Positions 1-64,000 of a stretch of 64,000 nucleotides of DNA are shown here, in pieces. Below the pieces are notes generated by a model. It ran no database searches. It was not told the DNA's origin and worked only from the letters and a program-made list of their open reading frames with translations. Positions within the stretch are counted from its first letter, which is position 1. Each line of letters begins with the position of its first letter. Both the position numbers and the translations under genes were made by a program. Source of the stretch: Thalassospira profundimaris (lineage in GTDB: Bacteria; Pseudomonadota; Alphaproteobacteria; Rhodospirillales; Thalassospiraceae); contig NZ_JPWF01000013.1 of NCBI RefSeq assembly GCF_003326675.1, forward strand, positions 1 through 64,000, in the 5' to 3' direction.

Positions 1-54
1 TCCCGACCGATGTTCTGCCTGCTGATATCGCGTAACTGCTTTTTCCAAGATGCG

Positions 55-76
55 GCCCGGCGCAAAGTCGCCGGGC
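55..76. other. 8-bp perfect hairpin in the leader of the RraA-like gene
   Basis: GCCCGGCG at 55-62 pairs with CGCCGGGC at 69-76 across a 6-nt loop. It lies about 20 nt before the first start codon and is not followed by a T-run, so it could be the end of an upstream transcript or a leader structure. The upstream gene is outside the window, so this cannot be settled here. Confidence 0.4.
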
Positions 77-95
77 AAACCTACGGAGACGAATA

Positions 96-821
96 ATGAG
101 TGATTATGTCCTGAGCAGTGCGACACGCGACAAGCTCAAAAGAATCAGCACCGCTTCGCTGTGCACGGCACTTTTCAAACGCAATCTGCGCAACCAGTTC
201 ATCCAGAATGTCCATCAGGTCGCGCCGAAAGACGAAAACATGGTCGGGCAGGCCTATACGCTGCGTTACATCCCGGCCCGCGAAGATCGCAACCCGATTG
301 AAGTGTTCCGTGATCCCAAACATCCGCAGCGCGTTGCCGTCGAAGAATGCCCGGCCGGTCATGTTCTGGTGATGGATAGCCGCAAGGATGCCCGTGCGGC
401 CTCTGCCGGTTCGATCCTTGTGACCCGCCTGATGAAGCGTGGCGTTGAAGGTGTTGTTACCGATGGTGGCTTCCGTGATGCCGAAGGCATTGGCAAACTT
501 GCCATTCATTCCTATCACTCCCGCCCGTCGGCACCGACCAATCTGACCCTGCACGAGGCCTATGACCTTAATGTGCCAATCGGATGTGGTGATGCGCCGG
601 TCTTCCCGGGCGACGTTCTGGTCGGGGACAAAGACGGTGTTGTTGTCATCCCGGCCCATCTGGCAGATGAGCTTGCCGAAGAATGCGCCGGCATGGAAAG
701 CTTCGAGGACTTCGTCCTTGAAGAAGTCCTTTCGGGCAAACCGATCATTGGTCTTTATCCGGCAACCAAGGATGAAACCAAGGCCAATTTCGAAGAATGG
801 CGCAAGAAAACCGGGCGTTAA
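96..821 (+). CDS. RraA-like family protein (possible aldolase/decarboxylase)
   Basis: The 241-aa product has the RraA/HMG-aldolase fold signature: a swivelling-domain core with a GVEGVVTDGGFRD segment at about residues 117-128 and a later GDVLVGDKDGVVVIP segment near residue 193. This family covers RNase E inhibitors and metal-dependent 4-hydroxy-4-methyl-2-oxoglutarate aldolases. Sugar-catabolic clusters often carry such paralogues acting on oxo acids, so a role in sugar-acid breakdown is more likely than RNase E control; that is inference from the neighbouring xylose genes. The start is supported by GGAGACG ahead of the ATG. It is convergent with the ROK repressor and separated from it by a terminator. 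Confidence 0.75.
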   Translation: MSDYVLSSATRDKLKRISTASLCTALFKRNLRNQFIQNVHQVAPKDENMVGQAYTLRYIPAREDRNPIEVFRDPKHPQRVAVEECPAGHVLVMDSRKDARAASAGSILVTRLMKRGVEGVVTDGGFRDAEGIGKLAIHSYHSRPSAPTNLTLHEAYDLNVPIGCGDAPVFPGDVLVGDKDGVVVIPAHLADELAEECAGMESFEDFVLEEVLSGKPIIGLYPATKDETKANFEEWRKKTGR

Positions 822-852
822 TCCGCTGGTTTCATGTCATGAACGACACAAG

Positions 853-883
853 AAAGCCGCTCCTGACGGGGCGGCTTTTTTTA
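853..883 (+). terminator. Rho-independent terminator after the RraA-like gene
   Basis: AGCCGCTCC pairs with GGGGCGGCT (one G-U pair) over a 4-nt loop and is followed by a run of seven T. It sits between the convergent RraA-like gene and the ROK repressor gene. Confidence 0.85.
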
Positions 884-896
884 TTGGCGGGTGATG

Positions 897-2132
897 TTAG
901 TTGGCGGTAGGGGCCTGAAACATGTTTTCATCATGCCGCAAAAGGCTTTGGCCAATCGCACCTTGCAGGGCAAGGTCCTTGTCCCATGCCAGATGGGTGA
1001 TTTCCGGGCCGCGGCGCAATTCCGGAACCTGTGCCTGTTCAAGGCCATGCATCAATTCCGGTTCCATCATGTCATAAGCGCGTGCGCCCGATCCGGTGAT
1101 GAAAATCTGTTTGGGGCCAAGCAGGGCAATCAGATTGGCAATGCCATATCCCAGAACCTTGCCCGCATGGCGAAACAGATCAGCCAGGCCTTCATCACCG
1201 CCGCGTGCGCGTGCAACCAGATCCATCATCTGTTCTTCGCTGGGATGCAGGCTGTTGGTATCAGGCAGGTCAATCAGACCCCGGGCATCGCGCAGGATGG
1301 CATAATCCCCGATATAGGCTTCAAGACAGCCGCGCTTGCCGCAATTGCAAACCGGGCCGTCGGGTTGATATTTGGTGTGGCCGAATTCGGCAGCAGTGCC
1401 AAAGTCGCCATTATAAACCGACCCGTTCAGGACCAGTCCCATGCCGATGCCGTATCCCAACATGATCACGGCAAAGTCGCCGCCGCGATGCAGATTGGTG
1501 TTTTGCGAAATCGCTGTGGCGATGCAGTTGGCATCGTTTGACATCTGGACAATACCGCCAAACCGTGTCCCCAATGCCTTGGCAAGCGGGATGTTGCGGT
1601 GACGCAGGGCCGGGGACCAGATGATCTCGCCGCTATTGCTGTCGCAAACGCCCTGAACCGCGATGCTGATGCCGACTGGCGGGCGGGCCGAGAAATCCTT
1701 GTGCTGTTCAACGAATTCTTCGATCAGCCGGATCAGGGTCGTGATCAGTTCCTGTTCATCAAGGTCGCGGGTATTGATACTGTACTCGGAGCTGCATTCA
1801 ATTTCGCCCTTGAAGTTGCCCAGGGCAATTTCGATCAGATTGATGGTGATCTTGACGCCAATTACACAGGCGGCATTGGGCACAAGATCAAGTAGCACCT
1901 TGGGGCGACCGCGTGTTGAACCACCATTGCCGTTCCCGTTTGCCGCCCCCTGACTTTCCTGCACCAGTCCCTGCGCCATCAGATCGGCCGTAAGCGAGGT
2001 GACGGTCGCCGGGCTTAACCCGGTTGCCGTGCCGATATCGATGCGTGCGGCAGGGCCGTGAATGCGCAAATAGCGCAGAATGGCAATCTGGGAAGGTTGG
2101 CGTGGGGTGTCGGCTTCGGTACGGCGGCTCAT
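897..2132 (-). CDS. ROK-family transcriptional repressor, probable xylose regulator
   Basis: The product is 411 aa. A winged-helix DNA-binding domain (about 10-60: SQIAILRYLRIHG, then LSPATVTSLTADL) is followed by a Gly/Asn-rich linker and a ROK sugar-kinase-like domain. Visible signatures are the ND pair at 199-200, the EFGH segment at 249-252 and the zinc cluster CNCGKRGCLEAY at 262-273. This matches the XylR/NagC branch, where sugar binding releases DNA. It is the last gene of the minus-strand xyl run, 104 nt after the xylX-like gene, so it probably controls that operon and the divergent dehydrogenase. The ATG at 2132 is preferred over upstream in-frame starts because the HTH begins directly after it. 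Confidence 0.88.
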   Translation of the reverse strand: MSRRTEADTPRQPSQIAILRYLRIHGPAARIDIGTATGLSPATVTSLTADLMAQGLVQESQGAANGNGNGGSTRGRPKVLLDLVPNAACVIGVKITINLIEIALGNFKGEIECSSEYSINTRDLDEQELITTLIRLIEEFVEQHKDFSARPPVGISIAVQGVCDSNSGEIIWSPALRHRNIPLAKALGTRFGGIVQMSNDANCIATAISQNTNLHRGGDFAVIMLGYGIGMGLVLNGSVYNGDFGTAAEFGHTKYQPDGPVCNCGKRGCLEAYIGDYAILRDARGLIDLPDTNSLHPSEEQMMDLVARARGGDEGLADLFRHAGKVLGYGIANLIALLGPKQIFITGSGARAYDMMEPELMHGLEQAQVPELRRGPEITHLAWDKDLALQGAIGQSLLRHDENMFQAPTAN

Positions 2133-2236
2133 GAAGCGTGTCAGTATCCTGTGGGATGGCAAGGCGGGCTTTGTGCCCGCCTTGTGAATATGGGCATTTT
2201 TTATCCCGTTTTGGCAAGGGGATAGAAAAGGCTGCG

Positions 2237-3418
2237 TTACAGAAGCCCGCGTGCCGCAAGGTTGGTCATCAATGCCGTGATTCCAAATTCCCACGGATTG
2301 ATAACGTCCGAACGGTCCACCTGATTGATCAGTTTGCCAAGGCTTGGTGTCGAAATTGTCACCAGATCACCCATCTCGTGGGTGAAGCCCTTGCCGGCAC
2401 CCCCGCGATCATCGGTGGGGGCAAACATGGTGCCCAAAAACAGCATAAAGCCATCCGGGTACTGGTGATGTTTGCCAATCGCCTGACCGACCAGGCTTTC
2501 GGGTGTGCGGCTGATCTGGCTCATCGAACTGACGGCATCAAGGTGATAACCATCCTTGCCGTCAACTGCCATCGCAAGATCGGCACCCTTGACGGTTTCC
2601 AGGGTAAAGTGATCGTCAAACAGGCGAATGAACGGTCCGATGGCGCACGACCCGTTATTGTCCTTGGCCTTGCCCAAAAGCAGGGCCGAACGCCCTTCGA
2701 CATCACGTAGATTGACATCATTGCCAAGGGTCGCGCCGACAATCTTGCCCTTTGACGTCACAGTCAGGACGACTTCGGGTTCCGGGTTGTTCCAGTTCGA
2801 AATCGGATGCAGGCCGACATGCGCGCCATGACCAACCGCTGACATTGCCGGTGATTTGGTAAAGATTTCCGCATCCGGGCCAATGCCGACTTCAAGATAT
2901 TGCGACCATGCGCCTTTTTCGATCAGGACCTGTTTGATCTCGGCGGCCTTGGCTGATCCCGGTTCGATTTGTGACAAATCGTCGCCGATAATGCCGATGA
3001 TCTCGGTGCGGATCTGGTCGGCCTTGCTGGCGTCACCACGTGCCTGTTCCTCGATCACACGTTCCAGCAGGCTGGCGACAAAGGTCACACCGCTTGCCTT
3101 GATCGCCTGAAGGTCATTGGGACTCAGAAGATGGGTGACATTGCCATCGGCCCCCGGACGGGATTGTTCCAGAATATCGCCAAGCAAGGCCGCCGTCGGG
3201 AAGCTTGACGGATTTGACAGGCGCGCCACCAGATCATCGCGTTCAAGAAGCTGGCTGACAGTCGGGGCAAGGCTGCTGATATCGCGCAGGTTTTCACCGT
3301 CAACCAGAACCGGTGTCGGGCCGGAAACCCGTGGGTCCCAAATACGGCCAATCAGAATGGCGCGGTTGGCGTCATCGGGCAGAATGTCGGTTTGGTTTAC
3401 CGGAAAGCCATTGGTCAT
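2237..3418 (-). CDS. xylX: 2-keto-3-deoxy-D-xylonate dehydratase (FAH family, XylX-like)
   Basis: This 393-aa fumarylacetoacetate-hydrolase-family protein closely resembles Caulobacter XylX as I remember it. Shared stretches include [36 protein letters not shown] (232-239) and the C-terminal NLAARGLL. The family removes water from 2-keto-3-deoxy-pentonate to give 2-oxoglutarate semialdehyde using Mg2+ held by acidic residues. It follows xylG after 45 nt and precedes the ROK repressor. With the divergent xylose dehydrogenase and dehydratase it supports a Weimberg-type oxidative pathway. The final semialdehyde dehydrogenase is not visible in this cluster. An arabinose pathway with the same chemistry is the main alternative. 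Confidence 0.85.
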
Positions 3419-3463
3419 AAGGTCGTCTCGCTTGTTTTGCTTTGCTGTGTTCCTGTTTGCCGC

Positions 3464-4288
3464 TTATCCGTTGGTGGCAGCAGGGCCGTTGGTTGCGCCG
3501 GGACCGGCAAGGTGCATAAGGTGTTCGGGCATTTTGCCCAGAATGATCATGCCAAGAACATCATCATGGGTGACATCTTCGGTGCGGACACTTCCAACCA
3601 GTTTGCCGTTTTTCATCACATGCAGGCGGTCGGAAAGATCAAACACATCATGAAGATCGTGACTAATCAACAATATACCGAGACCGTCACGTTTCAACTG
3701 ATCAATCAGTTCGCCGACCATTTTGGTTTCATGCACGCCAAGGGCGGCGCACGGCTCGTCCATGATCAACACGCGTGCTTCGAATAAAAGGGCGCGTGCA
3801 ATCGCAACCGATTGCCGTTGCCCGCCTGACAGGGCCGAAACAGGTGATGTGAATTTCTTGAAATTCGGATTCAGGCGATGAAGGACTTCGCGCGCCTTGT
3901 GTTCCATCGCCGCGTCATCAAGGAAGCCGAACCTGTCGATGATCTCGCGGCCCAAAAACAGGTTCTGGGCGGCATCAAGATTATCGGCAAGGGCAAGGTT
4001 CTGATAGATCGTCTCGATATTGTTGTCGCGCGCATCGCGGGCATTCTCGATTTTGGCTTCCTTGCCGTCGACAATGATCTGGCCGCTATCGGCCTGATAG
4101 GCACCCGAAAGGATTTTGATCAGGGTCGATTTGCCAGCCCCGTTGTGGCCCAGTACCCCGACGACTTCGCCGGGATAAAGATCAATCGAAACTCCGTCGA
4201 CGGCCTTGACCCCGCCGAAGCTGATGTGGATGTCGCGCATTTCAACAAGCGGATCGGTCTTCGTGGTCATGTCTGTCATGTCGGTCAT
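3464..4288 (-). CDS. xylG: Sugar ABC transporter ATP-binding protein, XylG-like (single domain)
   Basis: The 274-aa ATPase has Walker [10 protein letters not shown] (47-55), a Q-loop Gln near 96, signature LSGGQRQ (153-159) and Walker B VLIMDEP (about 173-179). It has one nucleotide-binding domain, unlike the duplicated E. coli XylG; half-size ATPases are common with alphaproteobacterial xylose and fructose importers. An AAGGAGA ribosome-binding site lies 6 nt before the start, inside the end of the permease gene. It should energise the XylH permease next to it. Confidence 0.88.
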
Positions 4289-4299
4289 ATCCGGTCTCC

Positions 4300-5565
4300 T
4301 TACGCGGTCGGGTCGCTGTAACGACGGTGGAAATACTTGTCGCTAAAGACGGCCAGAACAAGAACCAGCCCGATGACAATGCTTTGAAGGGATGTATCCA
4401 CCCCCAAAAGCGCCATGCCGCTTTGAAGGCTTTGCATCACAAGCGCGCCAATCAGCGCGCCATAAATCGTACCAACACCCCCGGCAAGCGACGTTCCGCC
4501 AATCACCACCGCGGCAATGACGCGCAATTCATCAAGGGTGCCAAGATCATTGCCCGCCGATTGCAGTCGTGCCGATGAAATCGCTGCACTGATCGCGCAC
4601 AGAACCCCCATCAGGGCAAAAACCGCCACCGTCATGCGTTTGACATTGATGCCTGCAAGTTCGGCTGCCTGCGGATTGCCGCCAATCGCAAAGATGTACC
4701 GACCGAACCGCGTGCGTTTGACAACGATGGTCAGGATGATGGCGACAAGGGCGACGATCAAAAGCGGGATCGGAATACCGTGCGAAATTTCAAGATTTTC
4801 CGGCGTCACCGGAATGCCCTTGTTCTCAAGCAGGCGTTCTGCCGCCCGTGTCGGCAGGTGATAGGCATTAAGGGTCGTCACAACCACCAGAACCAGTCCG
4901 CCCTTGATCAGGGTGTTGGTATATTCCGCCCAGACCGGCTTGACCGGGAATTCGAATGAAAGACGACGACGGCGTTCCATGATTGCTGCGTAAATGATCG
5001 CAAGAATGGCAATCGCAGCCACGATCCAGCTCCATGTCGCGCCAATCGTGCCTTCAATCCCGCCGCCCAGCAAAATGAAATTATGATCAAGCGGGGCAAC
5101 CGTGCGTCCCTGCGTGACCCACCAGGCCGACCCGCGCCAGACCAGAAGGCCGCCAAGGGTCACAATAAAGGCCGGAACGCCAAGATATCCAACCGCAAGC
5201 CCCTGAATGCCGCCAATGCCAGCCCCGATAACAACGCCGATCAAAAGGGTCAAAATCCAGGTTGCAGGGTGGTTGTAATCAAGAAACTGCGGCAATAAAT
5301 CGGTCTGGACAACGCCCATGATCATCGCCAGAACACCCAGAATGGCACCGACTGAAAGGTCGATATGGCGGGTAACAATGATCAAAACCATCCCGCAGGC
5401 CATTACGGCAACAGATGCCGTCTGAACCGACAGGTTAAAGATATTGCGCGGGGTAATAAATCGCCCGCCCGATGCAATGTCAAAGCCGATCCAGATGATC
5501 AGCAAAACAACGGCAAGGCCAACCAACCGGCGGTCGACTTCCATTTTCGAAAGTAGTCGTGACAT
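4300..5565 (-). CDS. xylH: Sugar ABC transporter permease, XylH-like
   Basis: The 421-aa membrane protein belongs to the BPD_transp_2 (AraH/RbsC) permease family. It has about ten hydrophobic segments and the conserved C-terminal sequences [12 protein letters not shown] and [21 protein letters not shown] central insertion near residues 195-260, with a basic RRRR loop, is typical of the longer XylH-type permeases. It lies between the binding protein and ATPase genes. The ribosome-binding site is weak, so the exact start could shift by a few codons. Confidence 0.87.
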
Positions 5566-5584
5566 GAAAACGCTCGTAAGGCAG

Positions 5585-5632
5585 CGGGGCCGACATGCTG
5601 TGATCTGCGCACGGGAACAGCAGCCGACCCCG
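5585..5632 (-). other. Intercistronic hairpin between xylF and xylH
   Basis: CGGGGCCGACATGCTGT at 5585-5601 pairs with ACAGCAGCCGACCCCG at 5617-5632, with two wobble pairs and one bulge. It lies in the 101-nt gap after the binding-protein gene. Such structures often protect the abundant binding-protein mRNA and reduce readthrough into permease genes; that role here is inference. Confidence 0.55.
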
Positions 5633-5666
5633 GGTTAAGCAAGGTAAAGGGAGTTAAATGACCGCC

Positions 5667-6698
5667 TTAGTTGCAGGCAGATACCTTGCCGCTTGGAACG
5701 CCTTTGCAAACGACGTCTTTGGAAACCCAACCGGCATCAATCACCAGATCAAGCTTGTTCTGGGTGATCGCAACCGGATCAAGGAAGAAGGATTTCATGG
5801 TTTTGCCGTTCGGGCTCTGCCAGTTTTCTGTGCCCGGAACGTCACCAAGTTTGGTGCCCTTTGCCAGTTCCACGGCAATTTCTGCGGCGCGTTTGCCAAG
5901 AAGACGGGCGTCTTTCCAGACAGATACGGTCTGGGTGCCAAGGGCGACACGGTTCAGCGCAGCATGGTCGCCATCCTGACCGGACACCGGAATGCCTTGC
6001 ATGCCTTGTGCTGAAAGGGCGGCAACCACACCGCCTGCCGTGCCGTCGTTCGATGCGACAACTGCGTCAACCTTGTTGTCCGCCGCGGTCAGGAACTGTT
6101 CCATGTTGCGCTGTGCGATCGCGGGCTGCCAGCTGTCGGTATAGGCCTCGCCAACAACCTTGATGTTGCCTGAATCAATTGCCGCCTGAAGGATTTCAAG
6201 CTGACCTTCATGCAGGATATTGGCGTTCGGATCGGTCGGGGCGCCCTTGATAAAGACATAGTTGCCGCTTGGCTGTGCGCCAAAAACGGCTTCTGCCTGA
6301 AGGCGACCGACTTCCTTGTTGTTGAACGTGATGTAATAGGCGTTCGGGTCTTCGATCAGGCGGTCGTAACCAACCACCGGAATGCCTTCATTGATCGCCT
6401 GTTCAACGGCCGGGCCGATCGAGGCGGAGTCTTGTGCCAGAACGATCAGCGCATTCGCGCCACGTGCAATCAGGCTTTCAATATCGGAAAGCTGTTTGGA
6501 CGGATTGCTCTGTGCGTCCGCACTGATGTAATCCGCGCCAGCGGCTTCAAGGGCGGCTTTGATGGCGGCTTCATCGGTTTTCCAGCGTTCTTCCTGGAAG
6601 TTCGACCAGCTGACACCAACCGTCAGATCAGCAGCAAAGGCATTTGCAGACAGCAATAATGTACCGGCCAGCATGGCCGTGGAGAGGAGTTTTTTCAT
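5667..6698 (-). CDS. xylF: D-xylose ABC transporter substrate-binding protein, XylF-like
   Basis: The 343-aa periplasmic protein begins with a signal peptide (KK, then a hydrophobic core, cleavage near SANAFA-A at residue 22). The rest is a type I periplasmic-binding fold with XylF-like features: [51 protein letters not shown] and PVSGQDGD. It captures sugar for XylGH. It is first in the minus-strand operon, reading away from the divergent dehydrogenase gene. The ATG at 6698 was chosen because it immediately precedes the signal peptide; a longer upstream frame lacks support. Confidence 0.9.
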
Positions 6699-6926
6699 TG
6701 GTTTCTTCCCTGAATGAATGTGTCTTGTTGCGACATTTATTTTTGTTGTCGAAAAAATGTTGACGCGAAGAAGCCGTCCTGTCAAATTTTTTTTAGTGAT
6801 TAAATTAAAAACAGACCTTTTGGCGATCAAATCGGCGGTGAAATCTGTATTCAGGATTGATTTTGGCCGGAATCCTTCATGATGCACTGCATCATTTAAT
6901 TTGGTTGTCTAAAATAAAAGAAAGAG
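6699..6926. promoter_or_regulatory. Divergent xyl promoter region with a 17-bp palindrome
   Basis: This AT-rich stretch separates xylF from the dehydrogenase gene and must hold both promoters. ATGATGCA-C-TGCATCAT at 6879-6895 is a perfect palindrome, about 32 nt before the dehydrogenase start. It is the best candidate operator for the ROK repressor or another dimeric regulator. A T-run followed by an AT-rich segment lies at about 6785-6810. Confidence 0.5.
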
Positions 6927-7703
6927 ATGACAGGGAACGTTATGACAGCGAGTTATCATGACATTGACGGGAAATCCGTGCTTGTAACCGGCGGTGCATC
7001 CGGGATCGGGGCATCCATCGTCCGGGCATTCTGTGCCCAGGGGGCGCATGTCGGATTCTTCGATATTGACGACGATGCAGCGCAAAAGCTGATCGACGAT
7101 ATCCGTGACAAGACCGGAATTGCGCCGGTCTACAAGTCACTGGATTTGCGCAACCAATCGCAGATTCCCGGTGCTGTGCGCGAAATGTCGGCAACAATCG
7201 GCACGATTGATGTATTGGTCAATAACGCCGCCCGCGATGACCGCCACAGCCCCGAAGACATCGGACCGGAACAATGGCGGGGCGGCCTTGATGTCAATCT
7301 CAGTCACCAGTTCTTTTGCGCGCAGGCCGTCGCCCCGGGCATGAAGGAAAAAGGGGCTGGCAGCATCATTAATTTCAGTTCCGTAAGTTATATGATGGGG
7401 CTTCCTGATCTGGTGACCTATGAAACGGCAAAGGCCGGGATCATTGGCCTGACCCGCGCACTGGCCCGTGACTGGGGGCATGATGGCATTCGTGTAAATG
7501 CCGTAACGCCGGGCTGCATCATGACCCAGCGACAGCTTGATCTTTGGATTTCGCCCGAAGACGAAGAACGCATTCAGCAAGAACAATGCGTCAAACGCCG
7601 CCTGGTTGGTGATGATGTGGCGCAGATGGTGCTGTTTCTGGCATCCGATGTTTCATCGGCCTGTTCGTCGCAAAACTTCATTGTTGATGGCGGCATCGTC
7701 TGA
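6927..7703 (+). CDS. xylB: SDR-family D-xylose (pentose) 1-dehydrogenase, XylB-like
   Basis: The 258-aa short-chain dehydrogenase has the NAD(P) motif TGGASGIG (21-28), NNA (99-101) and the catalytic set Ser152, Tyr165, Lys169 (YETAKAG). Sequences such as NNAARDDRH, TYETAKAGIIGLTRALARDWG and the TQRQLDLWISPEDE segment match Caulobacter xylose dehydrogenase closely. It would oxidise D-xylose to xylonolactone with NAD+. It opens the divergent plus-strand transcript and is followed 91 nt later by a dehydratase. An in-frame ATG at 6942 is an equally good start. Confidence 0.83.
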   Translation: MTGNVMTASYHDIDGKSVLVTGGASGIGASIVRAFCAQGAHVGFFDIDDDAAQKLIDDIRDKTGIAPVYKSLDLRNQSQIPGAVREMSATIGTIDVLVNNAARDDRHSPEDIGPEQWRGGLDVNLSHQFFCAQAVAPGMKEKGAGSIINFSSVSYMMGLPDLVTYETAKAGIIGLTRALARDWGHDGIRVNAVTPGCIMTQRQLDLWISPEDEERIQQEQCVKRRLVGDDVAQMVLFLASDVSSACSSQNFIVDGGIV

Positions 7704-7794
7704 ATAATGCCAATGTCAAAACGGTAACGTCGCCGTCCGGATTTGTATGACCAAGCCTGTCCCGCCACGTCTTTGCGATTGAGAAACAGCCATA

Positions 7795-9957
7795 ATGTCA
7801 CCGACCAATCTTCCTGCATCCCCGATCATCATTGATGAAAAGGCCAACCCGTACCGTGATTGTATTCAGGGTCTGGCCAATCAGCCGATCACGGTTGTCA
7901 AATTGCTGCGCGATGCGGTGAATGAAAACCCGGTGGTTGCCCGGGATCGTGATTTTGGCGTCCCGGAAATCAGGGATGTGGTCGGGCGTCTGGTTGAAAA
8001 CCGGCCGCGCATTGCGATCATCGGCGGCGCGCCGGATCATCCGGCCCATCTTTTGGACCGGCCACAGGCCTTGATGGCGGCAATTCGCATCTGGGAAATG
8101 GGCGGGGTACCGTTTCTGTTTCATGTGCCCGTAATCTGTGATGGCACCGCGCAAAACAATATCGGGCAAAGCTATTCTTTGGCGTCGCGCAATCACACGG
8201 CGGCGGCTGTGAACATCACCTTCGAAGGGCACAGCTATCACGCGGCCTATGTCATTGCCGGCTGTGACAAATCACCGGCTGCGGTGGTTGCCGGTCTGGC
8301 GGCGGCTGATCATGCCCGTGCCTATCGCGGGGATCAGGCCCCGGTCTGGGCGGTTTTTGCACCGTCCCATGTTCTCAAAGGCGGTGAAATTCCCGAAGGC
8401 ACGCGCCGTATGCTTGATGATATCGCGGCCAGTGCGGACGCGGCCGGGCATGATGATCTGGGATCGGATATCCGCGAAAATATGCGCTATATCCTGCAAT
8501 GCACCTCGGACGAGGCCTTTGCCGGTTTGCTTGAACGTGCCCGGTTGCTTGGTCTGATCGACGGGGCGCTTGAACGCCGTGTGCTCGATCAGCTTGCCAC
8601 CGCGACCTGTGATTCAAAGGGTGGTATTTGCGCCTTTAACGGCACGGGAAATTCATCGCGTACCATGCTGGCGGCCTTTGGTCTGACCCCGCCGGAGTTG
8701 GAGCTTTTGACGGACGTTCCGCCCTTTAGTGCGGTGGCGGTCGGGGTTGATGCCCTGTTTAATGTTTTCAACAAACCGGAATATGCGATTGGCAATCTGT
8801 TGAAAGCCAACTTCGCCAATTTCGTGCGCATCCATAATGCCACCGGATCAAGCAGCAACATGCTTTTGCATCTGCCTTTCATGATGCGCTATGCCGGGTT
8901 TGATGTGTCGATTGATGATTATCAGGATGTCCGTACCGAAACGCCGGTGCCTGAAATCTTTGCCCATAGTCTGACCGAAAATCGCGATACCTTTGTGCTG
9001 GCCCAACAAATGGCCGAGGGCAAAAACCGCGGCATGGAAAGCATCTATCGCATTCTGGCTGATCTGGGTGTGGCGATGGACCTTGATGCGCCAACAGTTT
9101 TGGGGAAATCCTGGGCCGAACGGATTGCCGGTCTGGAAAATCCGGTTGATCTGTCGCTTGGTGATGCATCGGTTATTCGGGCAACCCCGGTGCGCAAACG
9201 ATCCGGTGTTGATGTGATTACCGGCAGTTTCTTTGAAAACTGCGCGGTCAAAACATCGGGGATGAGTGATCATTTACTGTCGCATTTTGACGATCATGTT
9301 TTCATCGTTCGCTATTATGAAAACGAACATGTCTGTAATGGTGATTTTGCCTCCCCTGATCTGGTAACGCGCCTGATCGAAACCGATGGCGTGGACGAGG
9401 AACTGATTGCCGCGGTCGTTCGGCGCAACGGCGGAAACCGGGTTGATATGCAATCGCCCAAGGACATGCTGGCACAGGGGCATTTGTCCTTTGCCTTTGT
9501 CATTGGCGGGCAGGGACCAGAAGCCTATGGCATGCCTGAAATGTTTTCACCATCCCAGAACTTGCGTCATCATCGCATTCTTGAAGCATCTTCGATGCTG
9601 ATCACCGATGGCCGTTATTCCGGGGTGACCAAGGGTGCGTGTATCGGTCACATGGTGCCCGAAGCATTCACCGGCGGCGGGATCGGTTATTTGCGCGATG
9701 GTGATGTGTTGCGTCTTAACCTGACGACCTTGAAGCTTGATTGGCTCGATCCGGTGGCGTTTGAGAACGGCGAAGAATTAGCCACCGATCCACGGGGGAT
9801 CAAAGAACGGGTCGAACTCTTCGAAGGGCGGCTGCGGCGGATGGAGGCCCGGCAATGTGATATCGCGGCGAGTAATGTCCTCGATGCGATCGGAAATGCG
9901 GCGCGCGGCATCGTCCCACGGGCAGTTGACCGCCGTGCAATCAAGTCCTGGCGGTGA
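7795..9957 (+). CDS. IlvD/Edd-family dehydratase, candidate pentonate dehydratase (divergent)
   Basis: The 720-aa protein belongs to the Fe-S dihydroxy-acid/sugar-acid dehydratase superfamily. Cluster-type Cys motifs are visible: VICDGT (Cys115), AGCDKSPAA (Cys157) and a third region with Cys272 and Cys279 (GGICAFNGTGNSS). Later SFFENCAVKTSG and ITDGRYSG follow the family pattern. It is longer and more divergent than Caulobacter XylD (about 590 aa). Position after the dehydrogenase and opposite xylX makes xylonate dehydratase the obvious proposal, but substrate cannot be read from sequence. Its last 180 nt overlap a small minus-strand gene. Confidence 0.75.
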   Translation: MSPTNLPASPIIIDEKANPYRDCIQGLANQPITVVKLLRDAVNENPVVARDRDFGVPEIRDVVGRLVENRPRIAIIGGAPDHPAHLLDRPQALMAAIRIWEMGGVPFLFHVPVICDGTAQNNIGQSYSLASRNHTAAAVNITFEGHSYHAAYVIAGCDKSPAAVVAGLAAADHARAYRGDQAPVWAVFAPSHVLKGGEIPEGTRRMLDDIAASADAAGHDDLGSDIRENMRYILQCTSDEAFAGLLERARLLGLIDGALERRVLDQLATATCDSKGGICAFNGTGNSSRTMLAAFGLTPPELELLTDVPPFSAVAVGVDALFNVFNKPEYAIGNLLKANFANFVRIHNATGSSSNMLLHLPFMMRYAGFDVSIDDYQDVRTETPVPEIFAHSLTENRDTFVLAQQMAEGKNRGMESIYRILADLGVAMDLDAPTVLGKSWAERIAGLENPVDLSLGDASVIRATPVRKRSGVDVITGSFFENCAVKTSGMSDHLLSHFDDHVFIVRYYENEHVCNGDFASPDLVTRLIETDGVDEELIAAVVRRNGGNRVDMQSPKDMLAQGHLSFAFVIGGQGPEAYGMPEMFSPSQNLRHHRILEASSMLITDGRYSGVTKGACIGHMVPEAFTGGGIGYLRDGDVLRLNLTTLKLDWLDPVAFENGEELATDPRGIKERVELFEGRLRRMEARQCDIAASNVLDAIGNAARGIVPRAVDRRAIKSWR

Positions 9958-10113
9958 TGTCGGCTGGGACATGCGTTCAAAAACAACTTCCCCGTCGGAT
10001 AAAAGGTTTGATTCCCGAACTGTCAGGACAAGTGCCGCAAGGCACAGCCCGCCACCGGCCAACATCATCATCCGCCCAAGGAACTGTGTCTTCCTGCCGC
10101 GATAAACGGGCAT
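9778..10113 (-). CDS. Small single-pass membrane protein after the efflux operon (hypothetical)
   Basis: The predicted 111-aa protein has a basic N-terminus, one hydrophobic helix at about residues 11-30 and a Pro/Asp-rich tail. A ribosome-binding-site-like AAAGG precedes the ATG, and the gene starts 24 nt after the outer-membrane factor stop, so it may be the fourth cistron of the macAB operon. It runs antiparallel into the last 180 nt of the dehydratase gene, which raises the chance that one 3' end is not truly coding. Function unknown. Confidence 0.4.
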   Translation of the reverse strand: MPVYRGRKTQFLGRMMMLAGGGLCLAALVLTVRESNLLSDGEVVFERMSQPTSPPGLDCTAVNCPWDDAARRISDRIEDITRRDITLPGLHPPQPPFEEFDPFFDPPWIGG

Positions 10114-10137
10114 GTCGTGACCTTTCAATTTATGCGA

Positions 10138-11604
10138 TCAGGTCGAACTGACCTGATCCCCTGATGACGGATCGGAAAGGCTTGCCCGGGTCGTGGCATC
10201 ACCGCCAAGTGCCTGATATAGCGTGATCAAATTGGTGATGCGATCAAGCTGGTTTTCGATCACGGTTTCTTCGGTGGTACGACGGTTCTCCTGTGCATCA
10301 AGCCAGTCCTGCATCGCAACTGCACCGGAACGGAAACGGCTTTCATAGATGCCCTCGGCATTGCGGGACGCCTCAAGGGCTGCTTCAAGGCGTTCGGCCC
10401 GGCGATCATAATTGGTGCGCGCCGACAGGGCATTTTCCACATCCGCCATCGCCTGATAGGTGGTCTGACGGAATTCCACGATGGCCTGTTCATATTCGGC
10501 TTCGGATACTTTGATGTTCAATTGCCCCTCGTTCCAGTTCAGGAAAGGTAACGCAAGGCTGGCACCAAGAGTTCCAATCGGATTGGATAAAAGATTGCGC
10601 AACTGATCACTGCTTGATCCCAGCGTGCCGGTCAGGCTGATGGTCGGAAGCAAACTGGTCTTTACCGAATTCAGATCCTCGACACTTTCGCGAAGACGCA
10701 GTTCCGCGGCCCGAACATCTGGACGACGTTCCAGAAGGTCTGCGGGCAATCCTTCCGGGATGGCGGGCAAAAGCCCGGCCGGAAGGGTGCGGCGCGCAAT
10801 TTCGATATCAGATGGCGGCTGATTGAACAGGATCGAAAGGGCGTTTTTGGCCTCGGTCAGGTTTTGTTCAACTGCGGCATATGCCGCACGCTGATTTTCA
10901 AGGTTGCTGCGTGCTTCGTTGACTTCAAGGGATGATGTCGAACCCGACGCATATTGCACATCGACCAGATCAAGGGTCTGTTGGGCATAGTCGATGCTGG
11001 CCTGTGCGATATCCAGACGCTGTTGGTAATATACCACTTGCCAGTAAAGGGTCGCCGTGGTTCCGATCAGGGAAAGGGCCGTGCTTTCGCGATCTTCAAG
11101 GGTGGCAAGGGCTTCCCACCGGGCAGCATCAAGGTCATGACCAAGCTTGCCCCACAGATCAAGCTCGTAACTGATCCCGGCATCAAGGCCATAGCTTCGC
11201 GTGATATCGCCATTGCTGCGATTATCTTCGCTGTCAAACTGACGCGATGTGGATGCATCCCCGCCTGCAGACAGATCGGGATACAGCGCATCTTCGGCCA
11301 GTCCGGCAGTCAATTGTGCCTGACGGACCTTGATGGTTGCCGCGGCAAGGTCGTTATTGGTTTCAAGCGCGATGGCAATCAGTTGATTAAGCTGATCATC
11401 GTCAAAGTTCTTCCACCATCCGGTCCGGGCAAGGATTTCGGCACTGGTTTTCGCATCATCACTGATTTCAACGCTGCTTGTCGCAACACCCCAGTTTCCG
11501 GGCATCGCCATATCCGGGCGGCCATAGGTCACCTCGGTCAGGCTCGAACATCCGGCAAGCACCAGCATGGAAAGGATGGTTCCGGTTTTCAGAATGTTTT
11601 TCAT
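10138..11604 (-). CDS. NodT/TolC-family outer-membrane efflux lipoprotein
   Basis: The 488-aa protein has a lipoprotein signal peptide (MKNILK, hydrophobic core, lipobox LAGC with Cys19) and two OEP repeats with long helices. Typical sequences are LERRPDVRAAELRLRES and SLALPFLNWNEG. It should form the trimeric exit duct for the MacA-MacB pump encoded just upstream on the same strand (15-nt gap). Export substrate is unknown. Confidence 0.88.
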   Translation of the reverse strand: MKNILKTGTILSMLVLAGCSSLTEVTYGRPDMAMPGNWGVATSSVEISDDAKTSAEILARTGWWKNFDDDQLNQLIAIALETNNDLAAATIKVRQAQLTAGLAEDALYPDLSAGGDASTSRQFDSEDNRSNGDITRSYGLDAGISYELDLWGKLGHDLDAARWEALATLEDRESTALSLIGTTATLYWQVVYYQQRLDIAQASIDYAQQTLDLVDVQYASGSTSSLEVNEARSNLENQRAAYAAVEQNLTEAKNALSILFNQPPSDIEIARRTLPAGLLPAIPEGLPADLLERRPDVRAAELRLRESVEDLNSVKTSLLPTISLTGTLGSSSDQLRNLLSNPIGTLGASLALPFLNWNEGQLNIKVSEAEYEQAIVEFRQTTYQAMADVENALSARTNYDRRAERLEAALEASRNAEGIYESRFRSGAVAMQDWLDAQENRRTTEETVIENQLDRITNLITLYQALGGDATTRASLSDPSSGDQVSST

Positions 11605-11619
11605 TTTCTTTGTTCTTTC

Positions 11620-13617
11620 CTAGTCACGTGACAATGCATCGACGGGATCAAGACGCGCGGCATTACGCGCAGGCAAAAAGCCGAATGTGATGCCGATCAA
11701 TGTCGCGCAGGCAAAGGCACCGATGATCGAAGTCGGCGAGTAAACCATCGAAAAGCTGCTGCCGATCAGGTCGAACACCTCGCCAATCGCAAGCGCACCT
11801 AGAACGCCAAGGCCACCACCCAGAATGCAAACCAGAACCGCCTCGATCAGGAACTGGCGCAGGATATCGCTTTGCCGTGCACCGACGGCCATGCGGACCC
11901 CGATTTCACCGGTACGTTCGGTGACGGATACCAGCATGATATTCATCACCCCGATGCCACCAACGATCAGCGAAATCACCGCAATCGAAGAAATCAGAAG
12001 CGTCATGGTGCTTGTGGTTTTCTCGACCGTCTGACGGATGCTGTCGCTGTTGATGGTAAAGAAATCCTTGGTGCCGTGACGCTGGGTCAAAAGTTCGGTG
12101 ATCTGCTTTTCGGCAAGGGCCGGTTCAACATTGTCGGCCACGCGAACCGTGATGCTGCTCAGATAGGTTTGGCCAAGAATGCGGGTCAAAGCCGTGCTGT
12201 GTGGAACCCAGATATTCAGGCTGTCCTGATTGCCAAATGTGCTGGTTTTCGGGGCCGTGACACCAATGATCTGAACCGGAACCGACCCCAGAAGAATGAC
12301 TTCACCCACCGGGTCTTCGCCGTCCGAAAACAGTTTCTGAACCGTGTTGTCGTCAATGATGGCGACCTGGGCGCGTTTGGAGATTGCGCTTTGATCAAAC
12401 CAGTTGCCTTCGGCCATTTCATATCCGCGCACCCGGTAATAGTCGGTGCCAACGCCGGTGACATTGCCATTGACCTCGATGTTGCGATAACGCAGGGCGA
12501 CCGTGCTTGAAACCCGCGGCGTGACACTGTCGACATAATACTGGCTGGACAATATTTCGGCATCGCCCGCGGTCAGGGTTCTGATCTGATCGGCGTCGCG
12601 ATCTCCGAAATCCTTGCCGCGATTGATATCGATCGTGCTGGTACCAATCGAACTGATATCCGAAAGAATGCGTTCCTGTGATCCGGTGCCAAGGGCCACG
12701 ACCGATACCACCGATGCAATACCGATAATGATCCCCAGCATGGTCAGGAATGTGCGCAGGCGATGGGCATTCATCGCAATCAGCGACATTCTGAATGCTT
12801 CGCCAAACCGGCTGAGTTGTGACAGAAAACCGGCTGCCTTTTGTCCGATGGCGTCAATCGATGCAGTGGTGTTAATTCGGTCTGCCTTGGTACCAATGCG
12901 CTCGTCACGGATAATTTCACCGTCGCGGATTTCAATGATGCGTTCGGCATGGGCGGCAACGTCATGGTCGTGTGTGACCAGAATAACGGTATGTCCGTCG
13001 CGATGAAGATCACGCAACAGATCAAGGGTCTGTTTGCCGCTTTGGGTATCAAGCGCACCTGTCGGTTCATCAGCAAGGATGACATCCCCGCCATTCATAA
13101 GCGCCCGCGCAATACTGACACGTTGCTGCTGACCACCCGATAGCTGGCTGGGGCGGTGGTGAATGCGTTCGCCCAATCCGACACGGGTCAGTATATCTGT
13201 TGCGCGCTTGGCGCGTTCTTCGGTATCGGCCCCGGCATAGATTGCCGGCACCTCGACATTGCCAAGGGCGGTCAAATCCGAAAGCAGATGATAACGCTGA
13301 AAGATAAATCCGAAATATTCCCGGCGCAGGGCGGCCAGTTCATCAGGTTCAAGATCACCGGTCAGTCGGCCATTGATACGATATTCCCCCTCTGTCGGGC
13401 GATCCAGACAGCCAAGAATATTCATCAATGTCGATTTGCCCGATCCCGATGCGCCAATGATCGCGACCATTTCGCCGCGCTCAATGGTCAGGTTAACGCC
13501 CTTCAGCACAGCGATCTGTTCATCGCCTGCCGGATAGTGCCGCCACAGATTGCGGATTTCGATCAGCGGTGCGCCTGTCGTCATCTGATTGCCATTGGTC
13601 ATGTTTTCATCACGCAT
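11620..13617 (-). CDS. macB: MacB-type ABC transporter (ATPase plus permease)
   Basis: The 665-aa protein fuses an N-terminal ATPase to a FtsX-like permease. The ATPase shows Walker [10 protein letters not shown] (55-63), signature LSGGQQQRV and Walker [12 protein letters not shown]. Membrane segments flank a large periplasmic domain, with one at about 280-305 and three near the C-terminus including [28 protein letters not shown]. This is MacB architecture: a mechanotransmission transporter working with a periplasmic adaptor and an outer-membrane factor. It starts 2 nt after the macA stop, implying translational coupling. Confidence 0.92.
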
Positions 13618-13619
13618 GA

Positions 13620-14810
13620 TCAGAACATCCCGCCCGGAGGACCCCGGCGCACGCTTGTTGTGGTTTGCGCATCCGCGCTGCTTGTCATACCAACGACAAT
13701 CTCGTCATCGGCATTCAGGCCACTGGTGATTTCGGCATTGATATTTGTGTTCAGCCCAACCGTGACCGACCGTGGTTCGGGTTTGCCATCCGCATTGATG
13801 ACATCAAGGAAATAGGTTCCTTCCGGTGTCGGCCCGTTCAGTGAGGCAGAGGGCACAATCAATGCATTTTCGGCCTGATCCAGAACAATGGTGACCTCGG
13901 CGGTCATCCATAACCGCAACAGGCGGTCGGGGTTCTGCACGTCAAACAGGGCGTTGTAATAAACCGCTTCGTCGTCGGTATTTTCGTCATCATCCTCGAT
14001 CCCGGTCGGGGCCGGTTCGATGGCGCGAAGCGTGCTTTGATAAACGGTGCTGGCATCGCCCAGAACCGTGAAAGTAACCGGAAGACCTTCCTTGATATGG
14101 ATGATGTCGGCTTCGGATACTTCGGCCTTGATGGTGACCGTATCAAGTTTGGCCAGCTTGATGATGGTCGGGGTTGATTGCGATGCATTGACGGTCTGGC
14201 CTTCCTTGACCGGCATGGCGACAACGGTGCCATCCATCGGGGCGGTAATCTTGGTATAGCCAAGGTCGATGCGGGCGGTATCAACCGCGATTTCGGCCTG
14301 TGCGATTTGCGCATTCAGGGCATCAATATCGGCCTTGGCAATCGCAAGGGTCGCCTCGGCGGCCTCGAAATCTTCCTGCGGGGATGCATCAAGGGCGCGC
14401 ATTTTCTTTTGGCGGGCAAAATCAAGTTCGGCCTGCTTTAAGGTCGCCTTCTGGGCGGCAAGTTGTGCCTTGATATTGGCAAGCGATGCCTCGGCTTCGC
14501 GAAGATCGTTTTGCTGGGTTGATGGATCAATCTCGGCAATCAGGTCACCTTCATGGATTTGATCGCCCAACTCGACATGCAGGGCCGTGATCTGACCGGA
14601 AACCTGTGCGCCAACACTGACCAGTTTGGATGCGCTTACCGTGCCGGTGGCAAGAACCGTATCGGCAATCGTGCCGACACGGGGCTTGGCCGTGACAAAG
14701 GTTGTCTCGGCACTGCTGGGGAACAGATAGGCCTGTAATCCCCACGCAGCACCAACAAGTACAACAATTGCAATCACTGTGTTGCGGATACGTTTTCCGG
14801 TTTTTCTCAT
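13620..14810 (-). CDS. macA: MacA-like periplasmic adaptor (membrane fusion protein)
   Basis: The 396-aa protein has one N-terminal membrane anchor (about residues 9-28). A barrel-sandwich/lipoyl half ([19 protein letters not shown]), a long alpha-helical hairpin rich in Ala/Glu/Lys, the second half-motif [14 protein letters not shown] and a beta-barrel domain follow. It should couple MacB to the NodT-like channel. The ATG at 14810, directly before [10 protein letters not shown], is chosen over an upstream extension with low-quality sequence. The 235-nt gap to the divergent response regulator gene holds both promoters. Confidence 0.9.
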
Positions 14811-15045
14811 TGGGCATTCATCCTGAAATAGGTCAGTGGCGCGATATGCGCAGTCCTGATGAAAAACAGATAACAAGCCGGGGGCACCTTGTGGGTGAGG
14901 GGGACGAAAATGATGTGTAAGGAATGTGTAAAGACGGGCGCGTGCCCCTTTTAACCGGCGCATTCATGAGTAAAATGGCATCATAAACATCGCCTGATCC
15001 CGTTCACGCCGCCCGCATTGCCCGGCCAAGGAAAGACGCAAACGA

Positions 15046-15756
15046 TTGACCCGAATATTGCTTGTTGATGATGACGCCGAACTTGGTGCCATGCTTGCCG
15101 AATATCTCGACGGCGAGGGCTTTAACGTCTCCCAGGCCTATAACGGCAAGGAAGGATTGGCGCGCGCCCTTGAAGGCGGCTATGCCGTGATCCTGCTTGA
15201 TATCATGATGCCCGGCATGGGCGGGATTGATGTCCTGCGTGAATTACGTGGCAAAAGCCGGGTGCCGGTGATCATGCTGACCGCCAAGGGCGATGATGTT
15301 GATCGGGTGATCGGGCTTGAACTGGGTGCGGATGACTATATCCCCAAACCCTATTATCCGCGTGAACTGGTTGCCCGTATCCGCGCTGTTTTGCGCCGGG
15401 CCGAACCGGTGGCGGTTGATGGTGCAAATCCGTCCGAAACCGATCCGGCGGACGAGCTTTTGCTTGGTAAGTTGAAACTCAAAACCGCAAGCCGGGTGGC
15501 AAGTCATGACGGCACCGTGCTTGATCTGACCGTGTCGGAATTCAATCTGCTTGAAGTTCTGATGCGCGCAGGCGAACGCGCACTTTCCAAGGATGAACTG
15601 TCGCGCAAGGTGCTTGGCCGTCCGCGCGAAGTTTATGATCGTTCGATTGATGTGCATATGAGCAACCTGCGCCAGAAACTGCAATCGGTCAGTGGGGATG
15701 CCGCTATGATCGAAACCGTGCGTGGCTTTGGCTATCGTTTAAGGCAGGACACATGA
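15046..15756 (+). CDS. OmpR-family response regulator
   Basis: The 236-aa protein has a receiver domain with acidic pocket D8-D10, phospho-acceptor Asp52 (LLDIMMPG) and the conserved Lys in MLTAKGDD. A C-terminal winged-helix domain carries TVSEFNLLEVLM and VRGFGYRL. Start is TTG with AAGGAAA about 11 nt upstream. It overlaps the kinase gene by 4 nt (ATGA). Divergent arrangement with the macAB operon suggests it regulates that pump, probably in an envelope-stress role like CpxR; this is inference. Confidence 0.9.
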   Translation: MTRILLVDDDAELGAMLAEYLDGEGFNVSQAYNGKEGLARALEGGYAVILLDIMMPGMGGIDVLRELRGKSRVPVIMLTAKGDDVDRVIGLELGADDYIPKPYYPRELVARIRAVLRRAEPVAVDGANPSETDPADELLLGKLKLKTASRVASHDGTVLDLTVSEFNLLEVLMRAGERALSKDELSRKVLGRPREVYDRSIDVHMSNLRQKLQSVSGDAAMIETVRGFGYRLRQDT

Positions 15757-17132
15757 AAAGCCGCTTGTTCTGGAAAATCCTGATCGGGTTTATTGTAACC
15801 TTTACCGGTATCTCGTTCGGGGTCTGGTCGCTGCTGATGTTATATGGCGGGCCGCCCGAGCCTTTCCATATCGGGTATCTCAAACGAACCGCACCGGGAT
15901 ATCTGCACACAGCCGCCGAGGTTGCAAAGCATGGCGGGGTTGAGGCCCTTGATGCCACCATTTCCCATTGGCCCAAGGATGAACGCGGGCGTTTGATCAT
16001 TGAAACCGGCGATGATGTTGCGCCGATCCCTGATCTTGCCCGGATGCGCCCCGATACGGCATCTCCCGGCTGGTTTAGCGCGCTTAAGGATAATCCGGCA
16101 TTTGAACAGGTGGTCACGGGACCAGCGGGCGAAAACATTCATCTGATTTTTGATGTCAGTGACGTGATTGCCGAAATCCCGCAACGTTCCCGCTGGACCG
16201 TGCCCAATCCTCTGATCATTATTGGCGGTATCGGTGCACTGCTTTTCAGCGGGGTTCTGGCCTGGTATCTGACCCGTCCGATCCTGAAAATAAGCACCGG
16301 CTTCGAAGAACTTTCGCAAGGCAATCTTGACTATCGGCTGGGCAAAACCATCGGGCGGCGGCGCGATGAAATTGCCGATCTGGCCCGTGACTTTGATGTG
16401 ATGGCCGAACGGCTGCAACGCCTTGTCGCCGCACGTGACAGGTTGCTTAATGATGTTTCGCACGAATTACGATCGCCACTTGCGCGGATGCAGCTTGCCG
16501 TCGGGCTGGCGCGCCAGTCGGCGGCAAAAAGTGCAACGTCACTTGACCGGATCGAAAAGGAAGCCGTGCGGCTTGATGAACTGGTCGGGGAACTTCTGAC
16601 CCTGTCGCGGGTCGAAAGCGGTGCCGCCCAACAGCAATCATGGATCGATCTTGATCACTTGCTGGGGCGTGTTGTCGGGGATGCCCGGTTCGAGGCCGAG
16701 GCAACCGGCGTTGTCGTTGATGCCGATTTCGGAACACAAAAGGCAGTCCTTGATGGTGCTGTCCCGGTTCTAAGCGGAAGTCCCGAACTTCTGCGTCGTG
16801 CCTTTGAAAATGTTGTGCGCAATGCCCTGCGTCATTCGGCCGAGGGGCAGGTGGTGAAAATCACCGCCGAGGATGACCGTGATCATCATCGCTTCCGCAT
16901 CGAGATCAGTGACCAAGGACCCGGGATTGAAGACGCCAAGCTTGATGATCTGTTCGAACCCTTCGTGCGCGGCGAAGCCAATGCCTGGGGCGGTGGTTTT
17001 GGCCTTGGCCTGTCGATTGCCCAACGCGCCATTCGTGCCCATGGCGGTGATATCAAAATCGGCAACCGCATTGAAGGCGGACTTATGGTGACGATTATCC
17101 TGCCCTATCAATTGCGCCAGACGGACGCCTGA
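15753..17132 (+). CDS. Membrane sensor histidine kinase (CpxA/RstB type)
   Basis: The 459-aa kinase has a first membrane helix at about residues 6-30, a periplasmic sensor segment of about 120 residues, and a second helix near 155-175. A HAMP domain follows, then the phospho-acceptor His near residue 237 in NDVSHELRSPL. The ATPase domain has ENVVRNALRHS, SDQGPGIED and GGGFGLGLSIAQ. It is translationally coupled to the response regulator and followed by a strong bidirectional terminator. Confidence 0.9.
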   Translation: MKSRLFWKILIGFIVTFTGISFGVWSLLMLYGGPPEPFHIGYLKRTAPGYLHTAAEVAKHGGVEALDATISHWPKDERGRLIIETGDDVAPIPDLARMRPDTASPGWFSALKDNPAFEQVVTGPAGENIHLIFDVSDVIAEIPQRSRWTVPNPLIIIGGIGALLFSGVLAWYLTRPILKISTGFEELSQGNLDYRLGKTIGRRRDEIADLARDFDVMAERLQRLVAARDRLLNDVSHELRSPLARMQLAVGLARQSAAKSATSLDRIEKEAVRLDELVGELLTLSRVESGAAQQQSWIDLDHLLGRVVGDARFEAEATGVVVDADFGTQKAVLDGAVPVLSGSPELLRRAFENVVRNALRHSAEGQVVKITAEDDRDHHRFRIEISDQGPGIEDAKLDDLFEPFVRGEANAWGGGFGLGLSIAQRAIRAHGGDIKIGNRIEGGLMVTIILPYQLRQTDA

Positions 17133-17140
17133 TCAAACGC

Positions 17141-17177
17141 AAAACGCCCCGGATTGTGGATGTCCGGGGCGTTTTTT
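17141..17177. terminator. Bidirectional Rho-independent terminator between kinase and purU
   Basis: AAAACGCCCCGGA at 17141-17153 pairs with TCCGGGGCGTTTT at 17163-17175, with a T-run on the plus strand and a T-rich run on the minus strand. It serves both convergent transcripts. Confidence 0.9.
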
Positions 17178-17194
17178 GTGGCGTGTGGTGTGGA

Positions 17195-18079
17195 TTATCC
17201 CATGCGCTCGGACGCATAGCTTCCCGGGCTTGGCGGGAAGACAATCGTGCGATTGCCGTTGATAAAGGATCGGTGGTGAATGTGGGCGTGGACGGCGCGG
17301 GCAAGAACCTGACTTTCAACGTCACGCCCGATCGACACGTAATCGGCCGAATTCTGGGCGTGGGTGATGCGTGCGATATCCTGTTCAATGATCGGGCCTT
17401 CATCAAGGTCGGCGGTCACATAATGCGCCGTCGCCCCGATCAGTTTCACCCCGCGTTCATATGCCTGCCGATAAGGGTTGGCCCCCTTGAAACTTGGCAG
17501 GAATGAATGGTGGATATTGATGATCTTGCCGCTCATTTTCTTGCACAGGCTGTCGGAAAGAACCTGCATGTAACGGGCAAGAACAATCAGCTCGACCTCG
17601 CTGTTTGAAACAATATCCAGAAGCTTTTTCTCGGCTTCGGACTTGGTGTCCTTGGTTACCGGGATATGGTGGAACGGGATGTCGTGATTAACAACAACCT
17701 TTTGATAGTCAAAGTGGTTTGAAACCACGCCGACGATATCAATCGGCAATGCCCCGATCTTCCAGCGATAAAGCAAATCATTCAGGCAATGACCGAACCG
17801 CGACACCATCAGAAGAACCTTCATCTTCTCGGCACTGTCATGGAACTGATAATTCATGCCAAACTGTGTTGCCGGACCGTCAAAGCCACGCGACAGGGTT
17901 TCCTGATCGACGCCGGTTTCGCTGACAAACGCAACCCGCATAAAGAACAGGCCGGTTTCCATATCATCAAACTGCGAGCTGTCGGTAATGTTGCAACCCT
18001 GTTCCGCCAGATAGGTGGAAATGGCGGCAACAACCCCGCGCTGGGAGTCACAGGTGACTGTCAGAACGTAGCTTTTCAT
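17195..18079 (-). CDS. purU: Formyltetrahydrofolate deformylase
   Basis: The 294-aa protein has an N-terminal ACT domain (LTVTCDSQRGVVAAIS) and a formyltransferase-fold hydrolase domain. Family features are the SRFGHCLNDLLYRW segment, HHSFLPSFKGANPYRQAYERG and ATAHYVTADLDEGPIIEQD. It hydrolyses 10-formyl-THF to formate and THF. As last gene of the mgsABC-gmaS transcript it probably regenerates THF loaded with C1 units by the demethylation enzymes and makes formate for NADH production. The E. coli-type purine-balancing role is less likely in this context. Confidence 0.93.
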   Translation of the reverse strand: MKSYVLTVTCDSQRGVVAAISTYLAEQGCNITDSSQFDDMETGLFFMRVAFVSETGVDQETLSRGFDGPATQFGMNYQFHDSAEKMKVLLMVSRFGHCLNDLLYRWKIGALPIDIVGVVSNHFDYQKVVVNHDIPFHHIPVTKDTKSEAEKKLLDIVSNSEVELIVLARYMQVLSDSLCKKMSGKIINIHHSFLPSFKGANPYRQAYERGVKLIGATAHYVTADLDEGPIIEQDIARITHAQNSADYVSIGRDVESQVLARAVHAHIHHRSFINGNRTIVFPPSPGSYASERMG

Positions 18080-18116
18080 CTCGTCTGGCTTTCAAATTTA
18101 CAGTGATTGAAAATAA

Positions 18117-18152
18117 CCCGGCCCCGTCCATCGGGGAATGATTGGGGCCGGG
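18117..18152 (-). terminator. Hairpin between gmaS and purU (terminator or attenuator)
   Basis: CCCGGCCCC at 18117-18125 pairs with GGGGCCGGG at 18144-18152 (9 bp). On the minus strand it is followed by a T-rich TTATTTT. It may end part of the gmaS transcripts and lower purU expression. Confidence 0.55.
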
Positions 18153-18160
18153 CAGAAGCA

Positions 18161-19465
18161 TCAGATATCAAGCGTGTTTTCGCGTTCCCATTGCGAGAAA
18201 TGCGATACGTATGAATTCCATTCTTTTTGCTTGAGCTTGAGGAACGCCTTGGAAAACGCCATGCCAAGTTCGGACTGAAGGGCTTCGTTGCGGCCAAATT
18301 CGCGCAACGCATCCAAAAGGTTCAGTGGCAGACGCGGCGCATCTTTGACCAGATGACCTTCTTCATACATGTCGATGTCATAATGCGTACCGGGATCGGC
18401 GGCATTTGCCATGCCATCAAGACCCGCCGCAATAATGACGGCCTGAAGCAAATAGGGGTTTACCGCCCCGTCAGGAAGTCGCAATTCAAAACGCCCCGGT
18501 CCCGGTACGCGCACCATGTGGGTCCGGTTATTGCCGGTCCAGGTGACCGAGTTCGGTGCCCAGGTCGCGCCCGAAATGGTCCGCGGGGCATTGATGCGTT
18601 TATATGAATTGACCGTCGGGTTGGTGATCGCGGCCATGGCAGAGGCATGGTTCATGATCCCGCCAAGGAAATGCTTGCCCTTGGCCGAAAGACCAAATGG
18701 TGCACCCTTGTCGGAAAAGGCGTTTTCACCGGCTTCGTTCCAGACCGAAACATGGCAATGACACCCGTTTCCGGTTTGCCCGGCAAAGGGTTTGGGCATG
18801 AAGGTCGCCCGCAGGCCATGCTTTTCGGCAATCGATTTGACCATGAATTTAAAGAAGGAATGCTTGTCTGCGGTTTTAAGCGCATCATCGAATTCCCAGT
18901 TCATTTCAAACTGGCCATTGGCGTCTTCATGGTCGTTCTGATAGGCACCCCAGCCCAGTTCCAGCATGTAATCGCAGATTTCCGCGATCACGTCATAACG
19001 GCGCATGACCGCCTGCTGGTCATAACAGGGCTTCTCGGCAGTATCAGCAGCATCGGAAATCGATGCACCGTCTTCACTGATCAGGAAGAATTCGGCCTCG
19101 ACCCCGGTTTTGACATTAAGTCCAAGCTTGGCTGCTTTGGCGATCTGCGCTTTCAAGACACTGCGCGGCGCCTGTTCAAGCGGCTGGCCATCCATCACGC
19201 AATCGGCGGCAACCCAGGCAACCTCGGGCTTCCACGGCAATTGAATGACGGAATCCGGGTCGGGCACCGCAAACATGTCCGGATGTGCCGGGCTAAGATC
19301 AAGCCATGTCGCAAAACCGGCAAATCCCGCACCTTCTTCCTGCATGTCAGCAATCGCCTGGGTGGGAACAAGTTTGGCGCGCTGTCCGCCAAACAGGTCG
19401 GTATAGCTGATCATGAAATACTTTATGCCGCGTTCCCGGGCAAAGACTGATAGATCCTTGGTCAT
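18161..19465 (-). CDS. gmaS: Gamma-glutamylmethylamide synthetase (glutamine synthetase family)
   Basis: The 434-aa protein is a GlnA-superfamily ligase of the short type III/GlnT-like class. Visible are the Mg/ATP-site segments EAEFFLI, NGCHCHVSVWNE, FELRLPDGAVNPYLLQA and the RINAPRTISGATWAP loop. Length and genomic setting beside mgsABC and mgdABCD identify it as GmaS, which joins methylamine to glutamate using ATP rather than assimilating ammonium. AGGGG lies 6 nt before the ATG at 19465. Substrate choice is inferred from context. Confidence 0.9.
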   Translation of the reverse strand: MTKDLSVFARERGIKYFMISYTDLFGGQRAKLVPTQAIADMQEEGAGFAGFATWLDLSPAHPDMFAVPDPDSVIQLPWKPEVAWVAADCVMDGQPLEQAPRSVLKAQIAKAAKLGLNVKTGVEAEFFLISEDGASISDAADTAEKPCYDQQAVMRRYDVIAEICDYMLELGWGAYQNDHEDANGQFEMNWEFDDALKTADKHSFFKFMVKSIAEKHGLRATFMPKPFAGQTGNGCHCHVSVWNEAGENAFSDKGAPFGLSAKGKHFLGGIMNHASAMAAITNPTVNSYKRINAPRTISGATWAPNSVTWTGNNRTHMVRVPGPGRFELRLPDGAVNPYLLQAVIIAAGLDGMANAADPGTHYDIDMYEEGHLVKDAPRLPLNLLDALREFGRNEALQSELGMAFSKAFLKLKQKEWNSYVSHFSQWERENTLDI

Positions 19466-19506
19466 TGAAGTCCCCTGACGAATTTTATGCAGTGCCAACG
19501 GTTATC

Positions 19507-19530
19507 CCGGCGTGCCAAAAGGCACACCGG
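19507..19530 (-). other. Small hairpin between mgsC and gmaS
   Basis: CCGGCGTGCC and GGCACACCGG form a stem with one mismatch around an AAAA loop in the 86-nt gap. No T-run follows on the minus strand. Probably an mRNA stability or processing element. Confidence 0.35.
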
Positions 19531-19551
19531 TTCCGGTGGTGCGTTAATGTT

Positions 19552-20880
19552 CTAGAATCCTCCCTGACCGGGAATCCAACTGGTCCCGGCAAGCGGTACA
19601 CCGGCCATGGCCGCCGCTTCGATATTCAGTGCGCACAGATCCTCGGGTTCGAGGTTGTGCACATGATTTTTGCCGCAGGCGCGCGCAATTGTTTGCGCTT
19701 CAAGTGTCATGACCTTCAGATAGTTGGCCAGACGCCGCCCAGCGGCAATCGGATCAACCCGTTTCATCAGGTCGGCATCCTGGGTCGTGATGCCTGCGGG
19801 ATCACGGCCTTCATGCCAATCGTCATACGCACCGGCGGTCGTGCCAAGCGCGTTATAGTCTTCTTCCCATTTGGGATCGTTGTCCCCGATGGCGACCAGT
19901 GCGGCAGTCCCGATGGAAACCGCGTCCGCGCCAAGGGCCAATGCCTTTGCCACGTCGGCCCCGTTGCGAATGCCGCCAGATACGATCAGTTGTACTTTGC
20001 GATGCATTCCCATGTCTTGCAACGCTTTTACCGCCGGACGGATACAGGCAAGGGTCGGCTGACCGACATGTTCAATGAACACTTCCTGCGTTGCCGCCGT
20101 GCCGCCCTGCATCCCGTCCAGAACCACGACATCGGCACCGGCCTTGACCGCAAGGGCCACGTCGTAATAGGGGCGGGCACCGCCAACCTTGATAAAGATC
20201 GGCTTTTCCCAGTCGGTGATTTCGCGCAGTTCCTGAATTTTAATCTCAAGATCGTCCGGGCCGGTCCAGTCCGGGTGACGACATGCGGAACGCTGGTCAA
20301 TCCCTTTGGGCAGGTTGCGCATATGGGCTACGCGGTCCGAGATTTTCTGACCCAGCAACATGCCGCCGCCACCGGGCTTTGCGCCCTGACCAATAACGAT
20401 TTCAATCGCATCGGCGCGCTTCAGATCGCGCGGGTTCATGCCGTACCGTGACGGAAGATATTGATACACAAGAGTTTGCGAATGCCCGCGTTCTTCCTCG
20501 GTCATGCCGCCATCGCCTGTGGTGGTCGATGTTCCGGCAAGGGTTGCACCGCGTCCAAGGGCCTCTTTGGCCGGACCGGAAAGCGAACCGAAACTCATGC
20601 CCGCGATGGTGATCGGGATTTTAAGTTCAATCGGCTTCTTGGCAAAACGGGTGCCCAGCGTGACCGCGGTTTCGCATTTCTCGCGATATCCCTCAAGCGG
20701 GTAGCGCGACATCGATGCGCCAAGGAACAACAGGTCATCAAAATGCGGGACCTTGCGCTTTGCGCCGCTGCCGCGAATGTCATAGATGCCGGTGGCGGCG
20801 GCACGGCGGATTTCTGAAAGGGTGTAATCGTCAAAAGTTGCCGATTTGCGCGGCGTGGTAACGGGATGTTTGTGGCTCAT
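19552..20880 (-). CDS. mgsC: N-methylglutamate synthase subunit C (FMN glutamate-synthase-like)
   Basis: The 442-aa protein has the FMN-barrel domain of glutamate synthase large subunits: ITIAGMSFGSLSGPAKEALGRGA, DAIEIVIGQGAKPGGGG, FIKVGGARPYYDVALAVKAGADVVVLDGMQGGTAA and LIVSGGIRNGADVAKALALGADAVSIGTAAL. It makes N-methylglutamate from gamma-glutamylmethylamide. The region where GltB proteins carry a C-x5-C-x4-C 3Fe-4S site reads GTTAGAYDDWHEGRDPAGITTQ and lacks cysteines, so electron delivery may differ. The ATG at 20880 has AGGA upstream; a TTG start at 20931 overlapping mgsB is weaker. Confidence 0.88.
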   Translation of the reverse strand: MSHKHPVTTPRKSATFDDYTLSEIRRAAATGIYDIRGSGAKRKVPHFDDLLFLGASMSRYPLEGYREKCETAVTLGTRFAKKPIELKIPITIAGMSFGSLSGPAKEALGRGATLAGTSTTTGDGGMTEEERGHSQTLVYQYLPSRYGMNPRDLKRADAIEIVIGQGAKPGGGGMLLGQKISDRVAHMRNLPKGIDQRSACRHPDWTGPDDLEIKIQELREITDWEKPIFIKVGGARPYYDVALAVKAGADVVVLDGMQGGTAATQEVFIEHVGQPTLACIRPAVKALQDMGMHRKVQLIVSGGIRNGADVAKALALGADAVSIGTAALVAIGDNDPKWEEDYNALGTTAGAYDDWHEGRDPAGITTQDADLMKRVDPIAAGRRLANYLKVMTLEAQTIARACGKNHVHNLEPEDLCALNIEAAAMAGVPLAGTSWIPGQGGF

Positions 20881-20927
20881 GGTCTGATCCTGTTTCTGGG
20901 CTGAAAACGTGGTTTCAGCGCTGCGCG

Positions 20928-21614
20928 TCAATAAGCGTCGGCATTATCGATATTGAAGTTGTAAAGCTGGCGGGCAGAGCCATATCGCGTGAATTCGTCG
21001 GGCTTCACATCCGTGATCCCCGCATCCGAAAGCAGCTTGGCCAGAATTTCGATATGTTCGGGGCGCATGTCCTTTTTGATGCAATCCGCACCAAGCGATT
21101 TGACCGTACCGCGCACGAAAAGCCGTGCCTCATACAGTGAATCACCAAGTGCATCACCGGCATCACCCAGAACAACAAGGTTGCCCGACTGTGCCATAAA
21201 GGCCGACATATGGCCGATATTGCCTTTGACGACGATGTCGATGCCCTTCATCGAAATGCCGCATCGTGACGATGCATTGCCCTCGATCACCAGCAATCCG
21301 CCGTGGGCAGTCGCCCCGGCATACTGGCTGGCATCGCCTTTGATCACGACTTTGCCCGACATCATGTTTTCCGCCACACCCGGACCGGCATTGCCATGAA
21401 CCGTGATGTGGGCGGTTTCGTTCATGCCCGCGCAGTAATAACCGACGCTGCCCTTGATATGGACATCGACCGGGGCATCAATCCCGACGGCAACCGCATG
21501 GGCGCCCCGAGGATTGGTCACTTCGAATTCCTCGTTCCCACCTTCTTTATCAAGTGCATGAAGCGACGCATTCAGGTCGCGCAGTTCGGTGGTTGCAAGA
21601 TCAAACACTGGCAT
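20928..21614 (-). CDS. mgsB: N-methylglutamate synthase subunit B (GXGXG domain)
   Basis: The 228-aa protein corresponds to the stand-alone C-terminal GXGXG beta-helix domain of glutamate synthase. Repeating Gly-rich turns are clear: VGYYCAGMNETAHITVHGNAGPG, MSGKVVIKGDASQYAGATAHGG and GNIGHMSAFMAQSGNLVVLGDAG. A strong AAGGAAGGA ribosome-binding site lies ahead of the ATG. It has a structural role in the three-subunit enzyme with mgsA and mgsC on either side. Confidence 0.9.
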   Translation of the reverse strand: MPVFDLATTELRDLNASLHALDKEGGNEEFEVTNPRGAHAVAVGIDAPVDVHIKGSVGYYCAGMNETAHITVHGNAGPGVAENMMSGKVVIKGDASQYAGATAHGGLLVIEGNASSRCGISMKGIDIVVKGNIGHMSAFMAQSGNLVVLGDAGDALGDSLYEARLFVRGTVKSLGADCIKKDMRPEHIEILAKLLSDAGITDVKPDEFTRYGSARQLYNFNIDNADAY

Positions 21615-21697
21615 GTGTGTTCCTTCCTTCTAGGGCCGCCTGTGTCAAACGGCCGGGTCGGGGCGCGCGGCGCAGCACCCGACAGGGTTCTTGAAAA

Positions 21698-22594
21698 TCA
21701 GTGTTCCCAGAAATAAACCGTGGCCGGTTCCGGTTCCCAAACCCGCGCATCTTCGATGCCCGGCAGGTTTACAAGCGCGCGGTATTCCGACCCGAATGCG
21801 ACATAGGCATCGGTTTCGGCCATGACGGCGGGCTTGCACGCAATCGGATCACGGACAACCCCAAAGCCCGACTTGGTGCCAACGACAAAGGTGAAGAACC
21901 CGTCAAGGTCATCAAGCGCACTTGTCAGGGCCTCGCCAAGGTTCTTGCCCTTGGCCATTTCCCCGGTCAGATAGGCTGCGGCAACTTCGGAATCGTTTTC
22001 GGTTTCCATGCGAATGCCCTGATGGGACAGTTCGCGGCGCAGATTGTTGTGGTTTGACAGCGACCCGTTATGGACAAGGCACTGGTCCGATCCGGTCGAA
22101 AACGGATGGGCGCCAAGGGTCGTGACCGCACTTTCGGTTGCCATACGGGTATGGCCGATCCCGTGCGTGCCCGACATGTCGGTAATCTTGAACCGTTCGA
22201 CCACATCCTTGGGCAGGCCGACTTCCTTATAGATTTCCATGACATTGCCCGTGCCCATCACCCGGACATTGGGGCGAAGTTCGGCAAGGGCGGTACGGGT
22301 GGCATCCATCTGATCGGCGGCAACCGTGATGACGGCATGTGTGCTTTTGGGCAGGATCGATGCATTTGCAATGCCCGCAGCCCGCAGCTCATCGGTCAGA
22401 CCGGCAAAATCGGTTTCCGGTTCCGGGGACTGAATGGTGAGTTTGGCCAGATTGTTCTGATCTGCGCCATAAATGGCGATCCCCGCACTATCAGGGCCGC
22501 GATCGGTCATGGTCACCAGCATTTCCGACAGCAAAGCGCCGAGCTGCGGTTCCAGACTTTTATCTTTAAGGAATAAACCAACGATGCCGCACAT
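21698..22594 (-). CDS. mgsA: N-methylglutamate synthase subunit A (class II glutaminase-type)
   Basis: The 298-aa protein is a class II glutamine amidotransferase beginning MCGIVGLF, so Cys2 becomes the N-terminal nucleophile. RMATESAVTTLGAHPF and NGSLSNHNNLRRE form the amide-binding site. In this complex it would hydrolyse gamma-glutamylmethylamide to release methylamine for MgsC. It is first in a five-gene minus-strand transcript (mgsABC-gmaS-purU). Its ribosome-binding site lies inside a perfect inverted repeat, described separately. Confidence 0.9.
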   Translation of the reverse strand: MCGIVGLFLKDKSLEPQLGALLSEMLVTMTDRGPDSAGIAIYGADQNNLAKLTIQSPEPETDFAGLTDELRAAGIANASILPKSTHAVITVAADQMDATRTALAELRPNVRVMGTGNVMEIYKEVGLPKDVVERFKITDMSGTHGIGHTRMATESAVTTLGAHPFSTGSDQCLVHNGSLSNHNNLRRELSHQGIRMETENDSEVAAAYLTGEMAKGKNLGEALTSALDDLDGFFTFVVGTKSGFGVVRDPIACKPAVMAETDAYVAFGSEYRALVNLPGIEDARVWEPEPATVYFWEH

Positions 22595-22602
22595 GGCAGG
22601 AC

Positions 22603-22632
22603 AGTCTCCATTCTGTTGCTTGAATGGAGACT
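22603..22632 (-). promoter_or_regulatory. Perfect 11-bp inverted repeat in the mgsA leader, containing the RBS
   Basis: AGTCTCCATTC (22603-22613) and GAATGGAGACT (22622-22632) are perfectly complementary with an 8-nt spacer, ending 9 nt before the mgsA start codon. On the minus-strand transcript the proximal arm contains the GGAG ribosome-binding site. As RNA it would form a hairpin hiding that site; as DNA it is a dimer-type operator. Which applies is unknown. Confidence 0.6.
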
Positions 22633-22691
22633 AGCTGTTCGCGATTGCGGAATCAACTCATAAGAATAAAAATTTCATCAGGGTGAATTAG

Positions 22692-22710
22692 TTTCTTCAC
22701 CGTGAAGAAA
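22692..22710. promoter_or_regulatory. 19-bp perfect palindrome between mgsA and the XRE-cupin gene
   Basis: TTTCTTCAC-C-GTGAAGAAA has 9-bp arms and ends 2 nt after the regulator stop codon. A second, looser TTCA...TGAA pair lies at about 22674-22687. Likely a regulator binding site or the transcription end of the XRE gene; there is no T-run beyond the arm on the minus strand, which favours an operator. Confidence 0.45.
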
Positions 22711-22712
22711 GT

Positions 22713-23417
22713 TTACGAGCGTGCCGGGTAGCAGATAATCGACAGATAACGGATTGGAAATGAAAGAAGTTCTTCCGGTCCGTGCCGTGCATCGGCATCA
22801 AAAAACAGGCTGTCACCGGCTTGCATGTAATAAAGCTGATCACCGTGGCGATAGCGTACTTCACCCTCAAGCATATAGATGAATTCCATGCCTTCATGCT
22901 GGAAGGCGGGGAAACTGCTCGACTCCTCGGTCAGCGTCAGCAAATAGGGCTCGACGACGACACCGCTGGTATTGTTATCAATATGCCCAAGCAGGTTATA
23001 TTCATGGCCTGCACGCGTGCCGCGCCGTTCAATCGCAATGCCTTCGCCCGATTTGACGAACACCGCATTGCGCGGTTCTTCATAACGCCGGAAAAAGTCG
23101 GTCAGCGGTACGCCAAGCGCGCTTGCCAATGCCTGAAGCGATGTCAGAGACGGTGACGTCACACCGTTTTCAATCTTGGATAACATCCCCATAGAGATGC
23201 CGGTTGCCGACGCAAGATCGGCAATGGTGATGCCAAGTTTCTTGCGCAGGGCACGGACTTCGTGGCCGATCGCGATTTCCAGATTGTTTTCCTTTGGCTC
23301 GCGCAGAGCATGCGGGTCCTGGGTAAGGGCGGCCGGTTTGTTCATGGAGTCCATGCTGTGTCCTTGCTCGCTATTGGCGGTGCTTTTCGTCGGTGTGTTC
23401 GATTTGGTATCTGCCAT
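22713..23417 (-). CDS. XRE-family regulator with C-terminal cupin domain
   Basis: The 234-aa protein has a Cro/CI helix-turn-helix at about 49-107 (VRALRKKLGITIADLASATGIS, then MLSKIENG) and a cupin sensor at about 150-225 (FPAFQHEGMEFIYMLEGEV, then GDSLFFDADARHGPE). Such proteins sense small metabolites. It sits between the mgsA and dmmD promoters, which share sequence motifs, so it is the best candidate regulator of methylated-amine catabolism. ATG at 23417 with AAGGAAG upstream is preferred; an upstream frame adds a basic, low-complexity extension of 47 residues. Confidence 0.85.
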   Translation of the reverse strand: MADTKSNTPTKSTANSEQGHSMDSMNKPAALTQDPHALREPKENNLEIAIGHEVRALRKKLGITIADLASATGISMGMLSKIENGVTSPSLTSLQALASALGVPLTDFFRRYEEPRNAVFVKSGEGIAIERRGTRAGHEYNLLGHIDNNTSGVVVEPYLLTLTEESSSFPAFQHEGMEFIYMLEGEVRYRHGDQLYYMQAGDSLFFDADARHGPEELLSFPIRYLSIICYPARS

Positions 23418-23819
23418 TGTGGCGGCTTCCTTCGCGACCGTCCCAAACCGGGGCGGCGCGTTTCCTGATCGTTTCCTGGGTTTCCTGCCGGGCCGCTTTT
23501 GCGGCTGTCTTTTGTTTTGGGTCTTTGCATCGTGACGGGTTGGATCGCCGGACGACAAACAGACCTTCCAGAGTCATTTAAACTGTCAGGAAAGATTTAT
23601 CAACTGAAGGGAAAATCAATTTGCAGATTTGGCGAGTTTGCAAGGCATGGGCAAATTACTGCAATGCCGCAGAAAATCACCTTTGAGGAATAATTATTGA
23701 ATTAAATGAAAAATAAATATTGCGTTCGCGAACAAGTTGCCGCCAGAATGGAGAACATAAAAAGCCGATAATTGCGCGCTGATTGCGCGACAAGGCGACC
23801 AAATCAGGAGGCCATCACA
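23418..23819. promoter_or_regulatory. 402-nt divergent promoter region of the XRE gene and dmmDABC-tmm
   Basis: The left part (to about 23560) is an open frame upstream of the XRE gene. The right part is AT-rich and holds the dmmD promoter. A perfect palindrome GTTCGCGAAC is at 23724-23733, and CAGAATGGAGA is at 23744-23754. Both TCGCGAACA and CAGAATGGAGA recur, in the same order and sense, ahead of mgsA. AGGAGG lies 8 nt before dmmD. Confidence 0.5.
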
Positions 23820-24953
23820 ATGACTGCAAGCTGGAGATTTTCCGTCCTTGCCGACCGCCACCGGGCGCTTGGTTCCAATCTTGAAGACTGGAGCGGGATG
23901 GGAACGGCATGGACCTATGACAAGGATTGGGACGAGGAATATATCGCCATCCGTACCAAGGCCGGGATCATGGATGTATCGGGCCTGAAAAAGGTCCATA
24001 TCACCGGGCCACATGCCTCGCATGTCATTGATTATGCCACCACGCGCAATGTCGAAAAGATCTATCCGGGCAAGTCGGTCTATGCCTGCATGCTTAACGA
24101 TCAGGGCAAGTTTACCGATGATTGTGTGATTTATCGCATGGGACCGAATTCATGGATGGTGGTTCACGGTTCGGGCACCGGGCACGAAGAACTGACCCGT
24201 GCGGCCATGGGGCGCGATGTGTCGGTTCGCTTTGATGATGACCTGCATGACCTGTCGCTTCAGGGGCCGTTGGCTGTCGACTATCTGGCGGAATATGTGC
24301 CCGGCATTCGCGATCTTCCCTATTTCCATCACATGCAGACCCAGTTGTTTGGCGCGCCTGTGATGATTTCGCGGACCGGCTATACCGGTGAACGCGGTTA
24401 CGAGATTTTCTGTCGCGGGCAGGATGCCGGGATGATCTGGGATCGTATCGTTGCCGAAGGTGCCGATATGGGCATTATTCCGACCCGCTTTACCACGCTT
24501 GATATGCTGCGTGTCGAAAGTTACCTGCTGTTTTATCCCTATGACAACTCGCAGATGTACCCGTTCGAAAACGAAGGGCCGGGCGATACCCTTTGGGAAC
24601 TGGGTCTTGATTTCACGGTCAGTCCCGGCAAAACCGGTTTCCGCGGGGCCGAGGAACATTACCGTCTCAAGGGCAAGGAACGTTTCAAGATTTTCGGCAT
24701 CCTGTTTGACGGCAAGGAAGTCCCGGCCGAAGGGGCTGCTGTGTTCAAGGACGGGACCAAGGTCGGTGTTGTGACCTGCGCGATGTATAGCCCGCTTAAA
24801 GAACAGACCATGGCAATTGCCCGTTTGGCGGTTGATTGCGCCCAGCAGGGTGTGCGTCTTGAAATTGCCGGGGCGGACGGGATGCTGGGCGGTATGGCCC
24901 ATACCATGCCGTTTGATGATCCTTCCAAGTCCAAAAGAACTGCCAAGGGTTGA
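23820..24953 (+). CDS. dmmD: DmmD: GcvT-like tetrahydrofolate-dependent protein for dimethylamine use
   Basis: The 377-aa protein is an aminomethyltransferase (glycine-cleavage T-protein) homologue. Typical segments are AGIMDVSGLKKVHITGP, LSLQGPLAVDYL, ISRTGYTGERGYEIFCRG and TTLDMLRVESYLLFYPYD. In Ruegeria pomeroyi dmmD is needed for growth on methylated amines although DmmABC alone has activity; capturing released formaldehyde on THF is the usual suggestion. Gene order dmmD-A-B-C-tmm matches that precedent. Start chosen at 23820 because of AGGAGG 8 nt upstream. Confidence 0.87.
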   Translation: MTASWRFSVLADRHRALGSNLEDWSGMGTAWTYDKDWDEEYIAIRTKAGIMDVSGLKKVHITGPHASHVIDYATTRNVEKIYPGKSVYACMLNDQGKFTDDCVIYRMGPNSWMVVHGSGTGHEELTRAAMGRDVSVRFDDDLHDLSLQGPLAVDYLAEYVPGIRDLPYFHHMQTQLFGAPVMISRTGYTGERGYEIFCRGQDAGMIWDRIVAEGADMGIIPTRFTTLDMLRVESYLLFYPYDNSQMYPFENEGPGDTLWELGLDFTVSPGKTGFRGAEEHYRLKGKERFKIFGILFDGKEVPAEGAAVFKDGTKVGVVTCAMYSPLKEQTMAIARLAVDCAQQGVRLEIAGADGMLGGMAHTMPFDDPSKSKRTAKG

Positions 24954-25034
24954 TGTGCCGCGACGAGGGCCGTCAGAGGCCCCCGGATCGCCAAGCCGAT
25001 CCTTTGGTTTCTGACAGAACGGGACCCCGCTACC

Positions 25035-25646
25035 ATGTCTGAAAGTTTGATAGAAGAAAGCATTCTTTCGCGCCCGACCTATGGCACCCTGGCGATTGCG
25101 CCGGGGTTGGCGCATTACTTTGTTGCCGATGCTTCGGGCGCAGAATGTGTTATCCGCGTTGCCCAAGCCGCCCCGAAAGGTTTCATGGAAAAGGTGCATA
25201 TCCTTTATGTGCCGACGCCGGGTGAAAACGCCTTGATCACCGCCCTTTACGCGTTGGGGGCCAAACGGTTCGAACACTTCCCGACCATTGATGACGCCAT
25301 TGCCAGGCTTGGCGACTGGCTGGCCGATGCCAAAATGGGCAGTCAGCTTTACCTTGCCGGGACCGAGGGCCTGATTGGGCAGGCTGTCGCCAAGGGCGAG
25401 GAATGCGGGCTCGATCATACAGCGGTGCAGTGTGAACATCGCGGCAGTCTGGCAAGGCGCGTTCAATGCGTTCACTGCAAAACCATGATCGAAAAGGTCA
25501 CGACACAGCCGGTCAAATGCCCGTCCTGTGATCTTCTGCTTTTGGTGCGCGATCATTATTCCCGGCGTCTGGCCGCCTTTCAGGGTGTTTGCATCAATGC
25601 CGAAGACCCGACCGAGGAAGTCGAAATCAGGGAGGTGTTCAAATGA
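25035..25646 (+). CDS. dmmA: Dimethylamine monooxygenase subunit DmmA
   Basis: The 203-aa protein has a C-terminal zinc-ribbon/Fe-S-like region: CEHRGS, CVHC and CPSC, ending in a family-type RLAAFQGVC segment. The N-terminal part resembles ferredoxin-reductase-associated domains (FMEKVHILYVPTPGENALI). It pairs with DmmB and DmmC in the oxygen-dependent demethylation of DMA to MMA. An 81-nt gap after dmmD contains a 6-bp stem (GGATCG/CGATCC at 24985-25002) followed by TTTGGTTT, a possible attenuator. The 3' end overlaps dmmB by 4 nt. Confidence 0.85.
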   Translation: MSESLIEESILSRPTYGTLAIAPGLAHYFVADASGAECVIRVAQAAPKGFMEKVHILYVPTPGENALITALYALGAKRFEHFPTIDDAIARLGDWLADAKMGSQLYLAGTEGLIGQAVAKGEECGLDHTAVQCEHRGSLARRVQCVHCKTMIEKVTTQPVKCPSCDLLLLVRDHYSRRLAAFQGVCINAEDPTEEVEIREVFK

Positions 25647-26608
25647 GTGCGTCCGATCATTTAATCCCGGTTGTTGTCAGCAAGGTTGTCGAAGTCAATT
25701 CGATCATCAAGCGGTTTGAATTCAAACATATCCACGGTAACGAACTTCCGGCCTTTTCCGGCGGGGCGCATATCGTTGTTGAAATGCTTGATGGTTCGAC
25801 CAAGCGCAAGAATGCCTATTCATTGATGAGTTCACCGTTTGAGCGCGGCCAATATGCCATTTCGGTTCGGCGTGATGATGACGGGCGCGGTGGATCGAAA
25901 TTCATGCATGAAAAGGTCGAAGCGGGCATGAAGATGAATATCTCGGCCCCGGTGAACCTGTTTTCCCTTGATTTGCGGGCCCGCAAACATCTGATGATTG
26001 CCGGGGGTATCGGTATCACGCCGTTCATCGCCCAGATGGCGCAGGCATCCGAACTTGGTGCGCCGTTCGAACTTCATTATGCGGCCCGTACTGCGGCACA
26101 GGCGGCCTATATGGACAGCTTGCAGGATCGCTTTGGCGATAATGTCACATGTTATTGTGATGATGCGGGCGGTGGTCCTGATCTGGCGGAACTTTTGTCT
26201 GATCAACCGCTTGGCACCCATGTTTATGTCTGCGGGCCGAAAGGCATGATCGAAGCGGTTGTCAAAACCGCAACCGACCTTGGCTGGCCCGCCGCCCACA
26301 TCCATTTCGAACATTTCCTGTCCCCGCCGGTTGGTCAGGCATTTTCCGTCCATCTGGCAAAGGCCGGGATCGATATCGCGGTCGGGCCGGAACAAAGCTT
26401 GCTTGAAGCCATCGAGGCATCCGGGACCCCGGTCAATTGTCTGTGTCGTGGCGGGGCGTGTGGTCAATGCGAAACCAGGGTCGTCACCTGTGATGGCGAT
26501 ATCGCCCACAACGACCACTGGCTTGACGACGATCAGCGTGCCTCAAAGCAATTCATCATGCCCTGCGTGTCGCGTTTTCGCGGTGAACGCCTTGAGCTTG
26601 ATCTGTAA
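25643..26608 (+). CDS. dmmB: Dimethylamine monooxygenase reductase subunit DmmB
   Basis: The 321-aa protein is a phthalate-dioxygenase-reductase-type electron carrier. An N-terminal flavin domain (RKNAYSLMSSP) and an NAD(P)H domain (LMIAGGIGITPFIAQM and YVCGPKGMIEAV) come first. A C-terminal plant-type 2Fe-2S ferredoxin domain follows (NCLCRGGACGQCETRV with a later Cys). It would pass NAD(P)H electrons to the haem subunit. GGAGG precedes the ATG at 25643, which overlaps the dmmA stop. Confidence 0.9.
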   Translation: MSASDHLIPVVVSKVVEVNSIIKRFEFKHIHGNELPAFSGGAHIVVEMLDGSTKRKNAYSLMSSPFERGQYAISVRRDDDGRGGSKFMHEKVEAGMKMNISAPVNLFSLDLRARKHLMIAGGIGITPFIAQMAQASELGAPFELHYAARTAAQAAYMDSLQDRFGDNVTCYCDDAGGGPDLAELLSDQPLGTHVYVCGPKGMIEAVVKTATDLGWPAAHIHFEHFLSPPVGQAFSVHLAKAGIDIAVGPEQSLLEAIEASGTPVNCLCRGGACGQCETRVVTCDGDIAHNDHWLDDDQRASKQFIMPCVSRFRGERLELDL

Positions 26609-26622
26609 GGGGGATCGGCATC

Positions 26623-27663
26623 ATGACCATTCAGTTTAGAAACGAGACATTCCGTAACGATTTCACCTATGCCAACAGTCCGGGCAACATCCCGCGCTTT
26701 CCGTTCCCGTTTCCCGAAGACGTTTATATGTATTCGACCAATGTGGAACCGCATCACGCCACACGGGCGGGAAGCCCGTTTGAACATGCCTTTGATGTGG
26801 ACGAACATTACGTCGCGGAAATGAAGGATCGCGCGCTTGTTCTTGCCGATGATCCCGGTCGCTGTCAGGCCTTGCCGCATATGGAAACAGCCGGTTGGGA
26901 TTTTGTCGAACTGGTGATGGTTTCCAAGGCGCGTGATTATCCCGATCTGTTCGAGCTGACCATTGACGGGGATCGCTGGCATTGGATCAACAAGCCGCTT
27001 CAGATCGACGATACGTTCATCTTTGGCGACAGTTCGGCCCTGCCATGTCATCCGATGGAATATATCGGCCGCCAGGTGCAGGGCGACCATGCCATCCTTG
27101 ATCAGCGCGACGGCAATCTTTGGCTTGATGCCGGGATCATTACCGCACAGGCCGACTGGTCGCTTGATTTTGATGTCGGCATGAATTTCTTTGAATGGCA
27201 TGCACCGGTGCCGCTGGCCCATGAATTGGGCGTGTTTCAGCGCGCGTTGAAATTCCTGCTTTCCCTGCCGCAAGGGCAGCCGTCCCGGCGTCTGAACTGG
27301 ACGCTGACGGTTAATCCAAGGCTTGATACCAGCCCGGAAAACTATCCGAAATGGGGCCCGGATCGCACCACGGTGACGCCTGAAAATATCGGCGAAAAGA
27401 TCCATCTTCGGGTCGAGCTTCAGACCTTCTGGCGGTTGCCGCGATCGAACGCGATCCTGTTTCCGATCCGTACCTATTTGATGGCGATGAACGAAGTCGT
27501 CACCCAGCCGAAATGGGGCCGTCGCCTGCATCGTGTGATGCGCGATCTGCGCCCGGAACTTGTCGAATACAAAGGGTTGTCACGCTATCACCCGATCCTG
27601 GTCGAGTGGTTGTCGCAATTTGACGACGGTGCGCCGACATCGCCGGGGATTTTCCCCGACTAG
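26623..27663 (+). CDS. dmmC: Dimethylamine monooxygenase haem subunit DmmC (DUF3445)
   Basis: The 346-aa protein belongs to the DUF3445 family, the alpha subunit of haem-dependent oxidative N-demethylases. Recognisable parts are RFPFPFPEDVYMYSTNVEPHH near the N-terminus, GWDFVELVMVSKARDYPDLFEL, HLRVELQTFWRLPRSNAILFPIRTY and ELVEYKGLSRY near the end. It is predicted to bind haem and perform the demethylation of DMA. Gene begins 14 nt after dmmB behind AAGGGGGA. Confidence 0.88.
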   Translation: MTIQFRNETFRNDFTYANSPGNIPRFPFPFPEDVYMYSTNVEPHHATRAGSPFEHAFDVDEHYVAEMKDRALVLADDPGRCQALPHMETAGWDFVELVMVSKARDYPDLFELTIDGDRWHWINKPLQIDDTFIFGDSSALPCHPMEYIGRQVQGDHAILDQRDGNLWLDAGIITAQADWSLDFDVGMNFFEWHAPVPLAHELGVFQRALKFLLSLPQGQPSRRLNWTLTVNPRLDTSPENYPKWGPDRTTVTPENIGEKIHLRVELQTFWRLPRSNAILFPIRTYLMAMNEVVTQPKWGRRLHRVMRDLRPELVEYKGLSRYHPILVEWLSQFDDGAPTSPGIFPD

Positions 27664-27764
27664 GGATAAGGGCCTGAAAAACGGCCCGAAACGGCACGAA
27701 AAACGGCACAAAAAAACAGCCGAAGGGAGGACAAGGAAAATGGTTTATCAGGGGATCAAAGGCA

Positions 27765-29129
27765 ATGACACTTCGTGTTGCGATCATCGGAGCCGGCCCG
27801 TCGGGCATGGCGCAAATGCGTGCATTCCAGTCAGCAGCAGCCAAAGGGGCCGAGATCCCCGAGATTGTCTGTTTTGAGCGCCAGGAAGACTGGGGCGGGC
27901 TTTGGAATTACACCTGGCGCACCGGTCTTGATGAATATGGCGAACCGATCCACGGATCGATGTATCGCTATTTGTGGTCAAACGGACCCAAGGAATGCCT
28001 TGAATTTGCCGATTACACATTCGAGGAACATTTCGGCAAACCGATTGCGTCCTATCCGCCGCGCGCGGTGATCTGGGATTATATCAAGGGCCGGGTGGAA
28101 AAGGCCAATGTGCGCCCGTGGGTGCGGTTCAGAACGCCGGTACGCAGTGTTGAATTTGATGATGCGTCACAGACCTTTACGGTCACCTCGCATGATCTCA
28201 AAAACGATATCATCGCATCCGAGGAATTTGATTATGTGATCGTCGCGAACGGTCACTTTTCGACGCCAAATGTGCCGGAATTCCCGGGTTTCGAGACCTT
28301 TGGTGGGCGCGTTCTGCATGCCCATGATTTCCGCGATGCGCTTGAATTCAAAGATAAAGACATCCTGATCATCGGCACATCCTATTCGGCCGAGGATATC
28401 GGATCGCAATGCTATAAATATGGCTGCAAATCCGTCACGGTCAGTCACCGCACCAATCCCATCGGCTTTGATTGGCCCGATAACTGGGCCGAGGTGCCGC
28501 TTTTGACCAGGGTCGAGGGCAATACGGCTTATTTCAAGGATGGATCATCACGTGATGTCGATGCGATTATCCTGTGTACCGGCTATCAGCATCACTTCCC
28601 GTTCCTGACCGATGATTTGCGCTTGAAGACCGCTAACCGATTGTGGCCATTGGGTCTTTATAACGGGGTGGTGTGGGACGAAAACCCAAAATTGATGTAT
28701 CTGGGCATGCAGGACCAGTTCTATACCTTCAACATGTTTGATGCACAGGCATGGTATGCGCGTGATGTCATCATGGGCCGTCTTGATTTGCCGTCAAAGG
28801 ACGTGATGAAGGCGGATAGTCAAGCCTGGCGGGACCGCGAAGAAGGCCTGAAAGACGATCATGACATGATCTGGTTCCAGGGCGATTACACCGCCCATCT
28901 TATTGAAATGACAGACTATCCGATGTTTGACATCGAAGGGGTCAACAAGACTTTCGAGGAATGGGAACATGACAAGGCCCATGACATTATGGGCTATCGC
29001 AACAAGTCATACAGGTCACTTATGACCGGCAACATGTCCCCGGCCCATCATACGCCCTGGCTTGATGAGCTTGACGACAGTCTGGATGCTTATTTGCAAA
29101 CTGGATTAAAAAGCAGCGCTGCAGAATAA
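27765..29129 (+). CDS. tmm: Trimethylamine monooxygenase
   Basis: The 454-aa flavoprotein is a bacterial FMO. It shows the FAD motif IIGAGPSG near residue 7, the FMO fingerprint [13 protein letters not shown] and the NADPH-site segment [14 protein letters not shown]. It oxidises TMA to TMAO. Its place directly after dmmDABC and close to tdm gives the enzyme order for TMA breakdown. The ATG at 27765 is required to retain the N-terminal beta strand of the FAD domain, although a stronger ribosome-binding site lies before an out-of-frame ATG at 27740. Confidence 0.93.
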
Positions 29130-29192
29130 CGCTTATTATTAAATAGAAACTAATAATCCTGCTGTCATCTCCTGACAGAGAAACCTCGCAGT

Positions 29193-29224
29193 CACCCCAG
29201 CGCCAAGGCGCGGTGTTTTCTTTT
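29193..29224 (+). terminator. Terminator-like stem after tmm
   Basis: An imperfect stem (CACC...GCG / CGC...GGTG) around CCAAGG is followed by TTTTCTTTT, about 65 nt after the tmm stop. A smaller CTGTC/GACAG stem lies just before it at 29162-29178. Confidence 0.45.
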
Positions 29225-29280
29225 GTATGAGGATTGGGTTTTGCGGGGTCATGATGCCCAAGGCATCCACAAGTGAAATC

Positions 29281-29400
29281 GCAGAGGGAGTAGCTGCGGA
29301 GAAGCCGAGATGGGGTTGTATCGGAGAGGGGGTAGCTGCGGCGAGGTTGAGATGGGCTTTGATTTGAGACGAGGTAGCTGCGGCGAGGCTGGGATGAGGA
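29281..29400. repeat. Three tandem 42-bp imperfect repeats
   Basis: The core GTAGCTGCGG starts at 29290, 29332 and 29374, exactly 42 nt apart, with similar flanks of the GAGATGGG type. The period is a multiple of three, so a minus-strand frame reads as 14-residue Ala/Pro-rich repeats, but there is no other sign of a gene. Confidence 0.8.
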
Positions 29401-29532
29401 TGGACCGGGGACGGGCAGCGCTGTGGCAAAGCTAAGGAGGCATTGGGTTGGAGCTGGACCGGGATTGGAGTTGGGACGGGTAAGACCGGACTGGGGCCGA
29501 GGTCGATCAGGAGGGATGGGCTGGATTAGGCT

Positions 29533-29571
29533 GGGTTAGTTGGGTTTTGGGCAGGGTTGGGTAGGGCCGGG
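29533..29571 (+). other. G-quadruplex-type motif (seven GGG runs)
   Basis: GGG runs at 29533, 29542, 29549, 29554, 29559, 29564 and 29569 are separated by loops of 2 to 6 nt, matching the usual G3N1-7 quadruplex pattern more than once. It is on the plus strand, beyond tmm and antisense to readthrough from tdm. Confidence 0.7.
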
Positions 29572-29740
29572 AAAGGTCGGGCAGGACTGTGAGGTTTGGA
29601 GCTGGGCCGACAGATTACTCAGGATTAAGCAAGGTCTGGTGGGGCTGGGCAGGATCGGGAGAGATCGGGCGGGGCTGGTAAGGCTGGAAAGTTCGGAGCT
29701 GGGTTGGGCAAGGTCGAGTGGGACCAGTGCAGATGTGCTG

Positions 29741-29860
<120 letters not shown>

Positions 29861-29908
29861 CGGGCTGGATGGCTTTTTCGCCGAGGATTGCGATGGGCGG
29901 GATGAAGA

Positions 29909-29942
29909 AAAGCACGCCGGGCTGGGATGGCGGGCGTGCTTT
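29909..29942. terminator. Stem-loop terminator at the 3' end of tdm
   Basis: AAAGCACGCC (29909-29918) and GGCGTGCTTT (29933-29942) are perfectly complementary. On the minus strand the stem is followed by T-rich TTCATC. It lies 34 nt beyond the tdm stop. Confidence 0.65.
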
Positions 29943-29976
29943 GGATGGGTTTGCAGGAATGTGAGGATTCTTCGTG

Positions 29977-32358
29977 TTATGATCTTGGCTTGGTTTTTTC
30001 CGGGTCGTAATGCGGGAAAGCGGTGATTTTGGCGGGCAGGCGCATCATGTGGCCGTCAAGTTTGCCAATCTCGACCTCGGTGCCAAGATCGGCGTGGGCG
30101 ATGTCGATGCGCGCAAGGGCGATGTTTTTGCCGAGGATCGGAGATCGCATCGCGCTGGTGACAACACCGATCTGGGCGCGCCCGATATGGACGCAGTCGC
30201 CGTGGCTGGCGGCGACATTGCCATCAATCTCGATCCCGACCAGTTTGTGGGATGGATGATCCTTGCGCCGGATCAGGGCATCGCGGCCGATAAAGTCGTC
30301 TTCCTTGGATTTCAACGGCACGGTAAAGCCGATCCCGGCTTCGAACGGATCGGTCTGGTCGGAAAATTCGTAATTGGCGAAAATCAGCCCGGCTTCGATC
30401 CGCACCATATCAAGGGCGGCAAGCCCCATCGGGGTCAAGCCGTGCGGTTCCCCGGCGTCCCGGATCGCATCAAAGACCGTCAGCGCATCCTTGGGATGGC
30501 ACCAGACTTCATAGCCGAGTTCCCCGGTATAGCCGGTGCGCGAGATAACGACAGGTGCGCCTTTGGCATCCCCGATCCGGCCAATGGTGAATTTGAACCA
30601 GCCGACTTCATCAAGCTTGGGCTGATGGGGTGGTGTCCAGATAACTTCGCGCAGGATATCGCGGCTTTTGGGTCCCTGAACGGCGATATTGTGCATCTGA
30701 TCGGTTGATGAACGGATCAGAACATGCAGGCCAAGCTTGGCGGCCTGTTCGCGCAACCAGATACCGCTGTAATCATCGCCGCAAATCCAGCGGAAATTAT
30801 CCTGCCCAAGGCGCAGCAAAGTACCGTCATCAATCATCCCGCCGTGCGGATAGCACATGGCGGAATAAACGACCTGACCAATGCCGAGCTTTTTGACATT
30901 GCGGGTCAGGCAATGCTGCATCAGGGTTTCACTGTCGGGGCCGGTGATTTCGAATTTGCGCAGGGCCGAAAGGTCGATCACGACGGCCTTTTCGCGGCAG
31001 GCATAATATTCTTCGATCATGCCAAAGCCGGTATATTCGTGCGCCAGCCAGAACCCCTTATAGTCAACAAAGTTGCGGGTCAGTTCGCCAAAACGCGGGT
31101 GAAAGGCAGTTTCTTTGGTCATTTTTGCTTCGGCCTCTGCTGTCGGGCGCCAGGCAACGGCATGGGTGAATTTTTCGGTGCTGTCATAGGCACGGATATG
31201 AATGTCGGTCGGTTTCCAGCCATTGGCCGCCGTGGTGTCATCAGGGCAGGCCGACGATACACAGACCAGATCGGTCATGGCGCGGAGCAACACGTAATCG
31301 CCCGGACGTGACCAGGGCTGATCGGCATACATCACACCGTGATCATCAATGCCGGTATTGAAAAAGAAATTGATCGCCATCCAGCCGGATCGCGGATCAA
31401 CCCCGTGTGCGGCAAGGGCCCCGTTGAAATTATCGGTGCAGTTCACATGCCCCGGATAACCGATATCGTCGTAATATTTGGCGGCACAGGCCATGGCAAA
31501 GGCATCGTGGCGTCCGCAGGTATCCTGGATAACCTCGACCAGCGGGTCCATGTCCTGATCATAATATTTGCCATGCAGGCCGGGCATGGGATAGGCGTGC
31601 CCCATCAGTGTGCGCGTGGTGGTGACATCCAGCGGGTTCTGGATGCCGCGATCAAGTTTGCGGGCATCAAAGCATTGAAAATCGGTGCATTGCCGCCCGT
31701 CGACATCAAGAATCTGAATGTAATCACCAGCCTTGATTTCATAGGCTTGTGCGGTGGCGGCATGCACGCGCAGATCAAGATTCGGGTCGGCCAGCGGGTC
31801 CGGCAAGGCAAAGCTGTATGTGTCATGGTGATGGGCACGTTTGATTTCGGCCGCAATCGGGCTTGCCGTGTTGTGGGCATCAATTTGCATGATCGGCGCA
31901 GGCGTGGCGATGATGACAAATCCGTCAAACTGTGCGGTCAATTCGATCCTGTCCCCGGCCGGGCTGGCATTGCCGAACATGCGTAGCGCAAGGCAATTTT
32001 CAAGCGCGATATCGCGGCGTTTGAGAGTGGCAGCAAAGCGCGCAAGGCTTGTGTCATAGGGATTGCCCAGAAGGTCGATCAGGCCGCGTGGTTTGCCGTG
32101 CGGGAGTTGCTCGAAGATCGAGGGCAATGCGCCACCCGCCGGATCAAGGCCGATCAGTTCGACCGTTTGCATCCCTTCGATATTGGTCAGGGTGACAAGA
32201 TCGCCTTCGCGAAGGGCAATCAGGGCGGCCCCGCGACCGGGAATTTCATAGCGTTCGATATTGCGTGCCATCGCGGTGCGCCCGGCATTGAGGATGCGGC
32301 TGGGGCGTGCGGCGCGAACAGCATGGGGATAGGGAAGGGGGTGGGAAAGGTCGATCAT
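29977..32358 (-). CDS. tdm: Trimethylamine-N-oxide demethylase
   Basis: The 793-aa protein combines an N-terminal DUF1989-type region, apparently two tandem halves to about residue 400 (GAALIALREGDLVTLTNIEG and IKAGDYIQILDVDGRQC), with a C-terminal GcvT-like THF-binding domain from about 420. The latter shows VIDLSALRKFEITGPDSE, ISRTGYTGELGYEVWC and LAALDMVRIEAGLIF. This is the known Tdm layout: the N-terminal metal site cleaves TMAO to DMA and formaldehyde, which the C-terminal domain can trap on THF. Candidate metal ligands include the cysteines in QCTDFQCF and NCTDNF. Start at 32358 has AGAGG 6 nt upstream. It is convergent with tmm. Confidence 0.92.
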   Translation of the reverse strand: MIDLSHPLPYPHAVRAARPSRILNAGRTAMARNIERYEIPGRGAALIALREGDLVTLTNIEGMQTVELIGLDPAGGALPSIFEQLPHGKPRGLIDLLGNPYDTSLARFAATLKRRDIALENCLALRMFGNASPAGDRIELTAQFDGFVIIATPAPIMQIDAHNTASPIAAEIKRAHHHDTYSFALPDPLADPNLDLRVHAATAQAYEIKAGDYIQILDVDGRQCTDFQCFDARKLDRGIQNPLDVTTTRTLMGHAYPMPGLHGKYYDQDMDPLVEVIQDTCGRHDAFAMACAAKYYDDIGYPGHVNCTDNFNGALAAHGVDPRSGWMAINFFFNTGIDDHGVMYADQPWSRPGDYVLLRAMTDLVCVSSACPDDTTAANGWKPTDIHIRAYDSTEKFTHAVAWRPTAEAEAKMTKETAFHPRFGELTRNFVDYKGFWLAHEYTGFGMIEEYYACREKAVVIDLSALRKFEITGPDSETLMQHCLTRNVKKLGIGQVVYSAMCYPHGGMIDDGTLLRLGQDNFRWICGDDYSGIWLREQAAKLGLHVLIRSSTDQMHNIAVQGPKSRDILREVIWTPPHQPKLDEVGWFKFTIGRIGDAKGAPVVISRTGYTGELGYEVWCHPKDALTVFDAIRDAGEPHGLTPMGLAALDMVRIEAGLIFANYEFSDQTDPFEAGIGFTVPLKSKEDDFIGRDALIRRKDHPSHKLVGIEIDGNVAASHGDCVHIGRAQIGVVTSAMRSPILGKNIALARIDIAHADLGTEVEIGKLDGHMMRLPAKITAFPHYDPEKTKPRS

Positions 32359-32495
32359 TGTGGCCTCTGCGGTGAATGATCTGGGGTGCAAGTCAGATGT
32401 GGTCAGGGTGCCGGAATGTAGCGATATGCCCGGTGCCGGTCATGGTGCTTGCAAGGGAATGGCAGCCCGTTTTGGGGTGTCATTCGAAGAAAGAC

Positions 32496-32525
32496 CGAAA
32501 GGCCAGTTTTAAGGCTGGCCTTTCG
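32496..32525 (-). terminator. Terminator after the Amt companion gene
   Basis: CGAAAGGCCAG and CTGGCCTTTCG form a perfect 11-bp stem with an 8-nt loop, 73 nt beyond the small gene stop. On the minus strand it is followed by GTCTTTCTT. It separates the amt transcript from the tdm promoter at about 32359-32490. Confidence 0.75.
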
Positions 32526-32598
32526 CTGTGTTCGTGATGGGATGTTGTGCCGATTGGGTTCAGGGCAGGCTGGCAAAACATCCCGTCAGTCCCAAAGA

Positions 32599-32763
32599 TT
32601 ACATGTCTTTGTAGGCTTTGTTCTCGTGGGTGGCCATCGAAACGATGGTCCAGACACATACGCCAATACCGATCAGCGTGAACAGAGCCAGAAGGGCCGG
32701 TTTGTCAGCAAAGGTAAAATAGGCCTCTGCACCTTCCCAGCTGGTAATCGGAGATGTGTTCAT
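32599..32763 (-). CDS. 54-aa single-pass membrane protein paired with Amt
   Basis: The frame reads MNTSPITSWEGAEAYFTF, then one hydrophobic helix at about residues 24-43 (ALLALFTLIGIGVCVWTIVS) and a short polar tail ending NKAYKDM. AAGGAAA lies 7 nt before the ATG, and the gene starts 35 nt after the amt stop with the terminator after it, so it is the second gene of an amt operon. It could modulate or stabilise the transporter. I do not recognise a named family. Confidence 0.75.
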   Translation of the reverse strand: MNTSPITSWEGAEAYFTFADKPALLALFTLIGIGVCVWTIVSMATHENKAYKDM

Positions 32764-32798
32764 TTTCAGTTTCCTTGTCTTAAAGGATCAGGAACGGA

Positions 32799-34145
32799 TT
32801 ACTCGGCCGGGGTCGGCGAAGTAGGATCGTTGGTGAACGCAGCCGGAACAGAGCTTTCCGGATATGCGCTGACCGGGACTTCTGCCTTGTCGAGACCAGC
32901 CAGTTCTGCCTTCTCGGTAACACGCAGCAGACCGACGACCTTAAGAACGTAAGACAGGGCATAGCCCGGAACGAAACCAAGGATCATGAAGACAACCGCA
33001 CTGGAAAGCTGACCGACAAACGAGATGTCCGGACCGGCAACGTTCGGATAGCCCGATGCAAACAGACCCGCTGCAATAAGGCCCCAGACGCCGCCAAAGC
33101 CGTGAACGGCAACCGCGCCAACAGCATCGTCGATCTTGAATTTGCCAACGAGGATGTCGTTGAGTTTCGGCATGATGCAACCGCCAGCGAAGCTGACAAG
33201 GAAGGCAAAGCCCGGATAGTAAAGATCAAGAGCCGGAGCCGAAGAAATCACACCGATCAGTGCGCCCGACATCATCCAGAACGGATCACGGGTGACGAGG
33301 TAGGCACCGATCATGCCGCCTGCAACGCCCATCAGGGTGTTGAATGCGAATGCCGACAGGGTCGTCGGGGTGTTGTAGATGGTGGTCCACATGTCACCGG
33401 TATAGATGATGCAGCCGCCAAGGAAGCCAAAGAAGCCCATCACGATCAGCATCAGGCCAATCAGCGACATCGGCATGTTGTGGCCGTCGATATTGTTGAC
33501 CGTACCATCGGCATTGAAGCGACCGATACGCGGGCCGAGATTGATCAGAACACCAAGGGTGAAGAAGCCGGCAACGGTGTGCACGCAACCAGCAGCGCCA
33601 ACGTCATGAAGGCCCCACTCGGTGGTGAGCCAGCCATCCGGGTGCCAGCCCCAGGATGCGCCAAGGATCCAGACAACCGCGCCAAGGAAAATGGCAAGGA
33701 TGGTGAAGCCGGAAATACGGATACGTTCGATCACCGAACCCGACATGATCGAGGCGGTGGTTGCAGCGAACAGGGTGAAGGCCGCATAGAAGATGCCCGA
33801 TGCGTTATCGGTCAGGTTCGGACCCATGAATTCGCTCCAGGGCAGGCCTGCCTCGGAACCTTCGGCGATGCTGAAGCCTGACGGGAACGCCAGATAGATC
33901 CACCAGCCAACATAATAGAATGCCGGAATAAGGAATGCGAACGCGATCAGGTTTTTCATGCCCGATGCCAGCGCGTTCTTTGCGCGCGATGCACCCATTT
34001 CATACGCAAGGAAGCCTGCATGGATGGCAAGCATCAGTGCTGTACACCACCAATAGAAAACTTCGGAATTGATGGTCGTTGCCATGCTGAGTGATGACTC
34101 AAGGCTATCGAGCCTTGCCATCAACTCCGGTACGGATTGTTCCAT
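32799..34145 (-). CDS. amt: Ammonium/methylammonium transporter (Amt family)
   Basis: The 448-aa integral membrane protein has about eleven helices after a short N-terminal segment. Amt signatures include WIYLAFPSGF, DVGAAGCVHTVAGFF with the first pore His, and AVAVHGFGGVWG with the second. Its position inside the methylated-amine cluster suggests uptake of methylammonium or recapture of ammonium released by catabolism. No glnK gene is adjacent. The ATG at 34145 has GGAGAG 8 nt upstream; a longer upstream frame is not supported. Confidence 0.92.
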   Translation of the reverse strand: MEQSVPELMARLDSLESSLSMATTINSEVFYWWCTALMLAIHAGFLAYEMGASRAKNALASGMKNLIAFAFLIPAFYYVGWWIYLAFPSGFSIAEGSEAGLPWSEFMGPNLTDNASGIFYAAFTLFAATTASIMSGSVIERIRISGFTILAIFLGAVVWILGASWGWHPDGWLTTEWGLHDVGAAGCVHTVAGFFTLGVLINLGPRIGRFNADGTVNNIDGHNMPMSLIGLMLIVMGFFGFLGGCIIYTGDMWTTIYNTPTTLSAFAFNTLMGVAGGMIGAYLVTRDPFWMMSGALIGVISSAPALDLYYPGFAFLVSFAGGCIMPKLNDILVGKFKIDDAVGAVAVHGFGGVWGLIAAGLFASGYPNVAGPDISFVGQLSSAVVFMILGFVPGYALSYVLKVVGLLRVTEKAELAGLDKAEVPVSAYPESSVPAAFTNDPTSPTPAE

Positions 34146-34450
34146 TTTAGTCTCTCCATCACATAATGCCCCCCGATGGACATTCCTTTTATTAAAAATC
34201 AATTCATTGTAGTGAACAAGTTCAAATGTGTTTTTTATTGTGCGTTGCAAAAAATATAATAAAAATAAATAGTTAGTTAAGTTGGTGGATCGCCGATAGA
34301 TCAAATGTTTAAAAAATAGGCCTTGAAAAATTATGCATATCAAATATGCAGACTCGTTGAGTCGTGCCGATTCTGTCGAAATCGTTGTCCGGGATATGCG
34401 CCCCTCGGTTGGATAGGTTTCCTTGCCGAACGGGGTGGGGAATGCAGCGA
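34146..34450. promoter_or_regulatory. AT-rich amt promoter region with a 17-bp palindrome
   Basis: This 305-nt gap contains no gene. It is very AT-rich near amt. TGCATAT-CAA-ATATGCA at 34334-34350 is a perfect inverted repeat with 7-bp arms about 190 nt upstream of the amt start, a possible activator site. I looked for a sigma-54 GG/GC element and did not find a convincing one. Confidence 0.4.
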
Positions 34451-35515
34451 TCAGTCGCCGCGTGCCATGCTTGGCGTGATACCGTAGGTTGCCTTGTAGC
34501 TGCGCGAGAAATGGCTGCTGTTTGAAAAGCCGGTGGCAAAGGCAATTTCGGAAATGGTCAGGGCACTTTGGGTCAAAAGCCGGTGGGCATGATCAAGGCG
34601 GACCTGACGATAGGTTTCAAGGAACGACTTCCCGAGATGCTGATCAAACAGACGATCAAGCTGACGGGTGGACAGGCGGGCAAAGCGCGCCATTTCTTCG
34701 CGGGATTTCGGGTCTTCGATGGTGGTTTCCATCTTTTCGAGAACCCGCAACAGTCCCGGATGATGAAGGTTGTAACGTTCGGCAAGGGATGCGCGCTGTG
34801 ATCCGGTTGATGTGCCGACCTGGGTATGCAGGAACCAGTCCGAAACCCGGGTGGCGAAATCCGATCCGAGATTCTCGGCAATCATCGCATGCATCATATC
34901 AAGCGGCGCGACCCCGCCGCCACACGTGATCCGGTCGCCATCCATGACAAAGCGGGCACGCTGTGGTTCGAGATCGGGAAAGGCTTCGATCAGGGCCGGG
35001 GCATGTTCCCAATGGATGGTGAATTGGCGTTGTCCCAACAGTCCGGCAGCCGCCAGCACATAGGCCCCGCTGGAAATGCCGCCCATCCGCACGCCCCAGC
35101 GGGCCAGTTTGCGCAAGGCCGGCAGCATTCCGGGGGCCTGCCATTGCGACGGATGGCCACCGGCACAGACAAACAGGCTGTGCAAATTGGTCGGGGCCTG
35201 GGCCAGTGGCGTGGTCGGGACCGCTGTGCCCGAGGACGAGGCGATATGCCCGCCGGACACCGAATAATTCAGGATGTTGTACACCGGCCGCCCGGCCAGA
35301 AGATTGGCAGCCCGCAACGGTTCAATTGCCGAGGCATAGGACATCAGCGCGAAATCGGGCAGCAGAAAAAAGCCGATTTGTTGCGGGGCCGGGAACGCAG
35401 TCGGACCGGCGGGGGAGTGAGAATGCATTTGCGGCTGTGGTGACGATGTCTTGGCGGCAGGTGTGACCGGGGTGGCCGGTTTGGATTTGGCCCTGATTTC
35501 GGTTTCCGATGTCAT
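34451..35515 (-). CDS. GlxA-type transcriptional activator (DJ-1/PfpI domain plus AraC HTH)
   Basis: The 354-aa protein has a Pro/Ser-rich N-terminal extension and a DJ-1/PfpI-like ligand domain (about 45-215: IGFFLLPDFALMSYASAIEPLRAAN). A C-terminal AraC-type double HTH follows, with ARLSTRQLDRLFDQHLGK and ISEIAFATGFSNSSHFSRSYKATYG. Relatives such as GbdR and CdhR control genes for quaternary and methylated amines. It is divergent from mgdABCD and likely activates it. ATG at 35515 with AGGGG upstream is preferred over a GTG one codon earlier. Confidence 0.88.
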   Translation of the reverse strand: MTSETEIRAKSKPATPVTPAAKTSSPQPQMHSHSPAGPTAFPAPQQIGFFLLPDFALMSYASAIEPLRAANLLAGRPVYNILNYSVSGGHIASSSGTAVPTTPLAQAPTNLHSLFVCAGGHPSQWQAPGMLPALRKLARWGVRMGGISSGAYVLAAAGLLGQRQFTIHWEHAPALIEAFPDLEPQRARFVMDGDRITCGGGVAPLDMMHAMIAENLGSDFATRVSDWFLHTQVGTSTGSQRASLAERYNLHHPGLLRVLEKMETTIEDPKSREEMARFARLSTRQLDRLFDQHLGKSFLETYRQVRLDHAHRLLTQSALTISEIAFATGFSNSSHFSRSYKATYGITPSMARGD

Positions 35516-35576
35516 CACATGCCCCTGATCGCGCGTTTGGCGGCATCAAATGTGATGTCCCAAATATGTTATTAGA

Positions 35577-35591
35577 TGTCTTTTTTAGACA
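35577..35591. promoter_or_regulatory. Short inverted repeat in the glxA-type regulator/mgdA intergenic region
   Basis: TGTCT-TTTTT-AGACA lies midway in the 142-nt divergent gap. It could be a binding site for the adjacent AraC-type activator, though such proteins more often use direct repeats. Confidence 0.3.
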
Positions 35592-35657
35592 AGCTGGAAA
35601 TTGTGGCTCTGTCAAGATCGGTTGGTACCCGTTGCGGGCAACAGCGAAAGATCAAAG

Positions 35658-36908
35658 ATGCGTTATTCAGCCCTGTCATTGCTTGGCAATGCTTTTTCCA
35701 AGAACAAGAACTGGAAACCGGCCTGGCGCAATCCCGACCCGAAACCCCGTTATGATGTGATCATCATTGGCGGTGGCGGGCATGGATTGGCGACGGCCTA
35801 TTACCTTTCCAAGGTGTTTGGCGTCCGCAATGTGGCCGTTCTTGAAAAGGGCTATCTGGGGTCGGGGAATATCGGGCGTAATACGACGATCATCCGGTCG
35901 AACTATCTGCTTGAAGGCAATAACCCGTTCTATGAATTCTCGATGAAGCTGTGGGAAGGATTGGAGCAGGATTTCAATTTCAACGCCATGGTGTCCCAGC
36001 GTGGCGTGATCAATTTGTATCATTCCGACGTACAGCGCGATGCCTATACGCGGCGTGGCAATGCCATGCGGTTGCACGGGGTGGATGCAGACCTGCTTAA
36101 TCGTGATCAGGTGCGTGAAAAGCTGCCATTTCTGGATTACGACAATGCGCGTTTTCCGATCATGGGCGGTTTGATGCAGGCGCGTGGCGGTACGGTGCGC
36201 CATGATGCGGTGGCCTGGGGATTTGCCCGTGGGGCCGATCAGAACGGTGTTGATATCATCCAGAATTGCGAAGTCACGGCGATTGACCGTGATGGTGATC
36301 AGATCACGGGCGTTCAAACCACCCGTGGCGCAATCAAGTGCGGCAAACTTGCAATGGCGGTTGCGGGCAGTTCAAGCCATGTGGCGCAAATGGTCGATAT
36401 GCGCCTTCCTATTGAAAGTCACGCGCTTCAGGCGTTTGTGTCCGAGGGGTTGAAGCCGTTTATCGATACGGTCGTCACATTCGGGGCCGGGCATTTTTAT
36501 GTGTCGCAGTCCGATAAGGGCGGGCTTGTGTTTGGCGGGGATATCGAGGGGTATAATTCCTATGCCCAGCGCGGCAACCTTGCCTGTGTTGAACATGTTG
36601 CCGAGGCCGGAATGGCGATGATCCCGGCATTGTCGCGGGTGCGTATCCTGCGCAGTTGGGGCGGCATCATGGATATGAGCATGGATGGATCGCCGATCAT
36701 GGATCGGACCCATATCGGCAATCTCTATTTCAATGGGGGTTGGTGTTATGGCGGGTTCAAGGCGACGCCTGCATCGGGCTATTGCTATGCCCATTTGCTG
36801 GCGACCGATCGCCCGCATGAAACCGCGACCGCATTCCGCATGGACCGATTTGCACGCGGTTATCTGCTTGATGAAAAGGGCGTTGGTGCCCAGGCCAACC
36901 TGCACTAA
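35658..36908 (+). CDS. mgdA: N-methylglutamate dehydrogenase subunit A (SoxB-like)
   Basis: The 416-aa FAD protein matches the beta subunit of heterotetrameric sarcosine oxidase. It has the dinucleotide motif IIGGGGHGLATAYYLSKVFG, a RNTTIIRSNY flavin-attachment-like segment and the C-terminal YFNGGWCYGGFKATPASG. In a cluster making N-methylglutamate it is best read as MgdA. The four subunits mgdABCD follow the order SoxB-D-A-G. Sarcosine oxidase proper is the alternative; context favours N-methylglutamate. Confidence 0.87.
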   Translation: MRYSALSLLGNAFSKNKNWKPAWRNPDPKPRYDVIIIGGGGHGLATAYYLSKVFGVRNVAVLEKGYLGSGNIGRNTTIIRSNYLLEGNNPFYEFSMKLWEGLEQDFNFNAMVSQRGVINLYHSDVQRDAYTRRGNAMRLHGVDADLLNRDQVREKLPFLDYDNARFPIMGGLMQARGGTVRHDAVAWGFARGADQNGVDIIQNCEVTAIDRDGDQITGVQTTRGAIKCGKLAMAVAGSSSHVAQMVDMRLPIESHALQAFVSEGLKPFIDTVVTFGAGHFYVSQSDKGGLVFGGDIEGYNSYAQRGNLACVEHVAEAGMAMIPALSRVRILRSWGGIMDMSMDGSPIMDRTHIGNLYFNGGWCYGGFKATPASGYCYAHLLATDRPHETATAFRMDRFARGYLLDEKGVGAQANLH

Positions 36909-36927
36909 GCCGCAAAGGAATTTGGAA

Positions 36928-37206
36928 ATGAGCAGTCTTGTCAAATGTCCTCATTGCGGTTCCCGCCCCCGTGAGGAATTTACCGTGCGCGGCGAAGTCG
37001 CAACCCCGCGTCCGGTTGCGGGTGCGGATGAAAGCATCTGGTTTGATCATGTCTATCTGCGCGATAACCCGCGCGGGCAGCATCGGGAATATTGGCACCA
37101 TTCGGGCGGATGCCGTCGCTGGCTGGTGCTGGATCGCAACACGGTCACCCATGAAACCAGTAACGTGGTTGATGCCAGTACTCTTAAGGCGGAGGGCCGG
37201 GCATGA
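36928..37206 (+). CDS. mgdB: N-methylglutamate dehydrogenase subunit B (SoxD-like zinc subunit)
   Basis: The 92-aa subunit begins MSSLVKCPHCGSRPREEF with a CPHC zinc site. It contains the SoxD-type segments DHVYLRDNPRGQHREYW and HSGGCRRWLVLDRNT. It overlaps the start of the large subunit by 4 nt. Small delta subunits help assemble the complex. Confidence 0.9.
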   Translation: MSSLVKCPHCGSRPREEFTVRGEVATPRPVAGADESIWFDHVYLRDNPRGQHREYWHHSGGCRRWLVLDRNTVTHETSNVVDASTLKAEGRA

Positions 37207-40178
37207 CCAGTTTCCGGATGGATGGCGGTACGCTGATTGATCGCGATGATGTGCGTGAATTCAGCTTTAACGGCGAGAAGCTTCGCGGTTTTGGCGGTGA
37301 TACGGTGGCGTCCGCCCTGCTTGCCAATGGCAGGCAACTGGTCGGGCGCAGTTTCAAATATCACCGCCCGCGTGGCATCCTGACCGCCGGGGCGGCAGAA
37401 CCCAATGCACTTTTGACCATCGGGCGTGATGGCCGTCGGGATCCCAATACCCGTGCGACCATGGCGGAACTTTTTGACGGGCTTGAAGCGCGATCACAGA
37501 ATTGCTGGCCGAATGTGGATTTTGATATCGGGGCGATGAATGGCCTTTTGGGGCCGTTGCTGGGTGCCGGGTTCTATTACAAGACATTCATGTGGCCCGC
37601 GGCATTCTGGGAAAAGGTTTATGAACCGCTGATCCGCAAGGCCGCCGGTCTTGGCCGGGCAAGTTATGATCCCGATCCCGGCTATTACGAGAAATGCTGG
37701 GCGCATTGCGATGTTCTGGTGATCGGGTCCGGTCCCGCCGGACTTGCCGCGGCACTGACCGCGGGCCGGGCAGGGGCACGGGTGATTATTGCCGATGAAG
37801 GTGCGCAGCTTGGCGGTGGCATGTTGGCCGAAGGCAGCATGATTGGCGGTAAGCCCGCCGATGCGGTTCTGGCCGATATGGTTGGTGAATTGCATGCCAT
37901 GCCCAATGTCGAGATCAAAAAACGCACCACTGTTTTCGGGGCCTATGACGATCAGGTCTTTGCCGCGGTTGAGCGGGTGCAAAAGCATCTTGCCGAGACG
38001 GCGATCAATCCGAACCGGGCGATGGAACGGCTTTGGCGTATTGTTGCCAAACAGGTCATTCTGGCAACCGGGGCCGAGGAACGCCCGATTGTGTTTGGCG
38101 GCAATGACCGGCCCGGTGTGATGACGGCGGGTGCGATGCGGACCTACCTTAATGCGTTTGGTGTCGCACCGGGCAAGCGCGTTGCCCTTTTTGCCAATAA
38201 CAATCAGGCCTATCAGACCGCGCTGGACCTTGAAGCAAGCGGGATCGAGGTTGCAGCGATCATTGATCCGCGCAAATGCCCCGATATTGATTACGACGGC
38301 AAGGCACGGTTGATTGCCGGGGCGATGGTTCGTGATACGGCCGGACGCAAGGTGATCAAATCGATTGCCGTGCGTCATGATGATGGCCGCGATGAAGTGA
38401 TTGCGGTTGATGCGCTTGCCGTTTCGGGGGGCTATAGCCCGATTGTGCATCTGGCCTGTCATCGCGGGGCAAAGCCGGTCTGGTCGGATGAACATGTTGG
38501 TTTCCTGCCGCCCGAAAATTGCGATGGCATGGTGCCCGCAGGGGCGGTTGCCGGAAATGCCGGGATCGCATCGTGCTTTGTGGCCGGTGCCAAGGCGGCG
38601 GTTTCGGTATTGGGCGTGCTTGGATTAACCGGGGAGCCGGCAAGTTTGCCTGGTCTGGAACAGGTCGATGATATTGCGCAGGGAACGGTTGCGATCTGGT
38701 CGGTGCCACCCAGCAAGGGCAAGGCGTTTGTTGATTATCAGAACGATGTGACGGCGGGTGATATCAACCTTGCGATGCGCGAAGGATATGATCACGTCGA
38801 ACTTGCCAAGCGTTATACCACCAACGGCATGGCGACCGATCAGGGCAAGACATCGAATGTGAATGCGATTGGCATCCTTGCCCAAAACAAGGGTGTGTCG
38901 CCCGGCGAGATTGGCACAACGACATTCCGCCCGTTTTATACGCCGGTGTCGTTTGGCGCACTTGTTGGCGCATCGAAGGGGTTCGAATTCCAGCCGGTGC
39001 GCAAATCGCCGCTTCATGGATGGGCCGCACGCAACGGGGCGAAGTTTGTTGAAACCGGGCTTTGGTACAGATCAAGCTGGTTCCCGAAAGACGGCGAGAC
39101 ATTCTGGCGCGACAGTGTTGATCGCGAGGTTCGCAATGTGCGCGAAAATGTCGGGATTTGTGATGTTTCAACCCTTGGCAAGATCGAGATTTTTGGTGCC
39201 GACGCGGCAGAGTTCCTGAACCGGGTTTATTGCAATGCCTTCCTGAAATTGCCCGTTGGCAAGGCGCGTTATGGCATCATGCTGCGCGAGGATGGTTTGG
39301 TCTATGATGATGGCACGACCAGTTGTTTGGCCGAAAATCATTACTTCATGACGACGACAACCGCCCTTGCGGCGGGGGTTTTGACCCATCTTGAGTTCTG
39401 TGCGCAGGTTTTGTGGCCCGAACTTGATGTGCGGCTGGCATCGGCGACCGATCAATGGGCACAGATGGCGGTTGCCGGACCAAAGGCCCGTGATGTTCTG
39501 GCCAAGATCATTGATGACGATATTTCAAACGAGGCGTTCCCGTTCCTTGCCGCGCGCGAAGTTTCGATGTTTGGCGGTCGGCTGACCGGGCGGTTGTTCA
39601 GAATTTCCTTCTCGGGCGAGCTTGCCTATGAAATCGCGGTTCCGGCCGGATATGGCGAAAGCGTTGCCGATGCCATCATGGTGGCGGGCAAGGAATTTGA
39701 CATTGCGCCATATGGCACCGAGGCGCTTGGCGTCATGCGGATTGAAAAGGGCCATGTCACCCATGCCGAGATTAATGGCACGGTGACGCCCGCCGATCTT
39801 GGTATGGGGCGGATGGTTTCGGTGACCAAGGATGACTTTATCGGTCGGGTGATGAACCGGCGCGAAGGACTTCTTGATCCGATGCGCCCGGCACTGGTCG
39901 GGATCAAGCCGAAATCACCGGAGGACAAATTTGCCACCGGGTCGCATATCCTTAAGGTCGGGGACGAGGTCAGTCTTGCCAATGATCAGGGTTATGTCAC
40001 CTCGATGTGTTATTCGCCAAGCCTTGGTCATGCGATTGGCCTGGCGCTGGTGAAAGGCGGGCCGGAACGGTATGGCGAGGAAGTCGTCATCTGGAACGGT
40101 CTTGCCGGGACCAGCATTACCGGCATCCTTTGCAATCCGGCCTTTGTCGATCCAGAGAATGAGAAGCTCCATGCGTGA
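37203..40178 (+). CDS. mgdC: N-methylglutamate dehydrogenase large subunit C (SoxA-like)
   Basis: The 991-aa protein has an N-terminal ferredoxin-like fold (FSFNGEKLRGFGGDTVASALLANG). A pyridine-nucleotide/FAD domain follows (VLVIGSGPAGLAAALTAGRAGARVI near residue 175, then ILATGAEERPIVFGGNDRPGVMTAGA). A GcvT-like THF domain fills the last 380 residues (VGICDVSTLGKIEIFGADAAEFLNRVY and EALGVMRIEKGHVTH). It carries out dehydrogenation with transfer of the methyl carbon to THF. It overlaps mgdB by 4 nt and mgdD by 8 nt. Confidence 0.9.
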   Translation: MTSFRMDGGTLIDRDDVREFSFNGEKLRGFGGDTVASALLANGRQLVGRSFKYHRPRGILTAGAAEPNALLTIGRDGRRDPNTRATMAELFDGLEARSQNCWPNVDFDIGAMNGLLGPLLGAGFYYKTFMWPAAFWEKVYEPLIRKAAGLGRASYDPDPGYYEKCWAHCDVLVIGSGPAGLAAALTAGRAGARVIIADEGAQLGGGMLAEGSMIGGKPADAVLADMVGELHAMPNVEIKKRTTVFGAYDDQVFAAVERVQKHLAETAINPNRAMERLWRIVAKQVILATGAEERPIVFGGNDRPGVMTAGAMRTYLNAFGVAPGKRVALFANNNQAYQTALDLEASGIEVAAIIDPRKCPDIDYDGKARLIAGAMVRDTAGRKVIKSIAVRHDDGRDEVIAVDALAVSGGYSPIVHLACHRGAKPVWSDEHVGFLPPENCDGMVPAGAVAGNAGIASCFVAGAKAAVSVLGVLGLTGEPASLPGLEQVDDIAQGTVAIWSVPPSKGKAFVDYQNDVTAGDINLAMREGYDHVELAKRYTTNGMATDQGKTSNVNAIGILAQNKGVSPGEIGTTTFRPFYTPVSFGALVGASKGFEFQPVRKSPLHGWAARNGAKFVETGLWYRSSWFPKDGETFWRDSVDREVRNVRENVGICDVSTLGKIEIFGADAAEFLNRVYCNAFLKLPVGKARYGIMLREDGLVYDDGTTSCLAENHYFMTTTTALAAGVLTHLEFCAQVLWPELDVRLASATDQWAQMAVAGPKARDVLAKIIDDDISNEAFPFLAAREVSMFGGRLTGRLFRISFSGELAYEIAVPAGYGESVADAIMVAGKEFDIAPYGTEALGVMRIEKGHVTHAEINGTVTPADLGMGRMVSVTKDDFIGRVMNRREGLLDPMRPALVGIKPKSPEDKFATGSHILKVGDEVSLANDQGYVTSMCYSPSLGHAIGLALVKGGPERYGEEVVIWNGLAGTSITGILCNPAFVDPENEKLHA

Positions 40179-40728
40179 TTTTCTGCTTAATAACGTATCG
40201 CCATTTCCGGCCAAGCCGGATGCCAACGGGCATGCCGCGGTTCATATCGCGCCGGTCAGTGCGGGCTTTGTCATTCATGTTCTGGGTAATGGCGCGCCAG
40301 ATGAAAGCGGCCTTACCAAGGTTTTGGGCGATATTGCGCCCGACCTTGGCGGCGGGCTTCGTTCGCCGTCGCCCGGCCAGTGGTTCTGGGTTGGGGATTG
40401 CGACATTTCACAAGGCCGCTTTGCCGAGATTGCCGGGCACATGCCCGCCGAATTTGCGCTGTCCGATCAGACCCATGGCCGGGTTCGGATCATGCTTTCG
40501 GGGGCGAAGGTCCGTGATGTTCTGATCAAGGGGACGATGGTTGATCTTGCCGATGATGTTTTTGCTGTGGGTGCGTCGGCGATGACCATGATTGGTCATA
40601 TCGGTGCGATGATCACGCGCACCGACGTGGAATGCTTTGAAATCATGGTCCTGCGCAGCTTTGCCGAAAGCCTGTGGCATGAACTTGACCAGATGGCGGC
40701 CGAGTTCAACCAGCCGCACGGGATTTAG
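40171..40728 (+). CDS. mgdD: N-methylglutamate dehydrogenase subunit D (SoxG-like)
   Basis: The 185-aa protein resembles sarcosine oxidase gamma subunits, with LRSPSPGQWFWVGD, DQTHGRVRIMLSGAKVRDVLIKG and the C-terminal CFEIMVLRSFAESLWHELDQMAAEF. It completes the mgdABCD complex. The start overlaps the end of mgdC, indicating coupled translation. Confidence 0.87.
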   Translation: MRDFLLNNVSPFPAKPDANGHAAVHIAPVSAGFVIHVLGNGAPDESGLTKVLGDIAPDLGGGLRSPSPGQWFWVGDCDISQGRFAEIAGHMPAEFALSDQTHGRVRIMLSGAKVRDVLIKGTMVDLADDVFAVGASAMTMIGHIGAMITRTDVECFEIMVLRSFAESLWHELDQMAAEFNQPHGI

Positions 40729-40869
40729 CAACCCGATATAGCGACCCCAAATCGTGTCATCGTGATTTATCGACGGGCGGGCGTGGTTTTTTGCAGCGAT
40801 CCCCTTGTGATCGGGTATTCTGGTCTTAACTGACTGGACATAAAGATCAAAACAAGGAGGTTGATTGCG

Positions 40870-41562
40870 ATGACAAAGCTTGATGTGACCACCCCGGACG
40901 GGAATTTCGAGGCCTATGTGGCGATGCCGGCAATCCTTCCGGCGCCGGTTGTTGTGGTTATTCAGGAAATCTTTGGCGTCAATGCGGTGATGCGCGGGAT
41001 TGCCGATGATTATGCCAAGCAGGGCTATATCGCGGTATGTCCCGACCTGTTCTGGCGGATCAAGCCGGGCATCGACATTACCGACAAGTCCGAAGCCGAA
41101 TGGAAGCAGGCCTTTGGCTATTACCAGGCGTTCAACGTTGATAAGGGCGTTGAAGACATCGCCGCAACCATGACGGCCGCGCGCGGTATCGAGGGGGCCA
41201 ATGGCAAGGTCGGGGTTGTTGGTTTCTGCCTTGGCGGGCTTTTGACCTTCCTGTCGGCAACACGAACCGATGGCGATGCCTTTGCGGCCTATTACGGAGG
41301 CGGCATGAATAATTACATGAACGAGGCCGATAACATCAAAAAGCCGCTGATCGTGCATCTTGCGGGCAATGATGAATATATCCCGGCCGAGGCGCAGGAC
41401 GTGATCAAGGAAGCACTTGGCGATCATTCCCTGACCGAGCTTCATATCTATCCGGGGCGTGATCATGCCTTTGCGCGCAAGGGTGGCGCCCATTATGACG
41501 AGGCCGATGCCAATACGGCAAACGAACGCACCGCGGAATTCTTTGACGCCAATCTGGTTTGA
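40870..41562 (+). CDS. Dienelactone hydrolase family protein
   Basis: The 230-aa alpha/beta hydrolase has the catalytic Cys in GVVGFCLGGLL, an Asp region after IVHLAGNDEYIP and the His in YPGRDHAFARKGG. This is the dienelactone hydrolase triad. AAGGAGG lies 9 nt before the ATG at 40870. It follows mgdD after 141 nt and may be co-transcribed, but no link to amine catabolism is evident; substrate unknown. Confidence 0.88.
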   Translation: MTKLDVTTPDGNFEAYVAMPAILPAPVVVVIQEIFGVNAVMRGIADDYAKQGYIAVCPDLFWRIKPGIDITDKSEAEWKQAFGYYQAFNVDKGVEDIAATMTAARGIEGANGKVGVVGFCLGGLLTFLSATRTDGDAFAAYYGGGMNNYMNEADNIKKPLIVHLAGNDEYIPAEAQDVIKEALGDHSLTELHIYPGRDHAFARKGGAHYDEADANTANERTAEFFDANLV

Positions 41563-41586
41563 TCCAGACCTGATGTGCCAAACGAC

Positions 41587-41613
41587 AAAGGGCTGCGAAA
41601 TTCGCAGCCCTTT
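41587..41613. terminator. Bidirectional terminator between the dienelactone hydrolase and argE
   Basis: AAAGGGCTGCGAA and TTCGCAGCCCTTT form a 13-bp near-continuous palindrome with A and T runs on either side, between convergent genes. Confidence 0.9.
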
Positions 41614-41638
41614 TATATATGTGCGGTGATCTGGCCGG

Positions 41639-42817
41639 TTACTTGACCAGAACGGCCAGCAATTTATCCAGAAACACTTCGCAGCGGCCCAACTGATCAA
41701 GTTCGATGAACTCGTCTGGCTTGTGGGCCTGTTCGATATTGCCCGGGCCACAGACCACGGTCGGAATATCGCCCATCGCGGAAAAGACCCCGGCTTCTGT
41801 GCCAAAGCTTACCTTGCCGGTCGTGTTGGCGCCGGTCAGCGCCATGACCAGTTTGGTGACTTCCTCGTCATCGCCCGTGGCAAGGCCCGGCATGTCGGAA
41901 ACCACTTCGATCTCGACCCCGACATCGGCATAGGTTTCGCGCATTTCCGGGATTAGGACCGTGTCGAGATATTCGAAAATCTGCGCCTTGAGCGCATCAC
42001 GATCATCATTGGGCAGATTGCGGAATTCAAAATCGACAAAGCAATTCTGCGGGATGATATTAAGCTGTGTGCCGCCCTTGATCACGCCGGTATGGAAGGT
42101 GGTGTGATTGGGCACGAATTCATCATCATGCGGGCCTTCATCGCGGCATTTGCGGCCCAGCTTGCGCAGGAAGACAACAAATTCCGAGGCGAATTCAACA
42201 GCGTTAACACCTTCGCCCGGAAGCGACGAATGCCCCGACCGGCCGGTGAAATGCGCCCGGGCGGAATATTTGCCTTTGTGCTGGGTGATGACCTTCATCT
42301 CGGTCGGTTCACCAACAATGCACATGGCGGGTTTGTGCGGCAGGTTGTTAATCGCCTCGACCAGACTTGGCACGCCAAGACATCCGACTTCCTCGTCATA
42401 GGTAAAGGCCAGATGGATCGGCACGCGCAGATCGGCGTTTTTGAATGTCTCGGCCTTGGCCAGCAAACAGGCCAGGAAGCCCTTCATGTCACATGATCCG
42501 CGGCCATAAAGTTTGCCGTCGCGGATATCGATGCCATAGGGATCGGATGCCCAGTTCTGGCCCTCGGTCGGGACAACGTCGCTGTGACCTGACAGGATCA
42601 CGCCGCCATTCACGGCCGGGCCGATGGTGGCATAAAGATTGGCCTTGGTGTTGCTGTCATCGCGGACAACAAGGGTTTCATAGCCAAGCCCGTCGAGGAA
42701 GGCTTTCACCTCTTCGATCAGGGCCATGTTCGGGGTCATGCTGACCGACGGGTGGGCAATCAGTTTGCGGCACCAGTCAATGGTGTCTTGTGACGGTGCA
42801 AGTGCGGCGGTGGTCAT
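41639..42817 (-). CDS. argE: Acetylornithine deacetylase (ArgE-type M20 peptidase family)
   Basis: The 392-aa metallohydrolase carries M20 family sites: [17 protein letters not shown] (His/Asp metal ligands), [13 protein letters not shown] (Asp), [11 protein letters not shown] (catalytic Glu) and [19 protein letters not shown] (His). The set matches ArgE, which releases ornithine from N-acetylornithine in arginine synthesis. Its ATG overlaps the nadK stop by 4 nt, an unusual pairing that suggests one transcript. Confidence 0.87.
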
Positions 42818-43581
42818 TCGACGAATTGTTCCTTAAGGATACGCTCTTCGAGATTATGTTCGGGATCAAACAGCAATTTGATCTTCATGTTGCGATCTTC
42901 GCGGATCTTGACATGGGAAACATCGCGGACCTCGGTATAGTCGGCCACGGCAGAAACCGGGCGTTTTTCCGGGTTTTCGATGGTAAAGACAACTTCGGCC
43001 CCGTGCGGGAGCAACGCACCACGCCAGCGGCGCGGGCGAAACGGGCTTATTGGCGTTAAGGCCAGCAAGCCACTGCCCATCGGCAGGATCGGGCCATGTG
43101 CGGACAGGTTATAGGCCGTGCTGCCCGCAGGCGTACAGACAAGCGCGCCATCACAAACCAGTTCGGCCAGACGTTCAACACCGTCGACCTTGATGCGCAG
43201 TTTGGCGGCCTGGCGGGTTTCACGCAGAAGGGAAACTTCGTTGATCGCAAGGGCGCACAGGCTTTCGCCAGAAACGGTGTGGGCTTCCATCTGAAGGGGA
43301 TGAAGTTCGACGGTTTGGGCCTCGGCGATGCGTTCGGGCAGGCCCATTTCACGGAATTCATTCATCAGGAACCCGACAGTGCCGCGGTTCATGCCATAAA
43401 TCGGCACCTTGCGGCCCATATAGCGGTGCAGGGTTTCGAGCATGAAGCCGTCACCGCCAAGGGCGACGATGACTTCGGCCTTGTCCGGGGCTGTATGGCC
43501 ATAACGATGTTTCAGCCGATACATCGCATCCTGTGCGATTTTGGTTTCGGCTGCGACAAAGGCGATGGAATCAAGCTGCAT
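42814..43581 (-). CDS. nadK: NAD kinase
   Basis: The 255-aa protein has the diagnostic GGDG motif ([18 protein letters not shown]) and the catalytic-site segment NEVSLLRE. The Gly-rich [15 protein letters not shown] follows, with [19 protein letters not shown]. It phosphorylates NAD to NADP. About 255 aa is the usual length for the alphaproteobacterial form. It is first in a two-gene transcript with argE and divergent from a TetR-type gene. Confidence 0.94.
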
Positions 43582-43779
43582 CTGCTATCCGACGGGTAAT
43601 TGGGGCGCGCCCATAAACGAGCATTTCCAACAATAGAGTATGCTTTGCATTGAATTGCAAGGGGCTGCGTCATCAATCCGCATAGAGAAAGCATTCAATA
43701 TGCAGGCTGTCTGGTTGACCTTGGCGGGAAAACAGAGGAACCTGAAAAACAACACTCATTTCCATATCAGATCGCCACG

Positions 43780-44514
43780 ATGTCCAAAGAACCTTTCAGC
43801 ATTTCAGCAGCCCTTTCGCGGATCACGCGCGCCGATGATCACGCCGATGATGATACGCTTGAAGTGGATGAAAGCATGGAGGTTGGGCCGCATTCCGGCG
43901 GTGCGCTGGTGCCCAAGCGGGTGCGCGATCCCGACCTGACCCGGCAGAAGCTTCTGGATGCGGCATTTGGTGAAGTGCGCCGGGCCGGATTTGGCGGGGC
44001 ATCGATTGCCAATATCCTTGATATCAGCGGGTGCACCAAAGGCGCGCTTTATCATCATTTTTCGGGCAAGGCCAAACTGGTCAATGCGGTGATCGATGAA
44101 TGTTTGCCGGGCTATATCGATGCGGTGTGGCTTGATGAGCTTGAGGAAGTCCATGACATCCTGCCGGTGATGATGGGGCAGGTGGATCGACTGGGCCGCG
44201 ATGATGCACCGGAACTTCTGGAAGGCGGCTGTCCGCTGGCCCGTCTGGCATCGGGTGCGGGCGAGCTTGATGAAGGATTGCGCAAACGCATTGATGGCGT
44301 TTACCGCTATTGGCGGCGTGGCTTGGCATCACAAATCAGCCGGGCACAGTTTAACAAGACCGTGCGAACCGATGTTGAATCCTCGGCGGTGGCGGAGTTT
44401 GTCATCGCATCCCTGCACGGTTTCCTGACCCGCCCGCCCGCATTGCGGTCCCGCGAAACGCAGGACGCGTTTGCGGGTGAATTTGCCCGGTATCTGAATA
44501 ATTTGCGTCCTTAG
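43780..44514 (+). CDS. TetR-family transcriptional regulator
   Basis: The 244-aa protein has a 45-residue acidic N-terminal extension and a TetR HTH at about 48-95 (RQKLLDAAFGEVRRAGFGGASIANILDISGCTKGALYHHFSGK). The C-terminal ligand domain includes GGCPLARLASGAGELDEGLRKRI, as in the AcuR/YxaF-like group. The 198-nt divergent gap before nadK contains TTGCA-N6-TGCAA at 43645-43660, a weak operator candidate. Ligand unknown. Confidence 0.87.
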   Translation: MSKEPFSISAALSRITRADDHADDDTLEVDESMEVGPHSGGALVPKRVRDPDLTRQKLLDAAFGEVRRAGFGGASIANILDISGCTKGALYHHFSGKAKLVNAVIDECLPGYIDAVWLDELEEVHDILPVMMGQVDRLGRDDAPELLEGGCPLARLASGAGELDEGLRKRIDGVYRYWRRGLASQISRAQFNKTVRTDVESSAVAEFVIASLHGFLTRPPALRSRETQDAFAGEFARYLNNLRP

Positions 44515-44585
44515 GATTTCCAAGTTGCCGATGGGCAAACCCTAAAGTAGATTTTTCTCGCACAAGGTAATGTTGCGGGTGTGAA

Positions 44586-45809
44586 ATGCTGAGATTGGTA
44601 GCGTCGATTGGTTTCATCGTGTGGTCTTTCACAGCAGTCGCTGCCCCGAGCAGTTCTGCCTTGCTTGATCAAATCCTTCTGGAAGCACTGAACGGGTCAC
44701 TTGCCGCGAATGAACAACGCGTGGCGCAAGAAGCGCAAACACGCGATGAGCGTAAAGCCGAAGGCGACAGGCTTGATATCGCGCGAGAAGACGAAAAGCT
44801 TGCACGCAAAAACCTGGCCGACATAGCCAAAGCCGAACGTGACAGGCTTCGGGCTGAGAAAGAAGAAGCAGAGCGTCGCGAAGAGATGCTTGCCCAAGCC
44901 GAGCGAGAAGCGAAACGGGAAGCTGCTGCTGCGCGCCGTGCCGCCGAAAATGCCGCAGCCCAAGCAAGTGCAAACAGCATCATTATGGAAGCGATCACCC
45001 GCAATGCAAATGCCATTGCGTCTGCGCAGATACAGGGGCAGGCAGCCGTAAATTCGGCCTATGCAACGGTCGATGCAATCAATGCGCAACGCCGCGCCGA
45101 TGCACAGGCCGCAGCGGTTGCCAATCAAAGCCGGGCAGCAGCCGAAGCCGCGGACAGACAAGCCGAGGCAGCACGTCGTCAATTGGATGCGGCCCTTAAT
45201 CAATCGCGAAATATTACGCAATCGGGCGGCCAAACTGGTTCGACGTCAACCGGGTTGCCGGGCATTTCCGGGGGGCTTCCGTCTGTCAAAGTCCCCTCTG
45301 GCTCGCAGGGAACGACGCGTTCGTCAGAGAACAGGACGATTGTTATTGCGCTGGGCGGGGGCACGGCCAGTACGCCATTGGCACCAACGGCGAAACAAAC
45401 ATTGGGCGATCAGGGGAGCCAAGGTCTTTCCTTGGCATCGGCACCTGTTAGTCGCGAAGAAGCGTTGGCGTATTGTTATCACAAAAAAGAAAAGGATCCG
45501 GGGTTTGGCGCAGATGCCTGGTATTGTGACGGGCCAACACAGAACACGCTGACCAATAATCCATTGCCCGAGGCGCTTGGATATGTCGGTTGTCGTGATG
45601 CGGATTACGAGGGGCGCAGTGTTGCGTTTAACAAAGGGCTGATTTTCTTCTGCGAGAAAGCAATTGCGCCCTATGACAGCAATATATCGGAACGCTACAA
45701 GCTGCCGGGAAACATCCTTGCCCGGCGCAATACGTATCTTTGTAAAGATACGTCGACGACATGCACGCGGGAAAACGCAATCAATGTGACACCGGGTCGA
45801 GGGTCTTAA
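44586..45809 (+). CDS. Exported coiled-coil protein of unknown function
   Basis: The 407-aa protein starts with a signal peptide (MLRLVASIGFIVWSFTAVAA). A long charged heptad-rich coiled coil at about 35-125 is rich in Glu/Arg/Ala. An Ala/Gln-rich stretch, a Gly/Ser/Thr linker near 215-250, and a C-terminal domain of about 130 residues with six or more Cys (YCYHKKEKDPG, YCDGPTQ, GCRDADYEG, FFCEKAI, YLCKDT, TCTREN) follow. The cysteine-rich end suggests disulfides in the periplasm or outside. I do not recognise a family. It begins a three-gene set of exported proteins. Confidence 0.75.
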   Translation: MLRLVASIGFIVWSFTAVAAPSSSALLDQILLEALNGSLAANEQRVAQEAQTRDERKAEGDRLDIAREDEKLARKNLADIAKAERDRLRAEKEEAERREEMLAQAEREAKREAAAARRAAENAAAQASANSIIMEAITRNANAIASAQIQGQAAVNSAYATVDAINAQRRADAQAAAVANQSRAAAEAADRQAEAARRQLDAALNQSRNITQSGGQTGSTSTGLPGISGGLPSVKVPSGSQGTTRSSENRTIVIALGGGTASTPLAPTAKQTLGDQGSQGLSLASAPVSREEALAYCYHKKEKDPGFGADAWYCDGPTQNTLTNNPLPEALGYVGCRDADYEGRSVAFNKGLIFFCEKAIAPYDSNISERYKLPGNILARRNTYLCKDTSTTCTRENAINVTPGRGS

Positions 45810-45810
45810 A

Positions 45811-47784
45811 ATGGTGTTGCATTTTACCCGCAGGCTCGTAATCGCGGCCTTGTTTCTTGTCGTCTCGGAACAAGTTGCTGTTGCACAGGTAAGTGACGAT
45901 TTCAAAGCACTTGCCCGTATCCTTGGTGATGCCGTGTTAAGGGCGGATGATCAGGAAACGCTTGCGCTGTCAGCACGGATCCGGGCGCTTGGTGAACCGG
46001 TTGGTGTCGAAATCGAGTTTGCCGAGGCCCAGGCATTGATGCGTATGCATCGGAACGAGGCCGCCGAAGATGCGATCAACCGATATCTTGCCAATGGCGG
46101 GAAATTGCAAAAACGTGCCAAGGCAATTCAGACAGAGCTAAATCGCCGTAAAAAGGCAATGTCGACAAGCTGGCGTCGCGATATTACTGCCCGCGGGACA
46201 CCGTTACTTTATCCCGACGGTAGCTACGTTGTTGCCCGGTGGACAAACGATGACCTTGCAGAGGCCAATATCGTGGTGAGCTTCCACGATGCCAATGGTG
46301 ATCAGCAATGGAGAACGGTATATGGCGGGGCGGTCGCCAACTATATGTCGGCATATATCGATGTCGATTATGGACGGATCGTCGTGGGGGGCCAGATGGT
46401 CAATGGTGGATGGCGTAACGAAAACCATTTGACGCGGGCATTGGCCTTTGAACTGGATCCGTTGGGGCGGGTTCGGTGGCAGTTTAATCCGCAGAATGAA
46501 GCGCTTCCGGGCGAGATCGCGTATTACGGAAATACCAGATATTTGGTTGCGGACGGCGTAGGCGGGTTCGTTATGGCCTTTAGTTTAGGGGGCGAGCGAT
46601 ATTTCATCGAGCGATATGCCGCCGACGGTAACCGACAATGGCGCCAGTTTTATCAGGGGAAATCCAAAAACGATAATCCCGATGTGGTCGGGCTTGCACG
46701 AGATGGGCTTGGAAATTTCTATGCGTTTTATGATCGCACAGCATGGGCGCCCCAAAAGATTTTGAAATTTGATAAGGGCGGACGCCTCGTTAAGGAACTG
46801 CGGGGCAGTCCGGTTAACGGGAAGACCTATGAATATAACGAGGGATACTTTTCGCCTGATAATCTCAGGCGGATTATCATGTCCGTCCAGGTGTCGGAAG
46901 ATGGCAGCAATGCTTATTTCCTGACGAAAAGATACCTGCCGGACAATAAGGGAATGGTCCACGAAGTTCATGCGGTTTCCTTGTCTTCAGGTCAGCCCTT
47001 GTGGTTAAGGTCCTTTGGCCTGATGCCGGTCGTGAACAGGAATTACAGAGAGTCTGTCGAGTTCGCGGTGGATGGAAAAGACATCGTTATTGCCGGTATT
47101 GAACAAGCGTCATCAGAGGGCAAGAAAACACTGTTCGTTCGCAAATACAGTGGTGCAAGCGGGACATTGTTGTGGGAGCGACGGGAGAACAGGGAAGAGG
47201 GGGCCTATGCCGTCGACAGGGTGCAGATTTTCCCCAGTGGCATGGCGCTGATTGTCACCGGTCCCGAAAAGAAAGAGATCATCCATCTTGCGGCCCTTGA
47301 GTTCGAAGGGCTTGATGATCCGCTTGCAGAGCCGCCGGCGGTTGCTTTCCTGCCTTATAGTGAAAACAGTGATGCACGTGCAGAGATACTATATCAGCGG
47401 GCCGTTGATGACGTCAGCAGCGCGGAGGCAGCTTTGCGTACATGCCGGGAAGGCAAGGTTTCCGAAAACGTGGTTGGTCGCATCCGCGAGGTCAGAGCGG
47501 ATTGGGGATTTGTGATCCTTGACCTTAATGCCGGGCGCGGTTTGAAATCGGATATGTCGGTGCGTTTGGCTGACGGAACATTGATTGGCCTGAAACCGGG
47601 TAAGGAAGTCAGTGCAAGTGCGGTTTCGGCATCCCCGATTTCGGCCCCAATCGAAAAATTGACGGCCGGAATGGATGTGGTTGCATCCGGGGATATTCCC
47701 GATGCTTTGTGTCCATCGGAACTGGCGGGGCTTGAACAGGCCCGCAAACATTTAACGGCAACCCCGCGTCCTGCAAGTCGCTAG
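45811..47784 (+). CDS. Exported protein with predicted beta-propeller region, unknown function
   Basis: The 657-aa product has an N-terminal signal peptide (HFTRRLVIAALFLVVSEQVAVA) and a helical, TPR-like segment to about residue 120. Repeated WD/PQQ-like strands follow, such as FHDANGDQQWRTVYGG, LDPLGRVRWQFNPQ and YAADGNRQWRQFYQG. The C-terminal domain of about 100 residues (VVGRIREVRADWGFVILDLNAGRGLKSDMSV) recalls small barrel domains of FlgT type. It starts one base after the upstream stop, so translation is coupled. It probably forms a periplasmic or surface complex with its neighbours; function unknown. Confidence 0.75.
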   Translation: MVLHFTRRLVIAALFLVVSEQVAVAQVSDDFKALARILGDAVLRADDQETLALSARIRALGEPVGVEIEFAEAQALMRMHRNEAAEDAINRYLANGGKLQKRAKAIQTELNRRKKAMSTSWRRDITARGTPLLYPDGSYVVARWTNDDLAEANIVVSFHDANGDQQWRTVYGGAVANYMSAYIDVDYGRIVVGGQMVNGGWRNENHLTRALAFELDPLGRVRWQFNPQNEALPGEIAYYGNTRYLVADGVGGFVMAFSLGGERYFIERYAADGNRQWRQFYQGKSKNDNPDVVGLARDGLGNFYAFYDRTAWAPQKILKFDKGGRLVKELRGSPVNGKTYEYNEGYFSPDNLRRIIMSVQVSEDGSNAYFLTKRYLPDNKGMVHEVHAVSLSSGQPLWLRSFGLMPVVNRNYRESVEFAVDGKDIVIAGIEQASSEGKKTLFVRKYSGASGTLLWERRENREEGAYAVDRVQIFPSGMALIVTGPEKKEIIHLAALEFEGLDDPLAEPPAVAFLPYSENSDARAEILYQRAVDDVSSAEAALRTCREGKVSENVVGRIREVRADWGFVILDLNAGRGLKSDMSVRLADGTLIGLKPGKEVSASAVSASPISAPIEKLTAGMDVVASGDIPDALCPSELAGLEQARKHLTATPRPASR

Positions 47785-47831
47785 GGGGCAAATTTGAATT
47801 ACATTTGTTCGGTTAAACAGGGGAAGAGCAC

Positions 47832-48263
47832 GTGACAAACTTCAAGAAGCTGGCAGGGGCGACAATGCTGCTAACCGGACTGGCCGGGTGCGAGTTCAAA
47901 ACAGCGGGCATTGATCAGACCGCGGTTGAGTTTATGCCGCCCGATGTGGCGATTGCCTATGTCAAGGACACCCTGAAGCCGTGGCCGGCGGGATATGGCT
48001 ATGATCCGTGTGTTATTACCGATGACGGGGTGATGATGGACGGGGATTTCCATGCCTTTGCAAATACCCGTCTGATTATTGAACGGGACACCATTCGGGA
48101 TCGCTACGATATCCGTGTGCTTGAAAACACCTGGGTCATTCCGGATTTCTGTTCCTATTACAAAGGGGATGACGGAACAGGTTCCCTGGCAGCCGAAGCC
48201 GAGAAAATTGATCGCATCGGCACGGCCTTTACTGCGCTTGGATCAAACGTGCCGTCGCATTGA
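47832..48263 (+). CDS. Small lipoprotein of unknown function
   Basis: The 143-aa product begins with a lipoprotein signal (MTNFKKLAGATMLLTGLAGC, lipobox LAGC with Cys20) using a GTG start behind GGGAAGAG. The mature part has two further Cys (DPCVIT and DFCSYY). Sequences such as FMPPDVAIAYVKDTLKPWP and NTRLIIERDTIRDRYDIRV are otherwise unfamiliar. It follows the beta-propeller gene by 47 nt and likely anchors the same exported system to a membrane. Confidence 0.7.
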   Translation: MTNFKKLAGATMLLTGLAGCEFKTAGIDQTAVEFMPPDVAIAYVKDTLKPWPAGYGYDPCVITDDGVMMDGDFHAFANTRLIIERDTIRDRYDIRVLENTWVIPDFCSYYKGDDGTGSLAAEAEKIDRIGTAFTALGSNVPSH

Positions 48264-48446
48264 TTAATGTGGTTGGCGGTTGGGGACTGCGTTCCGGGCA
48301 TTGGGCGGGGTAATCATCATTTCTTTCCGCGGAAATCCGAAGGCGCGCAGTGATGCTGCATTTGCGGGGCACGCGATCCTCATGTTCGGGGGCTTCTGTT
48401 AGATCGCTCGTTAATTAAACATAAAAATTGTGTTATAAATGAATTA

Positions 48447-48474
48447 TTGACATTTTTCTGTGGGTGATTACATC
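48447..48474 (+). promoter_or_regulatory. Candidate sigma-70-type promoter of the sulfur module
   Basis: TTGACA at 48447-48452 is followed 16 nt later by TACATC at 48469-48474, in an AT-rich stretch about 50 nt before the rhodanese start codon. Confidence 0.4.
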
Positions 48475-48520
48475 TCTTTCACAGTTTTATGAATATTTCA
48501 GAATGATGGAGACAGGCCCC

Positions 48521-49444
48521 ATGCGCGCTCTTGTTCTTTCTGCTGTTGCAGCTGTGGCATTTGCCTTTGCTGGCAGTGCGGCCCAGGCCGAACGCCTGAC
48601 CGACAAGCCGTTGGTTGATGCCAACTGGGTTGAAGCGAATCTTGATAACCCGTCTTTGGTTGTTGTGGACATCCGTTCGCTGACCAAAGAGGGCAGCCCC
48701 TATGATGCAGGTCACATTCCGGGTTCGGTTTATGCGCCCTATGGCAAGTTCGGCTGGCGTGCGAAGGTCGACAATGTTGTCGGCATGTTGCCGCCGCTTG
48801 ATGTGATTTCGGGCCGTATCGGTTCGCTTGGTATCGATAATGACAAACAGGTTGTTATTGTCCCGGCCGGTGAAAACAGCTCCGACTTTGGTGGCGCGAC
48901 CCGTGTTTACTGGACCTTCAAGGTTCTGGGTCATGACGCGGTTACCATTCTTGATGGTGGTCAGCGCGCATGGCTTGCCGCGGGCAAAGCGGTTTCGACC
49001 GATGCGGTTGCACCGGGTGCTGTGGCCTTTAACGCCGATTTCCGTCCGGAACTTCTGGCGACTGCCGATGACGTTGCCAAGGCACGTGATGCGGGTGTCG
49101 CGCTGATTGATGCGCGTCCGGTATCGCAGTTCAAGGGCGAAACCAAAAGCGGTGTGGTTGCCCGTGCCGGTGCCGTTCCGGGTGCGAAAAACATCGCACA
49201 GTCGGAATTCTATAGCGATCAGAACGGTGCGTTTGTCGCATCTGACGTGATTGAATCGCTGGTGGCCGATGCAGGTGTCGCGACTGACGCCAAGGAAATC
49301 ACCTATTGCAATACCGGTCACTGGGCATCGGTTGCGTGGTTTGGTCTGTCTGAAGTGATGGGCAACAAAAACACTGCAATGTATGATGGCTCCATGACCG
49401 AATGGGCTGCTGATCCGAGCCGCGAGATGATCATTCCGGAATAA
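48521..49444 (+). CDS. Periplasmic thiosulfate sulfurtransferase (tandem rhodanese)
   Basis: The 307-aa protein has a clear signal peptide (MRALVLSAVAAVAFAFAGSAAQA) and two rhodanese domains. The first (VVVDIRSLTKEGSPYDAGHIPGSVYAPY) lacks a catalytic Cys. The second has the active Cys263 in TYCNTGHWASVAWF. Transfer of sulfane sulfur from thiosulfate or another donor to a thiol acceptor in the periplasm is predicted. It lies upstream of a YeeE/YedE permease and a Cys-rich repeat protein, a likely acceptor or partner. The ATG just before the signal peptide is chosen over earlier in-frame Met codons. Confidence 0.87.
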   Translation: MRALVLSAVAAVAFAFAGSAAQAERLTDKPLVDANWVEANLDNPSLVVVDIRSLTKEGSPYDAGHIPGSVYAPYGKFGWRAKVDNVVGMLPPLDVISGRIGSLGIDNDKQVVIVPAGENSSDFGGATRVYWTFKVLGHDAVTILDGGQRAWLAAGKAVSTDAVAPGAVAFNADFRPELLATADDVAKARDAGVALIDARPVSQFKGETKSGVVARAGAVPGAKNIAQSEFYSDQNGAFVASDVIESLVADAGVATDAKEITYCNTGHWASVAWFGLSEVMGNKNTAMYDGSMTEWAADPSREMIIPE

Positions 49445-49551
49445 ATCCGGGTATCATACCGACCTTGTTGGCAGACTTGTTTTGGACGGAATCGGGGCGA
49501 CCCGGTTCCGTTCGCGTTTAAAGATTTCATTTAACGTTACTGAGCGTCACC

Positions 49552-50763
49552 ATGTCAGAAACGACCCTTAAAGCTCGCCCGGAAGCCCCGGGATTTGACT
49601 TTGACAAAGGCCCGGCCGCGATGACGGCAGTGCTGTTTGTGATTGTCGGTATTGCCATTGCCCAAGCAGTTGATCTTCATCAGGCGGTTCTTTACGGCCT
49701 TGGCGGATTGCTGGGTATTTCCCTTTATCATGCGTCATTCGGTTTTACCGGTGGCTGGCGCCGGTTCTCGGTCGAGAAGCGCGGGCGTGCAATGCGTGCC
49801 CAGCTTTTGATGATCGGGGTGGCGGCCGCGGCCTTTATCCCGATGCTGGCGCTTGGCAATCCGTTGGGTGATCCGATTGTCGGGGCGGTCGCACCGGTCG
49901 GGACATCGGTTCTGGTCGGGGCCTTTATGTTTGGCCTTGGCATGCAGCTTGGCGGTGGTTGTGGTTCGGGAACGCTGTTTACGGTTGGTGGCGGCAGTTC
50001 GCGGATGTTGCTGACCCTTGTGTTCTTTATCATCGGGGCAGTGATCGGGACGGCGCATTTGCCAATGTGGCTTGAACTTCCGGCCTTGCCGCCGATGAGT
50101 TTGGGGCGCGAGCTTGGCGTTGGTGGCGGACTTGCCGTGACCTTTGGCGGTCTGGCACTTGTCGCATTGATCACGGTGATTGTCGAAAAGCGTGCCCACG
50201 GGTCGCTTGAAGCAACGCCCAAGGCACCGCGTGCCGGTTTGGCGCGCCTGTTCCATGGTCCCTGGCCGCTGGTCTGGACCGGGTTGCTTTTAGCCGGCCT
50301 TAACATTGCGACCCTTTTGATTGCCGGTCATCCGTGGTCGATTACGTTCGGCTTTGGCCTGTGGGGTGCGAAGATCGCCCAGGTCATCGGCATTCCGGTC
50401 GAAACCTGGGAATTCTGGAACTGGGCGGGGCCTGCCAAGGCGCTTGGCAATTCGGTTCTTGAAGACAATACCTCGGTGATGAATTTCGGCATCGTGATCG
50501 GTGCGGCCTTTGCCGCCGCCCTTGCCGGTAAATTCGCGCCGAAGGTTTCGGTGCCGATGGCGTCGCTTCTGGCGGCCGCGGTTGGCGGCATCCTGATGGG
50601 CTATGGCGCGCGTCTGGCATTTGGTTGCAATATCGGTGCATTCTTTAGCGGGATCGCATCGGGCAGCGTGCATGGCTGGTTGTGGTTTGTGCTGGCCTTT
50701 GCAGGCAGCTGGGTCGGTATCGCCCTGCGTCCGGCATTTGGATTGGATGGATTCCGGAAATGA
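49552..50763 (+). CDS. YeeE/YedE-family (TsuA-like) sulfur-compound permease
   Basis: The 403-aa membrane protein has about nine or ten helices and two family signatures with reactive cysteines. These are GMQLGGGCGSGTLF (Cys near 137) and ARLAFGCNIGAFFSGIASGSVHGW (Cys near 359). TsuA/YeeE proteins conduct thiosulfate through Cys relay sites. Beside a periplasmic rhodanese it should import thiosulfate or another sulfur species. It ends in an ATGA overlap with the next gene. Confidence 0.88.
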   Translation: MSETTLKARPEAPGFDFDKGPAAMTAVLFVIVGIAIAQAVDLHQAVLYGLGGLLGISLYHASFGFTGGWRRFSVEKRGRAMRAQLLMIGVAAAAFIPMLALGNPLGDPIVGAVAPVGTSVLVGAFMFGLGMQLGGGCGSGTLFTVGGGSSRMLLTLVFFIIGAVIGTAHLPMWLELPALPPMSLGRELGVGGGLAVTFGGLALVALITVIVEKRAHGSLEATPKAPRAGLARLFHGPWPLVWTGLLLAGLNIATLLIAGHPWSITFGFGLWGAKIAQVIGIPVETWEFWNWAGPAKALGNSVLEDNTSVMNFGIVIGAAFAAALAGKFAPKVSVPMASLLAAAVGGILMGYGARLAFGCNIGAFFSGIASGSVHGWLWFVLAFAGSWVGIALRPAFGLDGFRK

Positions 50764-51371
50764 GCGAGAAAAACACCCTTCTGTTCGGTGCGGTCTTTTT
50801 GGCAGCGACCGGCGCGGTCGCCCTTGATCACTACACCCACACGGCAAACATTCCGGCCATCGCCAACCCGGCCCCGGCAAAACGTCCGGCAGCAGGCGCA
50901 AATCCCTGTGCGGGGAATCCGTGTGCGGCAAATCCGTGCGGCGCGAACCCGTGTGGTGCCAATCCTTGTGGCGCCAATCCTTGCGGTGCGGGCTATAATC
51001 CGTGTGCGGCCAATCCATGTGCCGCCAATCCATGTGGGGCGGGATATAATCCTTGTGCTGCAAACCCTTGTGCGGCGAGTCCGTGTGGGGCGGGGTATAA
51101 CCCGTGCGCTGCATCGCCGTGTTCCGCGAACCCGTGTGCGGCCTATAACCCCTGTGGTGCGGCAAGTCCCTGTGCGGCACGTTTGAATCCGCGCAGTCTT
51201 GGCAATCCCTGTGCTGCGGCCAATCCGTGCGCGGCAAGCCCGTGCGGTGCCTATAACCCGTGCGCGGCATCGCCCTGTGCCCCGGCAGCGGCAAGCAACC
51301 CGTGTGCGGCAGCAAATCCGTGTGCTGCCTATAACCCTTGTGGTGCGGCGAACCCTTGTTCTGCCTATTAA
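50760..51371 (+). CDS. Membrane-anchored Cys-rich NPC-repeat protein (hypothetical)
   Basis: The 203-aa protein has an N-terminal hydrophobic signal/anchor (about residues 7-22). About 150 residues of short repeats follow, of the type NPCAANPCGA, some spaced by GAGYNPC or SPC. I count 26 cysteines, each after Asn-Pro or Ser-Pro. The same NPC triplet is written with many different codons (AATCCCTGT, AATCCGTGC, AACCCGTGT, AATCCATGT, AATCCTTGC), so the peptide, not the DNA repeat, appears conserved. Start overlaps the permease stop (ATGA), tying it to the sulfur module. Sulfane-sulfur carrier, metal-binding or structural disulfide roles are all possible; function is unknown. Confidence 0.85.
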   Translation: MSEKNTLLFGAVFLAATGAVALDHYTHTANIPAIANPAPAKRPAAGANPCAGNPCAANPCGANPCGANPCGANPCGAGYNPCAANPCAANPCGAGYNPCAANPCAASPCGAGYNPCAASPCSANPCAAYNPCGAASPCAARLNPRSLGNPCAAANPCAASPCGAYNPCAASPCAPAAASNPCAAANPCAAYNPCGAANPCSAY

Positions 51372-51388
51372 ATGCGGGCCTTCGACTT

Positions 51389-51416
51389 TTGTGAGCGCGG
51401 TAACTCGCGCTCACAA
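51389..51416 (+). terminator. Strong stem after the Cys-rich gene
   Basis: TTGTGAGCGCG and CGCGCTCACAA form a perfect 11-bp stem with a 6-nt loop, 18 nt after the stop. No T-run follows, so it may be a Rho-dependent end or 3' stability element. Confidence 0.45.
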
Positions 51417-51419
51417 CTT

Positions 51420-51492
51420 GAAATAAGAACAAAACGTGATTCTTCACTTGCATGAATTACGATAAAAGTTATTCTTGTTTTGTTCTTATTTC
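51420..51492. promoter_or_regulatory. 16-bp perfect inverted repeat with 41-bp spacer ahead of the methylase
   Basis: GAAATAAGAACAAAAC at 51420-51435 and GTTTTGTTCTTATTTC at 51477-51492 are exact reverse complements. The right arm ends 3 nt before the AAGGAGGT ribosome-binding site of the methylase gene. The element probably holds the promoter and operator of the restriction-modification genes. Confidence 0.7.
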
Positions 51493-51508
51493 TGTAAGGA
51501 GGTGCGCA

Positions 51509-52792
51509 ATGGAAGCCGGTTTTCACGCACTACGTACAGCAAACGGCTGGTCTCTTGATGACGCGGCAGCATGGTTTGGTGTATCAAGACAGACGGTCGA
51601 GCAATGGGATTCAGGGAAAAGCATTCCTGAGAGAGGATGCCTGCAAGACCTTGAAAGCACCTTGATATACAAAAAGAATTTTAACCGGGACCAGTCGATG
51701 AGCGATTTCACCTTTATTGATCTGTTTGCGGGAATCGGCGGAGTTCGGCGCGGATTCGAAGCGGCGGGCGGGAAATGTGTTTTTACCAGCGAGTGGGACA
51801 CATATGCGCAGAAAACGTATCGGGAGAACTTCCCGAATGACAATCACCAGATCGCAGGGGATATAACGCAGATCAAGGCCGAAGAAATTCCGGCACATGA
51901 TGTTCTGCTTGCAGGGTTTCCGTGTCAGCCGTTCTCGATTGCCGGTGTATCGAAGAAAAATGCTCTTGGGCGCGCTCACGGTTTCATGGATAAGGCACAA
52001 GGCACGCTTTTCTTTGATGTTCTTCGCATTCTCAAGCACCACAAGCCGGCAGCTTTCATGCTTGAGAATGTAAAGAACCTGAAAAGCCACAACAAGGGTG
52101 ACACGTTCAATACTATTATGGGCGCATTGCGCGACGAGCTTGGTTATCACGTTCAGGCCCGTGTCGTTGACGGGAAAGGCTATGTACCTCAGCACCGTGA
52201 ACGAATTTTTATTGTCGGCTTTCGAAAAGATGTTGGCTTCGATTTCGACGCCTGCAAGTTTGCAGATGCTGCTTCCGGGCCGGTCATAGGTACAATATTG
52301 CATGCCCCCGACGAAGAGCCGGAGCATCAGTTTACATTGCAGCCTGAAGATGCGCAGGCCAATGTTTCAAGTGTTGTGAACCCGAAATATACGTTGTCGG
52401 ACAAGCTCTGGAAGTATCTGTTTGATTATGCTGCGAAGCATAAGGCGAAAGGAAACGGGTTTGGCTTCGGTCTTTGCGGGCCGGACGACAAGGCGAGAAC
52501 GCTTTCTGCGCGCTATTACAAGGATGGCAGTGAAATTCTGATCGATCAGGGTGAAGGACGGAATCCGCGCCGTTTGACGCCGCGTGAATGTGCCCGCCTG
52601 ATGGGGTTTGACGATGATACTTTTACGATGAAAATTCCTGTCTCTGATACCCGTGCATACAAACAGTTCGGAAATTCTGTCGTCGTGCCGGTGATCAAGG
52701 AAATAGCACGGCAGATGAAGCCTTATGTGTTGAAGAGCATGAGGGCGGAGGGTGCAGTTGTCGTGAACGAAGAGAGCGTCGCAGCGGAGTAA
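51509..52792 (+). CDS. DNA (cytosine-5) methyltransferase with N-terminal HTH
   Basis: The 427-aa protein has an N-terminal helix-turn-helix (about 5-45: ALRTANGWSLDDAAAWFGVSRQTVEQWDSG) and then m5C methylase motifs. These are motif I FIDLFAGIGG (69-78), motif IV with catalytic Cys139 (FPCQPFS), motif VI MLENVKNL, motif VIII QHRERIFIVGFR and motif X QFGNSVVVPV. Enzymes such as M.EcoRII and M.SsoII carry similar N-terminal domains that repress their own promoter. AAGGAGGT lies 5 nt before the ATG; an in-frame ATG at 51698 would give the catalytic part alone. CCWGG is the likely target by association with the EcoRII-like nuclease. Confidence 0.9.
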   Translation: MEAGFHALRTANGWSLDDAAAWFGVSRQTVEQWDSGKSIPERGCLQDLESTLIYKKNFNRDQSMSDFTFIDLFAGIGGVRRGFEAAGGKCVFTSEWDTYAQKTYRENFPNDNHQIAGDITQIKAEEIPAHDVLLAGFPCQPFSIAGVSKKNALGRAHGFMDKAQGTLFFDVLRILKHHKPAAFMLENVKNLKSHNKGDTFNTIMGALRDELGYHVQARVVDGKGYVPQHRERIFIVGFRKDVGFDFDACKFADAASGPVIGTILHAPDEEPEHQFTLQPEDAQANVSSVVNPKYTLSDKLWKYLFDYAAKHKAKGNGFGFGLCGPDDKARTLSARYYKDGSEILIDQGEGRNPRRLTPRECARLMGFDDDTFTMKIPVSDTRAYKQFGNSVVVPVIKEIARQMKPYVLKSMRAEGAVVVNEESVAAE

Positions 52793-52796
52793 TTGT

Positions 52797-53255
52797 TTGG
52801 CTGATATTGTCTCGCCTGAACAACGCAGCAAGATGATGTCAAAAATTCGCGCGACGGATACAAGGCCAGAAATCTTGGTCCGTAAGGCGTTGTACGCCCG
52901 GGGTTTTCGCTATCGCCTTCATGACAGGCAGTTGCCGGGTAAGCCTGATCTTGTTCTTCCCAAATATAATGCTGTCATATTCGTACATGGATGCTTTTGG
53001 CATGGCCACGATTGTCACCTGTTCAGGTGGCCTAAGTCTCGTGAGGAATTCTGGAGGGAAAAGCTGAGCAGAAACAGGCTCCGCGATAGCCAGGCTTTAG
53101 TTCAATTACATGATAAGCAGATAAGAACGTTAATTGTCTGGGAATGCTCGTTAAAAGGGAAAGGTCGGCTTGATTTCTCTAGTCTAGTGAATATGGTGTC
53201 GGATTGGCTTAAAGGTAATAGCAACCATAACGAGATTCGGGGGAGAAGCCGATGA
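52797..53255 (+). CDS. vsr: Very short patch repair endonuclease
   Basis: The 152-aa protein matches Vsr: VSPEQRSKMMSKIRATDTRPEILVRKALYARGFRYRL, LPGKPDLVLPKYNAVIFVHGCFWHGHDC and the C-terminal RTLIVWECSLKG. It nicks T:G mismatches arising from deamination of m5C, protecting the genome from methylase-linked mutation. The TTG start 4 nt after the methylase stop is preferred, with GGAG upstream; the 3' end overlaps the nuclease gene by 4 nt. Confidence 0.92.
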   Translation: MADIVSPEQRSKMMSKIRATDTRPEILVRKALYARGFRYRLHDRQLPGKPDLVLPKYNAVIFVHGCFWHGHDCHLFRWPKSREEFWREKLSRNRLRDSQALVQLHDKQIRTLIVWECSLKGKGRLDFSSLVNMVSDWLKGNSNHNEIRGRSR

Positions 53256-54628
53256 ACTTGCAAGGAGAGCTCAACTTCGATGGTTTGAGTAGTGATACAG
53301 AACTTCTGTTGAGGCTATTTGAGACATCGGATCGCGTGCTTGTAAAAAAGCTATCCAACAATGACCGTGATTGGGCGCGTTTTCCAAACAAGCATCAGGC
53401 TGGGGTCTACATTCCGCAAGAGCAACGGGAGGGAGGCTTTTTCCCGGAACTCTCAGTGAAGGAGAGGTTGGATCCTGAAGCAAAACCAATTCGAGAAAGC
53501 TTCTTCTCTACGGTTTGGCCGCAGAATGGCAACGAAGAGAAGCGAAGCCGACTGGTTCATTATACCAGCAAGGGGCCCGAAACTCACTTAACTGGACTTC
53601 CGAAGTCACTATTTTGCGACTTGTTGCCTGCGTCTTTTTTCTTGATGGCAAAGCAACAGAGAGCGGGAGGGACAGTCTTCATATGTATGACAATTGATTC
53701 TACGTCTGAAGAAGTCGCCTATTTGGAAGATCTGTTAAGCCTCGAACCTGATTTCATCGTTGGTGAATTTGATACAGGAGTTGTCAAGCAGCAGGAGCAA
53801 GAGGGAATTCTGGGTTTTGCTGATCAAATTGTAGCTGCTTGGCAAAGAGGAGAAATAGGACTTTTCGCAGCTACAAGCGCGAAAATGCCGACAACACTTG
53901 AGCTTGCTCACATTGCAAGATCCAAGTTCATGGATATCCATAGGCGCAAAGATATTAATCCATTTGAAATGGACTGTCCCGGCGACGCATTACGCGAGAT
54001 CAGCAGGAGTATTGAGTGGGATCTATTTCGAGAGTATCAGCGCCAAGAGCGCGCAGTTCAGCTGGTGAGGATAGTGTTTGGGGATGAGCCAAAGGCCTTT
54101 AATGCCATTGAAATCATGCGGCGCCTTACCGATGCATTGGCTGAAATTGACAAATTGATGTTGTCAGCCAGCCAGCAACGAAAGTCGCGGGCAGGATACT
54201 CTTACGAGCATCATATTGAAGCGATGTTGGGTGCAGCTTTAATTCCGTTCGAAAAGCAAGTCGTTCTGGAGAATAAAAAGCGTCCAGATTTTGTTCTTCC
54301 ATCACTTTCTTACGCTAAGAGGGTTAAAATTGAGAATCAGCAGGGGCTTATTCTTAGTGCAAAAACAACCTTGCGTGAGCGATGGAAGCAGGTAGAGCGG
54401 GAAAAAGGAGATCGTGATTTATACCTGACAACCGTGGATGAGAACATTCCCGCAAGCACGATTGAAGATATGGCGAGAATTAATGTTCAGCTTGTAATTC
54501 CCGAAAGTTTGCTGTCTGAGCGCAAGGTGGCGGGGCTGAAGAATGAGTACGCGGGGCATCCAAATGTGCTCACTTTCAAGGAATTCTGTGAGAATGTGGT
54601 GAGGCCCCGGATGGGGTTTTGGAAATAG
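53252..54628 (+). CDS. EcoRII-like type II restriction endonuclease
   Basis: The 458-aa protein has an N-terminal effector-type DNA-binding domain with a KKLSNNDRDW...HQAGVYIP pattern like the EcoRII B3-like domain. The C-terminal PD-(D/E)XK domain carries AGYSYEHHIEAMLGAAL, KRPDFVLPS and ILSAKTTLRERWKQ, typical of the EcoRII catalytic family. It is a little longer than EcoRII (about 404 aa). Such enzymes need two or more sites, binding an extra site allosterically. Base composition is visibly lower in GC than the surroundings, consistent with transfer. CCWGG specificity is inference. Confidence 0.85.
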   Translation: MNLQGELNFDGLSSDTELLLRLFETSDRVLVKKLSNNDRDWARFPNKHQAGVYIPQEQREGGFFPELSVKERLDPEAKPIRESFFSTVWPQNGNEEKRSRLVHYTSKGPETHLTGLPKSLFCDLLPASFFLMAKQQRAGGTVFICMTIDSTSEEVAYLEDLLSLEPDFIVGEFDTGVVKQQEQEGILGFADQIVAAWQRGEIGLFAATSAKMPTTLELAHIARSKFMDIHRRKDINPFEMDCPGDALREISRSIEWDLFREYQRQERAVQLVRIVFGDEPKAFNAIEIMRRLTDALAEIDKLMLSASQQRKSRAGYSYEHHIEAMLGAALIPFEKQVVLENKKRPDFVLPSLSYAKRVKIENQQGLILSAKTTLRERWKQVEREKGDRDLYLTTVDENIPASTIEDMARINVQLVIPESLLSERKVAGLKNEYAGHPNVLTFKEFCENVVRPRMGFWK

Positions 54629-54939
54629 TAGCTTTTCTTGGCTGTGACGAAGGCCCGGCGCGCAAATCTGCCGGGTCTGTTTGCGTAAAACGCGGGGCTG
54701 TCACAAATATGGCGTTTGACAAGATGGGCAAACTCTGCGCATGGTGTCGCAGAAATTTGATCGCTCCAGAAGCGTAGAGGGGATGTATATCCCCCACTGT
54801 TGAGTGGTTGACCTAAGAACGCATTGAAGTGTCCAGCTACGCGGGTGCTTCCAGAACTGCAAGGCGCAGACCTGATTACTATATTTCACCGGGCGTTGTC
54901 CCAGCTGTCTGCAGCCTCTAATTTACGAGTTACCCTTAT
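54629..54939. other. 311-nt gap between the restriction gene and the helicase
   Basis: No gene is seen. CCCGGC and GCCGGG form a 6-bp stem near 54655-54676 that may end the restriction transcript. TTGACA at 54716-54721 is a possible -35 element with only a weak -10 partner. The region must include the helicase promoter and leader. Confidence 0.4.
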
Positions 54940-56763
54940 TTGACCCAGTTTTCCGAACTCGGCCTGGCCGAGCCGGTCCTTCGCGCATTGGCGCAAGAAG
55001 GCTATGACGCGCCGACACCCATCCAGGCGCAGTCCATTCCGTCCCTGCTTCAAGGTAAGGACCTGCTTGGTATCGCCCAGACCGGTACCGGCAAGACGGC
55101 AGCATTCGCGTTGCCGATTCTTGATCGACTTTCCAAAACCGAAGGCCGTACACCCAAAGGTGCCTGCCGTGTGCTTGTGCTTGCGCCGACGCGCGAGCTT
55201 GCCGCACAGATCGGTGACAGTTTCCGTGCCTATGGCCGGTTCCTGAATGTCCGTGTTGCTGTGGTTGTGGGCGGTGTTGCCCATGGTCCGCAGATCAAGG
55301 CGATTACGCCGGGCATCGAGGTTCTGGTCGCGACGCCGGGCCGTCTTCTGGATCATGTTGATAGTGGCAAACTGACGCTGAAGCATGTTGATGTGGTTGT
55401 GCTCGATGAGGCCGACCATATGCTTGATCTTGGCTTCCTGCCGCCGATCAAGCGCATCATCAAGATGTTGCCGCGTGATCGTCAGAACCTGTTCTTCTCG
55501 GCGACGATGCCGACCCAGATCGGTCAGCTGGCCGGTGATATGCTTTCCGATCCGGTCAAGGTTTCCGTGACCCCGGTTGCAACCACCCAGGAACGTGTTG
55601 ACCAGTCGGTTTACCTGATCGAGCGGACCCGCAAGCGTCAGCTTCTGGCAGAGCTTCTTGATAATCCGGCTTTCAAGCGTACGCTGGTCTTTACGCGCAC
55701 CAAGCGCGGTGCGGACCGTGTTGCACGTCATCTTGAAGCCAATAAAATCAGTGCAGCCGCCATTCACGGCAATAAAAGCCAGAACCAGCGCGAGCGCGCC
55801 CTGAACGCCTTTAAGGATGGTCAGATCGGTGTGCTTGTCGCGACCGATATCGCCGCACGCGGTATTGACGTTGATGGCGTGACCCATGTCGTGAATTTCG
55901 AGCTTCCCAATGTTCCGGAAAGCTATGTGCACCGTATCGGCCGTACGGCCCGTGGCGGTGCCAGCGGTACGGCGATTGCGTTCTGTGATGAAGAAGAACG
56001 CGGTCTTCTGCGCGATATCGAAAAAACCACCCGTCAGTCGATCCCGGTGATCGACCGTCGCGACGCAGAAGCCGCGGCGGCCGAAGAGGCACAGTCGGCC
56101 GAAGCACGCGAAACCAACCGTGGTCGTCGTGAAGGCGGCGGTCGTGGTCAGGGCCAGGGTCGTGGCCAGGGACGTGGTGCTGCAAATGGTCAGGGCCGTG
56201 GAAACGGTCGTGGTAATGGGAATGGCGGTCGCAATGCTGGTGGCAATGCCCGTCGTGACGGCGAAGGCAGCCGTGCAGCAGCCGGTAATCGTCCGGAACG
56301 TTCAAGTGATCGTCCGGCACGCCAGTCGTCCCAGCGTCGTGATGGCGAGGGAAATGCCAATGCACAGGCAGAGGTAAACCCGGCACTCGAAAAATCCAGA
56401 AGCCGTTACAAGGGCGGGATCAAATCCAGCCCGGCCAACGGTCGTGGAAATGGCCCGGCAGGCAATGCCGGTTCTTCCGATGGGCGCAAGCGCCCGGTCA
56501 AGCGCGTTGATTCCGATGGAAACCGCCGCGACCGTGCGCAGGGCGACAATTCAATTTCTTCCGGTCTGTCCTTTATGGGCAGCACCGAGGAACGCCGCGC
56601 GAAAGGCAACGGGGGCAATGGTGCCCGCAATGCCAATCCGCAAGGCAAGCGCGGCGGTGCGAACCGCAATCGCAATCCACGTGGCCCACAGTCTGGCGGG
56701 CAGCCGGGCGGATCGGGTCGCGCAAACTCTTCTGGAAAACAGTCGCGGCGTGAACGCGCCTGA
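54940..56763 (+). CDS. rhlE: DEAD-box RNA helicase, RhlE type, with Gly/Arg-rich tail
   Basis: The 607-aa helicase has the Q motif (FSELGLAEPVLRALAQEGYDAPTPIQAQSIP), motif I AQTGTGKT, Ia PTRELAAQ, II VLDEADHM, III SATMP, V DIAARGIDV and VI HRIGRTARGG. A long C-terminal tail from about 385 is rich in Gly, Arg, Asn and Gln (RGQGQGRGQGRG) and probably binds RNA. Start is TTG at 54940; an in-frame stop at 54919 leaves no upstream alternative. The next gene is a cold-shock protein, so shared cold or ribosome-assembly roles are plausible. Confidence 0.9.
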   Translation: MTQFSELGLAEPVLRALAQEGYDAPTPIQAQSIPSLLQGKDLLGIAQTGTGKTAAFALPILDRLSKTEGRTPKGACRVLVLAPTRELAAQIGDSFRAYGRFLNVRVAVVVGGVAHGPQIKAITPGIEVLVATPGRLLDHVDSGKLTLKHVDVVVLDEADHMLDLGFLPPIKRIIKMLPRDRQNLFFSATMPTQIGQLAGDMLSDPVKVSVTPVATTQERVDQSVYLIERTRKRQLLAELLDNPAFKRTLVFTRTKRGADRVARHLEANKISAAAIHGNKSQNQRERALNAFKDGQIGVLVATDIAARGIDVDGVTHVVNFELPNVPESYVHRIGRTARGGASGTAIAFCDEEERGLLRDIEKTTRQSIPVIDRRDAEAAAAEEAQSAEARETNRGRREGGGRGQGQGRGQGRGAANGQGRGNGRGNGNGGRNAGGNARRDGEGSRAAAGNRPERSSDRPARQSSQRRDGEGNANAQAEVNPALEKSRSRYKGGIKSSPANGRGNGPAGNAGSSDGRKRPVKRVDSDGNRRDRAQGDNSISSGLSFMGSTEERRAKGNGGNGARNANPQGKRGGANRNRNPRGPQSGGQPGGSGRANSSGKQSRRERA

Positions 56764-56841
56764 TTGTTTTTCGAACCTCTATAGGCGCACCCACGCGGGG
56801 TGTGTCGTAACGCCAATCAATACTCGATAGGAGATTTAAAG

Positions 56842-57051
56842 ATGGCAACTGGTACCGTTAAATGGTTCAACGCAACTAAAGGTTTTGGTTTCATTCAGCC
56901 GGACGAAGGCGGAAATGACGTATTCCTGCACATCAGCGCTGTTGAGCGCGCTGGCATGGGCCACCCGCAGGAAGGCGACAAAATCAACTACGAACTGCGC
57001 ACCGATTCCCGTTCGGGTCGCGTTTCGGCTGACGACCTGTCGGCTGCCTAA
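56842..57051 (+). CDS. cspA: Cold-shock protein (CspA family)
   Basis: The 69-aa single cold-shock domain shows RNP1 KGFGFIQ and RNP2 VFLHISAV, with the start MATGTVKWFNATKGFGF. It binds single-stranded RNA/DNA as a chaperone. TAGGAG lies 9 nt before the ATG, 78 nt after the helicase stop, and a strong terminator follows. Confidence 0.95.
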   Translation: MATGTVKWFNATKGFGFIQPDEGGNDVFLHISAVERAGMGHPQEGDKINYELRTDSRSGRVSADDLSAA

Positions 57052-57091
57052 TTCGGTTTGCCATTCCTTGTGAATGGCACCGCGTTAATGA

Positions 57092-57124
57092 AACCCCCAT
57101 CCGCGAAAGCGGGTGGGGGTTTTG
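57092..57124 (+). terminator. Terminator of the cold-shock gene
   Basis: AACCCCCATCCGC and GCGGGTGGGGGTT form a 13-bp stem with one G-U pair and a GAAA tetraloop, followed by T-rich sequence. Confidence 0.92.
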
Positions 57125-57149
57125 TTTTGTTTTGTTTTGTTTTGTTTTA
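57120..57149. repeat. Pentanucleotide TTTTG microsatellite (five copies plus TTTTA)
   Basis: Five exact TTTTG units begin inside the T-tract of the cold-shock terminator and end 14 nt from the GntR-type gene stop. Copy number could vary by slippage. Confidence 0.9.
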
Positions 57150-57162
57150 CCGGGATTTCGGA

Positions 57163-57840
57163 TCACGGGCGCAAAAAGGCGATCTTGGCGCGGGTCGCGG
57201 CACTCAGAACATGAAAATGCATGGCGTCGCGTGCGCCAGACGGGTTGTGTTCGCGGACATAGCGCAAAACCTGTTCATGTTCGGCCAGCGGGGCGGCAAT
57301 CGCCTTGGCATTGGCAAAGGGCAGCATCTGGTTTTCGTGGATGATCTGGGCGGCAGGATGCATGGCCTTGGCAAACATCGGATTACCTGACGCCAATAGA
57401 AGAACTTCGTGAAATTCTGTATCGGCCGTCGCCGCGGCAATCAGATCGTCATTTTCAAATGCGGTGCGCATTTCGGTAATGCTGGCTTCAAGGGCGGCCA
57501 GATGGTCCTTGTTGCGCATTTGGGCGGCCAAACCGGCGACATAGGGTTCGATGGCCAGCCGGAATTGATAAACCTGCCCGGCCTGGCGGTTGCGGTCCTG
57601 TCCCAGAGGTGGCTGATTCTGGCGGTCGGTGATGTATACGCCCTTGCCCGCGTGAATATGGATCAGGCCAATGGCCTCGAGCGTTGCCAGGGCTTCGCGC
57701 AGGCTGGTGCGGCTGATGCCAAGCTCGTTGGCCAGGATCCGCTGGGCCGGTAGCGAGTCACCGGGTTTTAGATCCTTGTTTTTAATCAGATTTCGAATAT
57801 CTCGTGCGGCGCGTTCCGGGGCGGTTTCGCTGCGTGCCAT
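57163..57840 (-). CDS. GntR-family (FadR/FCD) transcriptional regulator
   Basis: The 225-aa protein has a winged-helix GntR domain (about 8-75: RDIRNLIKNKDLKPGDSLPAQRILANELGISRTSLREALATLEAIGLI). An FCD ligand domain with metal-site-like residues follows (ADTEFHEVLLLASGNP and EHEQVLRYVREHN). It is divergent from a polar amino-acid ABC transporter and likely represses it. A TGGTC-A-GACCA site lies 15 nt ahead of its own start. ATG at 57840 with GAGGTGGG upstream is preferred. Confidence 0.9.
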   Translation of the reverse strand: MARSETAPERAARDIRNLIKNKDLKPGDSLPAQRILANELGISRTSLREALATLEAIGLIHIHAGKGVYITDRQNQPPLGQDRNRQAGQVYQFRLAIEPYVAGLAAQMRNKDHLAALEASITEMRTAFENDDLIAAATADTEFHEVLLLASGNPMFAKAMHPAAQIIHENQMLPFANAKAIAAPLAEHEQVLRYVREHNPSGARDAMHFHVLSAATRAKIAFLRP

Positions 57841-57854
57841 GTATTTTCCCACCT

Positions 57855-57867
57855 CTGGTCAGACCAG
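57855..57867. promoter_or_regulatory. GntR/FadR-type operator (CTGGTCAGACCAG)
   Basis: The perfect inverted repeat CTGGTC-A-GACCAG fits the TGGT-N3-ACCA pattern known for FadR-subfamily regulators such as PdhR. It overlaps the likely ribosome-binding/promoter end of the regulator gene, suggesting autoregulation and control of the divergent transporter. Confidence 0.6.
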
Positions 57868-58051
57868 TTTAAGCGATTTGAATATTCAAGATTTGCCGGT
57901 TTATAGCGGTTTTTGATCGATCTGGTATTTAATTTACGCCGAAGAAAAAATTATTCATAGACAAAAGATCAAAAAATGTGCAGCGTCTATTCAAGGTTAA
58001 AAATCGTGCATTAATGATCTCAGAAACTCTTAGACAAACGGGTAGAGGCTT

Positions 58052-58834
58052 ATGAAACAGTTCTTCAAAACCGCGATTGCTGCTGTGGCGATGCTTGCCG
58101 CTCCACTTGGCGTCGCATCGGCGGGCGCGCTTGACAGCATTTCCGAGGCAGGGGTTCTTAAAGTTGCCGTGCCGCAGGATTTCCCGCCATTTGGGTCGGT
58201 GGGCACCGATATGCAGCCGAAGGGCTATGACATCGATATGGCAGCCCTGATTGCCGAAGACCTTGGTGTCAAACTTGAACTGGTGCCGGTTACCTCGGCC
58301 AACCGTATTCCGTACCTGACCACGGGCAAGGTCGATCTGGTGATTTCAAGCCTTGGCAAAAACCCGGATCGTGAAAAGGTGATCGATTTCAGCGCACCTT
58401 ATGCCCCGTTCTATAACGGCGTTTTCGGTCCTGCTGATATCTCGGCCGAGAAGGCCGATGATCTTGCCGGTATGTCGGTTGGTGTGACCCGTGGTGCGAT
58501 TGAGGATCTTGAACTGACCAAGATTGCGCCGGCCGATGTCGATATCAAACGCTATGAAGACAATAACGGCACGATTTCGGCATTCCTTTCGGGTCAGGTT
58601 GACCTGATTGCAACCGGTAACGTGACCGCGGCTGCGATCATCGAGCGCAACCCGCCGCGTAAGCCGGAGCCGAAATTCCTGATCAAAAATTCGCCTTGCT
58701 ATGTCGGTCTGAACAAGGAAGAGCCGGAATTCATGGCGAAGGTCAACGAGATCATTGCAGCATCCATGGCCGATGGCCGTTTGAATGCGATTGCCGAAAA
58801 GTGGCTTGGTATTCCGCTTCCGGAAAAACTTTGA
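58052..58834 (+). CDS. Polar amino-acid ABC transporter substrate-binding protein
   Basis: The 260-aa protein has a signal peptide (KQFFKTAIAAVAMLAAPLGVASA) and a family 3 solute-binding domain. Typical segments are LKVAVPQDFPPFG, PKGYDIDMAALIAEDLGVKLELVPVTSANRIPYLTTGKVDLVISSLGK and a late GRLNAIAEKWLG. It delivers an amino acid or related cation/zwitterion to the two permeases and ATPase that follow. Ligand unknown. Confidence 0.9.
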   Translation: MKQFFKTAIAAVAMLAAPLGVASAGALDSISEAGVLKVAVPQDFPPFGSVGTDMQPKGYDIDMAALIAEDLGVKLELVPVTSANRIPYLTTGKVDLVISSLGKNPDREKVIDFSAPYAPFYNGVFGPADISAEKADDLAGMSVGVTRGAIEDLELTKIAPADVDIKRYEDNNGTISAFLSGQVDLIATGNVTAAAIIERNPPRKPEPKFLIKNSPCYVGLNKEEPEFMAKVNEIIAASMADGRLNAIAEKWLGIPLPEKL

Positions 58835-58872
58835 TCATTCTTGGCCACAGCTGACGGGATCGTTGCAGATCA

Positions 58873-59544
58873 ATGGCATATAAATTCGACTTTGGCGCGA
58901 TAGTGCCGCATTGGGAACTTCTGGTCGACGGGATGATCCTGACGGCAGAATTGACAGTGATCGGTGCCGTTGTCGGCGTCGGATTGGGGATCATGGGGGC
59001 GTGGGCGCGTGCGTCGCGCGCCCCGGTGATCAGCCAGATTGTGGGTGTCTATGTCGAACTGATCCGCAATACCCCGTTTCTGGTGCAGTTGTTTTTCATC
59101 TTTTTCGGTCTTCCGGCCCTTGGGGTGAAGCTGACCGAATTTCAGGCCGCCGTATTGGCGATGATCGTCAATCTCGGGGCCTATTCCACCGAAATCATCC
59201 GGGCAGGTATCCTTGCCATTCCGCAAGGGCAGATCGAGGCAGCACAAAGCCTTGCCATGAACCGGGTTCAGATTTTCCGTTATGTGGTTTTGCTTCCGGC
59301 ACTCAAGAAAATCTGGCCGGCCCTTTCAAGCCAGATCGTGATTGTGATGCTGGGATCGTCGGTTTGTTCGCAGATCGCGGCCGAGGAGCTGACATTTGGT
59401 GCGAACTATATTCAGGCGATCAATTTCCGTGCCTTTGAAGTCTATTTCGTGGTGACGGGTCTTTATCTTGTCATGTCGATCCTGCTTCGGATGGGGTTGA
59501 AAGTTTTGGGCAACTACCTGTTTGAACGGCGGCGTCATGTCTGA
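58873..59544 (+). CDS. Polar amino-acid ABC transporter permease 1
   Basis: The 223-aa HisMQ-family permease has about five helices and the EAA loop (EAAQSLAMNRVQIFRYVVLLPALKKIWPAL). VELIRNTPFLVQLFFIFFGLP is typical. It overlaps the second permease by 8 nt and is in operon with the binding protein (38-nt gap). Confidence 0.9.
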   Translation: MAYKFDFGAIVPHWELLVDGMILTAELTVIGAVVGVGLGIMGAWARASRAPVISQIVGVYVELIRNTPFLVQLFFIFFGLPALGVKLTEFQAAVLAMIVNLGAYSTEIIRAGILAIPQGQIEAAQSLAMNRVQIFRYVVLLPALKKIWPALSSQIVIVMLGSSVCSQIAAEELTFGANYIQAINFRAFEVYFVVTGLYLVMSILLRMGLKVLGNYLFERRRHV

Positions 59545-60190
59545 ATTTTCGTTATGGGATATTGTTTATAACCTGCTGCTTGCAGGGCGCTGGACAGTGT
59601 TGCTGTCACTGACCGCGTTCGTTCTTGGCGGGATTGTCGGCCTGTTGCTTTTGATGGTGCGTACGGCGGGCAATCCGTGGGTGGTCCGGTTTGTGCGCGG
59701 CTATGTCGAACTGTTTCAGGGCACACCGCTTTTGATGCAGCTTTTTATCGTGTTCTTTGGCCTGCCGTTGATCGGGCTTGATGTGTCGCCCTGGGTTGCT
59801 GCCACATTCGGGTTAACACTGTTTACCAGTGCGTTCCTGACCGAGATCTGGCGCGGTTGCGTTGAATCGGTGGGCAAGGGCCAGTGGGAAGCATCGGCCA
59901 GTCTTGGCATGAATTTCACCCAGCAGATGCGCTACATCGTCTTGCCGCAGGCCCTTCGTATTGCCATTCCGCCCACGGTCGGTTTTTCGGTCCAGGTCGT
60001 CAAAGGGACGGCTGTGGCATCGATTATCGGTTTTGTTGAATTGACCAAGGCCGGGACCATGATCACCAATGCGACCTATGCGCCGTTCACGGTCTATGGC
60101 TGTGTCGCGGTGATGTATTTCCTGATTTGTTATCCGCTTTCGCTGTTTGCCCGTCATCTGGAAGGAAAGTTCCGCAATGTCGCTCGTTGA
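59537..60190 (+). CDS. Polar amino-acid ABC transporter permease 2
   Basis: The 217-aa HisMQ-family permease has VELFQGTPLLMQLFIVFFGLP and the EAA loop EASASLGMNFTQQMRYIVLPQALRIAIPP. It pairs with permease 1 as a heterodimeric channel. The ATG at 59537 overlaps the previous gene, and its 3' end overlaps the ATPase gene by 14 nt. Confidence 0.9.
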   Translation: MSEFSLWDIVYNLLLAGRWTVLLSLTAFVLGGIVGLLLLMVRTAGNPWVVRFVRGYVELFQGTPLLMQLFIVFFGLPLIGLDVSPWVAATFGLTLFTSAFLTEIWRGCVESVGKGQWEASASLGMNFTQQMRYIVLPQALRIAIPPTVGFSVQVVKGTAVASIIGFVELTKAGTMITNATYAPFTVYGCVAVMYFLICYPLSLFARHLEGKFRNVAR

Positions 60191-60905
60191 ATTGCATGCC
60201 ATTCATAAAAGTTTTGGCGCGCTGGAAGTCCTTAAGGGCATCGATCTTTCCATTGACGAGGGGCAGGTGATTGCCCTGATCGGGAAAAGTGGTTCGGGCA
60301 AAAGTACGCTTTTGCGCACGATCAACGGTCTTGAGGCGATTGATGATGGTGTCATCATGGTGGATGGCAAGAAAATCAGCGAACGCGATACCGACCTGCT
60401 TGCCCTGCGGCTTCAGGTCGGGATGGTGTTTCAGCAGTTCAATCTGTTTCCGCATTACACCGCCCTTGAAAATGTGATGCTGTCGCCGCAGGTCGTCAAA
60501 AAGCAGTCAAAGGCCGAGGCCCGCGAAATCGCCGAGGAAATGTTGGCCAAGGTCGGTCTTGCCGACAAGATGATGCATTACCCCGATCAGCTTTCAGGCG
60601 GCCAGCAACAGCGCGTGGCGATTGCCCGTGCCCTTGCGATGAAGCCCAAGGTGCTTTTGTGTGACGAGGTGACATCGGCGCTTGATCCGGAACTGGTCAA
60701 CGAAGTGTTGGCGGTTGTTCGCCAACTGGCCGAAGAAGGCATGACCCTTGTGATGGTGACCCATGAAATGCGGTTTGCCCGCGAGGTTTGTGACAAGCTG
60801 GTCTTTATGCATCAGGGGCGCATTCACGAAACCGGCGATCCGGAAGAGGTGTTTTCCAATCCGAAAACGCCGGAGCTTTCAAGTTTTGTCGGGGGCTTGG
60901 CCTGA
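60177..60905 (+). CDS. Polar amino-acid ABC transporter ATP-binding protein
   Basis: The 242-aa ATPase has Walker A GKSGSGKST (about 36-44), the GMVFQQFNLFPHYTALENVMLSP region typical of GlnQ/HisP, signature [15 protein letters not shown] and Walker B VLLCDEVTSALDPE. It completes the four-gene transporter operon. Confidence 0.93.
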   Translation: MSLVELHAIHKSFGALEVLKGIDLSIDEGQVIALIGKSGSGKSTLLRTINGLEAIDDGVIMVDGKKISERDTDLLALRLQVGMVFQQFNLFPHYTALENVMLSPQVVKKQSKAEAREIAEEMLAKVGLADKMMHYPDQLSGGQQQRVAIARALAMKPKVLLCDEVTSALDPELVNEVLAVVRQLAEEGMTLVMVTHEMRFAREVCDKLVFMHQGRIHETGDPEEVFSNPKTPELSSFVGGLA

Positions 60906-61036
60906 TCACAGCCAGACAGGCTGTAATGGTTTTGTGACATCCTGATCGCGGGATGCGGAAAAAATTTCACTCTTTTTAGTTGAAACGCTAGAACGGTTCT
61001 TTGATATCGCCACCCGATAACAAGGACATCAGTGAA

Positions 61037-62281
61037 ATGCGCGACGGGGTTACAGGACCGGACAGTCCCGATGAAAAGCCAGCGATGAATGCCATGCTGG
61101 CGCGGCTTGACCGATATCCGTTGCTGGTTCTTGCACTGGTGCTGATCGGGGCGTTTGCAACAAGCTGTGTTGCGCCGCTGACCGGACTTTATGTTGTGGA
61201 AGGACTGGGCGAACCGCCCTGGAAAACCAGCCTTGTTGCGATTGTGCAGGTTTGCGTCACGCTTTTGACCAACCGGGCATACGGGCGTGCGATTGATCGC
61301 GGTGTGCCGATCCGTTTCCTTGTGATTCCGAGTATTACCTGCTTTGCGGCGGGGATGCTGTTGCTGGGCACGTTTCAGGTTTACTGGGTGTATCTGGCGA
61401 TTGTGTCGGTATTGCTTGGTGTCGGGTCCGGGGTTTTGTCGGTTGTCTATTCGTTCGGGCGGCTTTTTGCCGAGCAGACCGGGCGCAATATCGCCAAATT
61501 CAACGGGTTTCTGCGGATGCAGACATCGCTTGGCTGGATGGTTGGGCCTGCGGTATCGCTGACGGTTTTCGGAGCATACGGCTTTGCCGTGACCTATTAC
61601 GCGATTGCGGCATTGGCGGTGATCTGGTTTGGCGTTTGTCTTATGGTTGTGCCTGCGGCGTTTCGGACCCACCATCCCGGCATGCTTGATCCCAATGCCA
61701 AAGTCCCGTTCAATCGCGGGCTTTTGATTGCCTGTATTCCGGTGTTCCTGCTGGGGTCCGGGAATGTGGTTTTTGTGTCGGCCATGCCGCTTTATTTCTC
61801 GACCGAGCTTGGCCTGATGCCGTCTGCGGCCGGTCTTGAGCTGACCGTTAAATGCTTTGTCGAAGTGGTGGTGATTTATTACTGCGCATCAATCATTCGC
61901 AGGGTTGGTGAACGCAAGGGCATGGTGATTGCAGCGATCCTTGCCATCATCTTTTTTGGGGCAATCCACAGTGCGGACAGTTTGACCGATGTTCTTGTTC
62001 TGTCGGTGCTTGACGGGCTTTATTACGGTATCTTTGCCGGGATCAGCATGACGTTCGTTCAGAACTTTGCTCCCGAACAGCCCGGTGTCGCGACCAGCTA
62101 TTATATAAGTTCGCTTTTTGTCGGGGGACTGGTTGGCAATCTTTTGACCGGGCTTGTGGCCAGCGCATTTGATTTCCGCACGACAACACTTTTTGCCTGT
62201 GGCCTTGCGGCGATTGGCTGTGTTGTTTTGATGTTGATGCGCGAAGCAAAGCATTCAGAACAGACAACCGGGACTGCGTGA
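61037..62281 (+). CDS. MFS transporter, SetA-like sugar efflux family
   Basis: The 414-aa membrane protein has twelve predicted helices in two halves. Features such as YGRAIDRGVPIRFLVIPSITCFAAG, VYSFGRLFAEQTGRNIAKFNGFLRMQTSLGWMVGPAV and FVQNFAPEQPGVATSYYISSLFVGGLVGN match the SetA/SotA sugar-efflux type. Export of sugars or analogues is possible; substrate is not certain. ATG at 61037 is preferred over a TTG at 61001. A 131-nt gap separates it from the ABC operon. Confidence 0.82.
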   Translation: MRDGVTGPDSPDEKPAMNAMLARLDRYPLLVLALVLIGAFATSCVAPLTGLYVVEGLGEPPWKTSLVAIVQVCVTLLTNRAYGRAIDRGVPIRFLVIPSITCFAAGMLLLGTFQVYWVYLAIVSVLLGVGSGVLSVVYSFGRLFAEQTGRNIAKFNGFLRMQTSLGWMVGPAVSLTVFGAYGFAVTYYAIAALAVIWFGVCLMVVPAAFRTHHPGMLDPNAKVPFNRGLLIACIPVFLLGSGNVVFVSAMPLYFSTELGLMPSAAGLELTVKCFVEVVVIYYCASIIRRVGERKGMVIAAILAIIFFGAIHSADSLTDVLVLSVLDGLYYGIFAGISMTFVQNFAPEQPGVATSYYISSLFVGGLVGNLLTGLVASAFDFRTTTLFACGLAAIGCVVLMLMREAKHSEQTTGTA

Positions 62282-62322
62282 AGATGGCTTGACTTTCATC
62301 GCGGCCCGGCGATGATCGCGCC

Positions 62323-62796
62323 ATGTCAGAACAAATCCAAAATACGCGCCCGCGTTTGTTTGTCGATGCCGATGCCTGTCCGGTAAAGGCGGAATGCGAA
62401 CGTGTGGCCGAACGTCACCGGATCGAGATGATTTTGGTGTCCAATGGCGGTATTCGCCCGTCGCGTAATCCGTTGATCCGGATCGTGATCGTCCCGCCCG
62501 AACCCGATGCAGCCGATGACTGGATCGCCGAGAATGCCCGGGCGCGCGATGTGATCGTCACCAATGACATTCCATTGGCGTCACGCGGGCTTGAGATCGG
62601 GGCAAGGGTGCTTAAGGCCAATGGCCAGGAATTTACCGAGGCCAATATCGGTAATGCCTTGGCTGGGCGCGAGATTGCTGCCCATATGCGCGAAGTCACC
62701 GGCGAGCAGGGCCGAAATGCGGCCTTTACCCAAAAAGACCGGTCGAAATTTTCCAGTGCGCTTGAAGTTCTGGTTCAGGCCGTTTTGCGCGGCTGA
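62323..62796 (+). CDS. YaiI/YqxD family protein (UPF0178)
   Basis: The 157-aa protein shows the PIN-like UPF0178 pattern: RLFVDADACPVKAECERVAERH, DDWIAENARARDVIVTNDIPLASR and a C-terminal LEVLVQAVLRG. Conserved acidic residues suggest a metal-dependent nuclease fold, but no biochemical function is established that I know of. Confidence 0.9.
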   Translation: MSEQIQNTRPRLFVDADACPVKAECERVAERHRIEMILVSNGGIRPSRNPLIRIVIVPPEPDAADDWIAENARARDVIVTNDIPLASRGLEIGARVLKANGQEFTEANIGNALAGREIAAHMREVTGEQGRNAAFTQKDRSKFSSALEVLVQAVLRG

Positions 62797-62806
62797 TCAA
62801 AAAGAA

Positions 62807-62836
62807 CAGGCCGCCGAACAGATGTCCGGCGGCCTG
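62807..62836 (-). terminator. Terminator for the minus-strand aldehyde dehydrogenase transcript
   Basis: CAGGCCGCCG and CGGCGGCCTG form a perfect 10-bp stem; on the minus strand it is followed by TTCTTTTTG. It lies between the convergent yaiI-like and aldehyde dehydrogenase genes. Confidence 0.75.
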
Positions 62837-62949
62837 CACACAGGTCCTGATTTGTAAAGGGAACTTGGTACAAATCAGGCTTCCCCCCTGCGTAACTGAA
62901 CAAGACGGGAAACCGGGCGATTGCGCGCCCGGCTGGAAATGTTTGCGGC

Positions 62950-64000
62950 TTAGAACGGGTAGTGACGTTTGCCGCTCTGGATGGTGATCCAGCGCATTTC
63001 GGTGAATTCGTCGATCGATGCCTGGGAACCGAAACGGCCATAACCGGAAGATTTCACACCGCCAAACGGCATTTGTGCTTCGTCCTGAACGGTCGGGCTG
63101 TTGATGTGGCAGATGCCGCTTTCGATGCGCTTGGCTACGTCCATTGCACGCGGGATGTTGGTTGAGAAGACCGCAGAGGACAGGCCATATTCACTGTCAT
63201 TGGCAATGCGAACGGCTTCGTCTTCGTTGCCGGCACGAATGACGACACAGATCGGACCAAAGCTTTCCTCGGAATAGATTTTCATTGCCGGGGTGACGTG
63301 ATCGAGAAGGGTTGCGTCCATCAGAACGCCGTCCTTGGCCTTGCCCGAACCGGCAACCAGTTTGGCACCCTTGGAAACCGCATCTTCGACCAGTTCTTCG
63401 ATGCGATTGACGGCTTCGACACTGACCACACCACCAAGGATGTGTTCGGCCTTGGCCGGATCACCCGCGGTAAGGGTCTTTGCCTTGGCGGCAAGTTTGG
63501 CAACGAATGCATCCGCAACGGCATTGTCAACGATCAGACGTTCGGTCGACATGCAAATCTGGCCCTGGTTCATATAGGCACCAAAGGCGGCACCATTGAC
63601 GGCTTCGTCAAGGTCGGCATCGTCAAGAACAAGGAACGGTGCCTTGCCGCCCAGTTCGAGAAGAACCGGCTTCAGATGTTCGGCGCCCAGCTTGGCGATG
63701 ATGCGACCCACACGCGTCGAGCCGGTGAAGTTGATGCGACGCACAGCCGGGTGGGCAATCAGGGCTTCGACGATTTCCGGGGCATCTTCCGGGGCGTTGG
63801 TCACAACGTTGACCACACCTTCGGGTGCGCCAGCCTCGACAAGGCATTCACCGATCAGGCGGTGCAGGGCCGGGCAAAGTTCGGACGCCTTGAGAACCAC
63901 GGTGTTACCGCAGGCAAGCGGCATCGCAATGGCGCGTGTGCCCAGAATGACCGGTGCGTTCCAGGGCGCAATACCCAGAACAACGCCGACCGGCTGACGA
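62950..64000 (-). CDS. NAD(P)-dependent aldehyde dehydrogenase (5' end outside the window)
   Basis: The 350 visible residues are the C-terminal part of an aldehyde dehydrogenase; the frame is open to the window edge, so the start is missing. The visible part begins with the cofactor-site segment GVVLGIAPWNAPVILGTRAIAMPLACGNTVVLK. INFTGSTRVGR, the catalytic Glu in LELGGKAPFLVL, the catalytic Cys in MNQGQICMSTER and EESFGPICVV follow. It resembles salicylaldehyde/vanillin dehydrogenases more than 2-oxoglutarate-semialdehyde dehydrogenases, so a link to the xylose pathway is not assumed. Confidence 0.9.
   Translation of the reverse strand, partial: RQPVGVVLGIAPWNAPVILGTRAIAMPLACGNTVVLKASELCPALHRLIGECLVEAGAPEGVVNVVTNAPEDAPEIVEALIAHPAVRRINFTGSTRVGRIIAKLGAEHLKPVLLELGGKAPFLVLDDADLDEAVNGAAFGAYMNQGQICMSTERLIVDNAVADAFVAKLAAKAKTLTAGDPAKAEHILGGVVSVEAVNRIEELVEDAVSKGAKLVAGSGKAKDGVLMDATLLDHVTPAMKIYSEESFGPICVVIRAGNEDEAVRIANDSEYGLSSAVFSTNIPRAMDVAKRIESGICHINSPTVQDEAQMPFGGVKSSGYGRFGSQASIDEFTEMRWITIQSGKRHYPF

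Follow-up and report, generated by a model that had tools for sequence, protein, structure and literature searches.

What does a protein that is largely a run of Asn-Pro-Cys units do when its gene overlaps that of a YeeE-family permease? The locus lies in a window of 64,000 nucleotides (the whole stretch of DNA analyzed, positions 1 to 64,000 of contig NZ_JPWF01000013.1 of Thalassospira profundimaris), and our answer, developed below from gene context, conservation, and family comparisons, is that the protein may be a many-site sulfur carrier that serves the permease.

A cysteine array behind a YeeE-family permease

The gene (50760..51371, + strand) encodes a 203-residue protein, P0001, that has no Pfam or NCBIfam family: searches of both libraries at E 1 returned none, and its score stays below the cut-off of every curated family. 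A sequence-only reading of the window had described an NPC array with 26 cysteines here, and the translation agrees, as all 26 stand in Pro-Cys units with proline directly N-terminal of each (21 NPC and 5 SPC). The 21 NPC units are written with 10 distinct 9-mers, and part of the array (50898..51142, + strand) is tandem-periodic at 15, 30, and 51 bp, a trace of duplication in which the 51-bp repeat is present in 3.2-3.9 copies at 78-81% match. The AlphaFold model is confident only for an N-terminal helix (residues 3-28) and predicts the remainder to be disordered; given this helix and the disordered chain after it, P0001 is likely a membrane-anchored periplasmic array, comprising a membrane helix at about residues 3-28, a short linker, and the 26 Pro-Cys units as a disordered chain. 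That the helix lies in the membrane, that the array is disordered, and that it faces the periplasm are all predictions, and the helix may instead be cleaved as a signal peptide. Pfam, including PF21342, revealed no haem domain in P0001.

The start codon of P0001 (ATG, 50760-50762) overlaps the stop codon of the upstream permease gene (TGA, 50761-50763) in a 4-nt ATGA (50760..50763, + strand), just as had been claimed, and we infer that translation of the two is coupled. That permease (49552..50763, + strand) had been labeled "TsuA/YeeE", of which the second half holds: it belongs to the YeeE/YedE family (Sulf_transp, PF04143, E 2.3e-74, 251.2 bits against a cut-off of 27), while the two NCBIfam TsuA models score 70.8 bits (cut-off 400) and 49.5 bits (cut-off 645), so the TsuA name was dropped. 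It has cysteines in the conserved-looking stretches GGGCGSGTLF and FGCNIGAFF; YeeE-like proteins are described as sulfur importers that have three essential conserved cysteines (PMC11582611). Further upstream, 107 bp before the permease gene, ends the gene for an exported two-domain rhodanese (48521..49444, + strand, start codon picked by eye), which matches PF00581 in two stretches and has a signal-peptide-like N-terminus, in line with the placement of P0001 downstream of a periplasmic rhodanese. Its second rhodanese domain contains the motif CNTGHW, which we take to be the active-site loop. A search for plasmid carriage gave no match, and a promoter and terminator scan returned counts close to those of shuffled sequence.

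Conservation of the array in Thalassospira

The P0001 gene is intact in 29/29 Thalassospira genomes (28 congeners searched plus its own). It lies directly behind YeeE in 28/28 congeners and in its own genome, with the qualification that the G008 assembly breaks at the YeeE/NPC junction and has its intact NPC copy on the next contig. The ATGA start context is likewise found in 29/29 genomes, own included, where the script tested only for ATG followed by A and the YeeE frame was judged by eye from the codons. Orthologue length varies between 125 and 233 aa and cysteine number between 14 and 31; together with the 51-bp tandem repeat, this variation indicates that the array grows and shrinks by duplication. 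Upstream of the array, residues M1, N5, L8, G10, A16, D23, and H24 are invariant in an alignment of 21 proteins.

Substitutions were analyzed in the 29 close pairs, of 406, that passed coverage and identity limits. Across these pairs synonymous sites are saturated or nearly so, and still the proline codons of the units have a pN of 0.001 (pS 0.58) and the cysteine codons a pN of 0.005, at roughly one synonymous difference for every synonymous site. The units are looser at their Asn/Ser position (pN 0.093), and dN/dS is 0.08 for the N-terminus and 0.16 for the spacers. Proline and cysteine codons therefore change almost only synonymously, although the pN figures understate change because the aligner prefers Cys-Cys matches. 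The unaligned count in P0001 itself, with 26 Pro-Cys and one NPR as the non-Cys exception, agrees with this constraint. The earlier argument from codon variety, that selection acts on the peptide, is thus supported by the intact copies and the proline and cysteine codons; its second half, that the repeats do not reflect recent slippage, needs qualification, as duplication is also at work.

Partners and fusions of NPC arrays in other bacteria

Across the class, the NPCAAxNPC DNA pattern occurs in 29/289 genomes and the same pattern reversed in 0/289, so the array exceeds what chance would produce. DUF6969 was detected in 62/289 of these genomes and in 28/29 with the NPC pattern (Fisher p 1.3e-20; 26/27 without the own genus, p 2.7e-19), and YeeE (PF04143, E 1e-20) in 66/289 and 18/29, respectively (p 1.7e-6; 16/27 without the own genus, p 1.3e-5), in tests that ignore phylogeny, on genomes that span many families. 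At that E-value YeeE was not found in 11/29 NPC-pattern genomes. DUF6969 is also present in 28/28 Thalassospira congeners.

A survey of named genomes yielded at least 119 NPC stretches, in 111 of which an ORF has at least three NPC; the other eight (L149, L169, L199, L204, L217, L259, L261, and L262) were kept in the denominators. Context was read in 8-kb blocks, many of them incomplete neighborhoods, and neighbors were counted with local profiles whose seeds were named by Pfam, except for the cupredoxin-like one. Among the matches listed, the host records include Alpha-, Beta-, and Gammaproteobacteria, Rokubacteria, Nitrospinota, and others, and DUF6969 was found in 49/119 stretches, cytochrome P460 in 29/119 (as a separate gene in one), YeeE in 22/119, a sigma-70-type factor in 18/119, a VTT/pyridine-nucleotide reductase in 17/119, an FGE-like gene in 13/119, DUF302 and DUF3179 in 12/119 each, a cupredoxin-like gene in 12/119 (no Pfam match; the name is our reading), DsbD/CcdA-like genes in 10/119, and a rhodanese near 9/119. 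Crude motifs gave a CPx ATPase in 1/119 and a multicopper oxidase in 0/119, again among the matches listed. Nineteen arrays have 2.5 kb of readable sequence to either side; among the matches listed, 11/19 of them have DUF6969 and 6/19 have YeeE within that distance. The strongest partner of the wider NPC family, a class of exported arrays, is DUF6969, which a reading of the window by itself could not have revealed. The 22 YeeE-bearing stretches, among the matches listed, comprise 2 from Thalassospira, 3 of Devosia type, and 17 others (some of the 20 outside Thalassospira are partial, and L250 sits on a very long tree branch), leaving 97 without YeeE. As rhodanese and YeeE are near only 9/119 and 22/119 arrays, among the matches listed, the wider NPC family is not tied to them.

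More telling are the proteins that join an array to a second domain in one ORF, counted with NPC-free seeds. Among the matches listed, 34/119 stretches have an array fused to a SoxA/TsdA-like cytochrome, and 31 of these 34 domains are near full length with CxxCH; they form one family of short c-type cytochromes. Only four were scanned singly against Pfam, and all four (L150, L162, L254, and L153) pass the cut-off of 27 for PF21342 (SoxA/TsdA) with 28.8-40 bits, and for L150, L162, and L153 the haem motif also scores at or above the CCP_MauG cut-off. Searched with a profile built from 22 of the domains, the PDB gave 1h31 at the top (E 2.8e-6 over the whole chain, 3e-4 over the stretch), an entry that is listed there as "diheme cytochrome c" and that we take to be SoxA; the next matches are di-haem peroxidases (5.7e-5), over the haem motif only. 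In the profile alignment with 1h31 both the CxxCH and an invariant cysteine of the SoxA/TsdA-like domains align, the latter with a cysteine that is presumably a haem ligand. The resemblance of this domain to di-haem peroxidases counts against a sulfur role, as does the cupredoxin-like neighbor, which would suit copper as well. A cytochrome P460-like domain is fused to the array in 28/119 stretches, among the matches listed; of four scanned against PF16694 (cut-off 27), L064 (31.2) and L260 (27.2) lie above and L066 (22.8) and L063 (24.4) below. A thioredoxin, a BLH-phosphatase-like, and a DUF3179 domain each occur in a single ORF with NPC units. The sulfur link proposed from the Thalassospira locus fares unevenly in the wider family: rhodanese and YeeE genes lie near a minority of the arrays, and it is YeeE where present and, better, the SoxA/TsdA-like fusions that speak for it.

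Outside Thalassospira, the gene order rhodanese-YeeE-NPC-DUF6969 recurs in Devosia limi, Devosia sp. A8/3-2 (whose record has both the rhodanese and the YeeE gene split), and a Hyphomicrobiales MAG, and the NPC proteins of these loci have a P0001-like N-terminus. A DsbD/CcdA-like gene is divergent at all three; the DUF6969 genes in Devosia were assigned by the local profile only. YeeE, NPC, and DUF6969 genes also stand together at a contig end in G274, whose NPC protein shares the P0001 N-terminus with that of Devosia limi. In G038, a relative of the same order, rhodanese-YeeE is divergent from NPC-DUF6969, and in G074 rhodanese-YeeE is divergent from DUF6969 with no NPC gene between. The own genome contains a second NPC locus, at which the gene of a small NPC protein with a signal-peptide-like start and that of an exported FGE-like protein (PF03781) point away from each other, the latter followed by DUF6969 (PF22308), with cytochrome c genes also adjoining; no sulfur gene was recognised in the stretch read.

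The DUF6969 protein of this second locus scores 283.7 bits with PF22308 (cut-off 27). Residues H47, D52, D55, H65, H67, E77, H80, H82, and H114, among others, are invariant in 61 DUF6969 members, and no signal peptide was seen. Its model has a pLDDT of 96.3, and Foldseek gave no PDB match at E 0.001 (best VIA Z 3.5), which does not in itself make the predicted fold a new one. The FGE-like protein belongs to PF03781 (140.3 bits, cut-off 23.3) and falls below the cut-offs of the equivalog models PvdO, EgtB, SenA, and OvoA. FGE-like neighbors have CG[VI]C after KGGSWDD in 43/46 rows shown of 50 matches, some rows showing a single gene twice because its two loci overlap; the motif is missing from L256, L213 is masked there, and L093 shows another part of the protein. 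We presume that this conserved CGxC falls near the copper cysteines of FGE. An FGE-like enzyme as obligatory partner of P0001-type proteins was rejected, for a search of two Devosia genomes gave no homologue, and the FGE-like protein is therefore optional.

A tree of YeeE proteins was built with match limits of E 1e-15 and 250 aa, its background coming from 40 stretches that gave 24 usable YeeE (1 duplicate dropped, 15 without a match). NPC-linked YeeE do not form one clade, and a single origin is not supported: the tree requires 9 label changes, against a shuffle mean of 18.5, where two branches are very long and several Thalassospira near-copies favor clustering. By eye, 6/8 unlinked YeeE in a Rokubacteria/Beta/Alpha clade come from NPC-pattern genomes, compared with 1/9 in a neighboring unlinked clade.

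Proposed sulfur carriage, its rivals, and known systems

We suggest that P0001 is a membrane-anchored, disordered periplasmic thiol array that acts as a many-site sulfur carrier to YeeE, and put the probability of this reading, drawn from sequence and context, at about 0.48. Rhodaneses move sulfane sulfur, and SoxA/TsdA-type haem domains join sulfur species with the release of electrons. Thiosulfate or sulfane sulfur would be loaded onto the array and form persulfide or S-thiosulfonate on its cysteines. In the P0001 operon this loading would probably run through the periplasmic rhodanese; in relatives, the fused SoxA/TsdA- or P460-type haem domain may assist loading and take up the electrons. 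The flexible tether would keep the loaded thiols close to YeeE, raising their local concentration beside the permease, and YeeE would move the sulfur into the cytoplasm. DUF6969, with the exported CGxC-containing FGE-like protein where present, might prepare or maintain the arrays, which is a guess. We infer sulfur carriage by NPC arrays as the most economical reading of mechanism. Against it count the scarcity of YeeE and rhodanese near the arrays, the scatter of NPC-linked YeeE in the tree, the want of a haem domain in P0001, the second locus of the own genome, where no sulfur gene was recognised, and G074, in which no NPC gene stands between rhodanese-YeeE and DUF6969.

Since 97/119 stretches lack YeeE, among the matches listed, metal-binding and redox-buffer roles retain some probability and are the main rivals. 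An array that buffers thiophilic metals, as a periplasmic counterpart of an unfolded metallothionein that binds Cu(I), Zn(II), Hg, or Ag, is unlikely; in its favor are 26 cysteines in a disordered chain, the CGxC of the FGE-like neighbors (43/46 rows shown), and, among the matches listed, cupredoxin-like (12/119), VTT/pyridine-nucleotide reductase (17/119), and sigma-70-type (18/119, ECF-like by our reading) neighbors. Adjacency to YeeE would then mean that both serve soft-metal or sulfur stress. The near absence of CPx ATPase (1/119) and multicopper oxidase (0/119) by crude motifs, among the matches listed, speaks against such a buffer, as do the SoxA/TsdA-like haem fusions, which it would not lead one to expect, and the rhodanese and YeeE in the P0001 operon. 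Those same two genes have no reason to be there if the array is a thiol redox buffer or electron relay, cycling between thiol and disulfide with c-type cytochromes and DsbD/CcdA-like proteins and carrying no sulfur; the YeeE in 29/29 Thalassospira and in the Devosia-type loci would also go unexplained. We regard this as quite improbable, even with the one-ORF fusions to P460 (28/119) and SoxA/TsdA-like (34/119) domains, one fusion to thioredoxin, and the DsbD/CcdA-like genes (10/119, all three rhodanese-YeeE-NPC-DUF6969 loci included) to recommend it, the counts being among the matches listed.

The close association with DUF6969 (28/29 NPC-pattern genomes; within 2.5 kb of 11/19 arrays, among the matches listed) could instead mean that NPC proteins are RiPP-like precursors whose cysteines are modified by DUF6969 and/or the FGE-like protein, the modified residues being the functional ones. 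The invariant His/Asp/Glu set of DUF6969 and the conserved CGxC of the FGE-like neighbors would suit such enzymes, and three NPC proteins have weak, sub-threshold matches to CefA (12-16 bits, cut-off 30). P0001 has no CefA match even at E 10, however, the two Devosia genomes searched yielded no FGE-like homologue, and the enzymatic role of DUF6969 is guessed from its invariant residues, so we give this idea marginally less weight still than the redox relay. A structural envelope protein, its cysteines cross-linked into a disulfide mesh as proposed for CdeC, is very improbable: operon context and haem fusions indicate redox or sulfur chemistry, and the hosts of the arrays found here are, to our knowledge, not known spore formers. 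What recommends it is that CdeC is described as having a 6-NPC repeat and redox-dependent self-assembly (PMC7677010), but its other motifs are absent from P0001. Finally, the 15-51 bp periodicity and the spread in array length (125-233 aa) might reflect near-neutral, functionless low-complexity expansion behind YeeE, a view that 29/29 intact copies, cysteine and proline codons held near synonymous saturation, and the seven invariant N-terminal residues (M1 to H24) in 21 aligned proteins effectively rule out.

Extending the many-site sulfur carrier from P0001 to the whole family, we tentatively propose, with clearly less assurance, that NPC arrays form a separate, undescribed class of extracytoplasmic carriers, disordered and with tens of Pro-Cys sites each, that may be matured by DUF6969 and, in some hosts, an FGE-like protein, loaded by SoxA/TsdA- or P460-type haem domains attached to or adjacent to them, and emptied through rhodanese and YeeE, with P0001 as the membrane-tethered, permease-feeding version. 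If so, many marine, groundwater, and sediment bacteria would use a periplasmic sulfur or thiol carrier that is unnamed in the family libraries scanned, and sulfur delivery to YeeE-type importers would become testable in one short operon. Even were the ligand a metal, the NPC family with its near-constant DUF6969 and its haem fusions would be a system for which we found no paper in the open-access literature, which likewise held nothing on DUF6969 and mentioned NPC repeats for no protein other than CdeC of Clostridioides difficile. On this basis, and as P0001 passes the cut-off of no curated family, the NPC-array class appears to be new and undescribed.

P0001 can be compared with several known systems. 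SoxYZ has one cysteine on the GGCGG arm of a folded protein. Like SoxYZ (PMC5336275), P0001 would be periplasmic and carry sulfur covalently on cysteines of a flexible arm, and among its NPC relatives are proteins with a SoxA/TsdA-like haem domain in the ORF of the array; P0001 differs in its many NPC units, its predicted disorder, and its lack of any Pfam or NCBIfam family at E 1, and the GGCGG arm is absent from its translation. The likeness to SoxA/TsdA (PF21342) lies in the NPC proteins of 34/119 stretches, among the matches listed, with their CxxCH and aligned cysteine, whereas P0001 has no haem domain. Its neighbor resembles the TsuA/YeeE and SoxT permeases (PMC11582611) as a PF04143 protein with cysteines in two conserved-looking stretches, and differs from TsuA in scoring below the NCBIfam cut-offs. 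CdeC of the C. difficile exosporium shares the NPC repeat and the richness in cysteine; it is a spore protein with 6 NPC and the motifs KKNKRR, HHH, CCRQGKGK, and CNECC (PMC7677010), none of which occurs in the P0001 translation, so P0001 does not belong with it. CefA, a RiPP with a cysteine at every fifth position (NCBIfam NF038108), has a similarly regular cysteine spacing; membership was rejected at its cut-off of 30, as P0001 has no match at E 10 and L019, L075, and L222 reach 15.4, 12.3, and 16.1 bits. Metallothioneins and bufferin-type copper-binding peptides are also rich in cysteine. No Pfam family at E 1 places P0001 in a known metal-binding family, and it is set apart from these proteins by the NPC spacing of its cysteines and by its rhodanese and YeeE context.

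Flanks of the NPC gene

Directly behind the NPC gene in this window lies an EcoRII-type restriction-modification set comprising a C5 methylase, Vsr and EcoRII-C (51452-54628). When 13 congener loci from other Thalassospira genomes were compared, sequence resembling window position 54650 onward was found approximately 25-160 bp past the NPC gene in nine and approximately 0.9 kb past it in three, and the remaining locus had no match to this sequence behind its NPC gene. On the other side, 5' of the rhodanese gene, three adjacent proteins (44586-48263) each lack a Pfam family at E 0.001.

Neighbors and fusions of NPC arrays

A secreted family, which we read as cupredoxin-like, is repeatedly found adjoining NPC arrays and YeeE in the surveyed stretches (L132 1773-2363, L151 5880-6365 and others); the L132 protein is without a Pfam match. 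NPC units also share single ORFs with a thioredoxin in a cyanobacterium (L258 2140-2784), a BLH-phosphatase-like domain in Pseudidiomarina (L215 3107-3883) and a DUF3179 domain (L237 6939-7998).

The second NPC locus and its FGE-like protein

The source genome carries a second NPC locus on a different contig (L062 7812-10713), with a small secreted NPC protein, a divergent gene for an exported FGE-like protein (8433-9302), DUF6969 and a cytochrome c. The relatives of this FGE-like protein are likewise exported, and a CGxC motif is conserved across the subfamily; it sits near the position of the FGE copper cysteines, but with a different spacing.
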